In this document: piece after piece, positions 1 through 64,000 of the stretch
Numbering within the stretch: the first letter of the stretch is position 1
Layout of the letters: each line of letters opens with the position of its first letter
Assembly: GCF_021044625.1 (NCBI RefSeq)
Contig: NZ_CP087999.1
Location: forward strand, 3,927,001-3,991,000
Source: Geomonas sp. RF6
GTDB lineage: Bacteria; Desulfobacterota; Desulfuromonadia; Geobacterales; Geobacteraceae
DNA length: 64,000 nucleotides
Direction: 5' to 3'
The notes under the pieces: model-generated
What the model was told of the DNA's origin: nothing
Seen by the model: the letters and a program-made list of their open reading frames with translations, nothing else
The model's database searches: none
Translations under genes and position numbers: made by a program

Positions 1-2
1 GC

Positions 3-2999
3 ATTGTCTCGAGCGGCAGCCCCTACAGCTACGCCATCACCGGCCCCGCCGGAGTGAAGGGGAGGAGCTACTTCGACCTCGTCACCGACATGGTGGACAT
101 GTACTCCTGGGGGCAGACCGACCACACCTCCAGCTACGGGGGGGGGTGGCGCTACAGCTGGAACAGCGACTCGGACAACTCCGCTGCGCAGTGGGCCGCG
201 ATCGGGATGCTCGCGGCGGAGGAAGTGTGGAAGATCCAGGCACCACGCTGGGTGAAGGAGAGAAACGACGTCTGGATGACCTACACCTGGGACGGTACCG
301 GGTTCGGCTACAGCGGCCCCGGCAACGGCACGAACACAACGCCGTCCGGACTGGTCCAGCTCGCCTTCGACGACGTTGTCGGCTACGACGACCCCGCCAC
401 CCCGGAAGACGAGCGGGACCCCCGCTGGAAGACCGCGGAAGCGTACATCGCGAACAACTGGTCCGGTAACTGGTGGTATCCGAACTACAGCCTGAACAAC
501 CGCTTCACCTACTACGGCTACTACGCCTTCGCAAAGGCGATGCGCTCCGCGAAGCCGAAACCCGTGGTGAACCTGAAAGCGACCGGGCTCGACTGGTACA
601 AGGACAGCACCCGCGGCATGGCGCGCAGGATCATCGACCGCCAGCAGACAAACGGCAGCTGGCCGCAGGACAGCGATCCGGGGTGGTACGTCGGATACGA
701 CCTCACCACCGCCTGGTCGGTCATCATCCTCACCCCGACCCTCTTCGTGCAGCCCCCTGTCGGTGATGCCGGCGAGGACAGGGTGTGGGGTGTCGACGTC
801 CCCCTTACCCTGGACGGTTCCCGGTCATACCACCTCGACCCGTTCCGCAAGATCGTGCAGTACGAATGGGACCTCGACGGCGACGGCACCTTCGACACCA
901 AGGGGAGCGATCCGAAAACGAGCCACATCTATACCAGGGAGAAGTACCCAGAGAGCGCGCTGCCAAAGGTCGTGACGGTGACACTCAGGGTGACGGACGA
1001 CAACGATCCTCCGAAGTCCTCCACCGACAGCGCGAAGATCACCATCGCGGTACCGCCGCACCCGCCGGTAGCAGACGCCGGCGGCCCGTACCGCTGCTTC
1101 ACCGGAGTCCCCTGCCAGCTCGACGGCGGTGCTTCGTTCGACATAGACCCCACAGATACGATCACCTCGTATGAGTGGGACATAAACGGTGACAGGAGCT
1201 ACGGCGACCTCAGCGGACAGAACCCTGCCGCGGTCTTCACGACACCGGGGATGAAAAACGTCGGCCTGAAGGTGGCGGACAACGGCGTCATGAATAACGG
1301 CGTCCGGCTCGAGGCATTCGCCTTCACGACGGTAGACGTGGCAACGAACAGGGCCCCGGCCGCCAACGCCGGCGGACCGTACACCGTGGCAGAAGGGAGT
1401 TCACTGCAGATTGACGGCGGGGCCTCGGCCGACCCGGACGGGAATGCACTGACCTACGCCTGGGATCTCGATAACGACGGCACCTTCGAGACCACCGGGA
1501 CGACGCGCCCCTTCAGCCGTCCGGATAACGGCACCTTCACCGTGAGGCTGAAGGTATCCGACGGCGGGCTGGAGTCCTCCTCGACTGCCACGGTCATCGT
1601 CACCAACGTTCCCCCGGCGGTGCTGCAACCGGCAACGGGGAGCATAAACGAAGGGGGGAGCTACACGGCAGCAGGCTCATTCACCGACCCCGGTGCCGAC
1701 ACCTGGAGCGCAACGGTGGACTACGGTGACGGCTCAGGCGTCCACCCCCTCACCCTCTCCGGAAAGGGCTTCAACCTGAGCCACCTCTACGCCCAGAGCG
1801 GCACCTACACCGTTACGGTCGTGGTGACCGACAAGGACGGCGGCGCCGGGGCCGGGACGACCGTCGTCACCGTCGGTAATGTGGCCCCTGTGGTCAATGC
1901 CGGCCCGGATGCGACATTGAACGAAACCCGTTCCTTTACCAGTGCCGGTTCCTTTACGGATCCGGGGGGTGACAGCTGGAGCGCGACGGTGAACTACGGC
2001 GACGGCACGGGGGTACACCCCCTGACCCTCACCGCGGCGAAGACCTTTGCTCTCTCCCACACCTATGCCGTCAACGGGGTCTTCACCGTCACCGTCACGG
2101 TGCGCGATTCCGATGGAGCGACCGGCACAGACACGGCGCAGGTCACCATAAACAACAGGGCGCCTGCGGTAAATGCCGGCCCCGATGCGGCAATAGCTGA
2201 GGGGGGAACCTTCACCAGTGGCGGATCGTTCAGCGACCCGGGCTCCACCAGCTGGACCGCCACGGTGAATTACGGCGACGGCTCAGCGACCGTGCCGCTC
2301 GCCCTCAACGCGGACGGGACTTTCAAGCTCAGCCACGTCTACCTGCAGGACGGAGTCTACAATGTCACCGTCTTGGTAACCGACAACGACAATGGCACCG
2401 GAAGCGACAGCGCGACGGTGACAGTAGGGAACGTCGCTCCGGCGGTCAACGCCGGACCGGATGCGGCGATTGCTGCAGGGGGGACCTTCTCTTCCAGCGG
2501 CTCCTTCACCGACCCCGGCGCGGACAGCTGGACCGGGAGCGTCGACTACGGCGATGGCAGCGGCGTGCAGAGCCTCACCCTCAGGGGGGACAAGAGCTTC
2601 CCGCTCAGCCACACCTACGCGGCACAGGGGAGCTACACCGTCACTGTCTCGGTCCGCGAAAACTCAGGCGCGACAGGCACCGACACCGCAGTGGTGACTG
2701 TCGCCGTCCCCTCCTGCCTCACGACGCTCGTGGCGAAGGCAAAGAGCACGCAGGTGCAGCTCAACTGGGGTGCATCCGAGCACACACCCACGACGCGGTA
2801 CGACATTTACCGCAGCACGAACCCCGCCGCCGGCTTCACGAAGATCCGCAGCGGCTACACCAATACCTATGCCGTCTTCCTAGATACCGGACTGGTGAAC
2901 GGCACGACGTACTACTACCGGATCGAAAAGTCCCTGGCACCCGCCGCCGGGTACTGCAGCTCGAAAGTCGTCTCGGCAAAGCCGTTCTCGCTCTTCTAG
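3..2999 (+). CDS. PKD-repeat surface protein with N-terminal cyclase-like repeats (5' partial)
   Basis: The reading frame is open to the left edge, so the true start lies outside the window. The visible N-terminal 230 residues are rich in aromatic residues and contain pieces such as GGGWRYSW, QQTNGSWPQDS and GYDLTTAW, which resemble the alpha/alpha-toroid repeats of squalene cyclase and prenyltransferase proteins. About seven PKD-type beta-sandwich repeats follow (roughly residues 237-880 of the visible part), each with a DPGADxWxATVxYGDGS-like strand and a LSHxYxxxGxYTVTV strand. The last 95 residues look like a fibronectin type III domain (QLNWGAS, YDIYRSTN, TTYYYRIEKS). The protein is probably exported and binds carbohydrate or protein at the surface; this is inferred from the domains. 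The stop lies 86 bp before the PEP-CTERM gene. Confidence 0.8.
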   Translation: MVSSGSPYSYAITGPAGVKGRSYFDLVTDMVDMYSWGQTDHTSSYGGGWRYSWNSDSDNSAAQWAAIGMLAAEEVWKIQAPRWVKERNDVWMTYTWDGTGFGYSGPGNGTNTTPSGLVQLAFDDVVGYDDPATPEDERDPRWKTAEAYIANNWSGNWWYPNYSLNNRFTYYGYYAFAKAMRSAKPKPVVNLKATGLDWYKDSTRGMARRIIDRQQTNGSWPQDSDPGWYVGYDLTTAWSVIILTPTLFVQPPVGDAGEDRVWGVDVPLTLDGSRSYHLDPFRKIVQYEWDLDGDGTFDTKGSDPKTSHIYTREKYPESALPKVVTVTLRVTDDNDPPKSSTDSAKITIAVPPHPPVADAGGPYRCFTGVPCQLDGGASFDIDPTDTITSYEWDINGDRSYGDLSGQNPAAVFTTPGMKNVGLKVADNGVMNNGVRLEAFAFTTVDVATNRAPAANAGGPYTVAEGSSLQIDGGASADPDGNALTYAWDLDNDGTFETTGTTRPFSRPDNGTFTVRLKVSDGGLESSSTATVIVTNVPPAVLQPATGSINEGGSYTAAGSFTDPGADTWSATVDYGDGSGVHPLTLSGKGFNLSHLYAQSGTYTVTVVVTDKDGGAGAGTTVVTVGNVAPVVNAGPDATLNETRSFTSAGSFTDPGGDSWSATVNYGDGTGVHPLTLTAAKTFALSHTYAVNGVFTVTVTVRDSDGATGTDTAQVTINNRAPAVNAGPDAAIAEGGTFTSGGSFSDPGSTSWTATVNYGDGSATVPLALNADGTFKLSHVYLQDGVYNVTVLVTDNDNGTGSDSATVTVGNVAPAVNAGPDAAIAAGGTFSSSGSFTDPGADSWTGSVDYGDGSGVQSLTLRGDKSFPLSHTYAAQGSYTVTVSVRENSGATGTDTAVVTVAVPSCLTTLVAKAKSTQVQLNWGASEHTPTTRYDIYRSTNPAAGFTKIRSGYTNTYAVFLDTGLVNGTTYYYRIEKSLAPAAGYCSSKVVSAKPFSLF

Positions 3000-3085
3000 A
3001 GCATTCGGAGGGGGGAGCGGATTGAAGGATAACGTGAAATGTGGATAGAAATTTCTTTTGGGCCTACATGAAAGGAGAGGATGTT

Positions 3086-3769
3086 ATGAGAAAAGTGATT
3101 ACTTCTATCTTTTGCGGGTTGCTGCTCCTTGCAGCAAGCGGAGCGCAGGCGTCGATCGTTACCAACAGCTACACCTTCCTTAACGTCATCCTGGACGGCA
3201 AGGCAGTCTCCGATCCGGTCGCGGTCGATTTTTCCGGCCGAGGAACATTCAGTGGAGGGGTTTACAACACCCCTGGCACCTACACAGTACTCTCCTTCAT
3301 CGACAACGAGATTGACGCCGAGGGCACCGGCTTCGATCCCGAGTTCGGGGGGGTGAAAGGAAATCCCCTCTTCACCTATCAAATCGCTTCTCCAGCCGCA
3401 CTGTGGGACAATTTCACCAGGGGGACGTTGAACGGCACCATAAACACCGCTCCGGCTGATGTGGCCGTCGCCATGGGATTCAATTTCACGCTTAAGCAGG
3501 GGGAGCGCGCAACTGTGAGCTATCTTGTGAGGGATGCGGTTCCGGGGGAAGGGGATGTCCTCACCCATACGGACGCGGTCTATAGCGGCGATGAACTTGA
3601 TCCGTATGGGAAGTACGACCTGCTCTCTGACACCCTCTACTATTCGGGTAACATCACCATTGAGCCGTGGTCTGACACAAATCCCGTTCCCGAGCCGTCG
3701 ACCTTTGCGCTTGTCGGTCTTTCCATGACAGGTCTCGCCCTCTTCAGGAGGAGACGCTGCAAAAGTTGA
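3086..3769 (+). CDS. PEP-CTERM sorting-domain protein
   Basis: This is a 227-residue exported protein. The start at ATG 3086 was chosen because AAAGGAGAGG lies just upstream and because it gives a clean signal peptide (MRKVITSIFCGLLLLAASGAQA). The C-terminus has the full tripartite sorting signal: PVPEPS, then a hydrophobic stretch (TFALVGLSMTGLALF), then RRRR. In PEP-CTERM systems an exosortase cleaves this tail and the protein reaches the outer surface or exopolysaccharide matrix. No exosortase gene is in the window. The mature body is beta-rich with no family I recognise. A strong terminator follows, so the gene appears to be monocistronic. Confidence 0.88.
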   Translation: MRKVITSIFCGLLLLAASGAQASIVTNSYTFLNVILDGKAVSDPVAVDFSGRGTFSGGVYNTPGTYTVLSFIDNEIDAEGTGFDPEFGGVKGNPLFTYQIASPAALWDNFTRGTLNGTINTAPADVAVAMGFNFTLKQGERATVSYLVRDAVPGEGDVLTHTDAVYSGDELDPYGKYDLLSDTLYYSGNITIEPWSDTNPVPEPSTFALVGLSMTGLALFRRRRCKS

Positions 3770-3824
3770 TTAGTTCCCTCTGCTTCAATCACAAATCAAA
3801 TTCTGCAAGGGTAGTCACAGCCAG

Positions 3825-3853
3825 AAGGCGGGAGAATATTTCCCGCCTTTTTT
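3825..3853 (+). terminator. Rho-independent terminator after the PEP-CTERM gene
   Basis: A perfect 9-bp stem AAGGCGGGA / TCCCGCCTT with a 7-nt loop is followed directly by a T-run. It separates the PEP-CTERM gene from the ydjY-ebo run that begins about 60 bp downstream. Confidence 0.9.
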
Positions 3854-3914
3854 ATACTATTGACAAGTTTACATTAATGTGTGAAAGACTAATTACAATT
3901 TTCTTTGACTGTGG

Positions 3915-4742
3915 ATGGTGTCGGCGATGGCGAGATCTCTCAGAAAAAGCGTCTTGAGGGTGATGTTCATACTATCGGCTGCCCTTTCTCTGAGTGCATC
4001 TGCATCGGGAGCGGATCCCGCAGCACCTCCGGCACCGGGCGACCCGATGCAACCGGGGCAGGTGGGGGAGGTGACCACGATCCCGCCGGTGGAGAAGGTC
4101 GCCCCGGGACGATATCGGCTGGGGGCTGTGGAGATCGACAAGCGGGGCGGTACGCTCACCTTCCCGGCAGAGGTCAACATGGACAAGGGGCTTCTGGAGT
4201 ACCTTCTCGTGCACAGCAAGGGGAAGACCCACGAAAGCCTGCTCCGCACGAAGGTGGAGCCGTACACGCTCCAGTTGGCGTGCCTCCTCCTCGGGCTCGA
4301 GGGAACGAGCGCACCGCTGGCGGCACAGGGGGCACCGGAGCGCCCGACTGGGGAGGAGGTAGAGATTTTTCTCTCCAGCGAAGAGAGGAAGAGCCAGCCG
4401 TCTGAAGAGTGGATGATAAACCTCGTGAACGGGGCAAAAAAGCCGGTCCCGCCGATGACCTGGATCTTTACCGGCTCCATGGTGGTGAACGGAAGATTTG
4501 CCGCCGAGGCTGACGGGTCGATGGTCGCCGTCTATCACGACCCCGTCGCTATCATCGACAACGCATCAAAGGGCGGGGAGACGGACAAGATGTGGTACGT
4601 GAAGGAGGGCGCCGTTCCCCCACCCGGAACCCCGGTTACCGTGGTGATAAGGAAGGTGAATGGGGCCTATCGGCAGGAGAGTTCGGGGGGTGACGTACCC
4701 GGCTTTGGAGCACGCGTAGAGGAGAGAGGGGAGAGAAGATGA
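3915..4742 (+). CDS. YdjY-like exported protein
   Basis: This protein has about 275 residues and an N-terminal signal sequence (hydrophobic VMFILSAALSLSASASG). The body has features I associate with the YdjY family: PPVEKVAPGRYRLG, VEIDKRGGTLTFPAEVNMDKGLLEYLLV, GKTHESLLRT, then a C-terminal segment with FTGSMVV and VAVYHDPVAIIDN. YdjY proteins are of unknown biochemical role; the name is by recalled resemblance. Two in-frame ATGs exist (3915 and 3927) and neither has a strong Shine-Dalgarno. The stop overlaps the next start (ATGA at 4739), so translation is coupled to the cyclase-fold protein and probably to the ebo genes behind it. Confidence 0.75.
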   Translation: MVSAMARSLRKSVLRVMFILSAALSLSASASGADPAAPPAPGDPMQPGQVGEVTTIPPVEKVAPGRYRLGAVEIDKRGGTLTFPAEVNMDKGLLEYLLVHSKGKTHESLLRTKVEPYTLQLACLLLGLEGTSAPLAAQGAPERPTGEEVEIFLSSEERKSQPSEEWMINLVNGAKKPVPPMTWIFTGSMVVNGRFAAEADGSMVAVYHDPVAIIDNASKGGETDKMWYVKEGAVPPPGTPVTVVIRKVNGAYRQESSGGDVPGFGARVEERGERR

Positions 4743-5884
4743 AAAGGGCAGCAGCATATATTTTGTTCATTCTCCTGGCCATTCCATTGACTTCGGCTGC
4801 CGTGGAGAAGGTGGTGGCGACGTCTAAGCCGGACACCTCTCTCAAGCTCGAGGTGGAAAACGCCATAGGGAAGGGGCTCGGCTGGCTCGCCTCGAAGCAG
4901 ACTCCTGCGGGATATTGGTCGCAGGCTGAGTATCCCGCCCTCACCGGTCTGGCACTTACCGCCTTCCAGGGAGATCCCTCCGGGTACTACAGGAAGAAAT
5001 ACCAGGGCCAGGTCGCGAAAGGGTACGACTACATCCTCACCAATGTGAAGCCGGACGGCTCCATCTACGCCAAGGACCTCGCCAACTACAACACCTCCAT
5101 CTGCATGATGGCGCTTCTCACCGCGAACAATCCGAAGTACGAGGCGATCCTCAAGAAGGGGCGCTCGTATCTCATCGGGCTCCAGGACAGAAAGAGCGAC
5201 TCCCCCTACGACGGCGGGATCGGCTACGGCGGCACCTACAAAAACTCGGACATCATCAACACCTCCTTCGCACTGGAGGCGCTGCACTACACGAAGTACC
5301 TCGCAAAGGACGTCGGCAGCGATGCCGAGGACCTCGACTGGAAGGCCGCCGCCCGCTTCATCTCCCGCACGCAAAACCTCCCCCGCTCCAACGACCAGAA
5401 GTGGGTGACCGGGGATCAGGAGAACCGCGGCGGCTTCGTGTACTTCCCCGGCAACACGAAGGCGGGGGAGACGACGCTGCCGGACGGAAAGGTCGCGCTG
5501 CGCTCCTACGGCAGCGGGAGCTACGCGGGGCTATTGAGCTACATCTATGCACAGATGGATAAAAAGGACCCGCGGGTGAAAGAGGTCTACGGCTGGCTCA
5601 CCAGGAACTATACCCTGGAGGAAAACCCGGGGATGGGGAAGGAAGGGCTCTATTACTACTACCACACCATGGCGAAGGCCCTCAGCATATACGGGGTGGA
5701 CACCCTCGTCATGAAGGACGGCAAGAAGGTGAACTGGCGCAAGGACCTCGCCAAGCGCCTCCTCGACCTGCAGCAGCCGGACGGTCTGTGGATCAACCAG
5801 AGCGGACGGTGGTGGGAAAGGGACCCGGTTCTCGTCACGAGCTACGCGCTCATCACCCTCGAGATCGTGCACCGCGGGCTGTAG
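4739..5884 (+). CDS. Secreted squalene-cyclase/prenyltransferase-fold protein
   Basis: This is a 381-residue protein with a signal peptide (MKRAAAYILFILLAIPLTSA). Repeated alpha/alpha-toroid motifs follow: GLGWLASKQTPAGYWSQ, YILTNVKPDGSIY, YDGGIGYGG, FISRTQNLPRSNDQ, GGFVYFPGN, GSGSYAGLLSYIYA and LLDLQQPDGLWINQ. These resemble the repeats of squalene-hopene cyclase, prenyltransferase beta subunits and thioester proteins. I see no DXDD or DDxD catalytic motif, so a binding or scaffold role is as likely as catalysis. It overlaps the YdjY gene by 4 nt and ends 18 bp before eboD, which suggests it belongs to the same transcript as the ebo genes. Confidence 0.8.
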   Translation: MKRAAAYILFILLAIPLTSAAVEKVVATSKPDTSLKLEVENAIGKGLGWLASKQTPAGYWSQAEYPALTGLALTAFQGDPSGYYRKKYQGQVAKGYDYILTNVKPDGSIYAKDLANYNTSICMMALLTANNPKYEAILKKGRSYLIGLQDRKSDSPYDGGIGYGGTYKNSDIINTSFALEALHYTKYLAKDVGSDAEDLDWKAAARFISRTQNLPRSNDQKWVTGDQENRGGFVYFPGNTKAGETTLPDGKVALRSYGSGSYAGLLSYIYAQMDKKDPRVKEVYGWLTRNYTLEENPGMGKEGLYYYYHTMAKALSIYGVDTLVMKDGKKVNWRKDLAKRLLDLQQPDGLWINQSGRWWERDPVLVTSYALITLEIVHRGL

Positions 5885-5902
5885 CGGAAGGGGACAGGCG
5901 AG

Positions 5903-7114
5903 ATGAAGACGATACGGCAAAGCTTCAGCGTGGAGTACTCCTTTCCGGTCTTCTTCGCCCGCGACGTCCTCGGCAGCGACGATTCCCCCCTGGCGGAGCT
6001 CCTTTCCGGGCACGGAGAGGAGAGGGTGAAAGTCCTCACGGTGATAGATGCTCAGGTCGTGGCGGCTTACCCGTCGCTACTAGAGAAGTTGAGCCGTTTC
6101 GCTGAAAAGCACCGGGGGAGGGTCTCTTTCATCCTCCCTCCGTTCATCATGCGTGGCGGCGAGATTTGCAAGACGCAGCCGCAGGAGGTGGAGAGGATCC
6201 ACGCCCTCGTGGAGAAGCACGGCCTCTGCCGCCACTCCTTTATTCTCGCCATCGGGGGAGGGGCTGTTCTCGACGCCGCGGGGTTTGCGGCGGCGACGGC
6301 CCACCGGGGGGTGCGCCTGATCCGCATGCCGACGACGACCCTCGCGCAAAACGACGCTGGCGTCGGGGTGAAAAACGGCATCAACGCCTTCGGACGGAAG
6401 AATTTCACAGGCTCCTTCGCCCCCCCCTTTGCCGTCATCAACGACTTCGACTTCCTCGATTGCCTCCCACCGCGGGAGCTGCGCGCAGGGATATCGGAGG
6501 CGGTGAAGGTGGCGCTCATCAGGGACCGCGCCTTCTTCGACTTCCTCCACTACGCGCGGGAGAGACTCGCCCATTTCGAGCCGCAGGCGATGGAGCGGAT
6601 GGTCACCCGCTGCGCCGAGCTGCACCTGGAGCACATCGCCACCGGCGGCGACCCCTTCGAATTCGGCTCCTCCCGCCCCCTTGATTTCGGTCACTGGTCC
6701 GCCCATAAGCTGGAGGATCTTACCGGCGGCGAGATCAGGCACGGCGAGGCGGTGGCGATCGGGATTGCCCTCGATGCCCTCTACTCCTTTCATCAGCGGC
6801 TCATCGGGGAGATCGAGCTGCGCCGCATCCTCGACACCCTGGAGGGGATCGGCTTCCAGCTGTACCACCTCGCGCTCAACTGGATCGACGTCCCGGCGGC
6901 GCTGAGGGAATTCCGCGAGCACCTCGGCGGGGAGCTCTCGATTCCTCTCCTGAATGGCATCGGCGCGAAGGTGGATCATCACGAGATCGATGCCGACCTG
7001 TACCGGCGCTGCATCGGCACCCTCGAAGAACGGCAGCAGAGGATGGAGACAACGCATGCAAAGAGACAGCTCTCCTCTAAAGACAGCGGAGATCCTCGAT
7101 ATCTACTTTCTTGA
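5903..7114 (+). CDS. eboD: EboD: 3-dehydroquinate-synthase-like protein
   Basis: This is a 403-residue protein of the sugar-phosphate cyclase superfamily. Motifs in order are a glycine-rich NAD site (AIGGGAVLDAAGFAAA), MPTTTLAQNDAGVGVKNG (equivalent to PTTLLAQVDSSVGGKTG in AroB), EAVKVALIRD, FGHWSAHKLE and IRHGEAVAIG. The metal-binding Glu and two His residues of the family therefore appear present. It is assigned to EboD rather than AroB because the following genes are the rest of an ebo/edb cluster in tight overlap. In cyanobacteria this cluster is reported to help move a scytonemin precursor to the periplasm; its general substrate is unknown. The last 20 or so residues overlap eboA and look non-conserved. 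Confidence 0.85.
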   Translation: MKTIRQSFSVEYSFPVFFARDVLGSDDSPLAELLSGHGEERVKVLTVIDAQVVAAYPSLLEKLSRFAEKHRGRVSFILPPFIMRGGEICKTQPQEVERIHALVEKHGLCRHSFILAIGGGAVLDAAGFAAATAHRGVRLIRMPTTTLAQNDAGVGVKNGINAFGRKNFTGSFAPPFAVINDFDFLDCLPPRELRAGISEAVKVALIRDRAFFDFLHYARERLAHFEPQAMERMVTRCAELHLEHIATGGDPFEFGSSRPLDFGHWSAHKLEDLTGGEIRHGEAVAIGIALDALYSFHQRLIGEIELRRILDTLEGIGFQLYHLALNWIDVPAALREFREHLGGELSIPLLNGIGAKVDHHEIDADLYRRCIGTLEERQQRMETTHAKRQLSSKDSGDPRYLLS

Positions 7115-7358
7115 GAACCGGGCGAGGCTCCTGGAGATCGCGGCGTTCCTCGATCGCATAGACAGGGCTCCGGACGCGGCGGAAAAGGGGAGGGACTTCC
7201 GCTACCGCTCCTTTGTGCGGGCACTTTCGATCGTGCTGGAGGAAAAGGGGGAGCGGACGAAGGGGGTGCAGATCAGCCTGAGCGACGACAGCTCAGAGCC
7301 GCTGGAGAGCGCCGCGGGGCTGAAGGCGATCGGGGCGTGGCAGGGAGGGGGGGCATGA
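7056..7358 (+). CDS. eboA: Short EboA-like protein
   Basis: This is a 100-residue soluble protein, charged and helical (ILDIYFLENRARLLEIAAFLDRID, DFRYRSFVRALSIVLEE). The start at ATG 7056 lies inside the 3' end of eboD, a 59-bp overlap; GAGGATGGAGA upstream can act as the ribosome binding site. The stop overlaps the eboB start as ATGA. The name rests mainly on position between eboD and eboB; EboA proteins I recall from other bacteria are longer. It may be a reduced EboA or an unrelated small partner. The sequence is plausible coding DNA because no other frame gives a sensible protein over 7115-7354. Confidence 0.6.
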   Translation: MQRDSSPLKTAEILDIYFLENRARLLEIAAFLDRIDRAPDAAEKGRDFRYRSFVRALSIVLEEKGERTKGVQISLSDDSSEPLESAAGLKAIGAWQGGGA

Positions 7359-8158
7359 AGGTCATCGATCCCCACATCCACATGGTTTCCCGCACCACCG
7401 ACGACTACCTCGCCATGGCCTGCTCGGGGATCCACACCGTCAGCGAACCCGCCTTCTGGCCCGGCTTCGACAGGAGCGGGGTGGCGAGCTTCCACGACTA
7501 CTTCAACCAGCTCACCGTGACGGAGCCTGCCCGGGCGGCGCGCTTCAAGATCAGGCATTTCTGCTGGATCGGAATGAACGCGAAGGAGGCGGAGAACCTC
7601 TCCCTCTCGGAGGAGGTGCTGACGATACTCCCGCAGTACCTGGATCGCCCGACCGCGCTCGGAATAGGTGAGGTGGGGCTCAACAAGAACAGCCGCAACG
7701 AGATAAAGGTGCTGGAGCGGCAGGTCGCCCTCGCGGCGGAGCGCGGCGAGCTCCTCCTTATCCACACCCCGCATCTTGAGGACAAGCTTAAAGGGACGCG
7801 GATCATCATCGAGCTTCTCAGGAACGAGCCGCGCATCAGCCCCGAGCGTGTCCTCATCGACCACGCGGAGGAGCACACCATAGGCATGATCCGCGATTAC
7901 GGCGCCTGGTTCGGCATGACGCTCTATCCCGATTCAAAGGGGAGCCCGGCGCGCGCGGTCGACGCAGTGGAGATATTCGGTCCGCAGCGGCTGTGCATCA
8001 ACTCCTCGGCGGACTGGAGCGTCAGCGATCCCCTCGCTACACTGAAGACGGCGAACGAGATGCGCCGGCGCGGCTACCATGAGGACCTCATCAGCACGAT
8101 CTTTTACCACAACCCGAAGGAGTTCCTGGGCCAGTGTCCGAAATTCAGCGTCGCCTGA
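7355..8158 (+). CDS. eboB: EboB: TatD-like metal-dependent hydrolase
   Basis: This is a 267-residue TIM-barrel hydrolase. Visible metal ligands are His7 and His9 (DPHIHM), Glu106 (GEVGLNK), His137/His140 (IHTPH), His170 (LIDHAEE) and Asp220 (SSADWS), the order expected for TatD-type amidohydrolases. ATG 7355 was chosen over an upstream GTG because AGGGAGGGGG precedes it and because it overlaps the eboA stop as ATGA. The protein ends inside the beginning of eboE (25-nt overlap), so the two are translationally coupled. The substrate within the ebo pathway is not known. Confidence 0.87.
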   Translation: MKVIDPHIHMVSRTTDDYLAMACSGIHTVSEPAFWPGFDRSGVASFHDYFNQLTVTEPARAARFKIRHFCWIGMNAKEAENLSLSEEVLTILPQYLDRPTALGIGEVGLNKNSRNEIKVLERQVALAAERGELLLIHTPHLEDKLKGTRIIIELLRNEPRISPERVLIDHAEEHTIGMIRDYGAWFGMTLYPDSKGSPARAVDAVEIFGPQRLCINSSADWSVSDPLATLKTANEMRRRGYHEDLISTIFYHNPKEFLGQCPKFSVA

Positions 8159-9261
8159 TAACCTACTGCACCAATATCCATCCGGCGGAGTCGTGGGGGG
8201 AGACTCTCTCGTCCCTGAAAAGGCATCTCCCGAAGATAAAGGGGGCTGTCTCTCCTGACGAGCCGTTTCCGGTGGGTCTGCGCCTCTCGGCGGCGGCGGT
8301 GCGCTCGGCGACGGCGCAGGGGCCAGCGGCGTTCTCCCGCTGGCTCGACGAAAATGGCCTCTTTGTTCCTACCCTCAACATCTTTCCATTCGGCATCTTC
8401 CACGGTGGGCGGCTCAAGGAGCAGGTCTATCTTCCCGACTGGCGCTGCGCCCAGCGCTGCGAGTACACCACCCTTGCCGCCTCCCTTCTGGCGGAGTGGA
8501 TGCCGGAAGGGATCACCGGCTCGCTCTCCACGGTTCCCGTCTCTTTCGGGCGTCACCTCGGAAAGGACGACCTTCTCGCGGTGCGCCGGAACATCCTGAA
8601 GGCGCTGGCCGTCCTCGACCGCATCTATCAGGAGAAGGGGAGGGACATAGTGCTGGCCCTGGAGCCGGAGCCGGCGTGCTACCTGGAGACGACGGCGGAT
8701 CTGGCGATCTTTCTCGGGCGCCTGGAGCTACCCCCGAAGCTGCGGCAGCGGCTCGGCATCTGCCTCGACTGCTGCCATCTCGCTGTGGAGTTCGAGGAGC
8801 CGGCCGAGGCGCTCGCGCTTTTGCGCCGCGAGGGGGTACCGGTGGCAAAGGTGCACGTCTCCTCCGCGCTGCGCGTGCAGCACGCGTCGCGGGATCTCCT
8901 GGTCCCCTTCGTGGAGCCGTGCTACCTGCACCAGGTGGTGGTCCGCAGCGCCGCAGGGACGCTGTCGCGATACCGCGACCTCCCTTACGCCCTCATGTAC
9001 CACCGTGGCGAGGAGGGTGACGAGTGGCGCTGCCATTTCCACATTCCCCTCTTTATGGAGGAGAGTGGGCCGTACTGCACGACCCGTTTCTTCGCCGAAA
9101 AGCTCCTTCCCCTTCTGGACCCCGGCATCCTCCTGGAGGTGGAAACCTACAGCTGGCAGGTCCTTCCCCAGAACCTGCGCGGGGAGACGATCAGCGAGGA
9201 CGTGATCAAGGAATTACAGTGGCTGCAGGAGGAAACCGATGCATCGCACTGTCGTCCTTAA
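8134..9261 (+). CDS. eboE: EboE: xylose-isomerase-like TIM barrel protein
   Basis: This is a 375-residue protein with a GTG start. The N-terminal TYCTNIHPAESW is a segment I recall as typical of EboE. Candidate metal ligands of the AP endonuclease/xylose isomerase barrel are visible: Glu in LALEPEPACY, Asp/His in CLDCCHLAVE, His in AKVHVSSAL, and Glu in LLEVETYSW. It overlaps eboB by 25 nt at the start and eboF by 23 nt at the end. Annotators often label this type a sugar isomerase, but the gene order here favours the metabolite-traffic role assigned to ebo genes. The reaction is unknown. Confidence 0.87.
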   Translation: MSEIQRRLITYCTNIHPAESWGETLSSLKRHLPKIKGAVSPDEPFPVGLRLSAAAVRSATAQGPAAFSRWLDENGLFVPTLNIFPFGIFHGGRLKEQVYLPDWRCAQRCEYTTLAASLLAEWMPEGITGSLSTVPVSFGRHLGKDDLLAVRRNILKALAVLDRIYQEKGRDIVLALEPEPACYLETTADLAIFLGRLELPPKLRQRLGICLDCCHLAVEFEEPAEALALLRREGVPVAKVHVSSALRVQHASRDLLVPFVEPCYLHQVVVRSAAGTLSRYRDLPYALMYHRGEEGDEWRCHFHIPLFMEESGPYCTTRFFAEKLLPLLDPGILLEVETYSWQVLPQNLRGETISEDVIKELQWLQEETDASHCRP

Positions 9262-10609
9262 CGTGGTGGGGCTGACCCCCGACCTCCTCGGCGGCCCCCA
9301 TACCCCCAACCTCAACACTCTCCTCTCCGGGTGTGCCACCATCCAGAGCATGATGCCAGCGGTGACCTGCCCGGTGCAGGCAACCTACCTTACCGGCACG
9401 CTCCCCTCCGAACACGGCATCGTGGGGAACGGCTGGTATTTCCGCGACCTCGGCGAGGTCCTTTTCTGGCGCCAGTCGAACCGGCTGGTGCAGGGGAAGA
9501 AGATCTGGCAGGAGGCCCGCTGCCGCGACCCGCACTTCACCGTCGCCAACACCTTCTGGTGGTACAACATGGTCACCGACGTCGACTACGCCATCACGCC
9601 GAGACCGCTGTACCTCTCGGACGGCAGGAAGCTTCCCGATTGCTACAGCATCCCTGCGGAGCTGCGCGACTTCTTCAACGACGACTTCGGGCAGTTCCCC
9701 CTTTTCCACTTCTGGGGACCGGCCACCTCCATCGTCTCCAGCGAATGGATCGCCAGGGCGGCGAAGGGGATCGACGAAAGGTACGATCCCACCCTCCAGC
9801 TCGTCTACCTCCCCCACCTCGACTACTGCCTGCAAAGGGTGGGGCCAAAGGGGGAGATCGCCAGAGACCTCTCGCAAATCGACGCTGTGTGCGGGGAACT
9901 CCTCGATTACTTCTGCGGCAAGGGGTGCCGGATCGTTGTCCTCTCGGAGTACGGGATAGAGGAGGCAACGCGCCCGGTCCATCCGAACCGGATTCTGCGC
10001 GATGCCGGCTTTCTCTCCCTCAAGGTGGACCTCGGGCGGGAGTATCTCGATCCGGGCACCAGCCGGGCCTTTGCAGTAGTGGACCACCAGGTGGCGCACA
10101 TCTATGTGAGGGACCGGAAAGACCTGCCGGAGGTGCGGGAGCTTTTAGCCGCGACTCCCGGGGTGGAGAGGGTGCTCGACGAAAGTGGCAAGCGCGACTG
10201 CGGCATGCACCACGAGCGCTCCGGAGAGCTCCTTATCGTCGCCGACAGGGGGAGCTGGTTCACCTACTACTGGTGGCACGACGATGCCCGCGCCCCCGAT
10301 TACGCCCGCACCGTCAACATACATGCGAAGCCCGGCTACGACCCGTGCGAGCTCTTCATCGACCCGGCGATCCGGTTCCCCCGCCTGAAGATCGGCTGGA
10401 CCCTGGCAAAGAAGGTGTGCGGCTTCCGTTATCTCATGGACGTCATCCCGCTCGATGCCTCCCTCGTGAAGGGCTCCCACGGCAGGATCCCCGCCACCCC
10501 CGGCGCCGGACCCCTTTTCATGACCAGCGAGCCGCGATTTCTCGAGAGCGGCGCAGTGAAGGCAACAGACGTCTATCACCTCCTTTTGCGGCACCTGACG
10601 GAGGAGTAG
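9239..10609 (+). CDS. eboF: EboF: type I phosphodiesterase/nucleotide-pyrophosphatase-like
   Basis: This is a 456-residue member of the alkaline phosphatase superfamily. The N-terminus has LNVVGLTPDLLG and TPNLNTLLSG, then AVTCPVQATYLTG with a probable Thr43 nucleophile, then PSEHGIVGNGWYF. Further metal-site segments are LPHLDYCLQRVGP, VLSEYGIE, and C-terminal KGSHGRIP. The usual GH after the Asp in the third segment is replaced by QR, so one metal ligand may differ. GGAAACCG precedes the ATG inside eboE. It ends two bases before the eboC start. Confidence 0.85.
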   Translation: MHRTVVLNVVGLTPDLLGGPHTPNLNTLLSGCATIQSMMPAVTCPVQATYLTGTLPSEHGIVGNGWYFRDLGEVLFWRQSNRLVQGKKIWQEARCRDPHFTVANTFWWYNMVTDVDYAITPRPLYLSDGRKLPDCYSIPAELRDFFNDDFGQFPLFHFWGPATSIVSSEWIARAAKGIDERYDPTLQLVYLPHLDYCLQRVGPKGEIARDLSQIDAVCGELLDYFCGKGCRIVVLSEYGIEEATRPVHPNRILRDAGFLSLKVDLGREYLDPGTSRAFAVVDHQVAHIYVRDRKDLPEVRELLAATPGVERVLDESGKRDCGMHHERSGELLIVADRGSWFTYYWWHDDARAPDYARTVNIHAKPGYDPCELFIDPAIRFPRLKIGWTLAKKVCGFRYLMDVIPLDASLVKGSHGRIPATPGAGPLFMTSEPRFLESGAVKATDVYHLLLRHLTEE

Positions 10610-10611
10610 GC

Positions 10612-11325
10612 ATGGGCGGGGTGGCGACGGTACGGGCGTATCTTGATCTGTGTAGGGTCAGTAACCTCCCCACCGTGTGGACGAACGTGGCGGCAGCCGC
10701 CTTCCTAGCCGACGCCGCACCACCCCCTGGCTCCCTCTTTCTCCTTGTCCTGTCCCTTTCATCCTTCTACCTCGCCGGGATGGCGCTGAACGACCTGTGC
10801 GACAGGTACTACGACGAGGCGCACCGGCCGTCGCGCCCGCTCCCTTCGGGGCAGATCGCCATCGGTGATGCCGTCCGTCTTACTTCATTCCTTGTCGGTA
10901 TCGGATTCGGCGCGCTCACCTTTGCACCACACAAGAGCGCACTCCTTTGGGGAGTCGTGCTTTGCGCGGCGATCGCCGTCTACGACATGCACCACAAGGG
11001 GAATCCCTTCAGCGTCCTTATCATGGGCTCCTGCCGCTTCCTCCTCTTTGCGGTCGTCTCCATCGCTCTTTCCGGGCACCTGCCCCCCCAGGTCGCGCTC
11101 GCGGGACTCGGGCAGTTTGCGTACGTCGTGGCGATCAGCGTAGCGGCCCGCTGCGAGAGCGCAAGGGGCGGCTCCTCCTTCCCTCTCATCCCCCTCATGC
11201 TGGCAGGTATCTCCCTTCTGGACGGGATCTTCCTGGCACTCTTCCTGAAGCCGATTTGGCTACTCTGCGGCGCGGGCGGATTCTTCCTCACCCTCGCCGG
11301 ACAGCGCTTCGTGCGCGGCGACTAG
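10612..11325 (+). CDS. eboC: EboC: UbiA-family prenyltransferase
   Basis: This is a 237-residue integral membrane protein with about seven hydrophobic segments. It carries the first Asp-rich motif, N60-D61-L-C-D64 (ALNDLCDRYYD), followed by HRPSRPLPSG, the hallmark of UbiA prenyltransferases. The second Asp motif is weak (AVYDMHHKGN), and the protein is shorter than the usual 280-300 residues, so its activity may differ from classical aromatic prenylation. It is the last gene of the run. Its final 66 bp overlap the convergent membrane-protein gene. Confidence 0.85.
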   Translation: MGGVATVRAYLDLCRVSNLPTVWTNVAAAAFLADAAPPPGSLFLLVLSLSSFYLAGMALNDLCDRYYDEAHRPSRPLPSGQIAIGDAVRLTSFLVGIGFGALTFAPHKSALLWGVVLCAAIAVYDMHHKGNPFSVLIMGSCRFLLFAVVSIALSGHLPPQVALAGLGQFAYVVAISVAARCESARGGSSFPLIPLMLAGISLLDGIFLALFLKPIWLLCGAGGFFLTLAGQRFVRGD

Positions 11326-12276
11326 CTCTTCCGATGGGGCAATCACTTCTTCACCTTTGAAAATGGCGGCACTCAGTGCGAGGAAGGCGACGCTGCCTCC
11401 CAGAACCTGCCACGGGTAGTACCAGAGCAGGTCGCGCGGGATTATGGTGGGGAGGAGGGCGATGGCGGCGGCGGGGGGGAAGGGAAGATCGAGGGCGCCG
11501 TAGAGGAGATAGACGGTGGCAAGGGTGAGCGCGGCGCAAAGCGCGAGGGGGCAGTGCAGGAGATAGTGGAGGAGGTGCAGCTCCAGAACCCCTGCCAGTG
11601 AGGCGAGGGAGAGAAGGGAAAGAACCTGCCACATCCTGCGGCGAAGAGGGCTTTCCGGCTTTGAGAGTTCGACGAAGGTAACGATCAGCGGCGGGGCGAT
11701 CATGAAGAGAGCGTTTGACCGGAGTGCCACGATTGCGACAAGAAAAATTCCTGCCGTCAATTTTCCCCACCTCCCGAGCTCGCTCCCTGCGGCGGCCGGG
11801 GCGGGGAGTTGCTGCTTGCTGAGCGTCTCCTCCGGGTGAAGGGTGCCGCCCCGCGCGAGGTGCACGAGTGCAATGAGGCCGGTGAGGGCGCAGACCGAGG
11901 CGGGGTAGAGCAGCGTGTCGGCCTTCGTGAGGATCGGCAGTATGGCGGCAGAGATGGAAGGCATGACCGCCGAACGCATCACTTTCAGCTGCACGGCGAC
12001 CGCCACGAAAGCCGCGCAGATCAGGAAAAGTGGCGCAGCCGGAAAAAACCGCAGCAGCGCTACCCCCGTGAGGGCAGCGACCGTCGGCGAGACCCATACA
12101 GTGAGCGCCGTGAACCTCCACGGAGCCGGCTTCATCACCCATGCACCGCAGGCAAGGGCGGCAATCTCCGGGAAGATGAGCGCGCTTTCGTGGAAGTATT
12201 CTGCAGCGGCAAACATCCCGGCCACCAGCAGGACGGACAGGAATTGCATCCCCTTCTGCGTGATCTTTCCTTGCAT
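11260..12276 (-). CDS. Polytopic membrane protein of unknown function
   Basis: This protein has about 338 residues and eight to ten hydrophobic segments (for example FLSVLLVAGMFAAAEY, FLICAAFVAVAV, LALCAALTLATVYLLYGAL). The segment AVMPSISAAILPILTKADTLLYP is striking but I cannot assign a family. The start at 12276 was preferred over an in-frame ATG at 12288 because GGAGG sits 5 nt upstream of it. The acidic C-terminus (EALSGEGEEESARAAE) lies within the overlap with eboC on the other strand. Confidence 0.7.
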   Translation of the reverse strand: MQGKITQKGMQFLSVLLVAGMFAAAEYFHESALIFPEIAALACGAWVMKPAPWRFTALTVWVSPTVAALTGVALLRFFPAAPLFLICAAFVAVAVQLKVMRSAVMPSISAAILPILTKADTLLYPASVCALTGLIALVHLARGGTLHPEETLSKQQLPAPAAAGSELGRWGKLTAGIFLVAIVALRSNALFMIAPPLIVTFVELSKPESPLRRRMWQVLSLLSLASLAGVLELHLLHYLLHCPLALCAALTLATVYLLYGALDLPFPPAAAIALLPTIIPRDLLWYYPWQVLGGSVAFLALSAAIFKGEEVIAPSEELVAAHEALSGEGEEESARAAE

Positions 12277-12467
12277 CTTTCCCTCCATCGAGACCGCACC
12301 ACAAGACTTCTCCCGCTCCCGTGGCGGCTAGCGCCGGGAATGGTTGCACATCAGGAGGGCGAGGTCAAGCTTCAACACCCGAAAAGTCTTGCGCTTCCAG
12401 ACGGCCGCAGATACTCTGACCGGGTGGTGCGGCTGTTGCGGACCTATCGATGAGGCGAGAGACGTGC

Positions 12468-13067
12468 ATGGCAACAAATGAGAAAGAGAAGTGGATACAT
12501 CGCTGGGTTCTTCTGGTGGCTGCGGGTGGGGTGCTGGCGGCATCGCTGACTTTGTTGCCTGCCGGTCATGAGAGAAGATCTCCGGAAACCGCAGCAACCG
12601 GGGGGGCTTTGCCCCCGGCCGTTCACCTGCAGCAGGTGAAAGCCGTGCAGAATGATCCTGCTGGAAGAGTCGCTGCAAAAAGAACCGCGGCCGCCAGGAC
12701 GGAGCGGGGCGCGAGAAAGGCGCCACCTCATCCGCACACGGCAATGCCCCTGCAAAGCGCACCTGCCACGGAAGGTGCGGACCCCCAATGCGTAGCGAAG
12801 ATTCCGCCGCAGTTGACGAACCTCGGCATGCCTCTGCCTCCGCCGGGCGGCGACGGGATCGACGTGGCGACTCTGAAGCCTGCCTGCGACAAGAACGCGC
12901 CGGTCGACCTGTCGGATCGTCTCGGCGAGACTCCCGCCGACGGAACTGCTGTCGCAAAGAGAAAGAGCCGGGACGACGGGCAGGGTGTGCGGGCCACCAT
13001 CGGCGGTTACCAGGGGCGCCTCTCCGAAAGGAGCTTTACCGTCAACATCGGGTCTACCTTCCGCTAG
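12468..13067 (+). CDS. Hypothetical single-pass or exported protein
   Basis: This is a 199-residue protein. A short charged N-terminus (MATNEKEKWIHR) precedes one hydrophobic segment (WVLLVAAGGVLAASLTLL). A long Ala/Pro/Arg-rich stretch follows and the protein ends in GGYQGRLSERSFTVNIGSTFR. GAGGCGAGAGA precedes the ATG. The opposite strand is also open here but lacks a start signal and gives Arg-rich low-complexity sequence. I recognise no family. It overlaps the convergent DoxX-like gene by 14 bp. Confidence 0.55.
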   Translation: MATNEKEKWIHRWVLLVAAGGVLAASLTLLPAGHERRSPETAATGGALPPAVHLQQVKAVQNDPAGRVAAKRTAAARTERGARKAPPHPHTAMPLQSAPATEGADPQCVAKIPPQLTNLGMPLPPPGGDGIDVATLKPACDKNAPVDLSDRLGETPADGTAVAKRKSRDDGQGVRATIGGYQGRLSERSFTVNIGSTFR

Positions 13068-13488
13068 TCTCCCGATCGTACCTCTCCACCTGCGCCGGAC
13101 GTTGCTTTCGCGGCTCCGGCTCACTCAGCGCCGCGCAAGCCACCGCCAGCACCAGGTACTGCCAGTTCGCTATCACATCCGGCTTCATCAGGATCGTCTG
13201 CCCCATCGTGAGCATAAAGAGGAAAAGTGAAACCGCGGTCCAGACGGCGCGTTCCTTCCTGCCGCAGAGGATGAGGACGGCGAGGAGCGGCTCTGCTATC
13301 ATGATGAGCCAGGCGAGGGCAACGTTCAGAAGATGGGGAGACCACGTCTTGTCGAAAGTGGTGGTGATCATGGCAATGAAGTTTGCCGGCCCGAAGAGGA
13401 TCCATTTGGTGAGGCCGACGTAGAGAAGCCAGATCCCGAAGTAGATGCGGATCGCCAGGAGAAAGAATCTGCGGGGATCGAGGGACAT
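13054..13488 (-). CDS. DoxX-like four-helix membrane protein
   Basis: This is a 144-residue protein with four predicted transmembrane helices (FFLLAIRIYFGIWLLYVG, LLNVALAWLIMIAEPLLAVLIL, AVWTAVSLFLFMLTMG, YLVLAVACAAL) and an early GLTKW, consistent with a DoxX-type fold. The start at 13488 follows GGAGGG with a 7-nt gap. The role is unknown; DoxX-like proteins often accompany redox or thiol chemistry. The small gene at 13553-13744 lies 64 bp upstream on the same strand. Confidence 0.65.
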   Translation of the reverse strand: MSLDPRRFFLLAIRIYFGIWLLYVGLTKWILFGPANFIAMITTTFDKTWSPHLLNVALAWLIMIAEPLLAVLILCGRKERAVWTAVSLFLFMLTMGQTILMKPDVIANWQYLVLAVACAALSEPEPRKQRPAQVERYDRETSGR

Positions 13489-13552
13489 GTGGTTACCCTC
13501 CTTCAAGTGCCGAGTCCACCGCTCCGGCCGGAGTGGGGCCCGAAGAGTGCTG

Positions 13553-13744
13553 CTATTTCTCGTGTTCCTTTCGCTGAACGAAAAAGTCGATGAGCAACTC
13601 CGAGTCCTTCGGCGTCAGGTTGAACTTCAACGTTGCATCGTGGACAAAATGCTGAAACTTCTTCTCCGGGTGCTCCTGCAATTTCTCCGATACCCATTTC
13701 ACCGCCTGTCTTAGATCCTGCCCGTCAGGTGTCAATTCCTTCAT
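13553..13744 (-). CDS. Small conserved-looking soluble protein (63 aa)
   Basis: This 63-residue charged protein contains RQAVKWVSEKLQEHP, FVHDATLKFNLTPKDSELLIDFF and VQRKEHEK. GAGGAGA precedes the ATG. The helix-forming pattern and good codon structure suggest a real gene. No family recognised. It may be co-transcribed with the DoxX-like gene downstream. Confidence 0.65.
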   Translation of the reverse strand: MKELTPDGQDLRQAVKWVSEKLQEHPEKKFQHFVHDATLKFNLTPKDSELLIDFFVQRKEHEK

Positions 13745-13896
13745 TGTCTCTCCTCATTTCGCTCTTTCGTGGAGTTTCGCGCCTGTTTTAAAGTGGTGGC
13801 TGAGCGGCTAAAGCTATTGTATGCTAATCGCTGTCGCTGAGGTACCCTCTTTTTCTCCAGCCTGACACACAAAACCGACCCCAGGGAGGAAACTCT

Positions 13897-15345
13897 ATGT
13901 CAGAAGCAATAGCCGGCTTGCATCCCGAGCTACTATGGCGCCACTTTGCCGCCATTGCCCGCATACCCCGCCCCTCAAAGCACGAAGCCGAAGTCGCCGC
14001 CTACGTCATGGAGACCGCAGCGAGACTCGGTCTGCCCGCCACGAAGGACTCCTGCGGCAACGTCATCGTGAAAAAGCCTGCTTCTACCGGAAGGGAAGGT
14101 GCCCCTCCCATATGCCTGCAGTCTCACCTCGACATGGTGTGCGAGAAGAATGCGGAGAAGGAGCACGACTTTCTGAAGGAGCCGATCGAACTGGTGCGCA
14201 AAGGCGATCTGCTGATGGCAAACGGCACCACCCTCGGCGCTGACAACGGGATCGGGGTGGCGACCTCACTAGCTGTCATGGAAGACCGCACCCTTGAGCA
14301 CGGACCCCTGGAGTTCCTCTTCACGGTCGAGGAGGAGACGGGACTCGCCGGCGCGCAGCATGTGGACGGGACGCTCCTGGAGAGCAGGATCCTCCTGAAC
14401 CTCGACTCGGAGGAAGAGGGGGCAGTCTACGTCGGGTGCGCAGGGGGGAGGGACACCGTCGGGCGGTACAGCGTGAGCCGCGAGAGGGTCCCGACAGGCC
14501 TCGCGCCGCTAACGCTGACGCTGAAGGGGCTCAGGGGTGGGCACTCCGGGCTGGACATCGACAAGGGACTCGGCAATGCCATAAAGCTCGTCAACCGCGC
14601 GGTCCTGGCACTCTCTGCGGCAGGGGGGCGGCTGGCTTCCATGCACGGGGGAAACATGCGCAATGCGATCCCCCGCGAGTGCAGTGCGGTTCTCTTCGTG
14701 CCGGCGGAGAAGCTCGATACCGCAAGGGCGCTGGTGCAGGATCTGGACGCGCTCTTCAAGGAGGAGTACAAGGGTGTGGAGCCCGATCTGGTCCTTCTGC
14801 TGGCCCAAGCGGATGAGGTGCAGGGGACGGTGCTGACTCAAGGTTCCCAGGATGCTCTCTGCCGGGCCATCGCTGCTTTACCCCACGGCGTGCTGCACAT
14901 GAGCGCCGAGATTCCGGGGCTGGTGGACACCTCCACCAACGTTGCCGTGGTAGCTACAACCGAGACGGAAGTGACGCTGGTGACGAGCCAGCGCAGCGCA
15001 ACCCCCTCGCGGTTGACCGAGGCGGTGCAATCGGTGCAGGCGGTGATGGAGCTTTCGGGGGCGCAGGTGGAGTCAAGCGACGGGTACCCCGGGTGGAAGC
15101 CGAACCTGGAGTCGCCGATACTGAAGGTAGCAAAGGATAGCTACCGCTCCCTGTACGAAAAGGAGCCGGAGGTGAAGGCAATCCATGCGGGGCTCGAGTG
15201 CGGCATCCTCGGGGAGCGCGTCCCGGGGTTGGACATGATTTCCTTCGGGCCCACTCTGGTGAGCGTGCACTCCCCCGAAGAAAAGATCTACATCGGAAGT
15301 GTGGAGAAGTTCTGGGAGTTCCTGCTGGAGATATTGAAGAGGTAG
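13897..15345 (+). CDS. pepD: Cytosolic beta-Ala-His (aminoacyl-histidine) dipeptidase
   Basis: This is a 482-residue M20C-type metallopeptidase that cleaves dipeptides, notably Xaa-His. Motifs include LQSHLDMVCEKN (first metal His and Asp), GTTLGADNGIG (bridging Asp), LEFLFTVEEETGLAGA (catalytic Glu-Glu), LNLDSEEEG, GGHSGLDI and C-terminal IHAGLECGIL with SFGPTLVSVHSPEE. The length fits PepD. CAGGGAGGAAAC gives a strong ribosome binding site. The gene stands alone, followed by a repeat-rich gap of about 430 bp. Confidence 0.93.
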   Translation: MSEAIAGLHPELLWRHFAAIARIPRPSKHEAEVAAYVMETAARLGLPATKDSCGNVIVKKPASTGREGAPPICLQSHLDMVCEKNAEKEHDFLKEPIELVRKGDLLMANGTTLGADNGIGVATSLAVMEDRTLEHGPLEFLFTVEEETGLAGAQHVDGTLLESRILLNLDSEEEGAVYVGCAGGRDTVGRYSVSRERVPTGLAPLTLTLKGLRGGHSGLDIDKGLGNAIKLVNRAVLALSAAGGRLASMHGGNMRNAIPRECSAVLFVPAEKLDTARALVQDLDALFKEEYKGVEPDLVLLLAQADEVQGTVLTQGSQDALCRAIAALPHGVLHMSAEIPGLVDTSTNVAVVATTETEVTLVTSQRSATPSRLTEAVQSVQAVMELSGAQVESSDGYPGWKPNLESPILKVAKDSYRSLYEKEPEVKAIHAGLECGILGERVPGLDMISFGPTLVSVHSPEEKIYIGSVEKFWEFLLEILKR

Positions 15346-15672
15346 AAGGGGGCATTGTGGATGGAAATGCCTACAAAAGGGCTAAATCCCCCCTGTCACC
15401 CCTTCGCAAAGGCTCATCCTGAATTCCGGGAATTGAGCCCGGTCGCTTCCGTTGACGTGAGGGGACACTAGTGGCGCCGCGTTGGAGCACAGGCTTCCCA
15501 GCCTGTACCGCGGCGCCAGCCGCGCGGTCTGTGGCGGCTGCGCCGCCATCGCAGGCAAGGATGCCTACGCTCCAGCGTGGGGGCACCCGGATTCTTTGTA
15601 GCGCGTTCCCCAGAATTCCCGGAAGACCCTTCGCAAAGGGGGGGAGGTAAGGCCTCATTTCCGGAAGAACCG
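15346..15672. repeat. Intergenic palindromic repeat region after pepD
   Basis: This gap holds no gene. Two GC-rich inverted-repeat systems are nested here. The outer one pairs CTTCGCAAAGG / GAATTCCGGGAATT near 15408-15436 with CAGAATTCCCGGAAG / CTTCGCAAAGG near 15611-15640. The inner one pairs TTGGAGCACAGGC near 15482 with GCCTACGCTCCA near 15563. The CTTCGCAAAGGGGGG piece also occurs in two other intergenic gaps in this window. Confidence 0.6.
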
Positions 15673-15749
15673 GCAGGCGTTCCCGGCATCGGCGACGGCG
15701 GGATAATGCTGGCGCAATGCCGGAAACGCTCCGCTTATTCCGGCCTACA
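15673..15749. repeat. Truncated copy of the TGTAGGCCGG palindromic element
   Basis: The right half, TGCCGGAAACGCTCCGCT through CCGGCCTACA, is identical to an arm of the elements at 23935 and 59359. The left arm is reduced to GCAGGCGTTCCCGGC. The terminal TGTAGGCC of the left arm is missing. Confidence 0.75.
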
Positions 15750-15778
15750 TGTTGAAACCGTGAAACGGATCGGATGCT

Positions 15779-16270
15779 TCATTTGCTGGAGCTCGGCGGG
15801 GGCGGGGTGGGTGGCGAATTCTTCACTCCGCGAGACACCACGCCGGGAATCTGGTTCCCCTTTGCGTACATGCACTGCACGTAGGTCATGTCGTACCTGC
15901 GCTGCATGTCGGAAGCGTAGCTCTGACCTGAGCTGTACCCTGCCGCGCTCCCCATCAGGAGCCCGGTGCCGCCGCCGATTGCGGCCCCTGTGCCGGGATC
16001 TCCGGCGGCGGCTCCGAGAGCTGCACCGGCTCCGGCTCCGATCAGCGTCCCTGCTGCCGCTCCCGTTGCCGTGTGCTTCTTCCCATCCGGCTTTTCTCCG
16101 AGCTGCTGCGCGGCCCACTGCCTGCAGACCGAGTCCTCCCCCACGAACTGCTCAAACGGCTTTCCGGGGGCGGGGAGCACCATGACGCTTGGGCCCAGCG
16201 GAGGAGTGGCACATCCGGCAAGGAAGAGGAGGAAAAGAACAGGCCAGTATTTCGCAGCATCCCTTCTCAT
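15779..16270 (-). CDS. Glycine-zipper lipoprotein
   Basis: This is a 163-residue outer-membrane-type lipoprotein. The signal peptide ends in the lipobox FLAGC (Cys20). The central region is a glycine zipper (GAAAGTLIGAGAGAALGAAAGD, GAAIGGGTGLLMGSAAGY in pieces), as in SlyB and related proteins. The C-terminal part has YDMTYVQCMYAKGNQIPG and a Pro/Ser tail. The start at 16270 was chosen because AGGAGG lies about 7 nt upstream. It ends the pair that begins with the Gly-rich gene, which stops 10 bp upstream. Confidence 0.8.
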   Translation of the reverse strand: MRRDAAKYWPVLFLLFLAGCATPPLGPSVMVLPAPGKPFEQFVGEDSVCRQWAAQQLGEKPDGKKHTATGAAAGTLIGAGAGAALGAAAGDPGTGAAIGGGTGLLMGSAAGYSSGQSYASDMQRRYDMTYVQCMYAKGNQIPGVVSRGVKNSPPTPPPPSSSK

Positions 16271-16280
16271 GGTCATCCTC

Positions 16281-16946
16281 CTACTCCGGTGGGTTCGACG
16301 GCTCAACCTTTTCCCACCCTCCCGGGCACTGTTTCACATAGGGATAGTACGCCTTGGAATCCCTGCAGTAGTACCAGTAGGCCTGCTCCGCAGGCTTGCT
16401 TTCCTGATAGATGTACTCCTGCGGGCCGCTCTCAATTACAACCGGCGGAGGAGTGTAGTAGTACGGATACGGGTAGGGGTAGGGATAGGGGTCGTACCAC
16501 CACGGTGACCAGACGGGGCCGATGTAGACGCTGCCGTAGTAGTTGTCATGCCCTCCATAATACCCGTCGTGGTGCCCGCCATGCCCGTAGTAACCGCCGC
16601 CATGCCAGTTGTTACCGCCACCTCCACCGTACCTCGACCCGTTTCCTACGTAGCCGCCTCCGCCCTGGCCTCCGCCGTGCCCGCCGTGATAACTGCCTCC
16701 GCCCTGGGTGCCACCGCTCTGACCTCCCTGGTACGTTCCGCCGCCGAAACCTCTGTCCCGGAATGCAGGTCCTCCACGCGGCGCGGCGGTCATACCTCCG
16801 CCCCCCGTGGATGGTGCGGTGCTGATGCTTCCTCCCCTCGATCCTCCGCTGTAACCTCCCCCTCCGCCCCTTGAGGCGGCAAATGCCGGCAATGCGCAAG
16901 TCGCCACTGCCAGCCCGACCACTACGAGGCTGCTAATCTTTCTCAA
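16281..16946 (-). CDS. Gly/Tyr-rich secreted protein
   Basis: This is a 221-residue protein with a TTG start. The signal peptide (SLVVVGLAVATCALPAFA) leads to a long low-complexity Gly/His/Tyr region, then a Pro-Tyr repeat (PYPYPYPYPYYY). The ordered C-terminus contains AYWYYCRDSKAYYPYVKQC and GGWEKV, a short motif I recall from other proteobacterial envelope proteins. It lies 10 bp upstream of the glycine-zipper lipoprotein and is probably in an operon with it. A TGATATAAT promoter lies 37 bp upstream. Confidence 0.75.
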   Translation of the reverse strand: MRKISSLVVVGLAVATCALPAFAASRGGGGGYSGGSRGGSISTAPSTGGGGMTAAPRGGPAFRDRGFGGGTYQGGQSGGTQGGGSYHGGHGGGQGGGGYVGNGSRYGGGGGNNWHGGGYYGHGGHHDGYYGGHDNYYGSVYIGPVWSPWWYDPYPYPYPYPYYYTPPPVVIESGPQEYIYQESKPAEQAYWYYCRDSKAYYPYVKQCPGGWEKVEPSNPPE

Positions 16947-16982
16947 CCAGGATCGCCCCCTTTCTGTTCCCCAACTACCGTT

Positions 16983-16991
16983 ATTATATCA
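16983..16991 (-). promoter_or_regulatory. Extended -10 promoter for the Gly-rich/lipoprotein pair
   Basis: On the minus strand the sequence reads TGATATAAT, a perfect TATAAT with the TGn extension. No good -35 is present at 17 bp, which is common for extended -10 promoters. It sits 37 bp before the TTG start. Confidence 0.5.
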
Positions 16992-17090
16992 ATTTGTCAG
17001 GGTTTTTACCCCCAATGGCGCCCCGGCTGCGGTACCTCTCTCGGAGGACGGCATCACCTCTGGCGACGGCAACGGAGTCCGGGAATTTCC

Positions 17091-17120
17091 TTGACAGAAT
17101 GTGGCCAGCGGGGCTATTGA
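17091..17120 (+). promoter_or_regulatory. Sigma-70-type promoter upstream of gap
   Basis: TTGACA at 17091-17096 and TATTGA at 17115-17120 are separated by 18 bp. The predicted transcript start is near 17127, about 100 nt before the preferred start codon. Confidence 0.45.
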
Positions 17121-17226
17121 ACCTTTTCCCCCTATTGAAAAAAGGGGCACCGGTCGCTCCATGAATTTCCCCCGTCCCGACCGGAGTCACAGAGGAAGTG
17201 CTTTTGAAAGAGGAGTTTGCAGCAAC

Positions 17227-18261
17227 GTGAAGAGTTTTGCAGGCAGCAGTCATGACGAGCCATTGCGCATCGCCATCAACGGGTTCGGCAGAATCGGCAG
17301 GACGATGTTCCGCTATGCCCTGGAGAGGGAGGGGATCGAGGTGGTCGCCGTCAACGATCTCTGCGATAGCGAAACAATAGCGCACCAGCTGAGATACGAC
17401 TCCACCCGCGGTCCCTTCCCCGGAGAGGTGGTGCTCGCTGATGACCGCCTCGTGGTGAACGGGCACACGGTTCCACTCTTGAGCTGCGGCGACCCGGAGG
17501 CGCTTCCGTGGCGGGAGCATGCGGTCGACGTGGTCATCGAGGCGACGGGGCACCACACCGCCCGCGCGAAGGCGGCGGGGCATCTTTCCGCAGGGGCAGG
17601 GATGGTGGTCATCTCCGCGCCGTCGGCCGACGCCGACCTTTCCGTCGTCCTCGGTGTCAACGACCACCTCTTCGACCCTGAGCGGCACCGGGTCATCTCC
17701 AACGCCTCGTGCACCACCAACTGCCTTGCCCCGATGGTGAAGGTGCTCCACGACAGCTTCGGGGTGCGCAAGACCCTCTTCACCACCGTGCACCCCTACA
17801 CGAACAACCAGTCGCTCCTCGACGACCCGCACCCCGACCTGAGGCGTGCGCGGGGGATGGGGCGGTCGATGATACCGACCTCTACCACCGCAGTCCCGGC
17901 TCTGCAGCAGGTCATGCCGGAGTTTGCCGGGAAGGTGCACGGCATGGCGCTGAGGGTGCCGACGGCGGCGGTCGCCAATATCGACCTCGTGGCCGAGCTG
18001 GACTCTGCGGTCGACGCCGCCGGCGTGAACGATGCCTTCATCGCTGCGGCCGAGGGAGGACTCCAGGGGATACTCGGCGTGAACGAGGAGGAACTCGTCT
18101 CCTGCGACTTCCGGGGGAACCGCCTCTCCTGCATCCTCGATGCCCCCTTCACCCAGGTGGTGGGGGAGAACCTCGTGCGCATCCTCGCCTGGTACGACAA
18201 CGAGGCCGGATACGCCAGCCGTCTCGTCGACCTGATGACCCTGATCCGGGGGGGGCGCTAG
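17227..18261 (+). CDS. gap: Glyceraldehyde-3-phosphate dehydrogenase, type I
   Basis: This enzyme oxidises glyceraldehyde 3-phosphate to 1,3-bisphosphoglycerate (glycolysis or gluconeogenesis). Motifs are the NAD-binding AINGFGRIGRTMFR, the catalytic SNASCTTNCLAP with Cys at residue 162, TTVHPYTNNQSLLDDPH, RRARGMGRSMIPTSTTA and the C-terminal WYDNEAGYASRL. The GTG at 17227 was chosen because AGGAG lies 11 nt upstream and it gives a normal 344 residues. An in-frame ATG at 17161 would add 22 non-conserved residues. Erythrose-4-phosphate dehydrogenase is a possible alternative. It stands alone with its own promoter. Confidence 0.9.
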   Translation: MKSFAGSSHDEPLRIAINGFGRIGRTMFRYALEREGIEVVAVNDLCDSETIAHQLRYDSTRGPFPGEVVLADDRLVVNGHTVPLLSCGDPEALPWREHAVDVVIEATGHHTARAKAAGHLSAGAGMVVISAPSADADLSVVLGVNDHLFDPERHRVISNASCTTNCLAPMVKVLHDSFGVRKTLFTTVHPYTNNQSLLDDPHPDLRRARGMGRSMIPTSTTAVPALQQVMPEFAGKVHGMALRVPTAAVANIDLVAELDSAVDAAGVNDAFIAAAEGGLQGILGVNEEELVSCDFRGNRLSCILDAPFTQVVGENLVRILAWYDNEAGYASRLVDLMTLIRGGR

Positions 18262-18281
18262 ATCCCCTTTTCAAACAATCC

Positions 18282-18311
18282 TTGACACTTCCGGTTCAAA
18301 AACTCTATAGC
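18282..18311 (+). promoter_or_regulatory. Sigma-70-type promoter upstream of the ExeA/GspB pair
   Basis: TTGACA at 18282-18287 is followed after 18 bp by TATAGC (18306-18311). It lies 60 bp before the start of the ExeA-like gene. Confidence 0.5.
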
Positions 18312-18370
18312 TAGTATGGTTTGCCTCACTACTCCCCTTTTGCCCCCCTGGGGCCCCATGGCCAAATACT

Positions 18371-20152
18371 ATGTACTGGGAACACTACGGGTTTAACGAG
18401 CCGCCCTTCGCCCTGACCCCCAACCCCGCCTTCCTCTTCCTGAGCTCTCCGCACCAGGAGGCCTTTGCCCATCTCCTCTTCGCCATCGAGAACCGGGCGG
18501 GGTTCATCGAGCTTTCCGGCGAGGTCGGTACCGGCAAGACGACGATAGTCCGCACGCTGCTAAACCAGCTGGACCCGGAGATCTACCGCACCGCCCTCAT
18601 CTTCAACCCCACACTCACCCCCATCGGGCTTCTGAAAGAGGTCTGCACCGAGCTTGGCGTGAGCGGCGCGGGAGACGAGATGCACGAGCTGCATCAGGCT
18701 CTGAACCGCTTTCTCCTGGAGGAGAACGGGGCGGGGCGCACGGTGGTCCTCGTCATCGACGAGGCGCAGAACCTCTCCGTGCAGGTGCTGGAGCAGATCC
18801 GCCTCATTTCCAACCTGGAGACGGAGCGCTCCAAGCTGATCCAGATCGTCCTCGTCGGTCAGCCCGAGTTGCGGGCGCTCCTGGCCCGCCAGGATCTGCG
18901 CCAGCTGGACCAGCGCATCACGGTGCGCTACCACCTGAAAGCGATGGGGTCCGCCGACACCGGTGAATACATCAGGCACCGCATCCGCTTTGCCGCGGGA
19001 GGGCGCGAGCCGCTGCACTTTTCCGCAGGCGCTGTGCAGCGGATCTATCGCTTCTCGGGCGGTCTGCCGCGTCTTATCAACGGCGTGTGCGACAGGGCGC
19101 TTCTCCTTTCGTACACCCGCGAGACATACGAGGTGACGCCTGCCATGGCCGCCCTCGCCATTGCGGATCTGCGCAAGGATGTGCACCGCCCTGTGGTATC
19201 GCGCCGCGTCGCCGCCTGGGGAGGGGGGGGGATCGCTCTCTGCGCTGTTGCCCTTGCGCTCGTCCTCTTTCCCGCATCACGCGAGCCCATTGCACAGCAC
19301 CCGGAGAAGGTTGGGGGGCAGGCCGCAGCCGCAAAAAAAGTGGCGACAGCCGCTGTCGCCGCCCCCGTTGCTCCGGCAAGCCCCGTCGCGAAAGGTGCGC
19401 CTGCTCCGGTTGTGACAGCGAAAGATTCCCCCCTTTCACGTGATGCCGCCCTTGCCGGGCTCGGCTCCCTTTCGGAGGACGAGAACCTCGTCTCCGCCCT
19501 CAATGCTGTCCTTGCGGAGTGGCGTGCCCCGGCAATGTCGCCGTCCGAGGCAAAGGGGGGAAATCTGAAGGCGCTGGCGCGCCGGCGTGGGCTTACGGCG
19601 ACGAGGGTGACCGGCGGGATAGACGCCGTGGCACGCCTCGACGCACCCGCACTGCTGCACGTGCCCCTGCCGCACGGCGGGAGCCGTCTCCTCGCTCTGA
19701 CAGAGCTCGGAAAAGAAACCGTTACGGTTGTTCCGGCAATCGGAGGGCGCTCGGTACTGACCCGCGACGAGCTGGCAGCGATCTGGAGCGGAGGTGCCAC
19801 CTTCCTCTGGAAGGACTTTCACGGCATCACCACCAATGGGAAGGGAGTGGAGAAAACGGAGAAGGTGACGCTCCTTCAGGGGCTTTTGCAGGGTGCCGGA
19901 TGCTACGAAGGGACTCCGGACGGCACCATGGGGCCAAAGACGGTGGAGGCGATCGCCCTGTTCCAGCGCAGGGAAGGGCTCGCCGTGGACGGGAAGGTTG
20001 CCGGTCAGACCCTCATCCTTTTATACCGCCGTGCGGGAGGATTTTTCCCGCCGGGGGTGGCTCGGAAAGAGGGGAAACCTTCTTCCGCTCCAGCCAGAAC
20101 AGACGCGGGTGGCGCGGCCCAACGCGCTCACCGCGGGGAGCAGATCGCATGA
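18371..20152 (+). CDS. ExeA-like AAA ATPase with peptidoglycan-binding domain
   Basis: This is a 593-residue protein. The N-terminus MYWEHYGFNEPPFALTPNP is typical of ExeA/GspA ATPases. Walker A is GEVGTGKTT (residues 50-58) and Walker B is VVLVIDEAQN (Asp130-Glu131). VGQPELRALL, LDQRITVRYHL and SGGLPRLINGVCDRAL follow. One transmembrane segment lies near residue 285-305, then an Ala/Pro linker. A peptidoglycan_binding_1 domain lies near residues 505-560 (GLLQGAGCYEG, DGTMGPKTVEAIALFQRREGL). ExeA with ExeB helps assemble the type II secretin through the cell wall. The next gene starts within its stop codon. No other secretion genes are nearby. Confidence 0.88.
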   Translation: MYWEHYGFNEPPFALTPNPAFLFLSSPHQEAFAHLLFAIENRAGFIELSGEVGTGKTTIVRTLLNQLDPEIYRTALIFNPTLTPIGLLKEVCTELGVSGAGDEMHELHQALNRFLLEENGAGRTVVLVIDEAQNLSVQVLEQIRLISNLETERSKLIQIVLVGQPELRALLARQDLRQLDQRITVRYHLKAMGSADTGEYIRHRIRFAAGGREPLHFSAGAVQRIYRFSGGLPRLINGVCDRALLLSYTRETYEVTPAMAALAIADLRKDVHRPVVSRRVAAWGGGGIALCAVALALVLFPASREPIAQHPEKVGGQAAAAKKVATAAVAAPVAPASPVAKGAPAPVVTAKDSPLSRDAALAGLGSLSEDENLVSALNAVLAEWRAPAMSPSEAKGGNLKALARRRGLTATRVTGGIDAVARLDAPALLHVPLPHGGSRLLALTELGKETVTVVPAIGGRSVLTRDELAAIWSGGATFLWKDFHGITTNGKGVEKTEKVTLLQGLLQGAGCYEGTPDGTMGPKTVEAIALFQRREGLAVDGKVAGQTLILLYRRAGGFFPPGVARKEGKPSSAPARTDAGGAAQRAHRGEQIA

Positions 20153-20829
20153 GTCTCATACTCGACGCATTGAGAAAGATGGAGCAGGAGCGGAAGAGCC
20201 GGCTCGGGGGGAGCGTGGACATCCGCCCCGAGGTGCTGCGCTATCGCAGCTCGAGCACGCCCCAGCCGCGGGAACGAAAGCCGTATCTGCAGATTGTCGT
20301 TGCGGTGATCCTGCTCGCCGGCGGGGTCGGCGCCGGAGTCTTTTTCAATCGCGGTTCCCACAGCGAACCGGCGCGAGAGGCGACCGTTGCCGCAGTGGTG
20401 GAGCCCGCCGCCGGTTCCCATGCCGCTCCCCCGGCCCCGCTCCCTGAAGCCGTAGCGCCGCAACCTGTCGCTCCCGTTGCCGCAGCTCCGGCGCCCGTGG
20501 TGGCTCAACCCCCCGCTGCGCCGAAAGCGCCCCCCGCATATCCGGCCCCTGTTGCGGTCGAGCGTCGCGCGGCGAAGTCGGCAAAGTCCGCCCAGGTGGA
20601 AGCGCCCCAGCAGGCCGCCGCTGTGGAGGATTTTCGTGGTGCCTCTGACATCACTGTTTCCGGCATCGCCTGGCAGGAGGAGCGCAGCATGAGGCGCGCT
20701 GTGGTGAACGGCGCGCTGGTCGGAGAGGGGGCTGAAGTTGCCGGCGCCCGCATCGTGGACATAAGGGAAACTCGCGTCCGATTCTCCCGCGGCGGACATC
20801 TCTTCGATGTCTCCTACTCCGGAAACTGA
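20149..20829 (+). CDS. GspB/ExeB-like secretion accessory protein
   Basis: This is a 226-residue protein starting MSLILDALRKMEQERK, the standard opening of GspB/ExeB-type proteins that partner ExeA. One transmembrane helix (YLQIVVAVILLAGGVGAGVFF) is followed by a long Pro/Ala-rich periplasmic linker. A C-terminal GspB domain follows (ITVSGIAWQEERSMRRAVVNGALVGEGAEV in pieces, then RIVDIRETRVRFSRGG). It overlaps the ATPase gene as ATGA. It would link the inner-membrane ATPase complex to the secretin. Confidence 0.85.
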   Translation: MSLILDALRKMEQERKSRLGGSVDIRPEVLRYRSSSTPQPRERKPYLQIVVAVILLAGGVGAGVFFNRGSHSEPAREATVAAVVEPAAGSHAAPPAPLPEAVAPQPVAPVAAAPAPVVAQPPAAPKAPPAYPAPVAVERRAAKSAKSAQVEAPQQAAAVEDFRGASDITVSGIAWQEERSMRRAVVNGALVGEGAEVAGARIVDIRETRVRFSRGGHLFDVSYSGN

Positions 20830-20880
20830 CTTCGCTACAAAGTGAGAAGGGGAGCCGCTGCACGAGACCTCGCGTTCCCC

Positions 20881-20945
20881 CATTGCCACGAAGCACTGCA
20901 GCATGCCTAACGTTCCCCCCTTTGCGAAGGGGGGGCAGGGGGGAT
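20881..20945. repeat. Dispersed intergenic repeat, copy 1
   Basis: CATTGCCACGAAGCACTGCA, a variable dozen bases, then ACGTTCCCCCC and a GCGAAG-centred palindrome running into GGGGGGG. A matching copy is at 30201. The 20-base left block is identical in both. Confidence 0.75.
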
Positions 20946-20966
20946 TTGCCTTGCTTAGGCCAGATG

Positions 20967-21017
20967 AAAAGGGGACCGGCTACTTTTCACACCGAAACGT
21001 AGCCTGTCCCCTTTTTT
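20967..21017. terminator. Strong intergenic hairpin terminator
   Basis: AAAAGGGGAC-CGGCTAC (20967-20983) pairs with GTAGCC-TGTCCCCTTTT (from 20999), with a T-run at the end. The stem exceeds 15 bp with one bulge. It closes the ExeA/GspB operon. Confidence 0.85.
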
Positions 21018-21080
21018 GATCCGCTGCTCAACCCGCACTGTACCTACTACCTACTATCTCGTCTCGTTTGCGTAAACATA

Positions 21081-21109
21081 TTGATATTTAGTCATTATTG
21101 ATGTATAAA
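21081..21109 (+). promoter_or_regulatory. Sigma-70-type promoter for the sugar transferase, with palindrome at the start site
   Basis: TTGATA (21081-21086) and TATAAA (21104-21109) are spaced 17 bp. A perfect 7-bp palindrome CCGTCAT-TGTT-ATGACGG lies at 21112-21129, over the expected transcription start, where it could be an operator or a 5' hairpin. Confidence 0.6.
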
Positions 21110-21197
21110 CCCCGTCATTGTTATGACGGATCTGTGTGTACTGTAATGCTGCCGAGCCATACCGCACCGATAGGTCCGCCGTGTGTTTTGCGGGGGT

Positions 21198-22610
21198 ATG
21201 ATGTTAAAAGAGCGGGCTGGCTTGATTAAAAAAGCCAACGTCGTCTGCGATGCGGCGCTTGTTGTAGTTTCCTTTGTCACTTCCTTTAATCTCCGAGTCC
21301 AATTCGGGGGGCTCGAAGACCTCGACTACTACAGCTGGGTTCTCCTCATCGCCGTTCCCGTGTGGGGCTACCTCCTTGACCGCTACGGGTTTTACCGCTC
21401 GCACCGGCTCACCTCCCCCTGGACACTGCTGCGCTCTCTCGCTCAGGTCACCGCCATCGGCGGCGTCGTCACCTCGTCCGCCATATTCCTCCTGCAGCCC
21501 CACGGCTTCAGCCGTGGCTTCTTCGGCACCTTCCTCATACTGTCATTTCTGATCCTCGCCACCGAGCAGCTTCTGGTGCGCTTCGCGCTGCGCCTCTTGC
21601 GCCTCGAGGGGTACAACTTCCGAAACATCCTGCTCGTCGGGACCGGCGTCAGCGCCCAGAGGGTCTTCGAGCTCCTCGAAAGGCACAGGGAGTGGGGGCT
21701 CCAGGTGGTGGGGGTGCTGCAGACCTCGCCGCAGCACGTCTCTCATGCGCTCGAGCATCGGGTTGTGGGGAACCTCACCGACATGGTGGAGGTCTGCAAA
21801 TCGTACCCTGTGGACGAGGTCATCTTTTGCGACAGCAAGGAGGAGTGCAGGTTCGAGCTCGCGGAGTACATCGAGGAGCTCGACACCATGGGGATCACGG
21901 CCCGCACCGTCCTCAACCTCTACTACCGCTTTGACTGCCACAGAGAGCTGGGGATGCTGCACGGCGAGGTGCCCCTTCTTACCTTCCGTCCGGTGTCGCT
22001 CGACCTCGACCAGCTCTTTCTGAAGCGCTGCCTCGATATCGCCGGCGCAAGCGTAGGCCTCCTCTTCTCCGCGATCCTCTTCCCCTTCATCGCCCTCGCC
22101 ATAAAGCTCGAATCTCCGGGACCCCTCTTCTTCGGACAGACCCGGGTGCGCGAAAACGGCCGTACCTTCACCTGCTGGAAATTCCGCTCCATGTATCAGG
22201 ATGCGGAGGAGCGCAAAAAGGAGCTCATGCACCTCAACGAGATGAACGGGGCGATTTTCAAGATCAAGGATGACCCGCGCATCACCCGCACCGGTGCATT
22301 CATGAGGAAGACGAGCCTCGACGAGCTGCCGCAGTTCTGGAATGTGCTGAAGGGTGAGATGAGCCTTGTGGGGACGAGGCCGCCTACCCCCGCCGAGGTG
22401 GAGGGGTACGAAAACTGGCAGCGGAAGAGGATCTGCATCAAGCCGGGGATAACGGGGCTCTGGCAGGTCAGCGGCCGGAACAGCATCACCGATTTCAACG
22501 AGGTCGTGCGCCTCGACATCGAGTACATCGACAGCTGGAGCTTCTTCCTCGATCTCAGGCTGATCCTGAGGACCGTGAAGGTGATCTTTTTGCGGGAAGG
22601 GGCCTGCTGA
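21198..22610 (+). CDS. Undecaprenyl-phosphate sugar phosphotransferase (exopolysaccharide initiation)
   Basis: This protein has about 470 residues. Four or five N-terminal transmembrane helices are followed by a CoA_binding-like domain ([20 protein letters not shown]). The C-terminal bacterial sugar transferase domain has [63 protein letters not shown] and [14 protein letters not shown] (each within one continuous domain). Such WcaJ/WbaP-type enzymes transfer a hexose-1-phosphate to undecaprenyl phosphate to start polysaccharide synthesis. Two adjacent ATGs (21198, 21201) follow a GGGGG run; either could be the start. No other polysaccharide genes are next to it. Confidence 0.88.
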
Positions 22611-22630
22611 CGCCGTGGGCGGCGCCCCGG

Positions 22631-23920
22631 TCAGACCCGCAGGAATTCTTCCGGCGCGAGGCTAGTGGCGAGCATGACCATGTTGATGTCCCTGTGCTCG
22701 CGCCAGCTTTCCGTTTCCTGGTTTCGCTCTTCCAGCCAGTGCTTTTCCACCTTCTCCGCCAGAAAGAAGTAGCTCCCCAGCCGCGCCATGTCGCGGGAAC
22801 CTCCCTCCGCCATGTTCCTCGCGCACAGCCGCTCCGCCGCGTGGACCCCTATCGAAAAACCGAGCTCACGGAAGGGGAGCCGGTAGTTGTGCGGAAGATA
22901 GAGTATGCCGCGGGTCTGTCCGATGCCGCGAAGCGCCGCCCTCAGCACCTTTTCCTCCACTTCCCGCCTTCGAAACTCCCCTCGCTCCACCAGCTGCTCC
23001 ATCCGCCACATATCGCACAGCAGTCCTCCTATGCCGAGGAGATCGTCCGTCTCCCACGTCATGCCGCGGCCGATGCTGGAGAGGTCTTCGATGGCGGCGG
23101 AAAGGTCGGTGAAAGGCGGGTGGATGGGATCCTCCGGAGGGGGAGGGGACGCATGGGGAACCTCCCTGTGATGCAGATGGGGCGTCAGAGGGGGCTCCGT
23201 ATCCAGTGGATAATTTGTGGACGGAGCGGGGCCAGCAGTGGCAGGTTCAGGGGGAGGGGGCGTGGACTGGCGCTCCTTTAGGAGCCCTTTTGCCGCACTT
23301 TGCAGCTCGCAGCAGGTGATCATCCCGTCGAGCGGGTCGTGCAGCCCCATGGAAGGGACCAGCGGACGGGTGAGGTCGATGCTCATCTTCCAGTACAGCT
23401 GCTTTGCGCCCCACACGGTGGTGTGGCTGAATTTGGCATGGGCTACCTGCGCCAACTCCATTCCCCACACGAGATACCTGCTGTCGCCGGTAACGCGGGT
23501 CATCGCATTGAGCGCGTGCATCCATTTGGTGAGGTAGTGGAAGTACTGCCCGTCCCGCTCCCATTCGAGCTGGTCGTCCGGCGGTTCCTGGGGGGTGCGC
23601 TCATCGAGATCCTTCCCGATGCGCAAGCCGCCGCGGGTAGGGTGCTTTTCCCCATCCTCCTGGCTCAGGCCGCTGATCCACCCGGTGCGCCTGTCTCCCG
23701 GGCGATGCCGTCCCAGTACGTGGTGCACCTGGTCCACCAGCCGTATTGCCAGGTCGCGCCACCTCTCCTCCCCCGTCTGCCGGTACAGCTCCAGAAAGTT
23801 GCAGACGGCGAAGGCATCGGTCCAGAGGTAGCGGCGCGGAGGGGCACCTCCTCGTATTCCGGTTTCTTCAGTGAAATACAGCATTATCCTTTGCACAGTC
23901 GCGAGATGGTTGTGTTCCAC
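22631..23920 (-). CDS. Hypothetical (alpha/alpha)-barrel-like protein with Pro-rich insert
   Basis: This is a 429-residue cytoplasmic-looking protein with a GTG start preceded by AGGGGGGATCA. The first half (YLWTDAFAVCNFLELYRQTGEERW, WERDGQYFHYLTKWMHALNAM, GDSRYLVWGMELAQVAH) and the last third (WETDDLLGIGGLLCDMWRM, YRLPFRELGFSIGVHAAERL) look like six-hairpin glycosidase-type helices. Between them, roughly residues 217-270, lies a low-complexity Pro/His/Thr-rich insert. I cannot name a family. It is convergent with the sugar transferase (20-bp gap), so a polysaccharide link is possible but unproven. Confidence 0.65.
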   Translation of the reverse strand: MEHNHLATVQRIMLYFTEETGIRGGAPPRRYLWTDAFAVCNFLELYRQTGEERWRDLAIRLVDQVHHVLGRHRPGDRRTGWISGLSQEDGEKHPTRGGLRIGKDLDERTPQEPPDDQLEWERDGQYFHYLTKWMHALNAMTRVTGDSRYLVWGMELAQVAHAKFSHTTVWGAKQLYWKMSIDLTRPLVPSMGLHDPLDGMITCCELQSAAKGLLKERQSTPPPPEPATAGPAPSTNYPLDTEPPLTPHLHHREVPHASPPPPEDPIHPPFTDLSAAIEDLSSIGRGMTWETDDLLGIGGLLCDMWRMEQLVERGEFRRREVEEKVLRAALRGIGQTRGILYLPHNYRLPFRELGFSIGVHAAERLCARNMAEGGSRDMARLGSYFFLAEKVEKHWLEERNQETESWREHRDINMVMLATSLAPEEFLRV

Positions 23921-23934
23921 AAGTGATCCCCCTA

Positions 23935-24254
23935 TGTAGGCCGGAATAAGCGGAGCGTTTCCGGCAATTCCGGCGGCACCGATCGGCTAACGCCGACGCC
24001 GGGAACTCCTGCGGCTTATCCCGGCCTACAACGCCACGATGTCCCATGTAGGCCAGAATAAGCGGAGCGTTTCCGGCAATTCCGGCGGCACCGATCGGCT
24101 AACGCCGACGCCGGGAACGCCTGCGGCTTATCCCGGCCTACAACGCCACGATGCTTCCATGTAGGCCGGAATAAGCGGAGCGTTTCCGGCACTTCCGGCA
24201 GCACCGATCGGCTGGCGCCGACGCCGGGAACGCCTGCGGCTTATCCCGGCCTAC
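23935..24254. repeat. Three tandem copies of a palindromic (REP/BIME-like) element
   Basis: Copies run about 23935-24030, 24047-24142 and 24160-24254. Each starts TGTAGGCC(G/A)GAATAAGCGG and ends CGGCTTATCCCGGCCTAC(A), so the ends are imperfect inverted repeats of about 30 bp around a conserved core (GGC(A/G)CCGATCGGCT). Spacers between copies are short and include ACGCCACGATG. The units are nearly identical to each other, suggesting recent amplification. Confidence 0.85.
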
Positions 24255-24646
24255 GTTGCGACCGGCCGCACCCCCCCGCATCGGAATCATCCCTTCTTTC
24301 AGTATATCAATCGCACGGTTTTGGAGCGTATGTTGATTTCCAGCAGCACGCGCTAGCGCCAGCACACTGCTACAGAGGTACTCTCATTACTCAAAGAGTT
24401 AAGATGTGGCAGGATGAAAACTTCAATGAGTGGTTGAGCGATCGCGTTCCCGTGCCACCAAGCAGGATCAGCTCCTTCTAGTACCGTTCCGCGCGACCCT
24501 GTTCCCGGCCTTGTGTCACAAATACCCTACCCAAAGAGTACGGCTGAGTGTACTATGACTTTTTTTTGGCTTCGGTCGAGCTACATGCGGTCGCCGCCGG
24601 TCCCGGTTTCCATCGATGATCGCGGGCCGATGCAACGGGAGGTTGC
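24255..24646. other. Gene-free gap upstream of the amidohydrolase
   Basis: I see no convincing gene, RNA or promoter in these 392 bases. AT content rises near 24540-24570 (GTGTACTATGACTTTTTTTT), which may hold the promoter of the next gene. Confidence 0.4.
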
Positions 24647-25855
24647 ATGCAGGTAGGGGATCTACTTTTTGAAGCGGAACAGTCACTGCCGTACTTGAGC
24701 GCGCTCCGGCGCCACCTGCACGCCCACCCGGAGGCGGGGGTGGATCAACCCGAGACGGTTGCCTATCTTGACCGACAGTTCCGGGGGATGGAGGTGGAAC
24801 TGCGCCACGGGCCGGGTGAGGTGGGGCTGGTGGTGGAAATAAAAGGGGCCCTGCCGGGGCCGTCGCTCGCGTTGCGTGCCGACATGGATGCCCTGCACCT
24901 GACGGAGTCGGACTCCCCGGACCATCTTCCTCAGCGGCTCGGTTTCCGCTCCACGGTCGACGGCCTCATGCATGCCTGCGGTCACGACGCCCACTGCGCG
25001 ATCCTCGTGGGGGCGGGAAAGCTGATCTATCAGCACAGGGAAGAGCTGCGCGGCTCGGTGCGGCTCCTCTTTCAGCCCGGCGAGGAAGGGTACGGCGGCG
25101 CACAGCGGATGGTGAAGGCAGGGTACTTGGAGGGGATCGATGAGGTGTACGCCTTGCATTGCCTGCCGACCCTGAAAGTGGGGCAGGTCGCCTACAGGAA
25201 GGGCCCCTTTTGCGCGGCGATCGACGTCTTCCGCGTGAAGGTGCATGGGACCGGCGGACACGGCTCTGCGCCGGAAAATTCCAGCGACCAGGTTCTGGCG
25301 TTGTGCAAGATTGTCTGCGATCTTCAGTACATCGTGGCGAGAAGGGTGGGGGCGCTTGACCAGGCGGTACTGTCGGTCTGCCAGGTAAGTGCGGGGGACC
25401 GTGCGGCGAAGGCGGTCATTCCCGAAGTCGGCGACTTCTGCGGCAGTGTGCGGACCTTTTCCACCAAGGTGCAGCGGTCGATCCGGGAGATGTTTTTCGA
25501 TGTCTGCCATAGCTCCGCGCGGGCAGTTCATCCGCAATGCCGGGTGGAGATCGAGTATGAGCCGGAGTGCCCCGCAGTGGTAAATGACGAGGCAGTGGTC
25601 GAGAACCTCACTTCGTTCCTCTCTCGCTTCGTCGAACCCGCCGACCTCCTGCACGACTACAAGCCCGCTCTCAGTTCGGAAGATTTCTCGTACATGCTGC
25701 AGGAAAAGCCGGGAGCCTTCATGTTTCTCGGCGTGGCAGGCACCGATGGCGACCCGTCGGCAAATCCCTTTCTGCACAGCGCTCACTTCGACATCGACGA
25801 GCGGGCCCTTTCTTTCGGCGCCCGCCTCTTTGCCGGAATCGTATTCGGACGGTAA
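24647..25855 (+). CDS. M20-family N-acyl amino acid amidohydrolase
   Basis: This is a 402-residue metalloamidase of the M20D type (hippurate/N-acetyl-amino-acid hydrolases). Motifs are RRHLHAHPEAG, LRADMDALHLTE, MHACGHDAHCAIL, FQPGEEGYGGA, YALHCLPTLKVGQ, VHGTGGHGSAPENSSD and SSEDFSYMLQEKPGAFMFLG. It releases an acyl group from an acylated amino acid; the exact substrate cannot be read. GGGAGG sits upstream of the ATG. The sirtuin gene follows 51 bp later on the same strand. Confidence 0.9.
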   Translation: MQVGDLLFEAEQSLPYLSALRRHLHAHPEAGVDQPETVAYLDRQFRGMEVELRHGPGEVGLVVEIKGALPGPSLALRADMDALHLTESDSPDHLPQRLGFRSTVDGLMHACGHDAHCAILVGAGKLIYQHREELRGSVRLLFQPGEEGYGGAQRMVKAGYLEGIDEVYALHCLPTLKVGQVAYRKGPFCAAIDVFRVKVHGTGGHGSAPENSSDQVLALCKIVCDLQYIVARRVGALDQAVLSVCQVSAGDRAAKAVIPEVGDFCGSVRTFSTKVQRSIREMFFDVCHSSARAVHPQCRVEIEYEPECPAVVNDEAVVENLTSFLSRFVEPADLLHDYKPALSSEDFSYMLQEKPGAFMFLGVAGTDGDPSANPFLHSAHFDIDERALSFGARLFAGIVFGR

Positions 25856-25906
25856 ACTGTCTTCTGGCGCATCAAATCTTTCCAGATCAGCTGAGGACCC
25901 CATCCA

Positions 25907-26680
25907 ATGAGTGTAGACGCCTCGATCTCCCCCGGCGAACTTTCCGAGATGCTCAAGCAGGCGAAAAAAGTGGTGGCGCTGACCGGAGCGGGATTGTCCA
26001 CTTCCGCAGGGATACCCGATTTTCGCGGCCCGAAGGGGCTGTACGTGTCGCGGCGCTACGATCCTCAGAAGGTTTTCGAGATCAGCTGGTTTCGACGCGA
26101 TCCGAGCTACTTTTACGAATTCGCCTGGGACTTTGCCACCATGGCGAGTGAGATCACCCCCACCTTCAGCCACGAGTTCCTCTGCACCTTGTCCGGGAAG
26201 GGGATCCTCTGCGGCATCGTCACCCAGAACATCGACCTGCTGCATCAGGAAGCGGGGAGCGAACGCGTCATCGAGTTGCACGGCTCCTTCGGCTCCGCAA
26301 CCTGTCTTAAGTGCGGGCAGCGCTTTTTCAACCTGACCTATCGCTGGTGGCTCGATCTCATGGGGAAAAGTCCGGACAAGCCGGTGGCGCGCTGCGGCTG
26401 CAAGGGAGTGCTGAAGCCGGACATCGTCTTTTTCGGAGAGGCAGTCTACCGCTACGACGAGGCGGAGGAGCTCATCAGAGAGTGCGATCTCCTCCTGGTT
26501 CTCGGGTCGTCGCTCAACGTGACCCCGGCCTCGCTTCTTCCCTACGTCACCAATGCTCCGACCATCATCATCAACAGGGGCTCCATAGGCCTTGGCACTG
26601 CGAGCCACCGCCACCTCGTCAACGCCGACCTCGACGACTACCTGAAGGAGGTCGCGCACTCTATGGAGATTGCCAGGTAG
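25907..26680 (+). CDS. Sir2-family NAD-dependent protein deacetylase
   Basis: This is a 257-residue sirtuin. The NAD site is GAGLSTSAGIPDFRG, followed by TQNIDLLHQEAG and the catalytic His125 (ELHGSFG). The zinc site is Cys133-x2-Cys136 and Cys163-x-Cys165. FGSSLNVTPA-like VLGSSLNVTPAS and IIINRG follow. The N-terminal 20 residues are short, as in bacterial CobB forms. It would remove acyl groups from lysines. The last 20 bp overlap the convergent nitroreductase-type gene. Confidence 0.92.
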   Translation: MSVDASISPGELSEMLKQAKKVVALTGAGLSTSAGIPDFRGPKGLYVSRRYDPQKVFEISWFRRDPSYFYEFAWDFATMASEITPTFSHEFLCTLSGKGILCGIVTQNIDLLHQEAGSERVIELHGSFGSATCLKCGQRFFNLTYRWWLDLMGKSPDKPVARCGCKGVLKPDIVFFGEAVYRYDEAEELIRECDLLLVLGSSLNVTPASLLPYVTNAPTIIINRGSIGLGTASHRHLVNADLDDYLKEVAHSMEIAR

Positions 26681-27530
26681 CGGTGTATTCCACCCCTTCG
26701 CCCGGCTTTGCAATCTCCGGCTCCTGCACGATCCACCCCCCCTGCACCCCCATCTCCCTCGCGCCGAGCTCAAAGTGGCACATGGCGATCCCCATGTCCA
26801 CCCGCTGCAGGTCCGCCAGCCCGAGGACGGTGAACAGGAGCGTTCCTTTGCCGTACCCCTTCGTGCGCTGCAGGTACAAGTGCCATGCACCGTCGCCGCG
26901 CACGATACGCCACGGTTGCCTGTTGGAGGCGGAAGGCGCCAGCCGCACCATCTCCAGCACCCCTGCGTATGCACCTGCCTCCGCAGCGTGAAGGGGCACC
27001 CCGAAACCCCCGTCGAAAAAGAGCTCCGAAGCCGGCAGCCTCCGATCGGAACCTGCCCGGCGCCGGATGCCATCCTTTTCCCGGGTCCCTTCCTTTATGT
27101 ATCCTACCGAAGCCACCGCCGGCATTATCTCCCCCTGGCCGAGCCGGATCCTCTCGGCGAAGCGGCTCTTCGTGAGGCTTCCCCCGAGCCAGCAGCTTCC
27201 GAGACCGAGATCGGTGCAAAGGAGCAACCCCTGCTCCAGGAGGTAGCCGTATTCTTCCAGGTCGTGCGCTCCCCTCTTCATTGCACCCACGACGTACCCC
27301 GTCGCCCCCTTGATGAAACCGTAGGTGCCGAGCCCCCGCAGTATCTCGTGGTCCTCTTCGGTCATCGCCAGAAGCTCGAACCGCGCCTCCCCGCCGAATG
27401 GACCGGTGCGGTGTTCCGCAAAGAAGCGGGAGAGGGTGCGCAGCGTCTCCTTGCCGATCGGCTTGGAGGAGTAGCTTCTGCATGAGTAGCGCTGCCTGAC
27501 GAGGGAGTCTATCGAGGACCTGAACTCCAT
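26661..27530 (-). CDS. Nitroreductase-fold protein
   Basis: This is a 289-residue protein with RQRYSCRSYSSKPIGKETL at the N-terminus, the classic start of a nitroreductase domain. GLLLCTDLGLGSCWLGG and RLAPSASNRQPWRIV follow. The two FMN-contact segments seem to occur in a tandem or duplicated layout, as in the TM1586-like group that carries two half domains. GGAGGTGCC precedes the ATG at 27530. The substrate is unknown. It lies next to CorA on the same strand, but CorA is unrelated in function. Confidence 0.8.
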   Translation of the reverse strand: MEFRSSIDSLVRQRYSCRSYSSKPIGKETLRTLSRFFAEHRTGPFGGEARFELLAMTEEDHEILRGLGTYGFIKGATGYVVGAMKRGAHDLEEYGYLLEQGLLLCTDLGLGSCWLGGSLTKSRFAERIRLGQGEIMPAVASVGYIKEGTREKDGIRRRAGSDRRLPASELFFDGGFGVPLHAAEAGAYAGVLEMVRLAPSASNRQPWRIVRGDGAWHLYLQRTKGYGKGTLLFTVLGLADLQRVDMGIAMCHFELGAREMGVQGGWIVQEPEIAKPGEGVEYTATWQSP

Positions 27531-27635
27531 GGCACCTCCACGTTTCACAGCCACTCCTTTTTCCGGAAAAAGGCCAGCATGCCGACGGCGAGCACCAGCA
27601 TGAGGAGCATCACCGCGGGGTAGCCGTATCGCCAC

Positions 27636-28610
27636 TCAAGCTCCGGCAAACTTGAAGTTCATGCCGTACACGCCGCAAATGAAGGAAAGGGGCATGAATA
27701 TGGTGGCTATCACGGTCAGGAACTTCATGGCCACGTTGAGCCTGTTGCTGACACTGGAGAGATAGATATCGAGGAGCCCCGAGAGCATCTCGCGGAGCGT
27801 CTCCAGGGTGTCGAGAACCTGAACCGTGTGGTCGTAGAGGTCGCGCAGGAAGATGGAGGTTCCCTCCTCGATGAGGTGAGAGTCGCGCCGCTGCAGCGAG
27901 CCGACGGTCTCCCTGAGGGGCCACACCGCCTTGTGCAGAAAAAGCATTTCTCTTTTCAGCCGGTTGATCTCCTGCACCGTCGCAGTGGAAGCGTTCACGA
28001 GGACCTCATCTTCCAGCGCCTCGATCTTGTCCTCCAGCGCCTCGAGGACGAGGTAGTAGTTGTCGACGGTGATGTCCATGAGGGCATAGAGGAGGTGATC
28101 GGCGCCTCTGGCACGCAACTGCCCCTGCGGGTTTTCCAGGCGCGCCCGGACCGGCCCGAAGACGTCCCCATCGATCCCCTCCTGGAAGGAGATCAGGAGC
28201 CGCTCGCCGAGGACGAAGCTCACCTGCTCGCTTCTGATCTCCGCCCCCTTCTCCCCGGCGGCGAGCATCTTTAGTACAACAAAGAGATAGCTGCCATAAT
28301 CGTCCGCCTTCGCGCGCTGGTCCGTCGCGAGCACGTCCTCCAGGACGAGGGGGTGAATGCCGAAGCCGGTGCCGAAGCGCTGCAGGAGATGAGCGTCCGG
28401 GAGCCCCTCGACGTTGACCCAGGTAATGAGGGGAGGGGGGTGGGAAGGGAAGAGTTCCCCTACGTCCTGCACCTGCCGCTTTTGCAGGTGCTCGGGATCG
28501 TACTCGATCACCTCGATCGCCACAGACCCGCCCCTCTCCCGGCCGAGATGCATAAGCGTTCCCGGCGCGGCGCCGACCTTTTTTGCTCTTTTCTTCAGGG
28601 ATTTGGACAT
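27636..28610 (-). CDS. corA: CorA magnesium/cobalt transporter, C-terminus frameshifted
   Basis: This 324-residue reading frame covers the cytoplasmic domain and the first transmembrane helix with the GMN signature (VYGMNF). It stops early at ...KFAGA. Reading the next frame from 27645 down to 27545 gives PELEWRYGYPAVM, a full second hydrophobic helix and the basic tail FFRKKEWL, which is the expected CorA end. The break fits loss of two bases (AT of a Met codon) between Phe and Pro. Without the second helix the pore cannot form. The start at 28610 has GGAGC upstream. This is either a real inactivating mutation or a sequence error. Confidence 0.85.
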   Translation of the reverse strand: MSKSLKKRAKKVGAAPGTLMHLGRERGGSVAIEVIEYDPEHLQKRQVQDVGELFPSHPPPLITWVNVEGLPDAHLLQRFGTGFGIHPLVLEDVLATDQRAKADDYGSYLFVVLKMLAAGEKGAEIRSEQVSFVLGERLLISFQEGIDGDVFGPVRARLENPQGQLRARGADHLLYALMDITVDNYYLVLEALEDKIEALEDEVLVNASTATVQEINRLKREMLFLHKAVWPLRETVGSLQRRDSHLIEEGTSIFLRDLYDHTVQVLDTLETLREMLSGLLDIYLSSVSNRLNVAMKFLTVIATIFMPLSFICGVYGMNFKFAGA

Positions 28611-28765
28611 CGGGGCTCCGGGAATCTTCTGGGCGATGCGGAGATTTCTCTTGAAGCACCATCGGTGCGAAGTCATAGTTTAACGAGGGGGAAAGTGGTG
28701 TCAAACCCGCGCTTTCCGCGATTTCATGTGGCGGCTCGCGCCGCCATCCTGGAAGAGAGAAATCG

Positions 28766-29884
28766 ATGCGTGCAGCGCTCTATTCCATCTACCTCGCAGT
28801 CATCGTCGTACTCCTCTCCGGCTGCGACATCCGGCGAGAATACGACGCTGCGCTCGTTCTCGGCGATATTGCGGCGGGGACGAAGGAGAGCCGGCTGAAG
28901 GCGACGACGCCGCAGCCGGCGCGGAGGGCGGTCGCCCTTCCTGGCCCCGGGACGACACGTACAGCGGATCTCTATCTCACCAGCGACAAGCCCCTCGCGG
29001 GTCTCCTCCTTTTACCCGGTGCGGCTGAGGGGGGGAAGGACGATCCGCGCCTCGTAGCTCTGGCTGTGACGATGGCGCGGGCGCGCTTTGCGGTCCTCGT
29101 CCCCGACATGGTCGGCTTTCGCTCCCTCCAGGTCGGCAGCAGCGACATCGGCGAAACCGCACGCGTCTTCGCCTGGCTCTCTTCGCACAGAGATCTCGCC
29201 CCCGAAGGGAGGGCCGGGATCTTCTCCCTGAGCTACGCCTCCGGCCCTGCGCTACTGGCCGCGCTGGAACCTCCTGCTGCGGGACGGGTCTCCTTCCTCA
29301 TGTCCATCGGCGGCTATCACAGCGTGAAGGACGTCCTCGTCTTCTTCACCACCGGATACTTCCGGCTCGACGGCGAGTGGCGCTTCCTCCAGCCCAACAG
29401 CTACGGGAAGTGGGTCTTTGTGCAGAGCAACATCGGAAGGATAACCAGCCGGAACGACAGGCTCCTTTTCCAGCAGATTGCGCAGCGAAAGCTGGAAAAC
29501 CTTGACGCCCCGGTGGATGACCTCGCCGCCCGGCTCGGCCCGGAGGGACGCAGTCTCTACGATTTCATCGAAAACCGCGACCCGAGGGAGGCGCCGGCGC
29601 TCATGGACCGGCTGCCGCTCCCGATCCGCCGGGAGATCGACGACCTCAATGTCGCCGCCCGCGACCTCTCCAGGCTCAAGGCCAGACTCATCCTCGTCCA
29701 CGGGTATGACGACGACATCATCCCCTACACCGAGAGCATCGCCCTCAGCCGACAGCTCCCACCGGGGCAGGCGAGGCTTTACCTCGTGCACGGGCTGAAA
29801 CACGTGACGCTCGGGCACCACATGCTATCCGACAGCTACCGGCTGTGGCGCTCCATTTCGGCGCTTCTGGCGGAGAGGGGATAG
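28766..29884 (+). CDS. Alpha/beta-hydrolase lipoprotein
   Basis: This is a 372-residue protein with a lipobox LLSGC (Cys20). It shows an alpha/beta-hydrolase plan: LLLLPGAAEGGKDD (oxyanion region), LVPDMVGFRSLQVG, GIFSLSYASGPALLAAL (probable nucleophile Ser in SLSYASG), and LILVHGYDDDIIPY (acid) with HGLKHVTLGHH (His). It is anchored in the envelope. No substrate can be named. A small 88-aa gene follows 16 bp later. Confidence 0.8.
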   Translation: MRAALYSIYLAVIVVLLSGCDIRREYDAALVLGDIAAGTKESRLKATTPQPARRAVALPGPGTTRTADLYLTSDKPLAGLLLLPGAAEGGKDDPRLVALAVTMARARFAVLVPDMVGFRSLQVGSSDIGETARVFAWLSSHRDLAPEGRAGIFSLSYASGPALLAALEPPAAGRVSFLMSIGGYHSVKDVLVFFTTGYFRLDGEWRFLQPNSYGKWVFVQSNIGRITSRNDRLLFQQIAQRKLENLDAPVDDLAARLGPEGRSLYDFIENRDPREAPALMDRLPLPIRREIDDLNVAARDLSRLKARLILVHGYDDDIIPYTESIALSRQLPPGQARLYLVHGLKHVTLGHHMLSDSYRLWRSISALLAERG

Positions 29885-29900
29885 CCCGGAAGGAGGCAAC

Positions 29901-30167
29901 GTGGAAGCGGAAGTAGTTTCCATAAGGTACCGTATTCCTCTCACCGACGCGCAGGCGAGGAAGCTGCGGCGCACCTGGCCAAACGGCGACCCCTTCTACC
30001 CATACGAGAAGATGGAGCGCCTCCTCGGGACGCTCCAGGTCGAGGATCTTAACTGGCATCACTACTCGGGGGACTGGCTCTACTTTACGGTCTACGGAGA
30101 GGATATCGAGGGGACGCTTGCCGAGGCGCTGAAGGTATTCGAGGGGGCGCTCGGGAAGGTTGCTTAA
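29901..30167 (+). CDS. Small hypothetical protein (88 aa)
   Basis: This 88-residue soluble protein has AGGAGG just before its start. It contains VVSIRYRIPLTDAQARKL, LQVEDLNWHHYSGDWLYFTVYGEDIEGT and LAEALKVFEGALGKVA, a compact alpha/beta pattern. It is probably co-transcribed with the lipoprotein hydrolase. No family recognised. Confidence 0.7.
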   Translation: MEAEVVSIRYRIPLTDAQARKLRRTWPNGDPFYPYEKMERLLGTLQVEDLNWHHYSGDWLYFTVYGEDIEGTLAEALKVFEGALGKVA

Positions 30168-30200
30168 AAAGCTCTTGGTTCGTTCCGGGTAGCGAGGGTA

Positions 30201-30256
30201 CATTGCCACGAAGCACTGCAGGAGACCAGACGTTCCCCCCTTCGCAAAGGGGGGGA
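30201..30256. repeat. Dispersed intergenic repeat, copy 2
   Basis: Starts with the same 20 bases as the copy at 20881 (CATTGCCACGAAGCACTGCA) and ends in CGTTCCCCCCTTCGCAAAGG followed by a G-run. It lies between the 88-aa gene and the helicase gene. Confidence 0.75.
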
Positions 30257-30414
30257 CGCGAGGCCGCGCTCACCCCTTGGAGGGCACATGGCCCCCTGGT
30301 CCCCGGTATTACAGAAGAACCTTTTGCTTTGACTTCGCCTGCGTGGCGGTGCTATTTCTGTCTGATCCGGTCGGTTCCCGCGACCGCCTCATTCTCCCCA
30401 ACAGCAAGGTCCCG

Positions 30415-32805
30415 ATGAAAGTCATTACCGTGCCGCTGCGCGAGTTTGCGCTGCCGGTGCCGCGCGTCGGCAGCATTGAAGCGAACTCCGGATTCGGCCG
30501 TTCCGCTGCCGAAGGGCAGGAAATCCACCAGCGCGTGCAAAAGCAGAGGGTGAAGCTCGACCCTTCCTATCAGGCGGAGGTGCCGATCAGCGGCAGCTTC
30601 GACCGGGAAGGGTTCCGCTTCCATGTCCAGGGGAGGATGGACGGCATCTTCCGAAACGGCACTCCGACCATCGAGGAGATCAAGGGAACCTTCAATGTGC
30701 GGGAACTGGCCCGCCGCCTCTCCGATGCCCCCTTCGGCCATCCCTACTGCCTCCAGCTTCTGACCTACGGCTACCTCTACTGGCGGGAGCACTCCGTCAT
30801 ACCGACCCTCACTTTTCACCTCGTTTCCTCCCGGAGCGGCGAGTCGATCGACCTCCCTCTCGTGCTGGACGTTCAGGCTTACGAGGAGTGGCTCCAACTG
30901 CGCCTTGCGGAGCTTGCGGTGGAGGCGACCCTCGCCGAGAAGCGGGCGGCGCGCAGGCGCAAGATCGGTGCCGACTTCAAATTTCCCTTTTCAACCCCGC
31001 GTCCGAAACAGCTCGACCTGCTGCGCACCATCGAGGAGGGGATGCTCGTCGGGCAGCCGATCCTGCTCCAGGCTCCTACCGGACTCGGCAAGACGGTGGG
31101 GGTGCTCTACCCGGTCCTGAAGGAGGCGCTGGGGCGGGGGCAGAAGGTGATCTACCTGACGCCGAAAAACAGCCTCCATTCCGTGGCGGAAGACGCTGTG
31201 GCGCGTTTTCAGGAGACGGGGGCGAAGGTGAAGTCCCTCTCCATCACCGCCAAGGGGAAGATCTGCTTCAAGAACGAGCCGCTGTGCGACCCGGACTACT
31301 GCGAGTACGCCCGGGACTACTACAAGAAGTTCTTCGAAAGCGGGATCCGGGAAGTGCTCGCCAAGAAGAGGAAGCTGAAGGCGCGCATGTTCCGCGAGGT
31401 CGCCGAAGCTCACCAGCTCTGCCCCTTCGAGCTGCAGCTCGACTGCATCGAGGAGGCGGACGTGGTGATCTGCGATTACAACTACGTCTTCGCGCCGCGC
31501 TCCGCCCTGCGCCGCGTCGGCGGCATCGAGGTGGACCAGACGGGGAAGCCGAACCTGGTGATCGACGAGGCGCACAACCTCCCCCCCCGTGCCATGGACT
31601 ACTACTCGCCGGCGCTCTCCACGGCAGTGCTGGAGGGGCTCCGGCCGAAGATTGCCGAGCTCCAGCCGCGCTTCAGGCGGGAGGCGGACGATCTTCTCGA
31701 CCGCTGCGTCGCCATCGTCTCTTCCTGCGCCGGCGGGAAGGGGGGGAAAGGTGGGAAAGGGGTGCGGATCGATCCCCCCGTCGCTCTCTTCCTGGAGCAG
31801 GACGCAGCGCTGCGAGCCTTCCTTTCGCGCTACCTCGATTCGGACCTGGAGATAGAGCATGGCGATCCGGTCATGGCGCTCTCCTTCTACTGGTCAGGCT
31901 TCACGGAGACGCTGGAGTACTTCTCGGACGGAGACAGAACGGAATTCTTCGCCACCTGTCACCCGCACCCCACCGGCGCGACCGTCAAGATTACCTGCTG
32001 CGACGCCTCCGCCATGCTGAAGGAGTGTTACGCGGAATACCAGCAGGTGGTGGGATTTTCCGCGACGCTGAAACCGTTCGAGTACTACGCGAAGCTTTCC
32101 GGCCTCATCGTTGGAAAAACCACGACGGCGGAGTTTGGCTCTCCCTTTCCGAAGGAGCTGCGAAAGCTCCTCATCATCCCCCAGATCTCCACCAAATACG
32201 CGGACCGGGAGCGCAACTACCCGAAGGTCGCCGAGGCGGTGCGCAGGATGGCGGAGCTGCGGCGGGGAAATTACTTCGTCTTCTTCCCCAGCTTCGAATT
32301 TCTGGAGAGGGTCGCCGCTCTTTTTCGACCGCCGGACGGGTTTACGCTCCTTTTCCAGGAGCGCAGTATGAATGCCGCCCGCGTGGAGGCGGTGGTCGAT
32401 CATCTGCGAGCGCAGACCGTTCCCACCATCGTCTTTGCGGTGCAAGGGGGATCTTTTTCCGAGGGGATGGATTACGCAGGGGAGTCGGTCATCGGTGCCT
32501 TCGTGGTGGGGCCGCCACTGCCGAGTTATGACCTGGAACGGGAAGAGATGAAGGAGTATTATCAGAGGGAATACGGCGCTGGGTTTGACTACGCCTACAT
32601 CTACCCCGCAATGGCGAAGGCTGTCCAGGCTGCCGGGCGGGTCATCCGGTCCGAGACGGAGCGGGGACTGATCGTCCTCATGGACAACCGCTTCACCCAG
32701 ACGAGCTTTACCCGTTGCATGCCGGCCGACTGGTTCGATACCGATGTCGCCGAGATCGTGTCGGGGAGGATACTGCAGGACGTCGGGGAGTTCTGGGAGA
32801 GGTAG
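30415..32805 (+). CDS. RecB-type nuclease fused to an XPD/DinG-family iron-sulfur helicase
   Basis: This is a 796-residue protein. The N-terminal 170 residues carry RecB/Cas4-type PD-(D/E)XK motifs: His38, Asp76 (GRMDGIF), Glu88-x-Lys90 (IEEIKG) and Gln114-x3-Tyr118. The helicase follows: Walker A APTGLGKT near residue 220, DEAH at 384-387, and C-terminal VQGGSFSEGMDYAG and QAAGRVIRSETERG. Cys284, 291, 296 and 336 lie where XPD/DinG helicases bind a 4Fe-4S cluster. A role in DNA repair or processing of forked or 5' flap DNA is inferred. ATG 30415 was chosen because upstream in-frame sequence is non-conserved. Confidence 0.88.
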   Translation: MKVITVPLREFALPVPRVGSIEANSGFGRSAAEGQEIHQRVQKQRVKLDPSYQAEVPISGSFDREGFRFHVQGRMDGIFRNGTPTIEEIKGTFNVRELARRLSDAPFGHPYCLQLLTYGYLYWREHSVIPTLTFHLVSSRSGESIDLPLVLDVQAYEEWLQLRLAELAVEATLAEKRAARRRKIGADFKFPFSTPRPKQLDLLRTIEEGMLVGQPILLQAPTGLGKTVGVLYPVLKEALGRGQKVIYLTPKNSLHSVAEDAVARFQETGAKVKSLSITAKGKICFKNEPLCDPDYCEYARDYYKKFFESGIREVLAKKRKLKARMFREVAEAHQLCPFELQLDCIEEADVVICDYNYVFAPRSALRRVGGIEVDQTGKPNLVIDEAHNLPPRAMDYYSPALSTAVLEGLRPKIAELQPRFRREADDLLDRCVAIVSSCAGGKGGKGGKGVRIDPPVALFLEQDAALRAFLSRYLDSDLEIEHGDPVMALSFYWSGFTETLEYFSDGDRTEFFATCHPHPTGATVKITCCDASAMLKECYAEYQQVVGFSATLKPFEYYAKLSGLIVGKTTTAEFGSPFPKELRKLLIIPQISTKYADRERNYPKVAEAVRRMAELRRGNYFVFFPSFEFLERVAALFRPPDGFTLLFQERSMNAARVEAVVDHLRAQTVPTIVFAVQGGSFSEGMDYAGESVIGAFVVGPPLPSYDLEREEMKEYYQREYGAGFDYAYIYPAMAKAVQAAGRVIRSETERGLIVLMDNRFTQTSFTRCMPADWFDTDVAEIVSGRILQDVGEFWER

Positions 32806-32867
32806 CCTCCCCCCCCCGGATCCTCCCCGCATCGAACTTCTGCACCATCACCTTTCAGGAGAGGTAC

Positions 32868-33629
32868 ATGCCGTCGCTTCACCGTTGCCGCATTCCTCAC
32901 CCCTTTCTTTTCCCTCTCATCGCCCTTGTAGCTTTTCTTGCTGCCGGTTGCGCAACCGTCCCGCACGGATCGGCAACGCATATCCCCGACCACGAAGCCT
33001 CAACCTTCGTGCCGCGCGATCTCCCGGCGTCCACTGCACAACTTGTCGTGGTGGCCGACGACGGTGGCGCGCGGGCGACGGTGTACGCACTGCAGCGCTC
33101 GCCGGATGGCTGGCATACGCGGCTGGGACCGCTCGAGGCGTCGATAGGAAAGAAAGGCTTCGCCAGGATCGGCGAGAAAAGGGAAGGGGACGGCAAGACC
33201 CCCTCGGGGCTCTTCCCCCTGGAGTTCGTCTTCGGCTACGCTGCCAGTGCGCCGACCCGCATGCCGTACCGGCAGGCGACGGAGAATGATCTGTGGGTCG
33301 ATGACCCAAGCTCCCCCGATTACAACACGTGGGTGCGCAGGGGTGAAACAAGTGCCTCGTCCTTCGAGCTCATGAAGCTCCCGGACCATCGCTACCGCCA
33401 CGGGGTGGTGATCGGCTACAATCGCGACCCGGTCGTAAAGGGGAGGGGGAGCGCCATCTTCATCCACGAGTGGCTGGAAATGGGGCGGCCGACGGCCGGG
33501 TGCGTCGCCCTCAATGAGGCGGGGATCGTCTCCCTCATAAGCTGGCTCGACCCTGGTGAGCACCCGATGATCCTTATGGGAGACGCCGCTGTCGCTGCGG
33601 CGCCGGGAAGGGAGGAGGGGATGCGATGA
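32868..33629 (+). CDS. L,D-transpeptidase (YkuD) lipoprotein
   Basis: This is a 253-residue protein with lipobox FLAAGC (Cys28). The catalytic part includes GKKGFARIGEKREGDGKTPSG, IFIHEWLEMGRPTAGCVAL (His and nucleophile Cys) and LDPGEHPMILMG. This matches the YkuD/ErfK family that cross-links peptidoglycan or attaches lipoproteins; the group with extended KTPSG motif is often annotated as L,D-peptidoglycan transpeptidase. CAGGAGAGG precedes the ATG. It overlaps the symporter gene as ATGA. Confidence 0.87.
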   Translation: MPSLHRCRIPHPFLFPLIALVAFLAAGCATVPHGSATHIPDHEASTFVPRDLPASTAQLVVVADDGGARATVYALQRSPDGWHTRLGPLEASIGKKGFARIGEKREGDGKTPSGLFPLEFVFGYAASAPTRMPYRQATENDLWVDDPSSPDYNTWVRRGETSASSFELMKLPDHRYRHGVVIGYNRDPVVKGRGSAIFIHEWLEMGRPTAGCVALNEAGIVSLISWLDPGEHPMILMGDAAVAAAPGREEGMR

Positions 33630-34864
33630 GGGTGCTGCGGAGCTACCGCCTCTCGCTCGTCATGATCGCCTCCATCATTGCAGGCGCCGCGGCGGGGCAG
33701 CTTGCGCCCGGCTTTGCCGCCGCCATAAAGCCGGTCGGCGATCTCTTTCTCAACCTCATCTTCATGATTATCGTCCCGCTCGTCTTCTTCTCCGTATCCT
33801 CCAGCATCGCCAATTCCCCCGGCTCGACCGTCTCGCGCATATCCCTTTGCATGCTTGGCGTTTTCCTCCTCACCAGCGTCATCGCCGCCGTCACCTCTCT
33901 TCTCTTTCTCCTCGTGGTTACGCCGTCACCCGGCGTGGGAATCGTCCTCAAGCTCGCGGCGCCCCTGGAGCCTCCCCACCCTCTGGCGCAGTTGGTAAAG
34001 ACGGTGACGGTGCCGACCTTCGCCGAGCTTCTCTCCCACAGGGCGATGCTGCCGCTCCTGATCTTCTCCTCTGCCGTCGGCGTGGCGACGCGCCGCCTCG
34101 GCTCGGAGGGTGAGCCGCTGGCCCGCATCCTCGCAAGCGGCTCGCGGGTAGCGCTGAAGCTCGTCGACTACGTCATGCTGACCGCTCCCGCCGGCCTCTT
34201 CGCCTACTTCGCTGCGACCGTGGCGGAAACGGGAGCCCAGCTCGCCGGGGCATACCTGGCTCTTTTCACCGCCTACTATCTCTTCGGGACCTTCTATTTT
34301 CTCGCCGGTTTCTCTGCCTATGTCTGGTGCGCCGGTGGCGGCGTCGCAGTGAGGCGGTTCTGGTCGCAGATGCTCACCCCCTCCCTCACTGCGCTTGGTA
34401 CGTGCTCCAGCATGGCTACCATTCCGGCCAACCTGGAGGCAGCTCCGGCGATGGGAGCGCCGCGCGAGGTGAGCGACCTGGTGATCCCGGTCGGTGCCGT
34501 CATTCACAAGGACGGCTCCGTTATCGGCGGAGTGGTGAAGGTCCTTTTCGCACTGAGCCTCTTTCATCTGGAACTCACCCCCCAGCGCCTCGTCATGACG
34601 ATAGCCGTAGCAGTAGTCGTCGGGGTCGTGATAGGAGCCATTCCGAGCGGCGGGATGATCGGAGAACTCTTCATCCTGAGCGTCTTCGGATTCGGCCAGG
34701 AGGCCCTCCCCCTTCTGGTGGCGATCAGCGTCCTCATCGACCCGCTGGCGACGCTGATAAACGCCACTGGCGACGACGTGGCGGCTGTCATGGTGACGCG
34801 GCTGGTGAAAGGCTCTTCTGGGATTCCGGAGAAAACCCCGATGTCTGAGCTAAGAAAGGAGTAA
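33626..34864 (+). CDS. Dicarboxylate/amino acid:cation symporter
   Basis: This is a 412-residue membrane protein of the DAACS family. Features are LFLNLIFMIIVPLVFFSVSSSIA, VTVPTFAELLSHRAMLPLLIFSSAVG, TPSLTALGTCSSMATIPANLEAA (the HP1-like serine-rich loop), VIPVGAVIHKDGSVIGGVVKVLFA and DPLATLINATGDDVAAVMVTRLVKG. It should import C4-dicarboxylates or acidic amino acids with Na+ or H+. It overlaps the L,D-transpeptidase stop by 4 nt. Confidence 0.9.
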   Translation: MRVLRSYRLSLVMIASIIAGAAAGQLAPGFAAAIKPVGDLFLNLIFMIIVPLVFFSVSSSIANSPGSTVSRISLCMLGVFLLTSVIAAVTSLLFLLVVTPSPGVGIVLKLAAPLEPPHPLAQLVKTVTVPTFAELLSHRAMLPLLIFSSAVGVATRRLGSEGEPLARILASGSRVALKLVDYVMLTAPAGLFAYFAATVAETGAQLAGAYLALFTAYYLFGTFYFLAGFSAYVWCAGGGVAVRRFWSQMLTPSLTALGTCSSMATIPANLEAAPAMGAPREVSDLVIPVGAVIHKDGSVIGGVVKVLFALSLFHLELTPQRLVMTIAVAVVVGVVIGAIPSGGMIGELFILSVFGFGQEALPLLVAISVLIDPLATLINATGDDVAAVMVTRLVKGSSGIPEKTPMSELRKE

Positions 34865-35021
34865 GCGAGGTCTGGTGCGGCGCATGGTTGAGTTCACCGG
34901 CGGCTGGGCGCCGCTACGGGGCAGCGGCACGCCGTAGCACTGTTGCACAAAGAACGGCAAAGTGTGACAATCGACCTGAACAAAGGGGCGTCTGCCCGTA
35001 CGGCGCCCCAGGAGAGCCTTC

Positions 35022-37319
35022 ATGAAGCTGTGTTCCGCTCCCAGGATGCAGCCAAAGATACTTCTCGCACTGTCATTCCTTTCCTGCAGCGCCGTCGTTG
35101 CTCTCTGCTTCTATCTCGTCTCCTTCGGAAGCTCCTCCCTCTTTCCGGAAATCGAAAATTCCGCCCGCTGGCTTCGCGGCCTTTGTCTCGCTGGTGCCGC
35201 CATCTTTCTCCTTTGCGGTATGGTGCTTCTCTATCTCCGCTGCCTCCTGGCGAACCGGGCGCAGGTCGTGGCGACGCTCGCCGAGCGCTGCGCCCTCCTG
35301 GAACTGCAGCAGCAAAATGCTCCCGACGACATCATGGTGGTGGACGGCGCCAATACGGTGGTCTTTCACAACCGCCGCCATCCCGACCTCTGGGGCGATA
35401 CCCCCACCGCCTCGGAGCCGCTCCCCTTCCTGCAGGCCGTCGAGCCTCTCCTTCAGAAGGTCTCCGATCCGGAGGAGTTGCTGGTGCAGCTTCGCTCGCT
35501 GGCGGGGAGGCCACAGGCGGAATCCCACGATGAAATTCATCTTCTGGACGGGCGGGTCTTCTACCGCTACACCGCCCCCCTGCGCGCCGCCGACGGCACT
35601 CTTTACGGCAGAATCTGGTGCCTGCGCGACAGCACCGCAGATGCGCAGGCGATCGCTTCACTACGTGAGAGCGAGAATACCTACCGGGGGGTTCTGGAAA
35701 GCTCCGCGGACGGCGTGGTGGTCGTCGACGAGAGTCACAGGATCATCCTCGTCAACGAGCAGTTCGAGCTCATGTTCGGCTACCCGCGCGCGGAGGTACT
35801 CGGAAAGGACGTCGACATGCTTGTGCCGAAGAGCTTTACCAGACACAAAGGGCATGTCTCCGACTTCTTCAGTGCCCCCCGCAGGCGGATGATGGGGCAC
35901 GGGCTGAAGCTGGTGGCGCTTCGCAGAGACGGCTCGGAGTTTCCGGTGGAGATAGGGTTGAGCCCCATACGCACCGGGGAGGGGCTTATCGTTTCAGCCG
36001 CCATACGCGACATCACGCAACATGAGCTTTCCGACAGGAAAATCGCCGCCGCCGCAGCGTATGCACGGACCCTCTTCGAGTCGAGCCCGGACCCGCTCCT
36101 GACCATGAGCCCGCAGGGGGAGATAAGTGACGTGAATGAGGCGATGATGGCACTGACCGGGCGGAGCAGGGAGGCCCTCGTGGGGAGCTTCTTTGCCGAG
36201 CACTTCACCGATCCGGAGAAGGCGCGGGAAGTGCGCGCGAAGGTTTTCGCGGAAGGGTCGCTGCGCGATTATCCGCTGACGCTGCGCTCTCTCTCCGGGC
36301 AGCTCTCCGAGGTCCTGTACAACGCGGTGGTGTACCGCGACGAGGCGGGTGAGGTCGCCGGGGCCTTTGCCGCGGCACGCGACATGACGCAGCGGCAGGC
36401 GATAGAGGCGGAGCTGCGGGAACTGAACCGGGTACTGGAGGAGCGCGTGGCGCAGCGCAGCGAGGAGCTTCTTTCCCGGGCGCTGGAGGTCGTCGAGGGG
36501 GCCGGGGCGGTGGCGGCGACCTCGCGCAGCCTGCGTGAGATGACGAACCTGGCGGTGCGCGGCGCAATCGACACCTCCGCCGCGCTCAGCCACACCACCG
36601 CCGCCCTGGAGCAGGTGAGGCAGACCGCGCTCGAATCGAACAAGAAGTCGCGGCACGTCTCCCTCGCGGCGCAGCGCAGCGCAGACGTCGCCCAGGGGGG
36701 GCGCACCGCGGTACAGGGGGCGGTCGCGGGGATGATCCGTATCCAGTCGCAGGTAACCGGCTCGGTGGAAAGTATCGTCCGCCTCAGCGAGCAGAGCCGT
36801 ACCATCGGCGAGATCATCGCCACCGTGAACGACCTGGCGGAGCAGTCGAATCTACTGGCGGTGAATGCGGCGATAGAGGCGTCGAAGGCAGGGGAGCAGG
36901 GGAAGGGATTCGCCGTCGTGGCGCGCGAGGTGAAGAACCTCTCGGAGCAGTCGCAGGCCGCGACGGCCCAGGTGCGCTCCATTCTGGACGACATCCGCCG
37001 CGCGACAGACGGGGCAGTCCTCGTCTCCCAGCACGGAAAGGACTCTGCCGCCGCGGGGGTGGAGCAGGCGAAGAAGGTCGGGGAGGCGATCAGGCAGATG
37101 GAGGAGAGTGTCGATCTCTCCGCCCAGGCAGCGCTGCAGATAGCTGCCTCCTGCCAGCAGCAGCTCGTAGGTCTTGACCAGGTTGCGCGGGCGATGGAAA
37201 GCATTCGCGAGGCGAGCGAGCAGAACGTCGAGGGGATAAAGAGGCTCGAGAAGACTCTGAAACGACTGGAAGAGCTCGGGGAGACGCTCGATCTCCTCTC
37301 GCGCGCACTGCAATGGTAG
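35022..37319 (+). CDS. PAS-containing methyl-accepting chemotaxis protein
   Basis: This is a 765-residue receptor. Two N-terminal transmembrane helices (ILLALSFLSCSAVVALCFYLV; CLAGAAIFLLCGMVLLYLR) lie close together, so there is almost no periplasmic sensor. Three PAS-like domains follow (about residues 90-205, 210-325 with FELMFGYPRAEVLGKDVD, and 345-455 with MMALTGRSREALVG). The signalling hairpin has VNDLAEQSNLLAVNAAIEASKAGEQGKGFAVVAREVKNLSEQS (in continuous order). No HAMP domain is visible. It should sense an internal or membrane signal. AGGAGAGCC precedes the start. Confidence 0.9.
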   Translation: MKLCSAPRMQPKILLALSFLSCSAVVALCFYLVSFGSSSLFPEIENSARWLRGLCLAGAAIFLLCGMVLLYLRCLLANRAQVVATLAERCALLELQQQNAPDDIMVVDGANTVVFHNRRHPDLWGDTPTASEPLPFLQAVEPLLQKVSDPEELLVQLRSLAGRPQAESHDEIHLLDGRVFYRYTAPLRAADGTLYGRIWCLRDSTADAQAIASLRESENTYRGVLESSADGVVVVDESHRIILVNEQFELMFGYPRAEVLGKDVDMLVPKSFTRHKGHVSDFFSAPRRRMMGHGLKLVALRRDGSEFPVEIGLSPIRTGEGLIVSAAIRDITQHELSDRKIAAAAAYARTLFESSPDPLLTMSPQGEISDVNEAMMALTGRSREALVGSFFAEHFTDPEKAREVRAKVFAEGSLRDYPLTLRSLSGQLSEVLYNAVVYRDEAGEVAGAFAAARDMTQRQAIEAELRELNRVLEERVAQRSEELLSRALEVVEGAGAVAATSRSLREMTNLAVRGAIDTSAALSHTTAALEQVRQTALESNKKSRHVSLAAQRSADVAQGGRTAVQGAVAGMIRIQSQVTGSVESIVRLSEQSRTIGEIIATVNDLAEQSNLLAVNAAIEASKAGEQGKGFAVVAREVKNLSEQSQAATAQVRSILDDIRRATDGAVLVSQHGKDSAAAGVEQAKKVGEAIRQMEESVDLSAQAALQIAASCQQQLVGLDQVARAMESIREASEQNVEGIKRLEKTLKRLEELGETLDLLSRALQW

Positions 37320-37321
37320 TG

Positions 37322-38845
37322 CTACCCCTCGTCGGAGCCGGGAAGGTCCCTTCCCTTCGTCTCTCCCCGCGGAGGGGGCGGGTGCGCAGGCTCCTTCTGC
37401 GCGCGAAGCGAGTTCTCCAGCCGCTTCAGTGCCGGGGCCACCTTTGACCCGAGGTGGATCTGCGGGTTTGACGGGGTCTCTCCCTGCTCTGTTTCCCACT
37501 TCCTGATCGTCGTCCGCGCCTCCTCGAACGCCGCCGGGAAGGACCAGGTCCTGCGCAGCGCCTCGTTCAGCAGCGCCTCCCCAAACCAGGTAAATTTCTC
37601 CCCGAAGCCGCACCCGAACGACTCGTGGGTGGCATCCGCCGCGGTCATGATGAGGGTGTCGGCATCTTTCAGAGGATCGACGAAACCGCCGGAGTAGCAG
37701 GCGGAGACGACGATCACCTTCCAGCGTATCCCCGACTTTTTCAGCATGCGCCGCAGCATCTCCGGAGTCACCCCGTCGAGCTCCAGCGGCGGATTGTCCA
37801 CGGCGAGGACGTGTTCGGGGGAGCCGTGCGAGGTGAGGAAGAGGAAGAGGACATCGCTGTCGCGGTTCATCGCCTGCCCCACCGCGACGAGGGTCCGCTC
37901 CAGGTTTCCGGGGGTGGCGAAGGGGAGGGTGGTCGCGGTCCTCGGGTTGTTGGCGAGAAGGACCGAGCGGCCGGCGGTGCCGAAGCGGGTGGCGAAGAGC
38001 TGCTCTACGGCGCCCGCTTCCTTGATGAAGACGTCCTGCGTGGCGTCCCCTGCAAATCCCACGAAGTAGAGGTGAGGGGTCCCTTTCCCCCCCGGGAGGA
38101 GGGCGGCAAGCTCCTCGCCGAGGAGGCGGGACTGCGCGGAGAGAACCTCTTCGGTGAGGTGCATCTCGCCGCTTTCGCTCCCCGTGGAGGGTGCGACCCA
38201 AAGGTCCCCGCGGGGGAAGGCCCAGAGTGGAAGGACGATGAGCACGAGGAAAAGGGCGGCGCTCGCCATGCGCCGCGGCAGCGGAGCCTCGCGCAGGCGC
38301 AGCAGGAAGAGGAGGGCCGCCGCGCTCCACCACCAGAAGAAGCGGTAGTAGTTCGGCGCCTCCAGGTACTCCTGCAGCCAGCGCAGGACAGGGAGCCTCA
38401 CGAGCCCCTCCAGGGCGCAGTGGTACAGCTCCACCGGTATGCTCAGCGATATGAAGGCGACCGGGAGGGCGACGAGAAGCTCGGGGCGCTGCAGGAGTCT
38501 CGCCGTCAGCAAGCCGTAAAGGAGCATGAGCGGGAGGTGAAAGAAAAAAGAGGGAAAGGAGGACCAGGCGGGGGTGCCATCCGGGCCTGACAGGAGTACC
38601 GAGACGAGGATGTTCGTGAGGACGTCGGCCAGGACGAGAAGCGCCAGGGCGGACGGGGATACCGCCAGATCTGCCACTCCTGTCCGCAGAAAAAGGGAAA
38701 TCCTCCCCCCCGTCAGGAGGTTGCGTAGAAGCCCCCGGATCGCGCTTCCTTTTCCCGTAGCGGCAGCGGCGCCGGAGGCGGTCTCGCAGGGGGCACCACC
38801 TTCCTCTTCCTTGTCGATCCCGCTGCCGGCGCTCTCCGTCGTCAC
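37322..38845 (-). CDS. Membrane-anchored C13-family (caspase-fold) peptidase
   Basis: This is a 507-residue protein with a GTG start after AAAGGGGAC. About five hydrophobic helices occupy residues 50-220. The C-terminal soluble domain matches legumain-like peptidases: YFVGFAGDATQDVFIKE, VLFLFLTSHGSP with catalytic His near 339, and VIVVSACYSGGF with Cys near 380, then TLIMTAADATHESFGC. Bacterial C13 proteins of this type are poorly studied. It ends 2 bp from the convergent chemoreceptor gene. Confidence 0.85.
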   Translation of the reverse strand: MTTESAGSGIDKEEEGGAPCETASGAAAATGKGSAIRGLLRNLLTGGRISLFLRTGVADLAVSPSALALLVLADVLTNILVSVLLSGPDGTPAWSSFPSFFFHLPLMLLYGLLTARLLQRPELLVALPVAFISLSIPVELYHCALEGLVRLPVLRWLQEYLEAPNYYRFFWWWSAAALLFLLRLREAPLPRRMASAALFLVLIVLPLWAFPRGDLWVAPSTGSESGEMHLTEEVLSAQSRLLGEELAALLPGGKGTPHLYFVGFAGDATQDVFIKEAGAVEQLFATRFGTAGRSVLLANNPRTATTLPFATPGNLERTLVAVGQAMNRDSDVLFLFLTSHGSPEHVLAVDNPPLELDGVTPEMLRRMLKKSGIRWKVIVVSACYSGGFVDPLKDADTLIMTAADATHESFGCGFGEKFTWFGEALLNEALRRTWSFPAAFEEARTTIRKWETEQGETPSNPQIHLGSKVAPALKRLENSLRAQKEPAHPPPPRGETKGRDLPGSDEG

Positions 38846-39136
38846 TTGGCGTCCCCTTTCAGATTTATCGCCAAAATATAGCACGCCTCACCCCGTTTGG
38901 GGAGCGGCTCCACACGCTTTGCGACGTTGTAGATCCTCTCTCTCCATCGCAGGCGGGCGCGGGGGGTGGTCGTCATCTTGAGTGAAAGAGAGGGGGGCGG
39001 GGTCCTTTTTTTTCTCTCTCCGATGGATATACTTCAAAAGTTATAATTTGAATCACTGCAATTTCTTTTTCTCTACTGCTCCCTGCAAAAGGTGGCAGGA
39101 GGGCGAAAAAAACACCTTTTGCGAGGTCATCAGGCC

Positions 39137-42100
39137 ATGACCAGGGAGCCGTCTCCACGCCGCGTCGCACTGATCCCCTTTTTCTGTCTCCTTCTTCTTT
39201 GTCTGCTGAAGCCGCTCGTGGCGCGCGCCGGCACGGTCAACATCGTATTTCCCGCCAAAGATACCTGCGGAGAAGAGTTCACAGCCACTCCCCCAGGGGA
39301 ATGGGGGTCAGGGAATCCGGACTATTACTCTCCCGGTGACGTCGTCTTCACCTTCTCATCGTCAAACTGCGTCATCGACGACATCCTCGTCGACTCCAGA
39401 AGCGTCGGAAGCGCGAGCAGACAGACGGTTACCGTGGGGGAGGCTTCGCTCATCATCACCGTCAAGATGAGCCGTGCCGCCTACACCATCACCACCACCC
39501 ACAACGATTACGGGACGGTGACGCCGTCGTGCGACGGCCCCGTGCCGCCGGGGGGAAGCTGCGTCCTGAGGCTCGAGCCGAATCCGGGGTACACCGTCGG
39601 CCCCCCAACCATTTCCCCCGCCGGGAGGGCACAGGGGGTGCTGACCAGATCGGGGACGTACTTCCTGTACACCCTCAGTAACGTGTCCGGTGACGTGAAC
39701 GTCGTGATCCCCTTCGTCACCGCCTACTACATCACGGTCTCTGCCTCCGATGCGACCATAAAGGACGGCGACGGTGCGACCGTCTCGCCGGGGAGCGCCG
39801 TCGTGGTCGCGGAGGGGGACACCCCTACCTTCACCGTGACGCCGAGTGCGGGGTTTACCTGCGTCCAGGTGACCACCCCGACGGGGGAAATTCCGTGCGA
39901 TCCCAGCCACAAGTACACCTTGAAACCGGTGACCCAGAACGGCGAGCTGAAGGTCGTCACCGCCAGGGGGTACACCATAATCGCCAGTGCCGGCGCGAAC
40001 GGCACGATCTCGCCGAAGGACGCCGTCCCCGTCGCCGCAGGGAGCTCGAGGACGTTCACCTTCACCCCGGCATCCGGTTTCACCGTCGACACGGTCACCG
40101 TCGACAGCATCTCGCAGTCCACCGGTACCACCTACACCTTCCCAAACGTGCAGGGAAACCATTCCATCGACGTTACCTTCAGGCCCGCAGGGGCGAGGAT
40201 GAAGAACTACTGCAACGCCCCCCCCTTCGTCGCCTCCGGCGTGAAGTCGAACCTCCTCCTTCTCATTGACAACTCCGCGAGCATGTACGATCTCGCCTAC
40301 ACCGGCGCGAACTACTGCGTGGATGACAGCTACAGCAACACCTCGTCGTATGCCGGGTACTTCGACGAGGGGGGGGTGTATGCCTACGACGACGCCTCGC
40401 AGAGTTTCGTCGCGGGGGCGACCCTCCCCTCCTCCTGCAACGGCATATCCACGACCTATCTCTGCCTGCAGATGAACGGATCGCGGTCTCCCCGCACGGT
40501 GGCAAGGTTCGTTGCGAGCGGAAAGTTCCTGAACTGGCTCACCTCGTCTAAGCTCGATGTGGAAAAAAGGGTGCTCACCGGCGGAAAGTTCGTGGCGCAG
40601 GGGAGCGCCACCAGCGGGAAGCTCGTCGGGGAATCGCGCGGCTGCCAGGGAAAGCGCTACGTAAAGCTCCTCCCGAGGAGGTCGGACCGGAGCTACCCCC
40701 CCATCACCTTCGCGGTGCGGGGCCCGCTCAACGGGGAGGCGGACTTCCCGTACGACGCGAGCCGCGGGGGGGCGACGCGGATAGAGGTCTATGACAAGGC
40801 GTACCAGAGCGACGCCTGCCAGGAGGTGATCGACAGCTGGCTCACCGTGAAGGGGGGGAGCGACAACGGCAAGGAAGGAGACAATGATGTCCTGCGCGAG
40901 GTAAAGGAGCAGATCTTCAACTGTCTCGACCACCCCGTCCAGAGCTCGGGGCAGCCGACCAAGAGCAGGGTCTACAGCCTCGTCATGAACGACTGCTTCT
41001 ATTATCTGAAGACGGACGTTGTTCCCGAGGACACGGAGCTGGCCAGGGGGTGCGCCGCCAGGTTCTCCACCACTGGCGGGGCGGGGACGGCCACGGAGCT
41101 GAACGATACGGTGTGCGCCAACAACGTATCCCATGCCCTCCACACGATCCTCGGCGGCACCGCCTCGGCAACCGGCTCGACCACCGGTTTTCTGGGGAAC
41201 TGCAGCGCCTCGGGGAATACGAGGCCTGAGTGCGCCGGCGACCAGGTGAAGGACTACTGCCTGGAGATAAAGCAGCCGACGATCACCGACCCGGCCGCGA
41301 CCTCCAGCGCCAGCGAGGGGGAGACTGCCAGCATACGGAGCTTTGTGCTGGAGGCCGGCACCGCGGGGCTCGGAAGCGCCGCAGGGACCTTCTTCGCACA
41401 GATTTCGCTCCCCTTTCCCCCGAGGGGACAGATCCAGGCTTTCAGCAGCGAGATGAACATCGGCGCCATGGTCTTCCACAACGGCGCCGGTTCCGAGTGC
41501 GGGAAGGGGAGCGAAATCATCCCCTGCATCGCACACTGCTCCATCAAGCACAAAGAATGCTACCAGAATACGGACTGCGAAGACGGGGAGAGCTGCATAC
41601 CGGAGGTGCCCACTGACGGCGGCAAGGTCATCGCCCACCTAAACTACACCCCGGTGGGGGACCATTCAGGAGCGGGGCTTATCGCAGCCATAGACAACAT
41701 CGGCTCCAGCAGCGGGGCGAGCGCGAACGTCTGGACCCCCTTTGCGGAGGCATTCTACAACGCCATCGGCTACTTCGCGGGGCGCACCGATCTGCGTCTG
41801 CAGGCGGGGGACTTCGACGAGAAGATGCCCCCCACCCAGTACAGCTGCCAGATGAACAACGTCCTCATCCTCAGCGACGGGATGTCGACTGCCGACAACA
41901 ACAGCAGGGTAAGCCAGCTCGTCGAGACGTACCGCACTTCCAGCGTCCAGGCGATTGCCAAGCTGTACAACCCCGCGGAGGAGGGGGGGACCGGAAGGGA
42001 CTCCGTCAATAACTGCCCCGCGTTCCAGGGGAGCAGGAACCTCGACGACCTCGTCTGGATCGCCTCGCACAGAGACATCAAGGACCTCACCACCTCAAGC

Positions 42101-44794
42101 GCCTCCGATCAGGCGCCGCGCAACGCGAGCCGGCAGATCACCACCCACGCCATCTACCTCGGTCCCACCGCCGATCCGAAAACGGCTCCCCCCGGCGAGT
42201 GCGACCCCTCGACGCTCCTCAGGCACGCCGCGGACGTGAGCGGTGGGCGCTTCACCCCCGTTCCGGACGCCTCCAGGCTCGACGAGGCGTTCAGGGGGAT
42301 GCTGCAGCTCATCTCCGGAGGGAGCAACGCCGGGAGCGACGCCACCCTCCTCTCCACCGGGGACGGCAACGGCGCCCTTTTCCTCCAGCCTCTCTTCTAC
42401 ACCCGCAAGAGCTTCGACAAAGGGAAGAGCTCCGTCTCCTGGATCGGTGAGCTGCAGAGCCTCTGGTACTACCTCGACCCGATGCTCGGGAACTCGGACG
42501 GAAGCGCCAATACCATACGGGAGGATACCGGGTACAGCGGGAGCGGGGAGCACCTCCTCGACCTGAAGACCGACCGGGTGGTGGAGTTCTCCTTCAACAG
42601 CGACCAGAACCGTTCCGAGGCGAAGCTCTTTTCCGACAATAACGGCGACGGCAAGATCGACGTCCCGCAGCCGTCCGGCTTTCCGCTGGTGAAGGATCCC
42701 GACGAGGTGCAGAGCATCTGGCGAGCCGGGCTCGAGCTGTGGAAGAAGACGCCGGCGGCACGGAAGGTGTACACCCAGACAGACGACCGCACGCTCGTCG
42801 ACTTCAGCACGCTCGACACCGATTCCTCCACCAACCGCACCCTCCTGCAGGCCGCCGGGAAGGATGAGGCGGGCGCCATCATCGACTTCGTGCTCGGAAA
42901 CGAGGCGCCATCGGGGGTGCGGGACAGGTCGGTGGCGATGTCGGCCGCGGAGAGCACGGAGAAGGTGTGGAAGCTCGGAGACATCATCTCCTCCACCCCG
43001 CGGGTGCAGGCGCAGTCGTCGCTGAACAGCTACCAGCTACCCCCTCCGCGCGGCTACCGCGACCTTTCCTACGACAGCTTCATCAACTCCCCCTCCTACC
43101 AGAATCGGGGGACGGTCTACGTCGGTGCCAACGACGGAATGCTGCACGCCTTCCGCCTGGGAAAGCTGCGTCTCGGCCCGGTGCCGCAGGACGTCTCCTC
43201 CGCCCACCCCCATGATGCGGAGGATCCCTGGCCGGTGACGCAGAAGGGGGCGCTGTCGGGGGCCGGTCTCGGGGAGGAGGCGTGGGGATTCGTGCCAAAG
43301 AACGCGCTCCCCTATCTCAAGTACCTGAAGGACCCGCTCTACACGCACCTTTACTACGTGGACGGCGGCATCACTCTCTCCGACGTCAGCATCGGAAAGC
43401 CCGAGCTGTGCACGAGCTCCGACTACTCCCACTGCCTGAAAGACGCAAAGAACGGCAGCAACTGGCGCACCGTCCTGATCGGCGGGATGGGGCTCGGGGG
43501 GGGGACGAGGGGACCGGGCGACTCCTGCTCGGACACCGCCACCGGGAGCTGCGTGAAGACCCCCGCGGAGGGGGTCGGCTTCTCCTCCTACTTCGCCCTC
43601 GACGTAACGGGGCAGAGCTCGGAGGGCACAACCGAGCCGAAGCTCTTGTGGGAGTTCGCCCCTCCCGGCCTCGGATATGCCACCTCCGGCGCGGCGATCG
43701 TGAAGGTCAGCGCCCGCGACACGCGCAACTTCGCGAGCCGCGAACGGAACGGGAAATGGTTCGCCGTCTTCGGCTCCGGCCCTACCGGCCCCATCGATTG
43801 CGACAGCTGCCAGTTCAGGGGGACCTCCGACCAGCGGCTGAAGATCTTCGTGGTGGACATCGGGGCACACGGTCCGCTGGTGGAGGGGACGAGCTACTGG
43901 GTCATCGACACGAAAATAGAGAACGCCTTTGCCGGGAGCATTTCCGGCGGAGCGATCGACGTGGACAAGGCGGACGTGGGGCAGGGGGGGTACTACCAGG
44001 ACGACGCGGTGTACATCGGCTACACCCGGAAAGGTGAAGGAGGAGAGTGGAACAAGGGGGGTGTGCTGCGCCTCGTGACGAAGGAGGATCCCTCCGACCC
44101 CTCCAGGTGGGTCGCCAGCACCGTCATAGACGGCATCGGCCCGGTCACCGGCGGCGTAACGAAGCTCCAGGACCGGACCAGGAAGAACCTCTGGCTCTAT
44201 TTCGGCACCGGCAGGTACAGCTACAACCAGGACGACATCTCAGGGGCGCGCGCGCTGTACGGCATAAAGGAGCCGTGCTACAGCAGGGACATCATCCTGC
44301 CGAACCGGCTCGACCAGGCCTGCACCCTCTCCCGCAGCGTCTCGGAGCTCACGGACAAGACAAGGGAGTCCTCGGACAAGCTGAACCTGACGCAGGACAA
44401 GGGGTGGTACGTGGAGCTCGAGGAGGCGAACAAGCCGGAAAGCGGCTTCGGCAGCGAGAGGGTGCTGGCGATGCCGAGTTCCAGCACTGCCGGAGCGGTC
44501 TTTTTCACCTCCTTCAAGCCGTCGACCGACCGCTGCTTTATGGGGGGGAAGTCGTACCTGTGGGGGCTCAAGTACGATACCGGCGCGGCCCTTGCGGGGA
44601 CTGCCGCGGCATTCAACGGCAAGGCGCTCACCTATCTCTCCACCGGCACCCTGGCAGCCTTCGGGGTGAAATCGTTCCCGGACGCCCTGGGGAGGCGCAG
44701 CTCCGCCATGATCGGAAAGCCGGGGGGGGTGAAGATAGTCTCCAACAGCGGCCTGAAGCCGGTGCGCAAGATCCTGCACATGCAGGAACGCTGA
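39137..44794 (+). CDS. PilY1-like type IV pilus tip/adhesin protein
   Basis: This protein has about 1885 residues and a signal peptide ending LVARA. Residues 31-350 hold four InlB_B/Big-like repeats (YTITTTHNDYGTVTPS, YTIIASAGANGTISP). A von Willebrand-type region follows, with a MIDAS-like DNSAS near residue 378, many Cys residues, and an EF-hand-like calcium loop (DNNGDGKID) near 1167. The C-terminal third is the PilY1 beta-propeller: TVYVGANDGMLHAF, GEEAWGFVPKNALPYL, LIGGMGLGGG, SGGAIDVDKAD, NLWLYFGTGRY. ATG 39137 was chosen because GAGGT is upstream and the signal peptide follows. A TATAAT lies near 39042. No minor pilin genes are adjacent. Confidence 0.88.
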   Translation: MTREPSPRRVALIPFFCLLLLCLLKPLVARAGTVNIVFPAKDTCGEEFTATPPGEWGSGNPDYYSPGDVVFTFSSSNCVIDDILVDSRSVGSASRQTVTVGEASLIITVKMSRAAYTITTTHNDYGTVTPSCDGPVPPGGSCVLRLEPNPGYTVGPPTISPAGRAQGVLTRSGTYFLYTLSNVSGDVNVVIPFVTAYYITVSASDATIKDGDGATVSPGSAVVVAEGDTPTFTVTPSAGFTCVQVTTPTGEIPCDPSHKYTLKPVTQNGELKVVTARGYTIIASAGANGTISPKDAVPVAAGSSRTFTFTPASGFTVDTVTVDSISQSTGTTYTFPNVQGNHSIDVTFRPAGARMKNYCNAPPFVASGVKSNLLLLIDNSASMYDLAYTGANYCVDDSYSNTSSYAGYFDEGGVYAYDDASQSFVAGATLPSSCNGISTTYLCLQMNGSRSPRTVARFVASGKFLNWLTSSKLDVEKRVLTGGKFVAQGSATSGKLVGESRGCQGKRYVKLLPRRSDRSYPPITFAVRGPLNGEADFPYDASRGGATRIEVYDKAYQSDACQEVIDSWLTVKGGSDNGKEGDNDVLREVKEQIFNCLDHPVQSSGQPTKSRVYSLVMNDCFYYLKTDVVPEDTELARGCAARFSTTGGAGTATELNDTVCANNVSHALHTILGGTASATGSTTGFLGNCSASGNTRPECAGDQVKDYCLEIKQPTITDPAATSSASEGETASIRSFVLEAGTAGLGSAAGTFFAQISLPFPPRGQIQAFSSEMNIGAMVFHNGAGSECGKGSEIIPCIAHCSIKHKECYQNTDCEDGESCIPEVPTDGGKVIAHLNYTPVGDHSGAGLIAAIDNIGSSSGASANVWTPFAEAFYNAIGYFAGRTDLRLQAGDFDEKMPPTQYSCQMNNVLILSDGMSTADNNSRVSQLVETYRTSSVQAIAKLYNPAEEGGTGRDSVNNCPAFQGSRNLDDLVWIASHRDIKDLTTSSASDQAPRNASRQITTHAIYLGPTADPKTAPPGECDPSTLLRHAADVSGGRFTPVPDASRLDEAFRGMLQLISGGSNAGSDATLLSTGDGNGALFLQPLFYTRKSFDKGKSSVSWIGELQSLWYYLDPMLGNSDGSANTIREDTGYSGSGEHLLDLKTDRVVEFSFNSDQNRSEAKLFSDNNGDGKIDVPQPSGFPLVKDPDEVQSIWRAGLELWKKTPAARKVYTQTDDRTLVDFSTLDTDSSTNRTLLQAAGKDEAGAIIDFVLGNEAPSGVRDRSVAMSAAESTEKVWKLGDIISSTPRVQAQSSLNSYQLPPPRGYRDLSYDSFINSPSYQNRGTVYVGANDGMLHAFRLGKLRLGPVPQDVSSAHPHDAEDPWPVTQKGALSGAGLGEEAWGFVPKNALPYLKYLKDPLYTHLYYVDGGITLSDVSIGKPELCTSSDYSHCLKDAKNGSNWRTVLIGGMGLGGGTRGPGDSCSDTATGSCVKTPAEGVGFSSYFALDVTGQSSEGTTEPKLLWEFAPPGLGYATSGAAIVKVSARDTRNFASRERNGKWFAVFGSGPTGPIDCDSCQFRGTSDQRLKIFVVDIGAHGPLVEGTSYWVIDTKIENAFAGSISGGAIDVDKADVGQGGYYQDDAVYIGYTRKGEGGEWNKGGVLRLVTKEDPSDPSRWVASTVIDGIGPVTGGVTKLQDRTRKNLWLYFGTGRYSYNQDDISGARALYGIKEPCYSRDIILPNRLDQACTLSRSVSELTDKTRESSDKLNLTQDKGWYVELEEANKPESGFGSERVLAMPSSSTAGAVFFTSFKPSTDRCFMGGKSYLWGLKYDTGAALAGTAAAFNGKALTYLSTGTLAAFGVKSFPDALGRRSSAMIGKPGGVKIVSNSGLKPVRKILHMQER

Positions 44795-44883
44795 TGCCCC
44801 TGACCCGGTAGCCGAGGGGGTGGCGGGGTGGAGCTGATCTGCCGGAGCGGCTGCACCCGGCGGACCGTGAAAGGAGAACGTCG

Positions 44884-47800
44884 ATGACAAGGATACCTTC
44901 CGCCTTCGTGCTCCTCCTGGCCCTTTTCTGCTGCGGGGCCGCCGTCGCGGCGGTTCCGGACGGCTTCAATCCGCCGATCCCTTTCTCACCGGTAAGGAGC
45001 ATTGTCGTGCAGCCGTGGGACGGGAAGATCATCGTCGGCGGCAGCTCCAGCTACCCCGTGGGGACCCAGAGGAACATTGCCCGCTTCTTCACGGACGGCA
45101 CCCTCGATACCTCCTTCAGCGCATCGACCGACGGCCTGGTTGTAAAGGTTTTTCTTCTCCCCGACCGCGGGGTGCTCATGATCGGCAACTTCACGACCGT
45201 AAGCTACCTCGACGAGTCCGGAGTCCAGAGGACGGTGACGAGGCACGGGGTCGCGCGGCTCGATCAGTACGGCAGGCCGGACGGCTTCATAGCCGGGGGG
45301 GACTCCTTCAGCGGGTCGTTCTGGGACGCAACGCTCCTGCCGGACGGCAAGAGCGTCCTCGTGGGGGGGAGTTTCGCCAACTTCATGGGGAAGGCGAACC
45401 TTGCGAAGATCTCGCTGGAAACCGGGGCGGTGGACGCAAGCTACCCCTCACCGAATACGAACGTCTTCGCCATGAAGGTGCAGGACGACCGCAGGGTCGT
45501 GATCGGGGGGTTGTTCACGAAGGTAACCACAGGCGGGGTGGTCAGGGACCGGACCTACCTCATGAGGCTGAACGAGGACGGCACGCTCGACGAGAGCTTC
45601 GCCCCCGGCGTGAACGCCGGCGCAGCCGTACTGGCTTTGGAGGTGCAGCCTGACGGCAAGATAGTGATAGGGGGGCCATTCACCTCTGTCACCCCGCATG
45701 GAGGCGGGGCTGCAAAGACGCGCAACCGCATCGCGCGTCTGACCCGCTTCGGTGAGGTGGACGACTTCGATCCGAACGTCGGCTTCGGCGGGGTGTTGGC
45801 CCTGGCTCTGCAGCCGGACGGGAAGATACTGGCAGGGGGGAATTTTTCGAATGCGGGGGGGCTTCCCCGCCAGAGACTCGTCCGGATAAACCAGGACGGC
45901 ACGATAGACAGCTTCGATCCGGGGAGTGCGCTCGTCAGTACGCTCTATGTTATAGCGGTGCAGCCGGACGGAAAGATTCTCGCCGGTCCGAGTGCCGGTG
46001 GCGCGGTGGTGCGCTTCTATCCGGAGGGGACGCTCGACAGGGACGTCGCCACGACCGGCCTCATGACGGATGGGGACACCATGTCGCTTGCGTTGCAGCC
46101 GGACGGGAAGCTCACCGCCGGCGGTGAGTTCGTCACCGTCGGCGGCACCCAGTACAGGGATGGTACCGGGACGCACTATACAGGGGGGACGACGAGGAAG
46201 TACGTGGCGCGCTTCAATCCCGACTGGACCCTTGCCACGAGTTTCGACGCGGCGCTCGATACCGGGTACACCGCCGAGGCGATCGTCCTGCAGCCGGATC
46301 TGCGCATGTGGAGCGGGGGATTCTTCCCTTGGGTTGACGCGGAATCGGGAAGTCCGGAGCACCGCCCGAACCTGCAGCGGATCGACACGGCCGGCCACTA
46401 CGACCCCTCTACGGACCTGGGAGGAAAGACCTTCTGGGACAACGTGCACACCGTCATGCGGGAACGCACCGGGGAGGTGATGTCCATGGTCGCCCCCCCC
46501 CCCGGCTCCCCCTACGAGGGGATGGCGTACGTCGGGGGGTACTTCATCGGGGACTGGGGGCACAAGGAACTCTCGCAGTACCACCTCTTCCGCATGACCG
46601 CGACTGGCGAGCGCGATCCGTCCTTCAATCCGCCGGAACTGATGCAGGGGAGGTTCGGCCTCTACGCCGGGTACGAAAGCGAGCGCGGCTGGGTCACCGC
46701 CCTGGCGCTCCAGCGGGACGGGAAGCTCCTCGTCGCCCTCACCGGCCCATCGGAAGCGGACGACTTCTTCACGAACAGGGGCGCTGTGCTGCGCCTCCTT
46801 CCAAACGGCGAACTCGACCCCACCTTCCCCCCGGTGCTCTTCAACGACGGCGTCAATACTATCGTGGTGCAGCGCGACGGACGGATAGTGGTGGGGGGGC
46901 TCTTCAAGCACCCGGTGGTGCATGACGGGGTGACGTACCGGCAAAATCTTGTGCGACTCTATCCTGACGGCACCGTTGACGATTCGCTGGCACTGGAGAC
47001 CGTCTTCAGGCATCCGGTGTACTGCACAGAGGAGCAGGATGCACGGGGGGGGTGCTGGTACGTCGCCGAGATCAAATCGATCGCCCTGCAGGGGGACGGG
47101 ACCATGATCCTCGCCGGGACGTTCAGTTCCACGAGGGATCGGCTGGGCACCACAACTTTTCCCGAGAGCTACGTGATACGGGTGAGCCCCGACGGTACCG
47201 TCGACCGCTCCTTCAGCCTCGGGGTCTTCGACAACTACCGCCCGGTCGAGACGGTGCAGTCGATCGTCCTGCAGCCGGATGGGAAGGTCATCGTCGCCGG
47301 GGAGTTCACCAGCATGAACGCCCGCACCGACAGCCGGCACTCCCTGGCGCGCTTTGCCACCTCGAAGCCGGCGGTGCAAAGCCTGGACATCTCCCTGGAT
47401 GGCTCGCACGCCTCGGTGAGGTGGCTGCGGGGGGGGGCGGCGCCGGAGCTCACCGGGGTACTCTTCGAGGACTCCCCCGACGGCACGAACTGGACCGTCC
47501 TCGGGAGCGGCGTCCCGATCGAGGGGGGGTGGGGGGTGCAGGTGCCGAACCCGGTCACCCGCCAGAACCGTTACCTGCGGGGGAGGGGGTACGCCGTGAC
47601 CTCCTCCAAGACGAACGTGCTGGTGGAGGAAAAGAGACTCTACTACCTGAAGCCGGTCCTCACCGTGCGGCCGAAGGCGCTCACGAAGGTCTACGGAGAG
47701 GGGAACCCGACGCTGGAGGTGGAATACCTCGGCTTCCAGGACGGAGACACTCCGGCCAATTCCCTCGTCGGCGCAGCCGTCCTCTCCACCTCGGTCGGTC

Positions 47801-50800
47801 TCACCACCGGGGCGGGCACGCACACCATCACCGCCTCCCTCGGGACCCTCGCCTCGGCGAAATACACCCTCGTCGCCGCCGACTCCCCCTTCACCGTCAC
47901 CAGAGCCCCCCTCACCGTCACGGCCGGGAGTGCCTCCCGCGCCTACGGCGACGCGGTTCCCGCCGGGACCTTCACCAGCAGCGGCCTCCTCTTTTCAGAC
48001 ACGATCGCCAAGGTGACCTTCACTAGCTCCGCGAACACCTGGTCCCCGGTCGGCAGCATCCATACCATCACCCCGACCGCGGCGGTCTTCAGCGTCGGCT
48101 CCCCGGCAAACTACCAGATCACCTGGCTCTCCGCCCCCCTCGCCATCACCCCGAAAGAGCTGACGGTCCGGGCGGACGACCAGTACAAGTCAGCCGGGAA
48201 GCCCAATCCTCCCCTCACGGCAAGCTACAGCGGCTTCGCCGCCGGGGAGGGGGCGGCAGACCTCTCCGGCGCCCCCGAGCTCCATACGGCGGCGGACGAC
48301 TCGACCCCCGCCGGCTCCTATCCGATAACGATCGCCATCGGGAACCTCTCCTCGACAAACTACACCTTCAGGCTGGTCGGGGGGACCCTCTACGTCGCGG
48401 ATCAGATGGCTCAGAACATAAACTTCCCGATCCGCCCCCACACCTACGGAGAAGGGGATTTCCTCCCCGGCGCGACGGCGGTCCCGAGCGGGCTGACGGT
48501 CAGTTACCAGAGCGCGGACAGCGACCTTGCCGAGATCGTCACCGACTCACTCGGGCGGCAGCGGATCCGGGTGAAGTCTCCGGGGCTCTCAGCCGCCACG
48601 ACGGAGATCACCGCGAGCCAGGGGGGGAACTGGCAGTACTTCGAGGCGCAAAGCGTAACGAAGACCCTGACGGTGAATCCTCCTCCCTGGAACGGGATAG
48701 CCCTCGACGGCGTGGACGATGTCGTGCGGGTCGCGGGGGGGGCGCACCTTTCCTTCGGCGCGACGCAGAGCTTCACGATCGAGGCGTGGCTGCACCTCTC
48801 CGGGAGCCAGGGGGACGGCACCGGGATCGTATCCAGGGGAGGGGGGGGAGCCCCGGGATACGCCCTCGTCCTGTACGGGAACAAGATAGCGGCGGAGTTT
48901 GCCGGGAGCGACCTCCTCGGCCCCGACCAGGGGCTCGTCGGGAAGACCTCCCTTGCCGACGACCTCTGGCATCACGTGGCCCTCACCGTCGACCGCTCCG
49001 AGCAGGTGGCGCGCCTCTACCTCGACGGGCATCTGGAGCGGACCCTCCCGCTCCCTGCCGGGGTGGGGACACTGGAAGACGGCGCGGAGCTCCTGGTGGG
49101 GGTGGACCGCAGCGGCGGCCGCTACCTGAAGGGGGAGGTGGACGAGGTGCGTCTCTGGAAGGTGGCGCGCACAGTCGAGGAGATCAGGCACGTCGCCTCG
49201 GAGATAATCGACCCCGCGGCGGAGACGAACCTGGTCGCCTACTACCATTTCGACGAGGGGACCGCAAAGGGGAGTAACGGTGGAATCACAGCGGTTCCGG
49301 AGCGCACCCCCTTTGCCAACGACGGGGTCCTCTCCGGCCTCTCACTTTCTGGCGAGACCTCGAACTGGGTCGGCTCCGGCGCCTTCGCGCCCCTTCTGGA
49401 GACGGCTGCGATCACCCAGAAGATCACCGGCGGCGCGGTTGTGGGGGGCGCCATCTACCACAATTACTACCCCCCGACCGAGCGGGGGTTCTGCTGGGGG
49501 AGCGCGGAGAATCCAGGTCTTGCGGACAGCTGCACTACCCTCGGTCCCGGAGGTAACACCTTCGTCGCCACCATATCGGGGCTCGTCCCCGGTGGAAGCT
49601 ACCACGTGCGGGCCTTCGCACGGAACGCGCAGGGGCTCTCCTGGGGAAACGACGAGTCGTTCACCGCCGGGAAGATGGACCAGACGACGACCTTCGGCAC
49701 GCTCCCCACGAAGACGTACGGCGATCCCGATTTCCCGACCGGCGCGACCTCCGGAAGCGGGCTCCCGCTGACCTATTTGAGTTCCGACCCCACGGTCGCG
49801 GTCGCGGAGAATGACATCATTCACATAACCGGGGCCGGGACGACGGTCATCACCGCGACCCAGGGGGGGAACGGCAGCTACAACGACGCGCCGGAGGTCC
49901 CGCAGACCTTCACGGTCCTCCCGAAGCAACTCACCGTGCAGGGGGACGACAAGTCGCGCCCGTACAAGACACAGGACCCTCCATTCACCTTCAGCTACTC
50001 CGGCTTTGTGTACGGCGAGGGGGTGTCCGTCCTTTCCGGCGCGCCCCTTCTTTCGACCACCGCGCTCTGGTCGAGCGACGCCGGAAGCTACCCGATCACC
50101 GTCGCGCGGGGGAATCTCTATGCCAGAAACTACACCTTCCTCTTTCTACCCGGAACCCTCAGCATCACCCGCAGCGGGCAATGCATCACCTTCCCGCTCA
50201 TCGGGGAGAGGACGTACGGGGACAGCTTCGCCATAAGCGCCGCGGCCTGCAGCGGCCTCGCCGTTACCTTCGTGAGCTCCGACCCCTCGATCATCCGCGT
50301 CGACGGCAACACCCTCACGGTCGTCGGGACCGGAAGCGTCACCATAACCGCAAGAACAAGCGGTGACGGGAACTACTACGGCGCGGACGAAATCAGCCAG
50401 ACGGTCGTGGTGCACAGGGCGGGGCAGCAGGTGCAATTTTCCTCCCTCGCGCAGAAGGCGGTGGGGGATCCCCCCTTCCAGCTGGCGGCAACCGCCTCCA
50501 GCGGACTTTCCGTGAGCTACGACAGCTCCGATCCGACCGTAGCGGCGGTGTCCGGAAGCACCGTCACGATCATCGGCGCCGGCACAACCGTCATCACCGC
50601 GCGCCAGGGGGGGAGCGTCAATTACGAAGAGGCCACTCCCGTTTCCCAACCCCTCACCGTCGCGCAGGAGGGGACCCCCCCCCTTGTGCTCCTTTCCACC
50701 CTTTCGTCCGGTGCGACGACCGCCAACCCGGTCCTCAACATCGAGGGGATCTGCCGCGATGCCTCAGGGATAACGGGGGTTACCGTGAACGGAGAGACGA

Positions 50801-51669
50801 TCGGCGGTGACCTCTCCCTCTTTAGCGCCGCGCTCCCCCTGAGCGCCGGCTCGAACACCGTAACGGTCTCCGCGGTGGACACCTCCGGGAACCGGACCAC
50901 GGAGACGCGCACCGTCCTCCTGCAGGGGAGTGCCCCGGCGCTCGCGCTGACCGCACCTCCGGACAACTCCGTCGTGGCGGAGCCGCAGGTCCTCGTCCAG
51001 GGGACCGCGCAGGAGGGGAGCTCCGTCTCCGTCAGCGTGAACGGATCGGCCCCGCAAGGTGTGGCGCTCCTAAATGGCGCCTTCAGCGCCACGGCGATCC
51101 TCGTGGAGGGGGTAAATACCATCGAGGTGAGCGCCGAGAACGGCGGCGCGAAGTCGAGGGGGAAACGGAGTATAGCCTACGCGCCCGGAAAGCCGGTGGT
51201 CGCTTTTACCGATCCGGTGCAGGACGTGATGACCGAGGGGGGGAGCACCGTGCTGCGGGGCGCCGCTCCCAGAGCTCTCCAGGTCGTCGTGCAGGTGAAC
51301 GGGACGAGCTACCGCCCGCCGCTGGGAGCCGGGGGAAGCTTCGAGCAGCAGCTGACCCTCGCTACCCCCGGCACCTACCGTGTCAGCGCCACCGCCACCG
51401 GACCCGACGGCGGCTCCTCAGTCGCCTTCCGCAACGTGATCCGCTCCCAGATTGTCCGGGGGGATCTCGACGGGGACGGTGCCGTCGACATCCGCGACGC
51501 CATGCGGGTCCTTTCCCTCTCCATCGGAACGGAGCCGCTGACGCCGGCAGCGCTCGCTCACGCCGACGTGGCGCCGCTGGTAGGGGGCGTTCCGCAGCCG
51601 GACGGCGTCATCGATGTCGGTGACGTGGTGGTCCTTTTGAGAAAGATTGTGGGGCTGGTGAACTTCTGA
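44884..51669 (+). CDS. Giant delta-60/MBG/LamG surface protein with C-terminal dockerin
   Basis: This is a 2261-residue exported protein with signal peptide VLLLALFCCGAAVAA and AAAGGAGAACG before the ATG. Residues 30-850 hold many delta-60 repeats (VQPDGKILAGGNF, RLNEDGTLDESF). MBG-type repeats occur near 920-1170 and 1680-1760 (LTVRPKALTKVYGEGNPT, LTVRADDQYKSAGKP). A LamG-like domain is near 1269-1459 (NGIALDGVDDVVRV, FTIEAWLHLSG). Ig-like repeats run to 2180. The end is dockerin-like, with one clear calcium loop DLDGDGAVDIRD and a second looser one (PDGVIDVGDVVVLL). It lies 89 bp after the PilY1 gene and 31 bp before a cohesin-like lipoprotein. Confidence 0.87.
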   Translation: MTRIPSAFVLLLALFCCGAAVAAVPDGFNPPIPFSPVRSIVVQPWDGKIIVGGSSSYPVGTQRNIARFFTDGTLDTSFSASTDGLVVKVFLLPDRGVLMIGNFTTVSYLDESGVQRTVTRHGVARLDQYGRPDGFIAGGDSFSGSFWDATLLPDGKSVLVGGSFANFMGKANLAKISLETGAVDASYPSPNTNVFAMKVQDDRRVVIGGLFTKVTTGGVVRDRTYLMRLNEDGTLDESFAPGVNAGAAVLALEVQPDGKIVIGGPFTSVTPHGGGAAKTRNRIARLTRFGEVDDFDPNVGFGGVLALALQPDGKILAGGNFSNAGGLPRQRLVRINQDGTIDSFDPGSALVSTLYVIAVQPDGKILAGPSAGGAVVRFYPEGTLDRDVATTGLMTDGDTMSLALQPDGKLTAGGEFVTVGGTQYRDGTGTHYTGGTTRKYVARFNPDWTLATSFDAALDTGYTAEAIVLQPDLRMWSGGFFPWVDAESGSPEHRPNLQRIDTAGHYDPSTDLGGKTFWDNVHTVMRERTGEVMSMVAPPPGSPYEGMAYVGGYFIGDWGHKELSQYHLFRMTATGERDPSFNPPELMQGRFGLYAGYESERGWVTALALQRDGKLLVALTGPSEADDFFTNRGAVLRLLPNGELDPTFPPVLFNDGVNTIVVQRDGRIVVGGLFKHPVVHDGVTYRQNLVRLYPDGTVDDSLALETVFRHPVYCTEEQDARGGCWYVAEIKSIALQGDGTMILAGTFSSTRDRLGTTTFPESYVIRVSPDGTVDRSFSLGVFDNYRPVETVQSIVLQPDGKVIVAGEFTSMNARTDSRHSLARFATSKPAVQSLDISLDGSHASVRWLRGGAAPELTGVLFEDSPDGTNWTVLGSGVPIEGGWGVQVPNPVTRQNRYLRGRGYAVTSSKTNVLVEEKRLYYLKPVLTVRPKALTKVYGEGNPTLEVEYLGFQDGDTPANSLVGAAVLSTSVGLTTGAGTHTITASLGTLASAKYTLVAADSPFTVTRAPLTVTAGSASRAYGDAVPAGTFTSSGLLFSDTIAKVTFTSSANTWSPVGSIHTITPTAAVFSVGSPANYQITWLSAPLAITPKELTVRADDQYKSAGKPNPPLTASYSGFAAGEGAADLSGAPELHTAADDSTPAGSYPITIAIGNLSSTNYTFRLVGGTLYVADQMAQNINFPIRPHTYGEGDFLPGATAVPSGLTVSYQSADSDLAEIVTDSLGRQRIRVKSPGLSAATTEITASQGGNWQYFEAQSVTKTLTVNPPPWNGIALDGVDDVVRVAGGAHLSFGATQSFTIEAWLHLSGSQGDGTGIVSRGGGGAPGYALVLYGNKIAAEFAGSDLLGPDQGLVGKTSLADDLWHHVALTVDRSEQVARLYLDGHLERTLPLPAGVGTLEDGAELLVGVDRSGGRYLKGEVDEVRLWKVARTVEEIRHVASEIIDPAAETNLVAYYHFDEGTAKGSNGGITAVPERTPFANDGVLSGLSLSGETSNWVGSGAFAPLLETAAITQKITGGAVVGGAIYHNYYPPTERGFCWGSAENPGLADSCTTLGPGGNTFVATISGLVPGGSYHVRAFARNAQGLSWGNDESFTAGKMDQTTTFGTLPTKTYGDPDFPTGATSGSGLPLTYLSSDPTVAVAENDIIHITGAGTTVITATQGGNGSYNDAPEVPQTFTVLPKQLTVQGDDKSRPYKTQDPPFTFSYSGFVYGEGVSVLSGAPLLSTTALWSSDAGSYPITVARGNLYARNYTFLFLPGTLSITRSGQCITFPLIGERTYGDSFAISAAACSGLAVTFVSSDPSIIRVDGNTLTVVGTGSVTITARTSGDGNYYGADEISQTVVVHRAGQQVQFSSLAQKAVGDPPFQLAATASSGLSVSYDSSDPTVAAVSGSTVTIIGAGTTVITARQGGSVNYEEATPVSQPLTVAQEGTPPLVLLSTLSSGATTANPVLNIEGICRDASGITGVTVNGETIGGDLSLFSAALPLSAGSNTVTVSAVDTSGNRTTETRTVLLQGSAPALALTAPPDNSVVAEPQVLVQGTAQEGSSVSVSVNGSAPQGVALLNGAFSATAILVEGVNTIEVSAENGGAKSRGKRSIAYAPGKPVVAFTDPVQDVMTEGGSTVLRGAAPRALQVVVQVNGTSYRPPLGAGGSFEQQLTLATPGTYRVSATATGPDGGSSVAFRNVIRSQIVRGDLDGDGAVDIRDAMRVLSLSIGTEPLTPAALAHADVAPLVGGVPQPDGVIDVGDVVVLLRKIVGLVNF

Positions 51670-51700
51670 TCGTCATCCGAGCTTGAAAGGGGGTGCACAA

Positions 51701-52132
51701 ATGGGGCGGATATGCGCGGTGCTTCTGGCGTTGCTTCTGGCGGGGTGCGGGTCCGGAGGGGGAGGGGGCGGGAGCGTCAGCAGCGGGACGGTCGCCGTCG
51801 ACCTGACGACGCAGGCCCCCTCGGTGCAGACGGTCATTTACGGGGTGCAACTCACGGTACGGCTTCCTGCCGGGGCGACGGTGGCAGCGGACGCGACAAC
51901 GGGAGAGGTCGCTGCGGGGCAGCTGCTGGTGAAGGACAGCGCCGCGCTCGCCTCGGCCCGCTACACTCCGGCGACCGCAACGACGCCGGGGAGTGTGGTC
52001 ATCATGATCGCGGATGCTGCAGGCTTTCCCCCCGGCGATCTGGCGACCCTTCTCTGCCACGATCCTGCGGCGGGGGGGGGAGTTACGCGGTTGAGGGGTT
52101 CAGCGCGCGAGACCAGAACGGAGCTGTCATGA
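51701..52132 (+). CDS. Cohesin-like lipoprotein, frame broken in a poly-G tract
   Basis: The frame codes for 143 residues with lipobox LLAGC (Cys16) and a Gly-rich linker. A beta-sandwich follows (VAVDLTTQAPSVQTVIYGVQ, VRLPAGATV, ARYTPATATTPGSVVIMIAD) that I recall as a cohesin-like pattern of Geobacter lipoproteins. After the nine-G run at 52072-52080 this frame ends in unlikely sequence. The -1 frame gives SYAVEGFSARDQNGAVMSG and ends at 52170, matching the usual final strand of such domains. The intact protein would be about 156 residues. A lipid-anchored cohesin next to a dockerin protein suggests a surface docking pair. Confidence 0.7.
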   Translation: MGRICAVLLALLLAGCGSGGGGGGSVSSGTVAVDLTTQAPSVQTVIYGVQLTVRLPAGATVAADATTGEVAAGQLLVKDSAALASARYTPATATTPGSVVIMIADAAGFPPGDLATLLCHDPAAGGGVTRLRGSARETRTELS

Positions 52133-52193
52133 GCGGGGTGACCTGCCGCTACTCGCTGCGAACGTTGTGAGGGGAGTGGGGGGGATTTGCAGG

Positions 52194-52216
52194 GAGGGGC
52201 GCGGCTGGCGCCCCTC
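52194..52216. terminator. GC-rich hairpin between convergent genes
   Basis: A perfect 9-bp stem GAGGGGCGC / GCGCCCCTC with a 5-nt loop lies between the two convergent stops. There is no clear T-run, so termination efficiency is uncertain. Confidence 0.4.
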
Positions 52217-52234
52217 TCCATTTATGGCCCACCG

Positions 52235-52750
52235 TCACATGAAGGGGTTGCTGAGGATGCTCCCCCCGGAGAAGTCCTCGGGGAGGCCGAGATGCATGGT
52301 GCAGGTAGCGATGCGGTTGCCGTCGGAGTCGCGGTTGACGACGAGGGTGAAGGTGCCGGGCCTGCTGCCGTACAGAGTCCCTTTCTTCGCGTCGGCCTCT
52401 TTCGACTCGATGGATTTCAGCGCACTGGAGCGGAAGGTGTACACCTCCTCGGCCGTCGACTTCCGGAGATACCCCGCGAGAAACTTGAAGTTGGGCGGCA
52501 TCAGTTTCCTGATTCCCCGGAAAAACTGCACCTTGGACGGAGCTTCGTCTTCCCCCGCACCAAAGAGCCCCCGTGTTTCCAGGGCGAAGTGACCGACCCT
52601 CTCCGGCTTTCCGAAAACCTTCCTCACATGGAGACGCCCTTGCCACTGCCTGTCCACCGCTTCGAGCGGATCGGCAAGCCCCGCGCCTAGGGCAGCCGTG
52701 GCAGTGGCTAACAGGCATCCCGTCAGCAGCACCATCACGAATCTTCGCAT
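52235..52750 (-). CDS. Exported hypothetical protein (171 aa)
   Basis: This 171-residue protein has a signal peptide (MRRFVMVLLTGCLLATATAALGA). The body has LEAVDRQWQGRLHVRKVFGKPERVGHFAL, FFRGIRKLMPPNFKFLAGYL, YTFRSSALKSIESKE and TFTLVVNRDSDGNRIATCTMHLG. It is probably periplasmic and beta-rich; no family is recognised. AGGAGGAAGGAC precedes the ATG. A TTTACT-17 bp-TATACT promoter lies about 130 bp upstream. Confidence 0.72.
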   Translation of the reverse strand: MRRFVMVLLTGCLLATATAALGAGLADPLEAVDRQWQGRLHVRKVFGKPERVGHFALETRGLFGAGEDEAPSKVQFFRGIRKLMPPNFKFLAGYLRKSTAEEVYTFRSSALKSIESKEADAKKGTLYGSRPGTFTLVVNRDSDGNRIATCTMHLGLPEDFSGGSILSNPFM

Positions 52751-52880
52751 CAGTCCTTCCTCCTTGACAGATCTTTTTGCAGCGCAGCAAAAAATAACAA
52801 AAGGGCGTCTCGCAGAGGCGCTCGCGCAGTTTGTCACTGTCAAAAGTCCTTCCGATTCGGTCATGGGATCGAATGCGGAT

Positions 52881-52909
52881 AGTATAGGACGTTTTTTTAG
52901 ATAAGTAAA
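52881..52909 (-). promoter_or_regulatory. Probable promoter of the 171-aa exported protein
   Basis: On the minus strand TTTACT (52909-52904) and TATACT (52886-52881) are 17 bp apart. This leaves a leader of about 125 nt containing an imperfect GC hairpin and a T-rich stretch. The rest of the 52751-53132 gap holds nothing else I can name. Confidence 0.45.
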
Positions 52910-53132
52910 CAGGGTTTAATAATTTTCTAGCAATGTGATCTTTCCCCGTAGCGCCTGAATGAGAGAGAAAGATGGCCTGGAGCCCTCCGGAGTTTCTCCA
53001 ATGTCAGAAAATTGCGGCTAGTGTGTGTCTTTTCCCTACTTTATCCTTTCCGTGGTGCAGAGATCCTGGGTGCTATGACAGAAGTGCCGGTATGGAGGTG
53101 CGGCACTCGCGGGAGATCGGGGGGGCGGGGGG

Positions 53133-53657
53133 CTAAAGCCAGTGCTTTGGATACTGGCGGTGATGCACCACGTTGTTGGTGAAAAGTGCCATGACGAGGA
53201 GGATGAGCGCTCCGGCGAGAACCGGCACGAGGAGAAAGGCCGGGGCGGCATGGCTTTGCACACCGATGAGGGCGGTGGCGCCACCCGGGGGATGGAGGGT
53301 GCGGGTGAGGTACATGAGACAGATCGCGCTTCCTACTGCAATGGAGATGGCGACCGGACCGCTTCCGCCGAGCGAAACGATGGCGACAGCCACCGCTGCG
53401 GATACAAGGTGCCCTCCGACGAGGTTCCTCGGCTGTGCCAGGGGGGATTCCACAGCGCCGAAGAGGAGGACTGCGGAAGCCCCGAAGGAGCCGATAAGGA
53501 GAGGGGAGCCGGCGAGGTGGGTCACGCCGAAGATGGCGAGAATCGCAGCGGTGCTGCTGAGCATCCCCCACAGCGCATATTTCAGCGACAACGGCCCCCC
53601 TTTTCCGCGCAACTCCCCCTTCATCTTGTGAGGCACACGAGCCAGCCGCCTTTTCAT
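53133..53657 (-). CDS. HPP-family membrane protein
   Basis: This is a 174-residue integral membrane protein with four helices. It carries the family signature LHPPGGATAL and the preceding IGSFGASAVLLFG and SPLAQPRNLVGGH segments. HPP proteins have been linked to nitrite transport in some organisms, which would fit the hybrid cluster protein next door. GGGAGGGAATGA precedes the ATG. A TTGAC-TCAG-GTCAA palindrome lies 84 bp upstream. Confidence 0.88.
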   Translation of the reverse strand: MKRRLARVPHKMKGELRGKGGPLSLKYALWGMLSSTAAILAIFGVTHLAGSPLLIGSFGASAVLLFGAVESPLAQPRNLVGGHLVSAAVAVAIVSLGGSGPVAISIAVGSAICLMYLTRTLHPPGGATALIGVQSHAAPAFLLVPVLAGALILLVMALFTNNVVHHRQYPKHWL

Positions 53658-53740
53658 TCATTCCCTCCCGTCGCTGCACATGGTGCGATTTGTTCAACTG
53701 CAAAGAAGCCGGACGTTAGCCGCTGAGAGCGCAGGGCGAC

Positions 53741-53754
53741 TTGACTCAGGTCAA
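53741..53754. promoter_or_regulatory. HcpR/FNR-type palindrome between HPP gene and hcp
   Basis: TTGACTCAGGTCAA is a perfect TTGAC-N4-GTCAA inverted repeat. This form is what I recall for HcpR sites upstream of hcp genes in anaerobic deltaproteobacteria. It lies 84 bp from the HPP start and about 190 bp from hcp. Confidence 0.6.
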
Positions 53755-53820
53755 ATTTTCATACTTTTGTCCTTACCTGAGGGGAGGGAGAAGGGGGGAG
53801 AAATGAGCCTGTGCATTTTT

Positions 53821-53834
53821 GTGACTTGCGTCAA
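53821..53834 (+). promoter_or_regulatory. Second HcpR-like site, placed for activation of hcp
   Basis: GTGACTTGCGTCAA differs from TTGAC-N4-GTCAA by one base. A weak -10 (TAAAGT, 53857-53862) would put the transcript start near 53869, so the site centre is close to -41.5, the usual place for an FNR-type activator. Confidence 0.5.
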
Positions 53835-53941
53835 GGAATCCGCCCTCAGTTGCGGGTAAAGTCGCACCATCGATTTGACGCAGTGAGGGAGCTGGCGCTG
53901 ACGCGCCGCTCACGAAAAAAATACGGCAGGCGGAGGAAACG

Positions 53942-55639
53942 ATGGTCAAGCAGCTTATGAAGTGGATCAAGGGTTCGACAACAGATACCAAAGGGAAGGA
54001 GGGGAACGTGTCCATGTTTTGTTACCAGTGCGAGCAGGCAGCCAACGGTGGCTGCACGAAAGTCGGTGTATGCGGGAAGCAGCCGGAGGTAGCGGCGCTG
54101 CAGGACCAGCTGGTCTACACCATGAAAGGGATCGCCTTCTGGGCCGATAAGGCACGCCAGAAGGGGGCGAAGGACGCAGCGATCGACCGCTTCATGATCG
54201 ACGGGCTCTTCACCACCGTCACCAACGTCGACTTCGACGCCGAAGAGATCGCGAAGCTCGTCCGCAAGGGCGCCGCCATCCGCAATGCAGCCCAGGAGCT
54301 GTACGAGAAGGCAAACGGCGCACCCTTTGCCGGGACCGTCCCCGCCGCCGCGCAGCCGTTCGCTGCAGCCACCACTTCGGAGCTCGTGGCCCTCGGCCAG
54401 CAGCACGGCGTGAAGGACGAGACGATCGATCCGGACGTCAAATCGGTGCAGGAGATCATCATCTACGGCATGAAGGGGTACGCAGCGTACGCCCACCACG
54501 CCCTGGTGATCGGCCTCGAGAATGAGGAGATCTACGCCTACACCCACAAGGCCCTCGCCGCGACCCTCGAAAAGAGCCTCGGCCTCATGGACTTCGTCGG
54601 CCTCGCCATGGAGTGCGGCCGCATCAACCTCGTCACCATGGAGCTCCTGAACAAGGCGAACACCGACAGCTTCGGTCATCCCGTCCCGACCCCGGTGCAG
54701 CTCGGCACGAAGGCAGGGAAGGCGATCCTCGTCTCCGGCCACGACCTGCGCATGCTGGAGGAACTCCTGAGGCAGACCGAGGGGACCGGCGTGAACGTGT
54801 ACACCCACGGCGAGATGCTCCCTGCCCACGGCTACCCCGGGCTGAAGAAGTACAGCCACCTGGCCGGCAACTTCGGCGGCGCGTGGCAGGACCAGGCGAA
54901 GGAGTTCGTGAACTTCCCCGGCGCGATCATCTTCAACACCAACTGCATCCAGCGCCCGGCGGAAAGCTACAAGGACCGCCTCTTCACCTGGGGGCTCGTA
55001 CAGTGGCCCGACGTGAAAAACATCGAGGGGATGGACTTCTCCGCGGTGATCAAAAAGGCGCAGGAGCTCCCCGGCTTCGAGGAGAACCTGGGGAAGGAAA
55101 TCCTCACCGGCTTCGGCCACAACGCGGTGCTCGGCGTCGCGGACAAGGTCATCGACGCGGTGAAGGCGGGGCAGATCCGTCACTTCTTCCTGATCGGCGG
55201 GTGCGACGGCGCGAAAAGCGGGCGTAACTACTACACCGAGTTCGCCGAGAAGGTGCCGAACGACTGCGTGATCCTCACCCTTGCCTGCGGCAAGTACCGC
55301 TTCAACAAGCTCGACTTCGGCGACATCGGCGGGATCCCGCGTCTCCTCGACGTCGGCCAGTGCAACGACGCCTACAGCGCGATCCAGATCGCGGTGGCGC
55401 TGGCGGGAGCGTTCAAGTGCGGGGTGAACGATCTGCCCCTCTCCCTGATCCTCTCCTGGTACGAGCAGAAGGCGGTGGCGATCCTCCTGACCCTCCTGCA
55501 CCTGGGGATCAAGAACATCAAGCTCGGGCCGACCCTGCCGGCCTTCATCACCCCGAACGTGCTGAACTTCCTGGTGGAGAACTTCAACATCGGCCCGATC
55601 GGCACCGCCGAAGGAGATCTGAAGGAGATCCTCGGGTAA
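53942..55639 (+). CDS. hcp: Hybrid cluster protein (hydroxylamine reductase / NO-related)
   Basis: This is a 565-residue protein with the class I N-terminal cluster motif: Cys27-x2-Cys30-x7-Cys38-x5-Cys44. Hybrid-cluster ligand regions follow, including MECGRINLVTMELLN, LVSGHDLRMLEELL, THGEMLPAHGYP, NTNCIQRP, GGCDGAKSGRNYY, LTLACGKYRFN and DVGQCNDAYSA. HCP reduces hydroxylamine in vitro and is tied to NO defence. Two starts have good ribosome sites: ATG 53942 (GGAGGAAAC) and GTG 54008 or ATG 54014 (AAGGAGGGG). The shorter start would give the canonical MFCYQC terminus. Confidence 0.93.
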   Translation: MVKQLMKWIKGSTTDTKGKEGNVSMFCYQCEQAANGGCTKVGVCGKQPEVAALQDQLVYTMKGIAFWADKARQKGAKDAAIDRFMIDGLFTTVTNVDFDAEEIAKLVRKGAAIRNAAQELYEKANGAPFAGTVPAAAQPFAAATTSELVALGQQHGVKDETIDPDVKSVQEIIIYGMKGYAAYAHHALVIGLENEEIYAYTHKALAATLEKSLGLMDFVGLAMECGRINLVTMELLNKANTDSFGHPVPTPVQLGTKAGKAILVSGHDLRMLEELLRQTEGTGVNVYTHGEMLPAHGYPGLKKYSHLAGNFGGAWQDQAKEFVNFPGAIIFNTNCIQRPAESYKDRLFTWGLVQWPDVKNIEGMDFSAVIKKAQELPGFEENLGKEILTGFGHNAVLGVADKVIDAVKAGQIRHFFLIGGCDGAKSGRNYYTEFAEKVPNDCVILTLACGKYRFNKLDFGDIGGIPRLLDVGQCNDAYSAIQIAVALAGAFKCGVNDLPLSLILSWYEQKAVAILLTLLHLGIKNIKLGPTLPAFITPNVLNFLVENFNIGPIGTAEGDLKEILG

Positions 55640-55664
55640 GGAGTAGGCAGCATAACAGCAACAG

Positions 55665-55694
55665 AAAAGGCCCCGGCATCAACCGGGGCCTTTT
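55665..55694 (+). terminator. Terminator after hcp
   Basis: A perfect 12-bp stem AAAAGGCCCCGG / CCGGGGCCTTTT with a 6-nt loop lies 26 bp after the hcp stop. Confidence 0.92.
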
Positions 55695-55759
55695 CGCGTT
55701 CATGGTGTGCACGGCGGCTGTGATTACCTGTCCCCTCAGCGATGCAGCACCCCACTTGT

Positions 55760-55862
55760 CCCCTCCCTTTCAAGGGGAGGGTCAGGGTGGGGATGGGGTA
55801 GAAGTCGGTTGAGGCCGCCGAACCCCATCCCCCTCCTGACCTCCCCCTTGAACGGGGAGGGA
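55760..55862. repeat. Long inverted-repeat element, copy A
   Basis: A left arm of about 40 bp (CCCTCCCTTTCAAGGGGAGG through GGGGATGGGGT) and a right arm (ACCCCATCCCCCTCCTGACC through GGGGAGGGA) are about 90 percent complementary, around a 22-bp centre. A related element is at 61600. The rest of 55695-55974 holds no gene. Confidence 0.8.
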
Positions 55863-55974
55863 CGTGCTGCCGGCTTGCCTTCATCTTGGTAGCGCAGGCG
55901 CCGCCGCAGGGTCATATGCTCGTTCCCAGGCCGGGAACGAGGGTTCATGGGCTCGCCCGGAGCTCTATAGGCGC

Positions 55975-56008
55975 AAAAAAGGCAGGGGTGGGATCCACCT
56001 CTGCCTTT
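55975..56008 (-). terminator. Minus-strand terminator after the 51-aa gene
   Basis: On the minus strand a stem AAGGCAGAGGTGG / CCACCCCTGCCTT (one mismatch) ends in six T residues. It lies about 30 bp past the stop of the small gene. Confidence 0.85.
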
Positions 56009-56040
56009 CGTCCTGCTGCGAATTCTTTATCTTGTGCGGC

Positions 56041-56196
56041 TCAGGAAAAGGACGCTTCGCCCTCTTCCGGTGCTGCATAACGCTCCATCGTCCTTTCTGC
56101 CGCGATTCCCTTCTTCTTGTGGGAAAGATACCCCTGAAGCTGCACACCGACTACCAAAACATAGATGATGCTCAATACATTGATTACCACGTCCAC
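56041..56196 (-). CDS. Small membrane protein (51 aa), probable HcpR regulon member
   Basis: This 51-residue protein starts at GTG 56196 with GGAGGAG seven bases upstream. It has one transmembrane helix (VVINVLSIIYVLVVGVQLQGYL), then HKKKG and a polar tail (AAERTMERYAAPEEGEASFS). The frame is open further upstream with a Lys/Arg-rich stretch, so a longer protein from ATG 56253 is possible. A perfect TTGAC-N4-GTCAA palindrome lies upstream with a TATATC -10, and a good terminator follows. No family is recognised; hcp is the neighbouring gene on the other strand. Confidence 0.65.
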   Translation of the reverse strand: MDVVINVLSIIYVLVVGVQLQGYLSHKKKGIAAERTMERYAAPEEGEASFS

Positions 56197-56294
56197 TTTC
56201 TTCTCCTCCTGTTTGCGCGCCCTCTTGGGGCTCCTTTTCTTCCAGTTGCTCATCAACGTCAAGTAGATATAAACACATCGCGCGCCGGATCGGC

Positions 56295-56308
56295 TTGACC
56301 GGCGTCAA
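56295..56308 (-). promoter_or_regulatory. HcpR/FNR-type palindrome upstream of the 51-aa gene
   Basis: TTGACCGGCGTCAA is a perfect TTGAC-N4-GTCAA repeat. A minus-strand -10 (TATATC, 56271-56266) would put the transcript start near 56259, placing the palindrome centre near -42. Confidence 0.6.
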
Positions 56309-56434
56309 CAAAGGCGCCTTTCGATAAAGGTAACGGTTCGGGGTTTGGGGTGGCGCCAGGAAAGGGGGGTGTCCTTCATTAGGAGCCAACATAGTTCCTT
56401 TCCCCTGTTTTTGCAACGAGGGAGAGCTGTTCCT

Positions 56435-57595
56435 TCAGGAGAAGGCGTCGAATCCGGTCAGATCGCGCCCCACGACCAGTGTGTGCACCTCATACGTCCC
56501 TTCGTAGGTTTCCACCGTCTCCAGGTTGCACATATGGCGCATGCACTGGTACTCGTCGATGATCCCGTTCGCCGCGAGGATGGAGCGGGCGCTACGCGCC
56601 GTTTCCAGCGCCATCCTCACATTGCTGCGCTTGGCAAGACTCACCTGTTCCGGGCGGAGCCGCCCCGCGTCCTTCAGGCGTCCCAGTTGCAACGCCAAAA
56701 GTTGCCCATGGGTGATCCCCGTCGCCATGTCCGCCAGCTTTGCCTGCGTCAGCTGGAATGAGGCTACGGGGCGGCCGAAGACCTTCCGTTCCTTGCTGTA
56801 GGAAAGCGCCTCCTCAAAACAGGCCATCGCAGCACCGAGGGCGCCCCAGGCGATGCCGTAGCGTGCCTGGGTGAGGCACTCCAGCGCACTTCTCAGACCG
56901 TGGGCGCCGGGGAGGAGGTTCTCCTCCGGAATCCGCGCATCGTCCAGTACCAGCTCGGCGGTGACGGAGGCGCGCAGGGAGAGCTTCCCGCTGACCTCGC
57001 GGCTGGAAAAACCAGGGGTATCGCTGGTGACGAGAAAGGCGCGGACCGTGTCATCCACTTTTGCCCACACGACAGCGACATCGGCTATCGTCCCGTTGGT
57101 GATCCACATCTTCACGCCATTGAGGAGATAGCTGTTTCCGTCCTTCACCGCGCGGGTGATCATGCGGGAAGGGTCGGAACCGTAGTCGGGCTCGGTGAGG
57201 CCGAAGCAGCCGACCGTGCGGCCGCTGGCGAGGCGCGGCAGCCAGTAGCTCCTTTGCGCTTCTGTCCCGAAGGCGAAGATGGGGAACATGACCAGTGCGC
57301 CCTGTACGGAGGCGAAGCTTCGCAGCCCCGAGTCCCCCCGCTCCAGTTCCTGCATGAGGAGGCCGTAGGAGACGGCATCGAGGCCGGGGAGACCGTAGCC
57401 GGAGAGGTTCGCGCCGAGCATGCCGAGCTCTCCCAGGCGAGGGGCGAGAGAAAGAGGAAAGGATCCGGCGCGGTAGTGTTCCCGGACCAGGGGCATGAAC
57501 TCCTTCTGCACGAAGGATCGGGTGGTGTCGCGCACGAGGCGGGCATCGGAGCTCAGATCGCTCTCGATGTCGAAGTAGTCGGTCGGGTTTGGCAT
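56435..57595 (-). CDS. Glutaryl-CoA dehydrogenase-type acyl-CoA dehydrogenase
   Basis: This is a 386-residue flavoenzyme. Features are GYGLPGLDAVSYGLLMQELERGDSG, CFGLTEPDYGSDPS (FAD/substrate region), GVKMWITNGTIADVAVVWAK, and ETYEGTYEVHTL near the C-terminus, which holds the catalytic Glu of glutaryl-CoA dehydrogenases. The reaction would be oxidative decarboxylation of glutaryl-CoA to crotonyl-CoA in lysine or aromatic degradation; another acyl-CoA substrate is possible. AGGAGG precedes the ATG at 57595. The aldehyde dehydrogenase lies 127 bp upstream on the same strand. Confidence 0.85.
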   Translation of the reverse strand: MPNPTDYFDIESDLSSDARLVRDTTRSFVQKEFMPLVREHYRAGSFPLSLAPRLGELGMLGANLSGYGLPGLDAVSYGLLMQELERGDSGLRSFASVQGALVMFPIFAFGTEAQRSYWLPRLASGRTVGCFGLTEPDYGSDPSRMITRAVKDGNSYLLNGVKMWITNGTIADVAVVWAKVDDTVRAFLVTSDTPGFSSREVSGKLSLRASVTAELVLDDARIPEENLLPGAHGLRSALECLTQARYGIAWGALGAAMACFEEALSYSKERKVFGRPVASFQLTQAKLADMATGITHGQLLALQLGRLKDAGRLRPEQVSLAKRSNVRMALETARSARSILAANGIIDEYQCMRHMCNLETVETYEGTYEVHTLVVGRDLTGFDAFS

Positions 57596-57722
57596 AAGGC
57601 CCTCCTGCTTCAGGTGCAATGGCGTAACGCCCTCTCGCGGCGCAGGGAGTGGCGGCATCGCCGGAGCGAAGGGAGCGCCTGCGTGAGGGCACAGCGCCAT
57701 GCCGCAGGCACTCATTCCATTT

Positions 57723-59216
<1,494 letters not shown>

Positions 59217-59358
59217 GGATCCCTCCCTCGCACTTTTAGTCCCACCCAAATATACCATACCGTGTCGCCGCGCGAGCGAGCGCTCGGCCCGCGGCAGCCG
59301 GCGGTTTGCGGAGGAAGGAATGGAAGCCGGGACATGTCCATAGGCCGGGATCTGTCCA

Positions 59359-59463
59359 TGTAGGCCGGGATAAGCCGCAGGCGTTCCCGGCAGCCCCTTG
59401 GGTCTCCGGAGTCGGTTGCAGCAAGGGGATGTGCCGGAAACGCTCCGCTTATTCCGGCCTACA
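59359..59463. repeat. Palindromic TGTAGGCCGG element, copy in locus 59.4 kb (first)
   Basis: It begins TGTAGGCCGGGATAAGCCGC and ends GCTCCGCTTATTCCGGCCTACA, so the two arm types appear in the opposite order to the copies at 23935. The core is different too (GGTCTCCGGAGTCGGTTGC). A partial left arm lies just before it. Confidence 0.8.
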
Positions 59464-59498
59464 GTACACCACAATCCATGTAGGCCGGGATCTGTCCA

Positions 59499-59619
59499 TG
59501 TAGGCCGGGATAAGCCGCAGGCGTTCCCGGCAGCCCTTGGGTCTCAGGAGCCCTTGGGTCTCCGGAGTCGGTTGCAGCAAGGGGATGTGCCGGAAACGCT
59601 CCGCTTATTCCGGCCTACA
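59499..59619. repeat. Palindromic TGTAGGCCGG element, copy in locus 59.4 kb (second)
   Basis: Nearly identical to the copy at 59359, with a 16-bp internal duplication (CAGCCCTTGGGTCTCAGGAG then CCCTTGGGTCTCCGGAG). It is followed by three tandem AGTACACCAC units. The rest of 59217-59652 has no gene. Confidence 0.8.
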
Positions 59620-59652
59620 GTACACCACAGTACACCACAGTACACGGCTGCA

Positions 59653-61044
59653 TCAGAGGGACATTGGGGGGAAGTGGCCTACGCGTTTCCGTTCCCACCA
59701 GACCCCGTCCCTGCGCTTCGTGGCGTGGTCGCTGAACCGGTAGCTGTAGACGGAGATACGGATGAAGATTGGAGGAGAGTCCGGGAAAGGGTTTGTCTTT
59801 AGCAGCCGCAGCACATGTGGGGAAGGTTTCAGGAGTCGCAGCACCAGGTTCGCCAGCCACGGCTCCAGACTGCGCGGATCGAGCGCTGCAAACCACATCT
59901 GCCAATCGAGCCGCGGCTGGTGGGGTGCCACCTGCCCGGGGGCGCGGTGCGGGTCTCCTGGTTTCCAGCGAAACTCGTACGGCCGCCACTCTTTCTTGTC
60001 GTTGCTCCCTTCGATGATGAATTCGAAGCGATGGGTGGTCATGACCGCGAAGAGCCCGTAGTGGTTGGAAATGTGGAACGGTGCCAGTGCCGACAACACC
60101 CGGTTCAGCCACTTCGGCCTGTAGAACAAGGCGAGAAGCTGGCAGATATTCAGCGCGAGGAATACGGCGAAAATAGCTGTCGTAAAGGGAGCCGGAATAT
60201 CCGGACCGGGTGTCGGATTAGGGGGGACGATGCCGTGCAGCAGCTCGTCGTCCAGCAAGGAAACTGCCAGAACGGCGGTGAGGATGTTGAAGAAGGCGTA
60301 GTTGCCGGTGGCAAAGATGAGCCCCTGGAACCCCAGAAAGAGCCAGAACCCGAGAAGTCGGGCAGGTTGCGATCCGAGCGCGAGGAAGGGGACGATCAGC
60401 TCGAAAAAGAAGGTGCCGAAGGTGGAGAAACGTTGAGCCAGCACCGGCAGGTGCCCCGCATACCAGCCGATCCGGTTTGGCAGTGGCTGCGTGTGGTAGT
60501 GGTGCACAAGGGCGGTGAGGTCGCGCCAGGTGCGGTCGCCGCTTAAAAGCTTCACCATTCCGGAGGAGAACATGAAGCGGAAGAGGAAGAACCGGTAGGT
60601 GAAGACGACCAGCGGTGGCGAGTCCGGAGCCAGCGAGAGAAATATTGTCATGAAGCCGGTCTCCAAAAGGAGCGCGTCCCACTGGTAGCCGAGGAACTCC
60701 TGCCCCGCCGAGGTATAGGAGATGTAGAGAAGCCATAGCATGATGAGGAGAGGCAACGGACTGAATCCGACGAGGAGCAGGAGAGAGAGGGCCACCCCGA
60801 GGAGGCATCCCACGAAGAGGAAGTTGTCGCCGCTGTTTAGCCAGAAGAGGGTAGGGCAGATGGTGTAGCATTCCTTTCCGACCGCGTCTCGTACCGCGCC
60901 GAGGTATTCGGAGATGGGGAGTATCCCCCTGGAGCCGTACAGGCCGAGGACCTGCCAGAGGAGCGAGGCAAAGGCGATGCAGTAGACGCCACCGAGGAGT
61001 TTCGGGAAGAGCCAGGGGAGAAAGTGCTGCACCGACCAGGTCAT
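59653..61044 (-). CDS. Lipase maturation factor-like membrane protein 1
   Basis: This is a 463-residue protein with about seven or eight hydrophobic helices. Segments typical of the LMF family are ISYTSAGQEFLGYQWDALLLETGFMTIFL, RFMFSSGMVKLLSGDRTWRDLTAL, HHYHTQPLPNRIGWY and, in the C-terminal soluble part, FRWKPGDPHRAP and HQPRLDWQMWFAAL. LMF1 in animals helps fold lipases in the ER; the bacterial role is unknown. It starts within the stop of the DCC-family gene. A paralog lies divergently at 61713. Confidence 0.88.
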   Translation of the reverse strand: MTWSVQHFLPWLFPKLLGGVYCIAFASLLWQVLGLYGSRGILPISEYLGAVRDAVGKECYTICPTLFWLNSGDNFLFVGCLLGVALSLLLLVGFSPLPLLIMLWLLYISYTSAGQEFLGYQWDALLLETGFMTIFLSLAPDSPPLVVFTYRFFLFRFMFSSGMVKLLSGDRTWRDLTALVHHYHTQPLPNRIGWYAGHLPVLAQRFSTFGTFFFELIVPFLALGSQPARLLGFWLFLGFQGLIFATGNYAFFNILTAVLAVSLLDDELLHGIVPPNPTPGPDIPAPFTTAIFAVFLALNICQLLALFYRPKWLNRVLSALAPFHISNHYGLFAVMTTHRFEFIIEGSNDKKEWRPYEFRWKPGDPHRAPGQVAPHQPRLDWQMWFAALDPRSLEPWLANLVLRLLKPSPHVLRLLKTNPFPDSPPIFIRISVYSYRFSDHATKRRDGVWWERKRVGHFPPMSL

Positions 61045-61463
61045 GGCCCCTTCCTTCGGAGGCCGCAGACGCCGCCCGGGCAGCTGTTCTTCGTCTTGGG
61101 GAGGAATCTCCTGATCCGGGCGAAGGACCAGTATCCGGCACGTGCCATGAGGTCGATACCGGGGAGGGCGAGGAAGGTTCCGATGATGCGATAGAACGTG
61201 CCGGGGGGAAGCGCCTGCCAGATCGCTTCGAATGCCTCCACACCGCGAAAGACCCGGTTCCTCCGGTCAATGGCGTGCATCTCGTGCATGAATCGGTGCA
61301 GCGGGATTCCGTACAGTTCGGGCTGAAAATCGGGGGCGCTGATGTCGAAGAAGATGAGCCGGCCGCCGTGCTCCATGCGCATGTACACCTCTATCGCGCT
61401 GGAGCAGACGGAGCAGGAGCCATCGTAGAAAACCTTCAATGGGAATTCTGGTGCCTCAGGCAT
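61041..61463 (-). CDS. DCC-family (DUF393) thiol-disulfide-type protein
   Basis: This is a 140-residue protein with VFYDGSCSVCSSAIEVY, the DxxCxxC motif of the DCC family, plus HAIDRRNRVFRGVEAFEAIW and AGYWSFARIRRFLP. A C-terminal Cys pair (SCPGGVC) is also present. The family is thought to have a thioredoxin-like fold. It overlaps the LMF-like gene by 4 nt, so the two are translationally coupled and probably act together. Confidence 0.88.
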   Translation of the reverse strand: MPEAPEFPLKVFYDGSCSVCSSAIEVYMRMEHGGRLIFFDISAPDFQPELYGIPLHRFMHEMHAIDRRNRVFRGVEAFEAIWQALPPGTFYRIIGTFLALPGIDLMARAGYWSFARIRRFLPKTKNSCPGGVCGLRRKGP

Positions 61464-61506
61464 CTGTCCCTCCGCTGGCTACTCAAGCGGCACCCTCTGT
61501 TAAAAA

Positions 61507-61534
61507 ATATAACATCATGGGTCATAATGTTAAT
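61507..61534 (-). promoter_or_regulatory. Promoter of the DCC/LMF pair with overlapping palindrome
   Basis: On the minus strand TTAACA (61534-61529) and TATATT (61512-61507) are 16 bp apart. The region also contains TAACAT...ATGTTA as an inverted repeat (61511-61533), which overlaps the promoter and may be an operator. Confidence 0.5.
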
Positions 61535-61599
61535 TGAGGTATACCTGCGGCACAGCGGAAATAGGCGCTGAATCCGTATGAAAGGGGGTAACCGGAGGT

Positions 61600-61700
61600 A
61601 CCCCTCCCTTGACGGGAGGGGGTCAGGGGGTGGGTGAAGCTGCCATATGTGCCGCCACATCCCCCCCCACCCTGGCCCTCCCCCGCAAGGGGGGAGGGGA
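61600..61700. repeat. Long inverted-repeat element, copy B
   Basis: The left arm CCCCTCCCTTGACGGGAGG...GGGTG and the right arm CATCCCCCCCCACCCTGG...GGGAGGGGA are largely complementary and related to the element at 55760. It ends 12 bp before the start of the next gene, so its purine-rich end may serve as the ribosome binding site. Confidence 0.75.
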
Positions 61701-61712
61701 TGGCAAAGAAAA

Positions 61713-63164
61713 ATGGACGACTCCTCAGGGTACTATTTGACGAGGCTCCTGCTCCAGCGGGGGCTTGGGCTTGTCTACCTGATCGCTTTCCTCGTGGTGG
61801 TGAACCAGTTCCGCCCCCTGTGCGGCGAGCACGGCCTTCTCCCCGCGCCGGAATACATGCGCGAGGTGCCGTTTCGCGACTCCCCCAGCATCTTCTACCT
61901 TTTCCCGAGGGATACCTTTTTCACCCTTTTCGGCTGGGCCGGTGTCGCCCTCTCTCTCCTGGCGGTCACAGGCTTTTCCGAACGCTACGGCAGCATCCTC
62001 TCCATGTCGGTGTGGTTCCTGCTGTGGCTGATCTATCTCTCCTTCGTCACTGTAGGGCAGACCTTCTACGGCTTCGGCTGGGAGTCGATCCTGCTGGAAA
62101 GCGGCTTTCTTGCCATCTTCCTCGGTGACGCCCGCACCGAGCCGCAGGAGATCGTGATCTGGCTCTTCCGATGGGTCCTTTTCCGGATCATGTTCGGGGC
62201 CGGGCTCATCAAGCTGCGCGGCGACCCGTGCTGGCGAGATTATTCCTGCCTCTTTTACCACTTCGAAACGCAGCCGATGCCGAACCCCCTGAGCTGGTAT
62301 TTCCACTGGCTCCCCAGGCCCCTCCTGAGGGGGGGAGTGCTGTACAACCATTTTGCGGAAGTCGTCGCCCCCTTCTTTTACGTTGCCCCTCAACCCCTTG
62401 CCGCCGCTGCCGGGATCTCCGTCCTCATCTTCCAGGGGATACTGATCGTGAGCGGCAATTTCTCCTGGCTCAGCTTTCTCACCCTCGTCATCGCCTTTTC
62501 CACCTTCGACGATGGATTCCTCGGCAAGGTGATCCACCTCGTCCCACCGGAGCTCGCCTCGCCCCAGGTTTGGCAGGTCGGGGGTGTGTGGGCGCTCCTG
62601 CTCCTGGTCGCCTTTCTGAGCGTGAAGCCGGTAATGAACCTCTTCTCCGGAGAGCAGCTCATGAACGCGAACTTCGACTCCCTGCATCTCGTCAATACCT
62701 ACGGGGCATTCGGGAGCATCACGCGCGAGCGCTATGAGATTGTCATCGAAGGTACCGATGACACGGTAACCACCCCACACACTCGCTGGAAGGAGTACGG
62801 CTTCAAGGGGAAACCGGGAGACCCCGCGGCGACCCCTGCGCAGATCGCGCCGTACCATCTGCGACTCGACTGGCTCATGTGGTTCGCCGCCATGCCTTCG
62901 CCGTATCTCGACCGGTGGTTTATCCGGCTCCTGCAGCGTCTCCTGGAAGGGGATGAGGCCACCCTCTCTCTGCTGAAGGAGAATCCTTTCCCCCATGCTC
63001 CGCCGCGCCAGATCCGGGCGCTCCATTACCGGTACCGCTTCAGCACCCCGCAGGAGAAGAGGCGCACCGGGCTCTTGTGGCAGCGACAACTGGCAAGGAT
63101 CTATTTCCCTGCCGTTTCCCTCACCGATCCCACCTTCCGTTCCATCATGGAGGAGGTGGAGTAG
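61713..63164 (+). CDS. Lipase maturation factor-like membrane protein 2
   Basis: This is a 483-residue paralog of the protein at 59653. It shares SFVTVGQTFYGFGWESILLESGFLAIFL, RIMFGAGLIKLRGDPCWRDYSCL, YHFETQPMPNPLSWYFHWLP and, in the soluble C-terminus, YGFKGKPGDPAATPAQIAPYHLRLDWLMWFAAM. This form keeps the GAGLIKLRGDPCWRD motif better than its neighbour. It is transcribed divergently from the DCC/LMF pair. ATG 61713 is used; upstream in-frame codons lie in the repeat. Confidence 0.88.
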   Translation: MDDSSGYYLTRLLLQRGLGLVYLIAFLVVVNQFRPLCGEHGLLPAPEYMREVPFRDSPSIFYLFPRDTFFTLFGWAGVALSLLAVTGFSERYGSILSMSVWFLLWLIYLSFVTVGQTFYGFGWESILLESGFLAIFLGDARTEPQEIVIWLFRWVLFRIMFGAGLIKLRGDPCWRDYSCLFYHFETQPMPNPLSWYFHWLPRPLLRGGVLYNHFAEVVAPFFYVAPQPLAAAAGISVLIFQGILIVSGNFSWLSFLTLVIAFSTFDDGFLGKVIHLVPPELASPQVWQVGGVWALLLLVAFLSVKPVMNLFSGEQLMNANFDSLHLVNTYGAFGSITRERYEIVIEGTDDTVTTPHTRWKEYGFKGKPGDPAATPAQIAPYHLRLDWLMWFAAMPSPYLDRWFIRLLQRLLEGDEATLSLLKENPFPHAPPRQIRALHYRYRFSTPQEKRRTGLLWQRQLARIYFPAVSLTDPTFRSIMEEVE

Positions 63165-63184
63165 GGGGGCGCGCCGCGCCTTTC

Positions 63185-63212
63185 TTGACATTAGCTGCCG
63201 CTGGGCTATTCC
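63185..63212 (+). promoter_or_regulatory. Possible promoter of the lipoprotein gene
   Basis: TTGACA (63185-63190) is followed after 16 bp by TATTCC (63207-63212), a weak -10. It lies about 45 bp before the lipoprotein start. Confidence 0.35.
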
Positions 63213-63257
63213 TTTCTAAGGAATTTCAGGTAGTAGCACATGAAAGGGGGGCACCTT

Positions 63258-63764
63258 ATGCGCAACGGGAAAAGAACAGGAAGACCGCCCCAGCCTGCGG
63301 GATCTGTTGCTCGCATCGTCCTTTACGCGACGTTCATGGCAGCCGCTTTTCTCCTCAGCGCCTGCAGCACCACGAAGGGGGAGGGGGCCCAGCCGGATCT
63401 GCCGGTGCACTATGTCCATCATGATGACCTGGACGTCACCTGGCGGGAGCAGCACGTCGGCACCGAGCTCATCTTCGACGGAGTCTTGCGCAACAACGGT
63501 CGCGTCTTCCTGCAGAATCTGTGCATGACGGTGACTCTCCTCGATGAGGAGGGAACCGTCGTCGACAGCCAGACCTTCGTCGACTTCCCGATGATCGTCC
63601 GCAAGCAAACCTCGATGCCGTTCCGCATGAAGTTTCCCTATCAAAGCTGCAGGCAGGGGGAGCAGGTCATCATCGACTTCACCTACACCCTCGCCAACGC
63701 CGTCGGTCCCCACTACAACGTGAGCCAGAGCATCTGTTCGCTCGACGAATACCACGATAACTGA
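63258..63764 (+). CDS. Lipoprotein of unknown function (168 aa)
   Basis: This protein has 168 residues, with lipobox LLSAC at Cys36. The body (VTWREQHVGTELIFDGVLRNNG, FLQNLCMTVTLLDEEGTVVDSQTF, RMKFPYQSC, VIIDFTYTLANAVG) has the look of a single Ig-like or FxLYD-type beta-sandwich. ATG 63258 follows AAAGGGGG with a 7-nt gap. It precedes wecB by 67 bp on the same strand. Confidence 0.75.
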   Translation: MRNGKRTGRPPQPAGSVARIVLYATFMAAAFLLSACSTTKGEGAQPDLPVHYVHHDDLDVTWREQHVGTELIFDGVLRNNGRVFLQNLCMTVTLLDEEGTVVDSQTFVDFPMIVRKQTSMPFRMKFPYQSCRQGEQVIIDFTYTLANAVGPHYNVSQSICSLDEYHDN

Positions 63765-63831
63765 CCGGCTTTTCGGGAGCCGGCGAGAGAAGCCGGCGCC
63801 CACTCCATCCTTTTCCGCCCGAGGTGCTACC

Positions 63832-64000
63832 ATGAAAGTTTTCCTTGTTGCCGGCGCGCGTCCGAATTTCATGAAGATTGCGCCCATTTACCGCGCTTCA
63901 CTCCGTCACCCCCAAGTTACCTGCAAGATCGTGCACACCGGACAGCACTACGACCACTCCATGTCCCAGGCTTTTTTCGACGACCTGGAGATCCCGGCGC
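63832..64000 (+). CDS. wecB: UDP-N-acetylglucosamine 2-epimerase (3' partial)
   Basis: The first 56 residues are visible; the gene runs off the right edge. KVFLVAGARPNFMKIAPIYRA and HTGQHYDHSMSQAFFDDLEIP are the typical N-terminus of WecB, which converts UDP-GlcNAc to UDP-ManNAc for surface polysaccharides. GAGGTGCTACC precedes the ATG. Confidence 0.9.
   Translation, partial: MKVFLVAGARPNFMKIAPIYRASLRHPQVTCKIVHTGQHYDHSMSQAFFDDLEIPA

Follow-up and report, generated by a model that had tools for sequence, protein, structure and literature searches.

A putative 51-residue membrane protein gene behind an HcpR-type palindrome near hcp in Geomonas sp. RF6

HcpR-type sites and promoter spacing in the genome

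Annotation readily overlooks small membrane proteins. Some of them tune respiratory complexes, whose small accessory subunits include CydX and CcoQ. The described system closest to the locus analysed here is the HcpR (HcpR1) regulon of delta-proteobacteria, for which the motif wyTTGACnnnnGTCAArw has been reported in Geobacter and Desulfuromonas, with hcp, frdX, nrfHA, nar, ndh and hemerythrin- or cytochrome-like genes as known targets (PMC1274295, PMC545781). A published correlation links Ser or Pro at the position of CRP R180 in the regulator to sites of the TTGAC type (PMC1274295). Production of N2O by way of Hcp-Hcr has also been reported for Geobacteraceae that ammonify nitrate (PMC11633192).

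The exact pattern TTGAC-N4-GTCAA was found at 8 places in the genome of strain RF6, versus 0 for the reversed control. These sites neighbour nrfHA (L002), hcp and the HPP gene, the gene for a small protein with two CxxCH motifs identified by eye (L004), and a hemerythrin gene (L007), as in the reported HcpR regulon, and one falls inside a coding sequence (L003). The window, meaning the whole 64,000-nt stretch of DNA that was analysed, contains the exact pattern twice (53741 and 56295) and one single-mismatch copy (53821).

A matrix and a spacing rule were derived from 29 sites in the 28 of 80 hcp loci that carry an exact-arm palindrome at most 300 nt upstream, the matrix being tested in-sample. 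Among offsets of 0 to 37 nt past the palindrome, 22 was the only one at which the mean -10 score of these 29 hcp promoters was not negative (4.16 bits), and the best offset between 10 and 37 was 22 in 16/29, 20 in 5/29 and 23 in 3/29. A -10 element at 22 nt places the operator near -41.5, and therefore in the position of class II activation. The same spacing was seen in the RF6 genome for nrfHA (TATCAT), the LCP peptide gene described below (TATAAG), the HPP gene (TAACGT), the small cytochrome (TACTGT) and, via the one-mismatch site at 53821, hcp (TAAAGT), all at 22 nt, and for hemerythrin (TATAGT) at 23 nt. Among the matches listed for relatives (75 palindromes in G001-G014), 42 passed 3.34 bits in one orientation, against about 3.5 expected. 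As the coding-sequence site L003 scores just as well (4.55 bits at 21 nt), the spacing alone can arise by chance. A composite search for TTGA-N6-TCAA followed by TANNNT at 21-23 nt returned 7 places in the genome and 0 for the reversed control; the small-gene and LCP sites are outside these 7, because their -10 elements do not fit TANNNT. A rule of a palindrome followed by a -10 element at about 22 nt would make the HcpR regulon of Geobacteraceae predictable from sequence and expose tiny genes within it.

A candidate gene for a DNR/HcpR-type regulator (L109) was located at about 2.596 Mb of G000:C1. The best match of its product among solved structures was DNR (106 bits), and alignment of its ...TVSETLSR... 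with ...IQPETFSR... of DNR placed a Ser before the conserved Glu of the recognition helix. With CRP numbering taken from PMC1274295, this Ser occupies the R180 position, so that L109 carries one of the two residues reported for regulators of TTGAC sites.

Within the window, hcp (53942..55639, plus strand) encodes the hybrid cluster protein (Prismane, 6e-173; NCBIfam hydroxylamine reductase above cut-off) and is divergent from the gene of an HPP-family membrane protein (53133..53657, minus strand; TM_HPP, 5.6e-48), with two palindromes between them. The exact one (53741..53754, minus strand) is followed at 22 nt by TAACGT towards HPP (2.91 bits) and scores -6.48 bits towards hcp, while the other, GTGACTTGCGTCAA (53821..53834, plus strand), is followed at 22 nt by TAAAGT towards hcp (5.3 bits). 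By this -10 spacing, labour seems to be divided between the two palindromes, 53741 fitting HPP and 53821 fitting hcp. The initial annotation had set the same palindrome type before both genes; this holds for the two sites as a pair, but the exact one fits HPP and the one that fits hcp has a mismatch. The closest hcp copies (84-89% identity) were in records of Geobacter, Geomonas, Geomesophilobacter, Geotalea and Citrifermentans. An HPP gene was present in 2/80 hcp loci (L016 and L061) and an acyl-CoA dehydrogenase gene, which in RF6 also lies near hcp, in 0/80 at 1e-5; orthologues of this dehydrogenase were found at 1e-100 in 3/47 genomes, its own included, with different downstream sequence in G006 and G004. 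The gap 3' of hcp holds a long, GC-rich, imperfect inverted repeat (55757-55865; two 40-bp arms, 85% complementary), of which the window contains no second copy.

A predicted small transcription unit beside hcp

The small unit lies on the minus strand between the acyl-CoA dehydrogenase gene (56435-57715) and hcp (53942-55639), and is convergent with hcp, about 400 nt separating their stop codons. Its operator-like palindrome, TTGACCGGCGTCAA at 56295..56308 (TTGACGCCGGTCAA when 56308-56295 is read on the minus strand), has exact 5+5 arms, identical to those of the HcpR motif TTGACnnnnGTCAA published for Geobacter (PMC1274295). Palindromy is confined to the arms, the centre CGGC being non-palindromic, and two of the four flanking positions of wyTTGACnnnnGTCAArw agree by eye. 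The palindrome is thus perfect in its arms and fairly called HcpR-like, but its centre and flanks are weaker than in the HcpR sites reported. Its matrix score of 13.4 bits is the lowest of nine own-genome sites (14.9-26.2 for the other eight) and below all 29 training sites (17.0-30.8, in-sample).

A -10-like element, TTATATC (56266..56272, minus strand), follows the palindrome, TTATAT beginning 22 nt past it (2.7 bits) and TATATC 23 nt past it (3.34 bits). Such a hexamer is present in the minus direction only, the score in the opposite direction being -1.67 bits, and of random own-genome positions, read on one strand, 2.3% have a score of at least 3.34 at 21-23 nt. This geometry would put the operator at the activating position of about -41.5 relative to a transcript start predicted near 56259 from motif and spacing. 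It is the best support for the earlier remark that the palindrome lies near -42, which agrees with the class II spacing of the hcp promoters. A simple -35/-10 promoter scan of 53000-57000 returned zero sites, as expected if the promoter has no -35 box. We regard a functional HcpR/DNR-type promoter before the small gene as quite likely.

Downstream, the three remaining elements of the unit were as first described. A perfect AGGAGG core (56205..56210, minus strand) stands 8 nt 5' of a GTG start at 56196, which opens a 51-aa frame (56041..56196, minus strand; TGA stop at 56043-56041), and a hairpin terminator with a T run follows at about 56008-55975 in the transcript fold, a consensus scan finding a shorter stem. 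The highest 19-residue Kyte-Doolittle mean of the 51-aa protein is 2.19, corresponding to one strong hydrophobic helix, and AlphaFold2 run without an alignment predicted a single helix at residues 2-40 (block pLDDT 94-95 for the first 20 residues, mean 80). Upstream of GTG the frame stays open as far as a TTG at 56262, which would give 73 aa; an ATG at 56253 would give 70 aa. We prefer the 51-aa form to these longer ones, because GTG has a perfect ribosome site and the predicted transcript start is too near ATG for one there.

In dinucleotide shuffles of 55640-56434, a perfect AGGAGG with a frame of at least 40 aa occurred in 50/1000; addition of a hydropathy segment of at least 1.6 reduced this to 1/1000, or to 17/1000 with one mismatch in the Shine-Dalgarno (SD) sequence tolerated. 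The window has 17 starts with perfect AGGAGG and at least 40 codons, of which five, the 51-aa frame included, also have a hydropathy segment of at least 1.6. Searches of the 51-aa protein against Pfam, PHROGs and NCBIfam gave zero models above the curated cut-off. Translation of the frame appears reasonably probable; beyond an inner-membrane accessory micro-protein, a function can at most be inferred.

Homologues were searched for with the 51-aa, 70-aa and 73-aa forms in 48 family, 141 order and 395 phylum genomes, sets that overlap and in which RF6 is the single genome of its genus, and no convincing homologue of the frame other than itself was found. The frame is therefore not supported as conserved, and lack of its conservation in relatives had been named in the initial annotation as a refutation. 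With zero orthologues among the searched genomes, none preceded by a conserved operator was found either. Since RF6 alone represents its genus in these sets, a frame of recent origin and one without function would look alike here. Several weak matches were set aside: one (G013/L008) at E 0.08, or 2.9e-5 with the 73-aa query in a small local search of fetched loci run without composition correction, lies within a 202-aa frame and was taken as a generic membrane helix; another (G075, E 0.11) has an internal stop; and four phylum matches (E 0.027-0.042) are in frames of 326-685 aa. In a DNA search of 55980-56440 against 47 family genomes, small matches gathered at query positions 180-240, the lysine-rich upstream extension. 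None of five such loci that were read carries on as a comparable small frame; in three (L097, L098 and L102) the matching reading soon meets a stop inside DNA common to those genomes, which is probably the strand opposite a larger gene.

Readings of the small unit

Taken together, these observations suggest a stand-alone minus-strand transcription unit of about 280 nt. A DNR/HcpR-type regulator, for which L109 is the candidate, would bind TTGAC-N4-GTCAA centred near -41.5 and activate transcription from about 56259. The predicted transcript would carry the strong ribosome site, the GTG-started 51-aa protein with one membrane helix and the hairpin terminator. Its product may be a lineage-specific accessory micro-protein, made along with Hcp, NrfHA and the HPP protein in the presence of nitrite or NO; its place would probably be the inner membrane, next to a complex for respiration or NO handling. 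It resembles CydX and CcoQ in being short, with one helix and a charged tail, but differs from them in having no match in Pfam, PHROGs or NCBIfam and in that its gene is not next to an oxidase.

This explanation is favoured by the exact arms (8 versus 0 reversed in the genome), by a -10-like element at 22-23 nt in the gene's own direction only, as in the 29 hcp promoters, by the rarity of a perfect SD with a helix (1/1000 shuffles), and by L109, with its Ser before the conserved Glu and DNR as best solved match. It is also favoured by the finding of a short membrane frame after 2/8 own-genome exact sites, compared with 1/75 sites of relatives (both strands, among the matches listed), that one being an LCP site, and with 13/4000 random positions (one strand). 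It is weakened by the missing homologue and undistinguished codon usage, by a matrix score that is the lowest among the nine own sites and falls short of all 29 training sites, by a -10 element that is only moderate, with the site absent from the 7 places of arms plus TANNNT, and by the equally good -10 of the coding-sequence site L003 (4.55 bits, 21 nt). As a whole, we hold an HcpR-type-activated unit making a 51-aa accessory membrane micro-protein to be evenly poised between right and wrong, and a role of the protein in the NO or nitrite response falls just short of that. Its description as a new small member of the nitrosative-stress regulon has the class II spacing, the L109 regulator and the placing of hcp and HPP under the same motif on its side, but the frame is unconserved and the site weak. 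The 51-aa protein is thus a plausible but unproven new member of the HcpR regulon and, being an unannotated and unconserved micro-protein, differs from the targets described in PMC545781 and PMC1274295.

The alternative that survives best, though unlikely, is chance, with the 14-mer matching by accident within an intergenic gap and the frame being an orphan ORF without function. The unconserved frame and the lowest matrix score of the nine own sites fit chance, and at least three window matches with at most one mismatch occurred in 8/100 shuffles, so that the window match count alone is not striking. Codon usage fits it too: 46/285 short ORFs (16%) scored as high as the 51-aa frame in a run in which the acyl-CoA dehydrogenase training gene was in the wrong frame, and 21/285 in another in which the hcp training gene was, so that codon usage is neutral and does not set the frame apart. 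Chance would, however, have to produce together the -10 spacing in the right direction (2.3%), the perfect SD with a helix (1/1000) and the terminator, and the genome-wide count of exact sites, 8 versus 0 for the reversed pattern, also speaks against it.

An HcpR-type-activated small regulatory RNA, the frame being incidental or secondary, is considerably less probable. A transcript of about 280 nt with its own promoter and terminator and an unconserved frame would suit such an RNA, and its fold is slightly more stable than that of shuffles (z -1.86; 10/200 as stable). A perfect SD and a hydrophobic helix are, however, unexpected in a non-coding RNA, and a search of Rfam even at a permissive threshold gave zero matches overlapping the small gene, the sub-threshold hairpin matches lying only at 55648-55867.

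Control by another CRP/FNR-family regulator responding to oxygen or redox state, and not to NO, appears more remote again. At least three further CRP-type proteins are encoded in the genome (L110-L112), and the site fits the matrix poorly. By eye, however, the recognition-helix Ser of L109 is replaced by Arg in these three, and it is Ser or Pro at this position that is tied to TTGAC sites in PMC1274295. A type I toxin-like membrane peptide of recent mobile origin is highly improbable: its small size, single helix, basic stretch after the helix and orphan distribution would suit a toxin, but the gene is single-copy in its genome, plasmids and viral contigs yielded zero relatives of the protein, and the promoter type points to anaerobic or NO control. 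Read as an HcpR-type-activated protein gene, the 51-aa gene plausibly adds a member to a known regulon, though an unconserved one. Its own stake is modest: it would be a case, open to testing, of a young gene placed under a stress promoter that already existed.

The LCP peptide and other small frames behind palindromes

The same genome carries a conserved micro-protein, the LCP peptide (G000:C1:2648616-2648714, minus strand; L005/L195, relatives' copies L196-L218). Its site, TTGACGGGAGTCAA at G000:C1:2648782, is the second-lowest of the own-genome sites (14.9 bits) and a 33-aa frame with a perfect SD follows it. In another genus a frame of 27 aa was found after such a site, and alignment of the two frames gave 16 invariant columns. 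The resulting two-row profile found 24 copies at E <= 7e-4 among 138 order genomes, all in Geobacteraceae (the RF6 genome, G006, 3/4 g6 genomes and 19/19 g7 genomes); a phylum search gave only short partial matches outside the family (E 0.0017-0.015). The copies are membrane peptides of 27-33 aa with the pattern M..V.....A..W....A...CP. All 24 matches start at the first model position, and GGAG is present at most 20 nt upstream in 21. Differences by codon position in 61 similar pairs, which are not independent, were 276/84/530, a coding-like distribution. With identical or near-identical peptides left out, a profile was built from 22 of the 24 peptides and an alignment from 20, in which M1, V5, W12, A17, C21 and P22 do not vary. 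Among Pfam and NCBIfam models none names the peptide; GlyGly-CTERM was touched by five members (at best 0.002), and each of two further Pfam models by a single member (0.012 and 0.028).

By neighbour counts that rest on short sequence motifs, 17/24 copies adjoin genes of the ric/ytfE type, nor-like genes or both (ric for 16, norC-like for 14), one is beside hcp only, and six have none of ric, nor or hcp within 1.5 kb. A Pfam scan covering 10 proteins from 5 loci confirmed ScdA_N plus hemerythrin, cytochrome c, COX1-type and Prismane domains (L198, L208 and L214). A palindrome with at least 9/10 arm bases lies within 220 nt upstream of seven copies (two exact, five with one mismatch), the other 17 reaching at most 7/10, and these seven are exactly the copies without ric or nor. 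At 21-22 nt after the palindrome, each of them shows a -10-like hexamer (scores 3.0-4.7). Their origin in about four lineages means that they do not count as seven independent cases.

The 51-aa protein resembles this family in its single helix, and the seven stand-alone LCP copies lie 74-111 nt from a palindrome of the same type with a -10-like hexamer at similar spacing, but the LCP peptides are shorter, conserved, marked by invariant W12 and C21-P22, and often beside ric or nor. As a diverged LCP peptide the 51-aa protein was rejected, scoring -1.6 bits against the LCP profile, with 650 of 1652 scored shuffles as good (2000 shuffles per set, of which hmmsearch scored 1652 and 1870), and having no Cys-Pro after its helix. 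Since the second-lowest own site precedes the conserved LCP peptide, a low matrix score is compatible with a real site, and the LCP case indicates that in this genome a membrane protein of tiny size can stand behind a promoter of this kind. Membership of such a protein in the HcpR-type regulon is better supported for the LCP gene than for the 51-aa gene, and the LCP peptide is the part most worth follow-up. A broader and somewhat doubtful idea is that the nitrosative-stress regulon of Geobacteraceae may include unannotated one-helix micro-proteins of two kinds: the old LCP peptide, by ric/nor-like genes in most genomes having it and behind a stand-alone HcpR-type class II promoter in others, and the young, lineage-specific 51-aa protein, recruited by gaining the same promoter.

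On the same idea, the invariant Trp and the membrane-edge Cys-Pro suggest that the LCP peptide may be a subunit or sensor of a membrane NO-handling enzyme. A role with NO reductase is disfavoured, because norB/qnor was reported as little expressed in the Geobacteraceae strains of PMC11633192, for which Hcp-Hcr was favoured as the NO reducer. In the open-access papers searched, we found no pairing of 'small membrane protein' with nor and Geobacter, or with HcpR.

Other small frames were seen behind palindromes. A conserved protein of 82-84 aa with CxxCH, likely a small cytochrome, is encoded 84-86 nt from an HcpR-type palindrome in the RF6 genome (L004, minus strand, near 4211) and in three g7 genomes (L178, L180 and L184). 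A palindrome with -10 elements on both sides (G000:C1:456161-456229; L235/L236) separates two divergent frames, a secreted-looking one of 285 aa and one of 126 aa. Similar frames of 84-110 aa, which we take to be cupin-like, stand behind an FNR-like TTGAT/ATCAA palindrome in the RF6 genome (G000:C1:1331868-1331909; L237) and behind TTGAC/GTCAA in G005 (L133).
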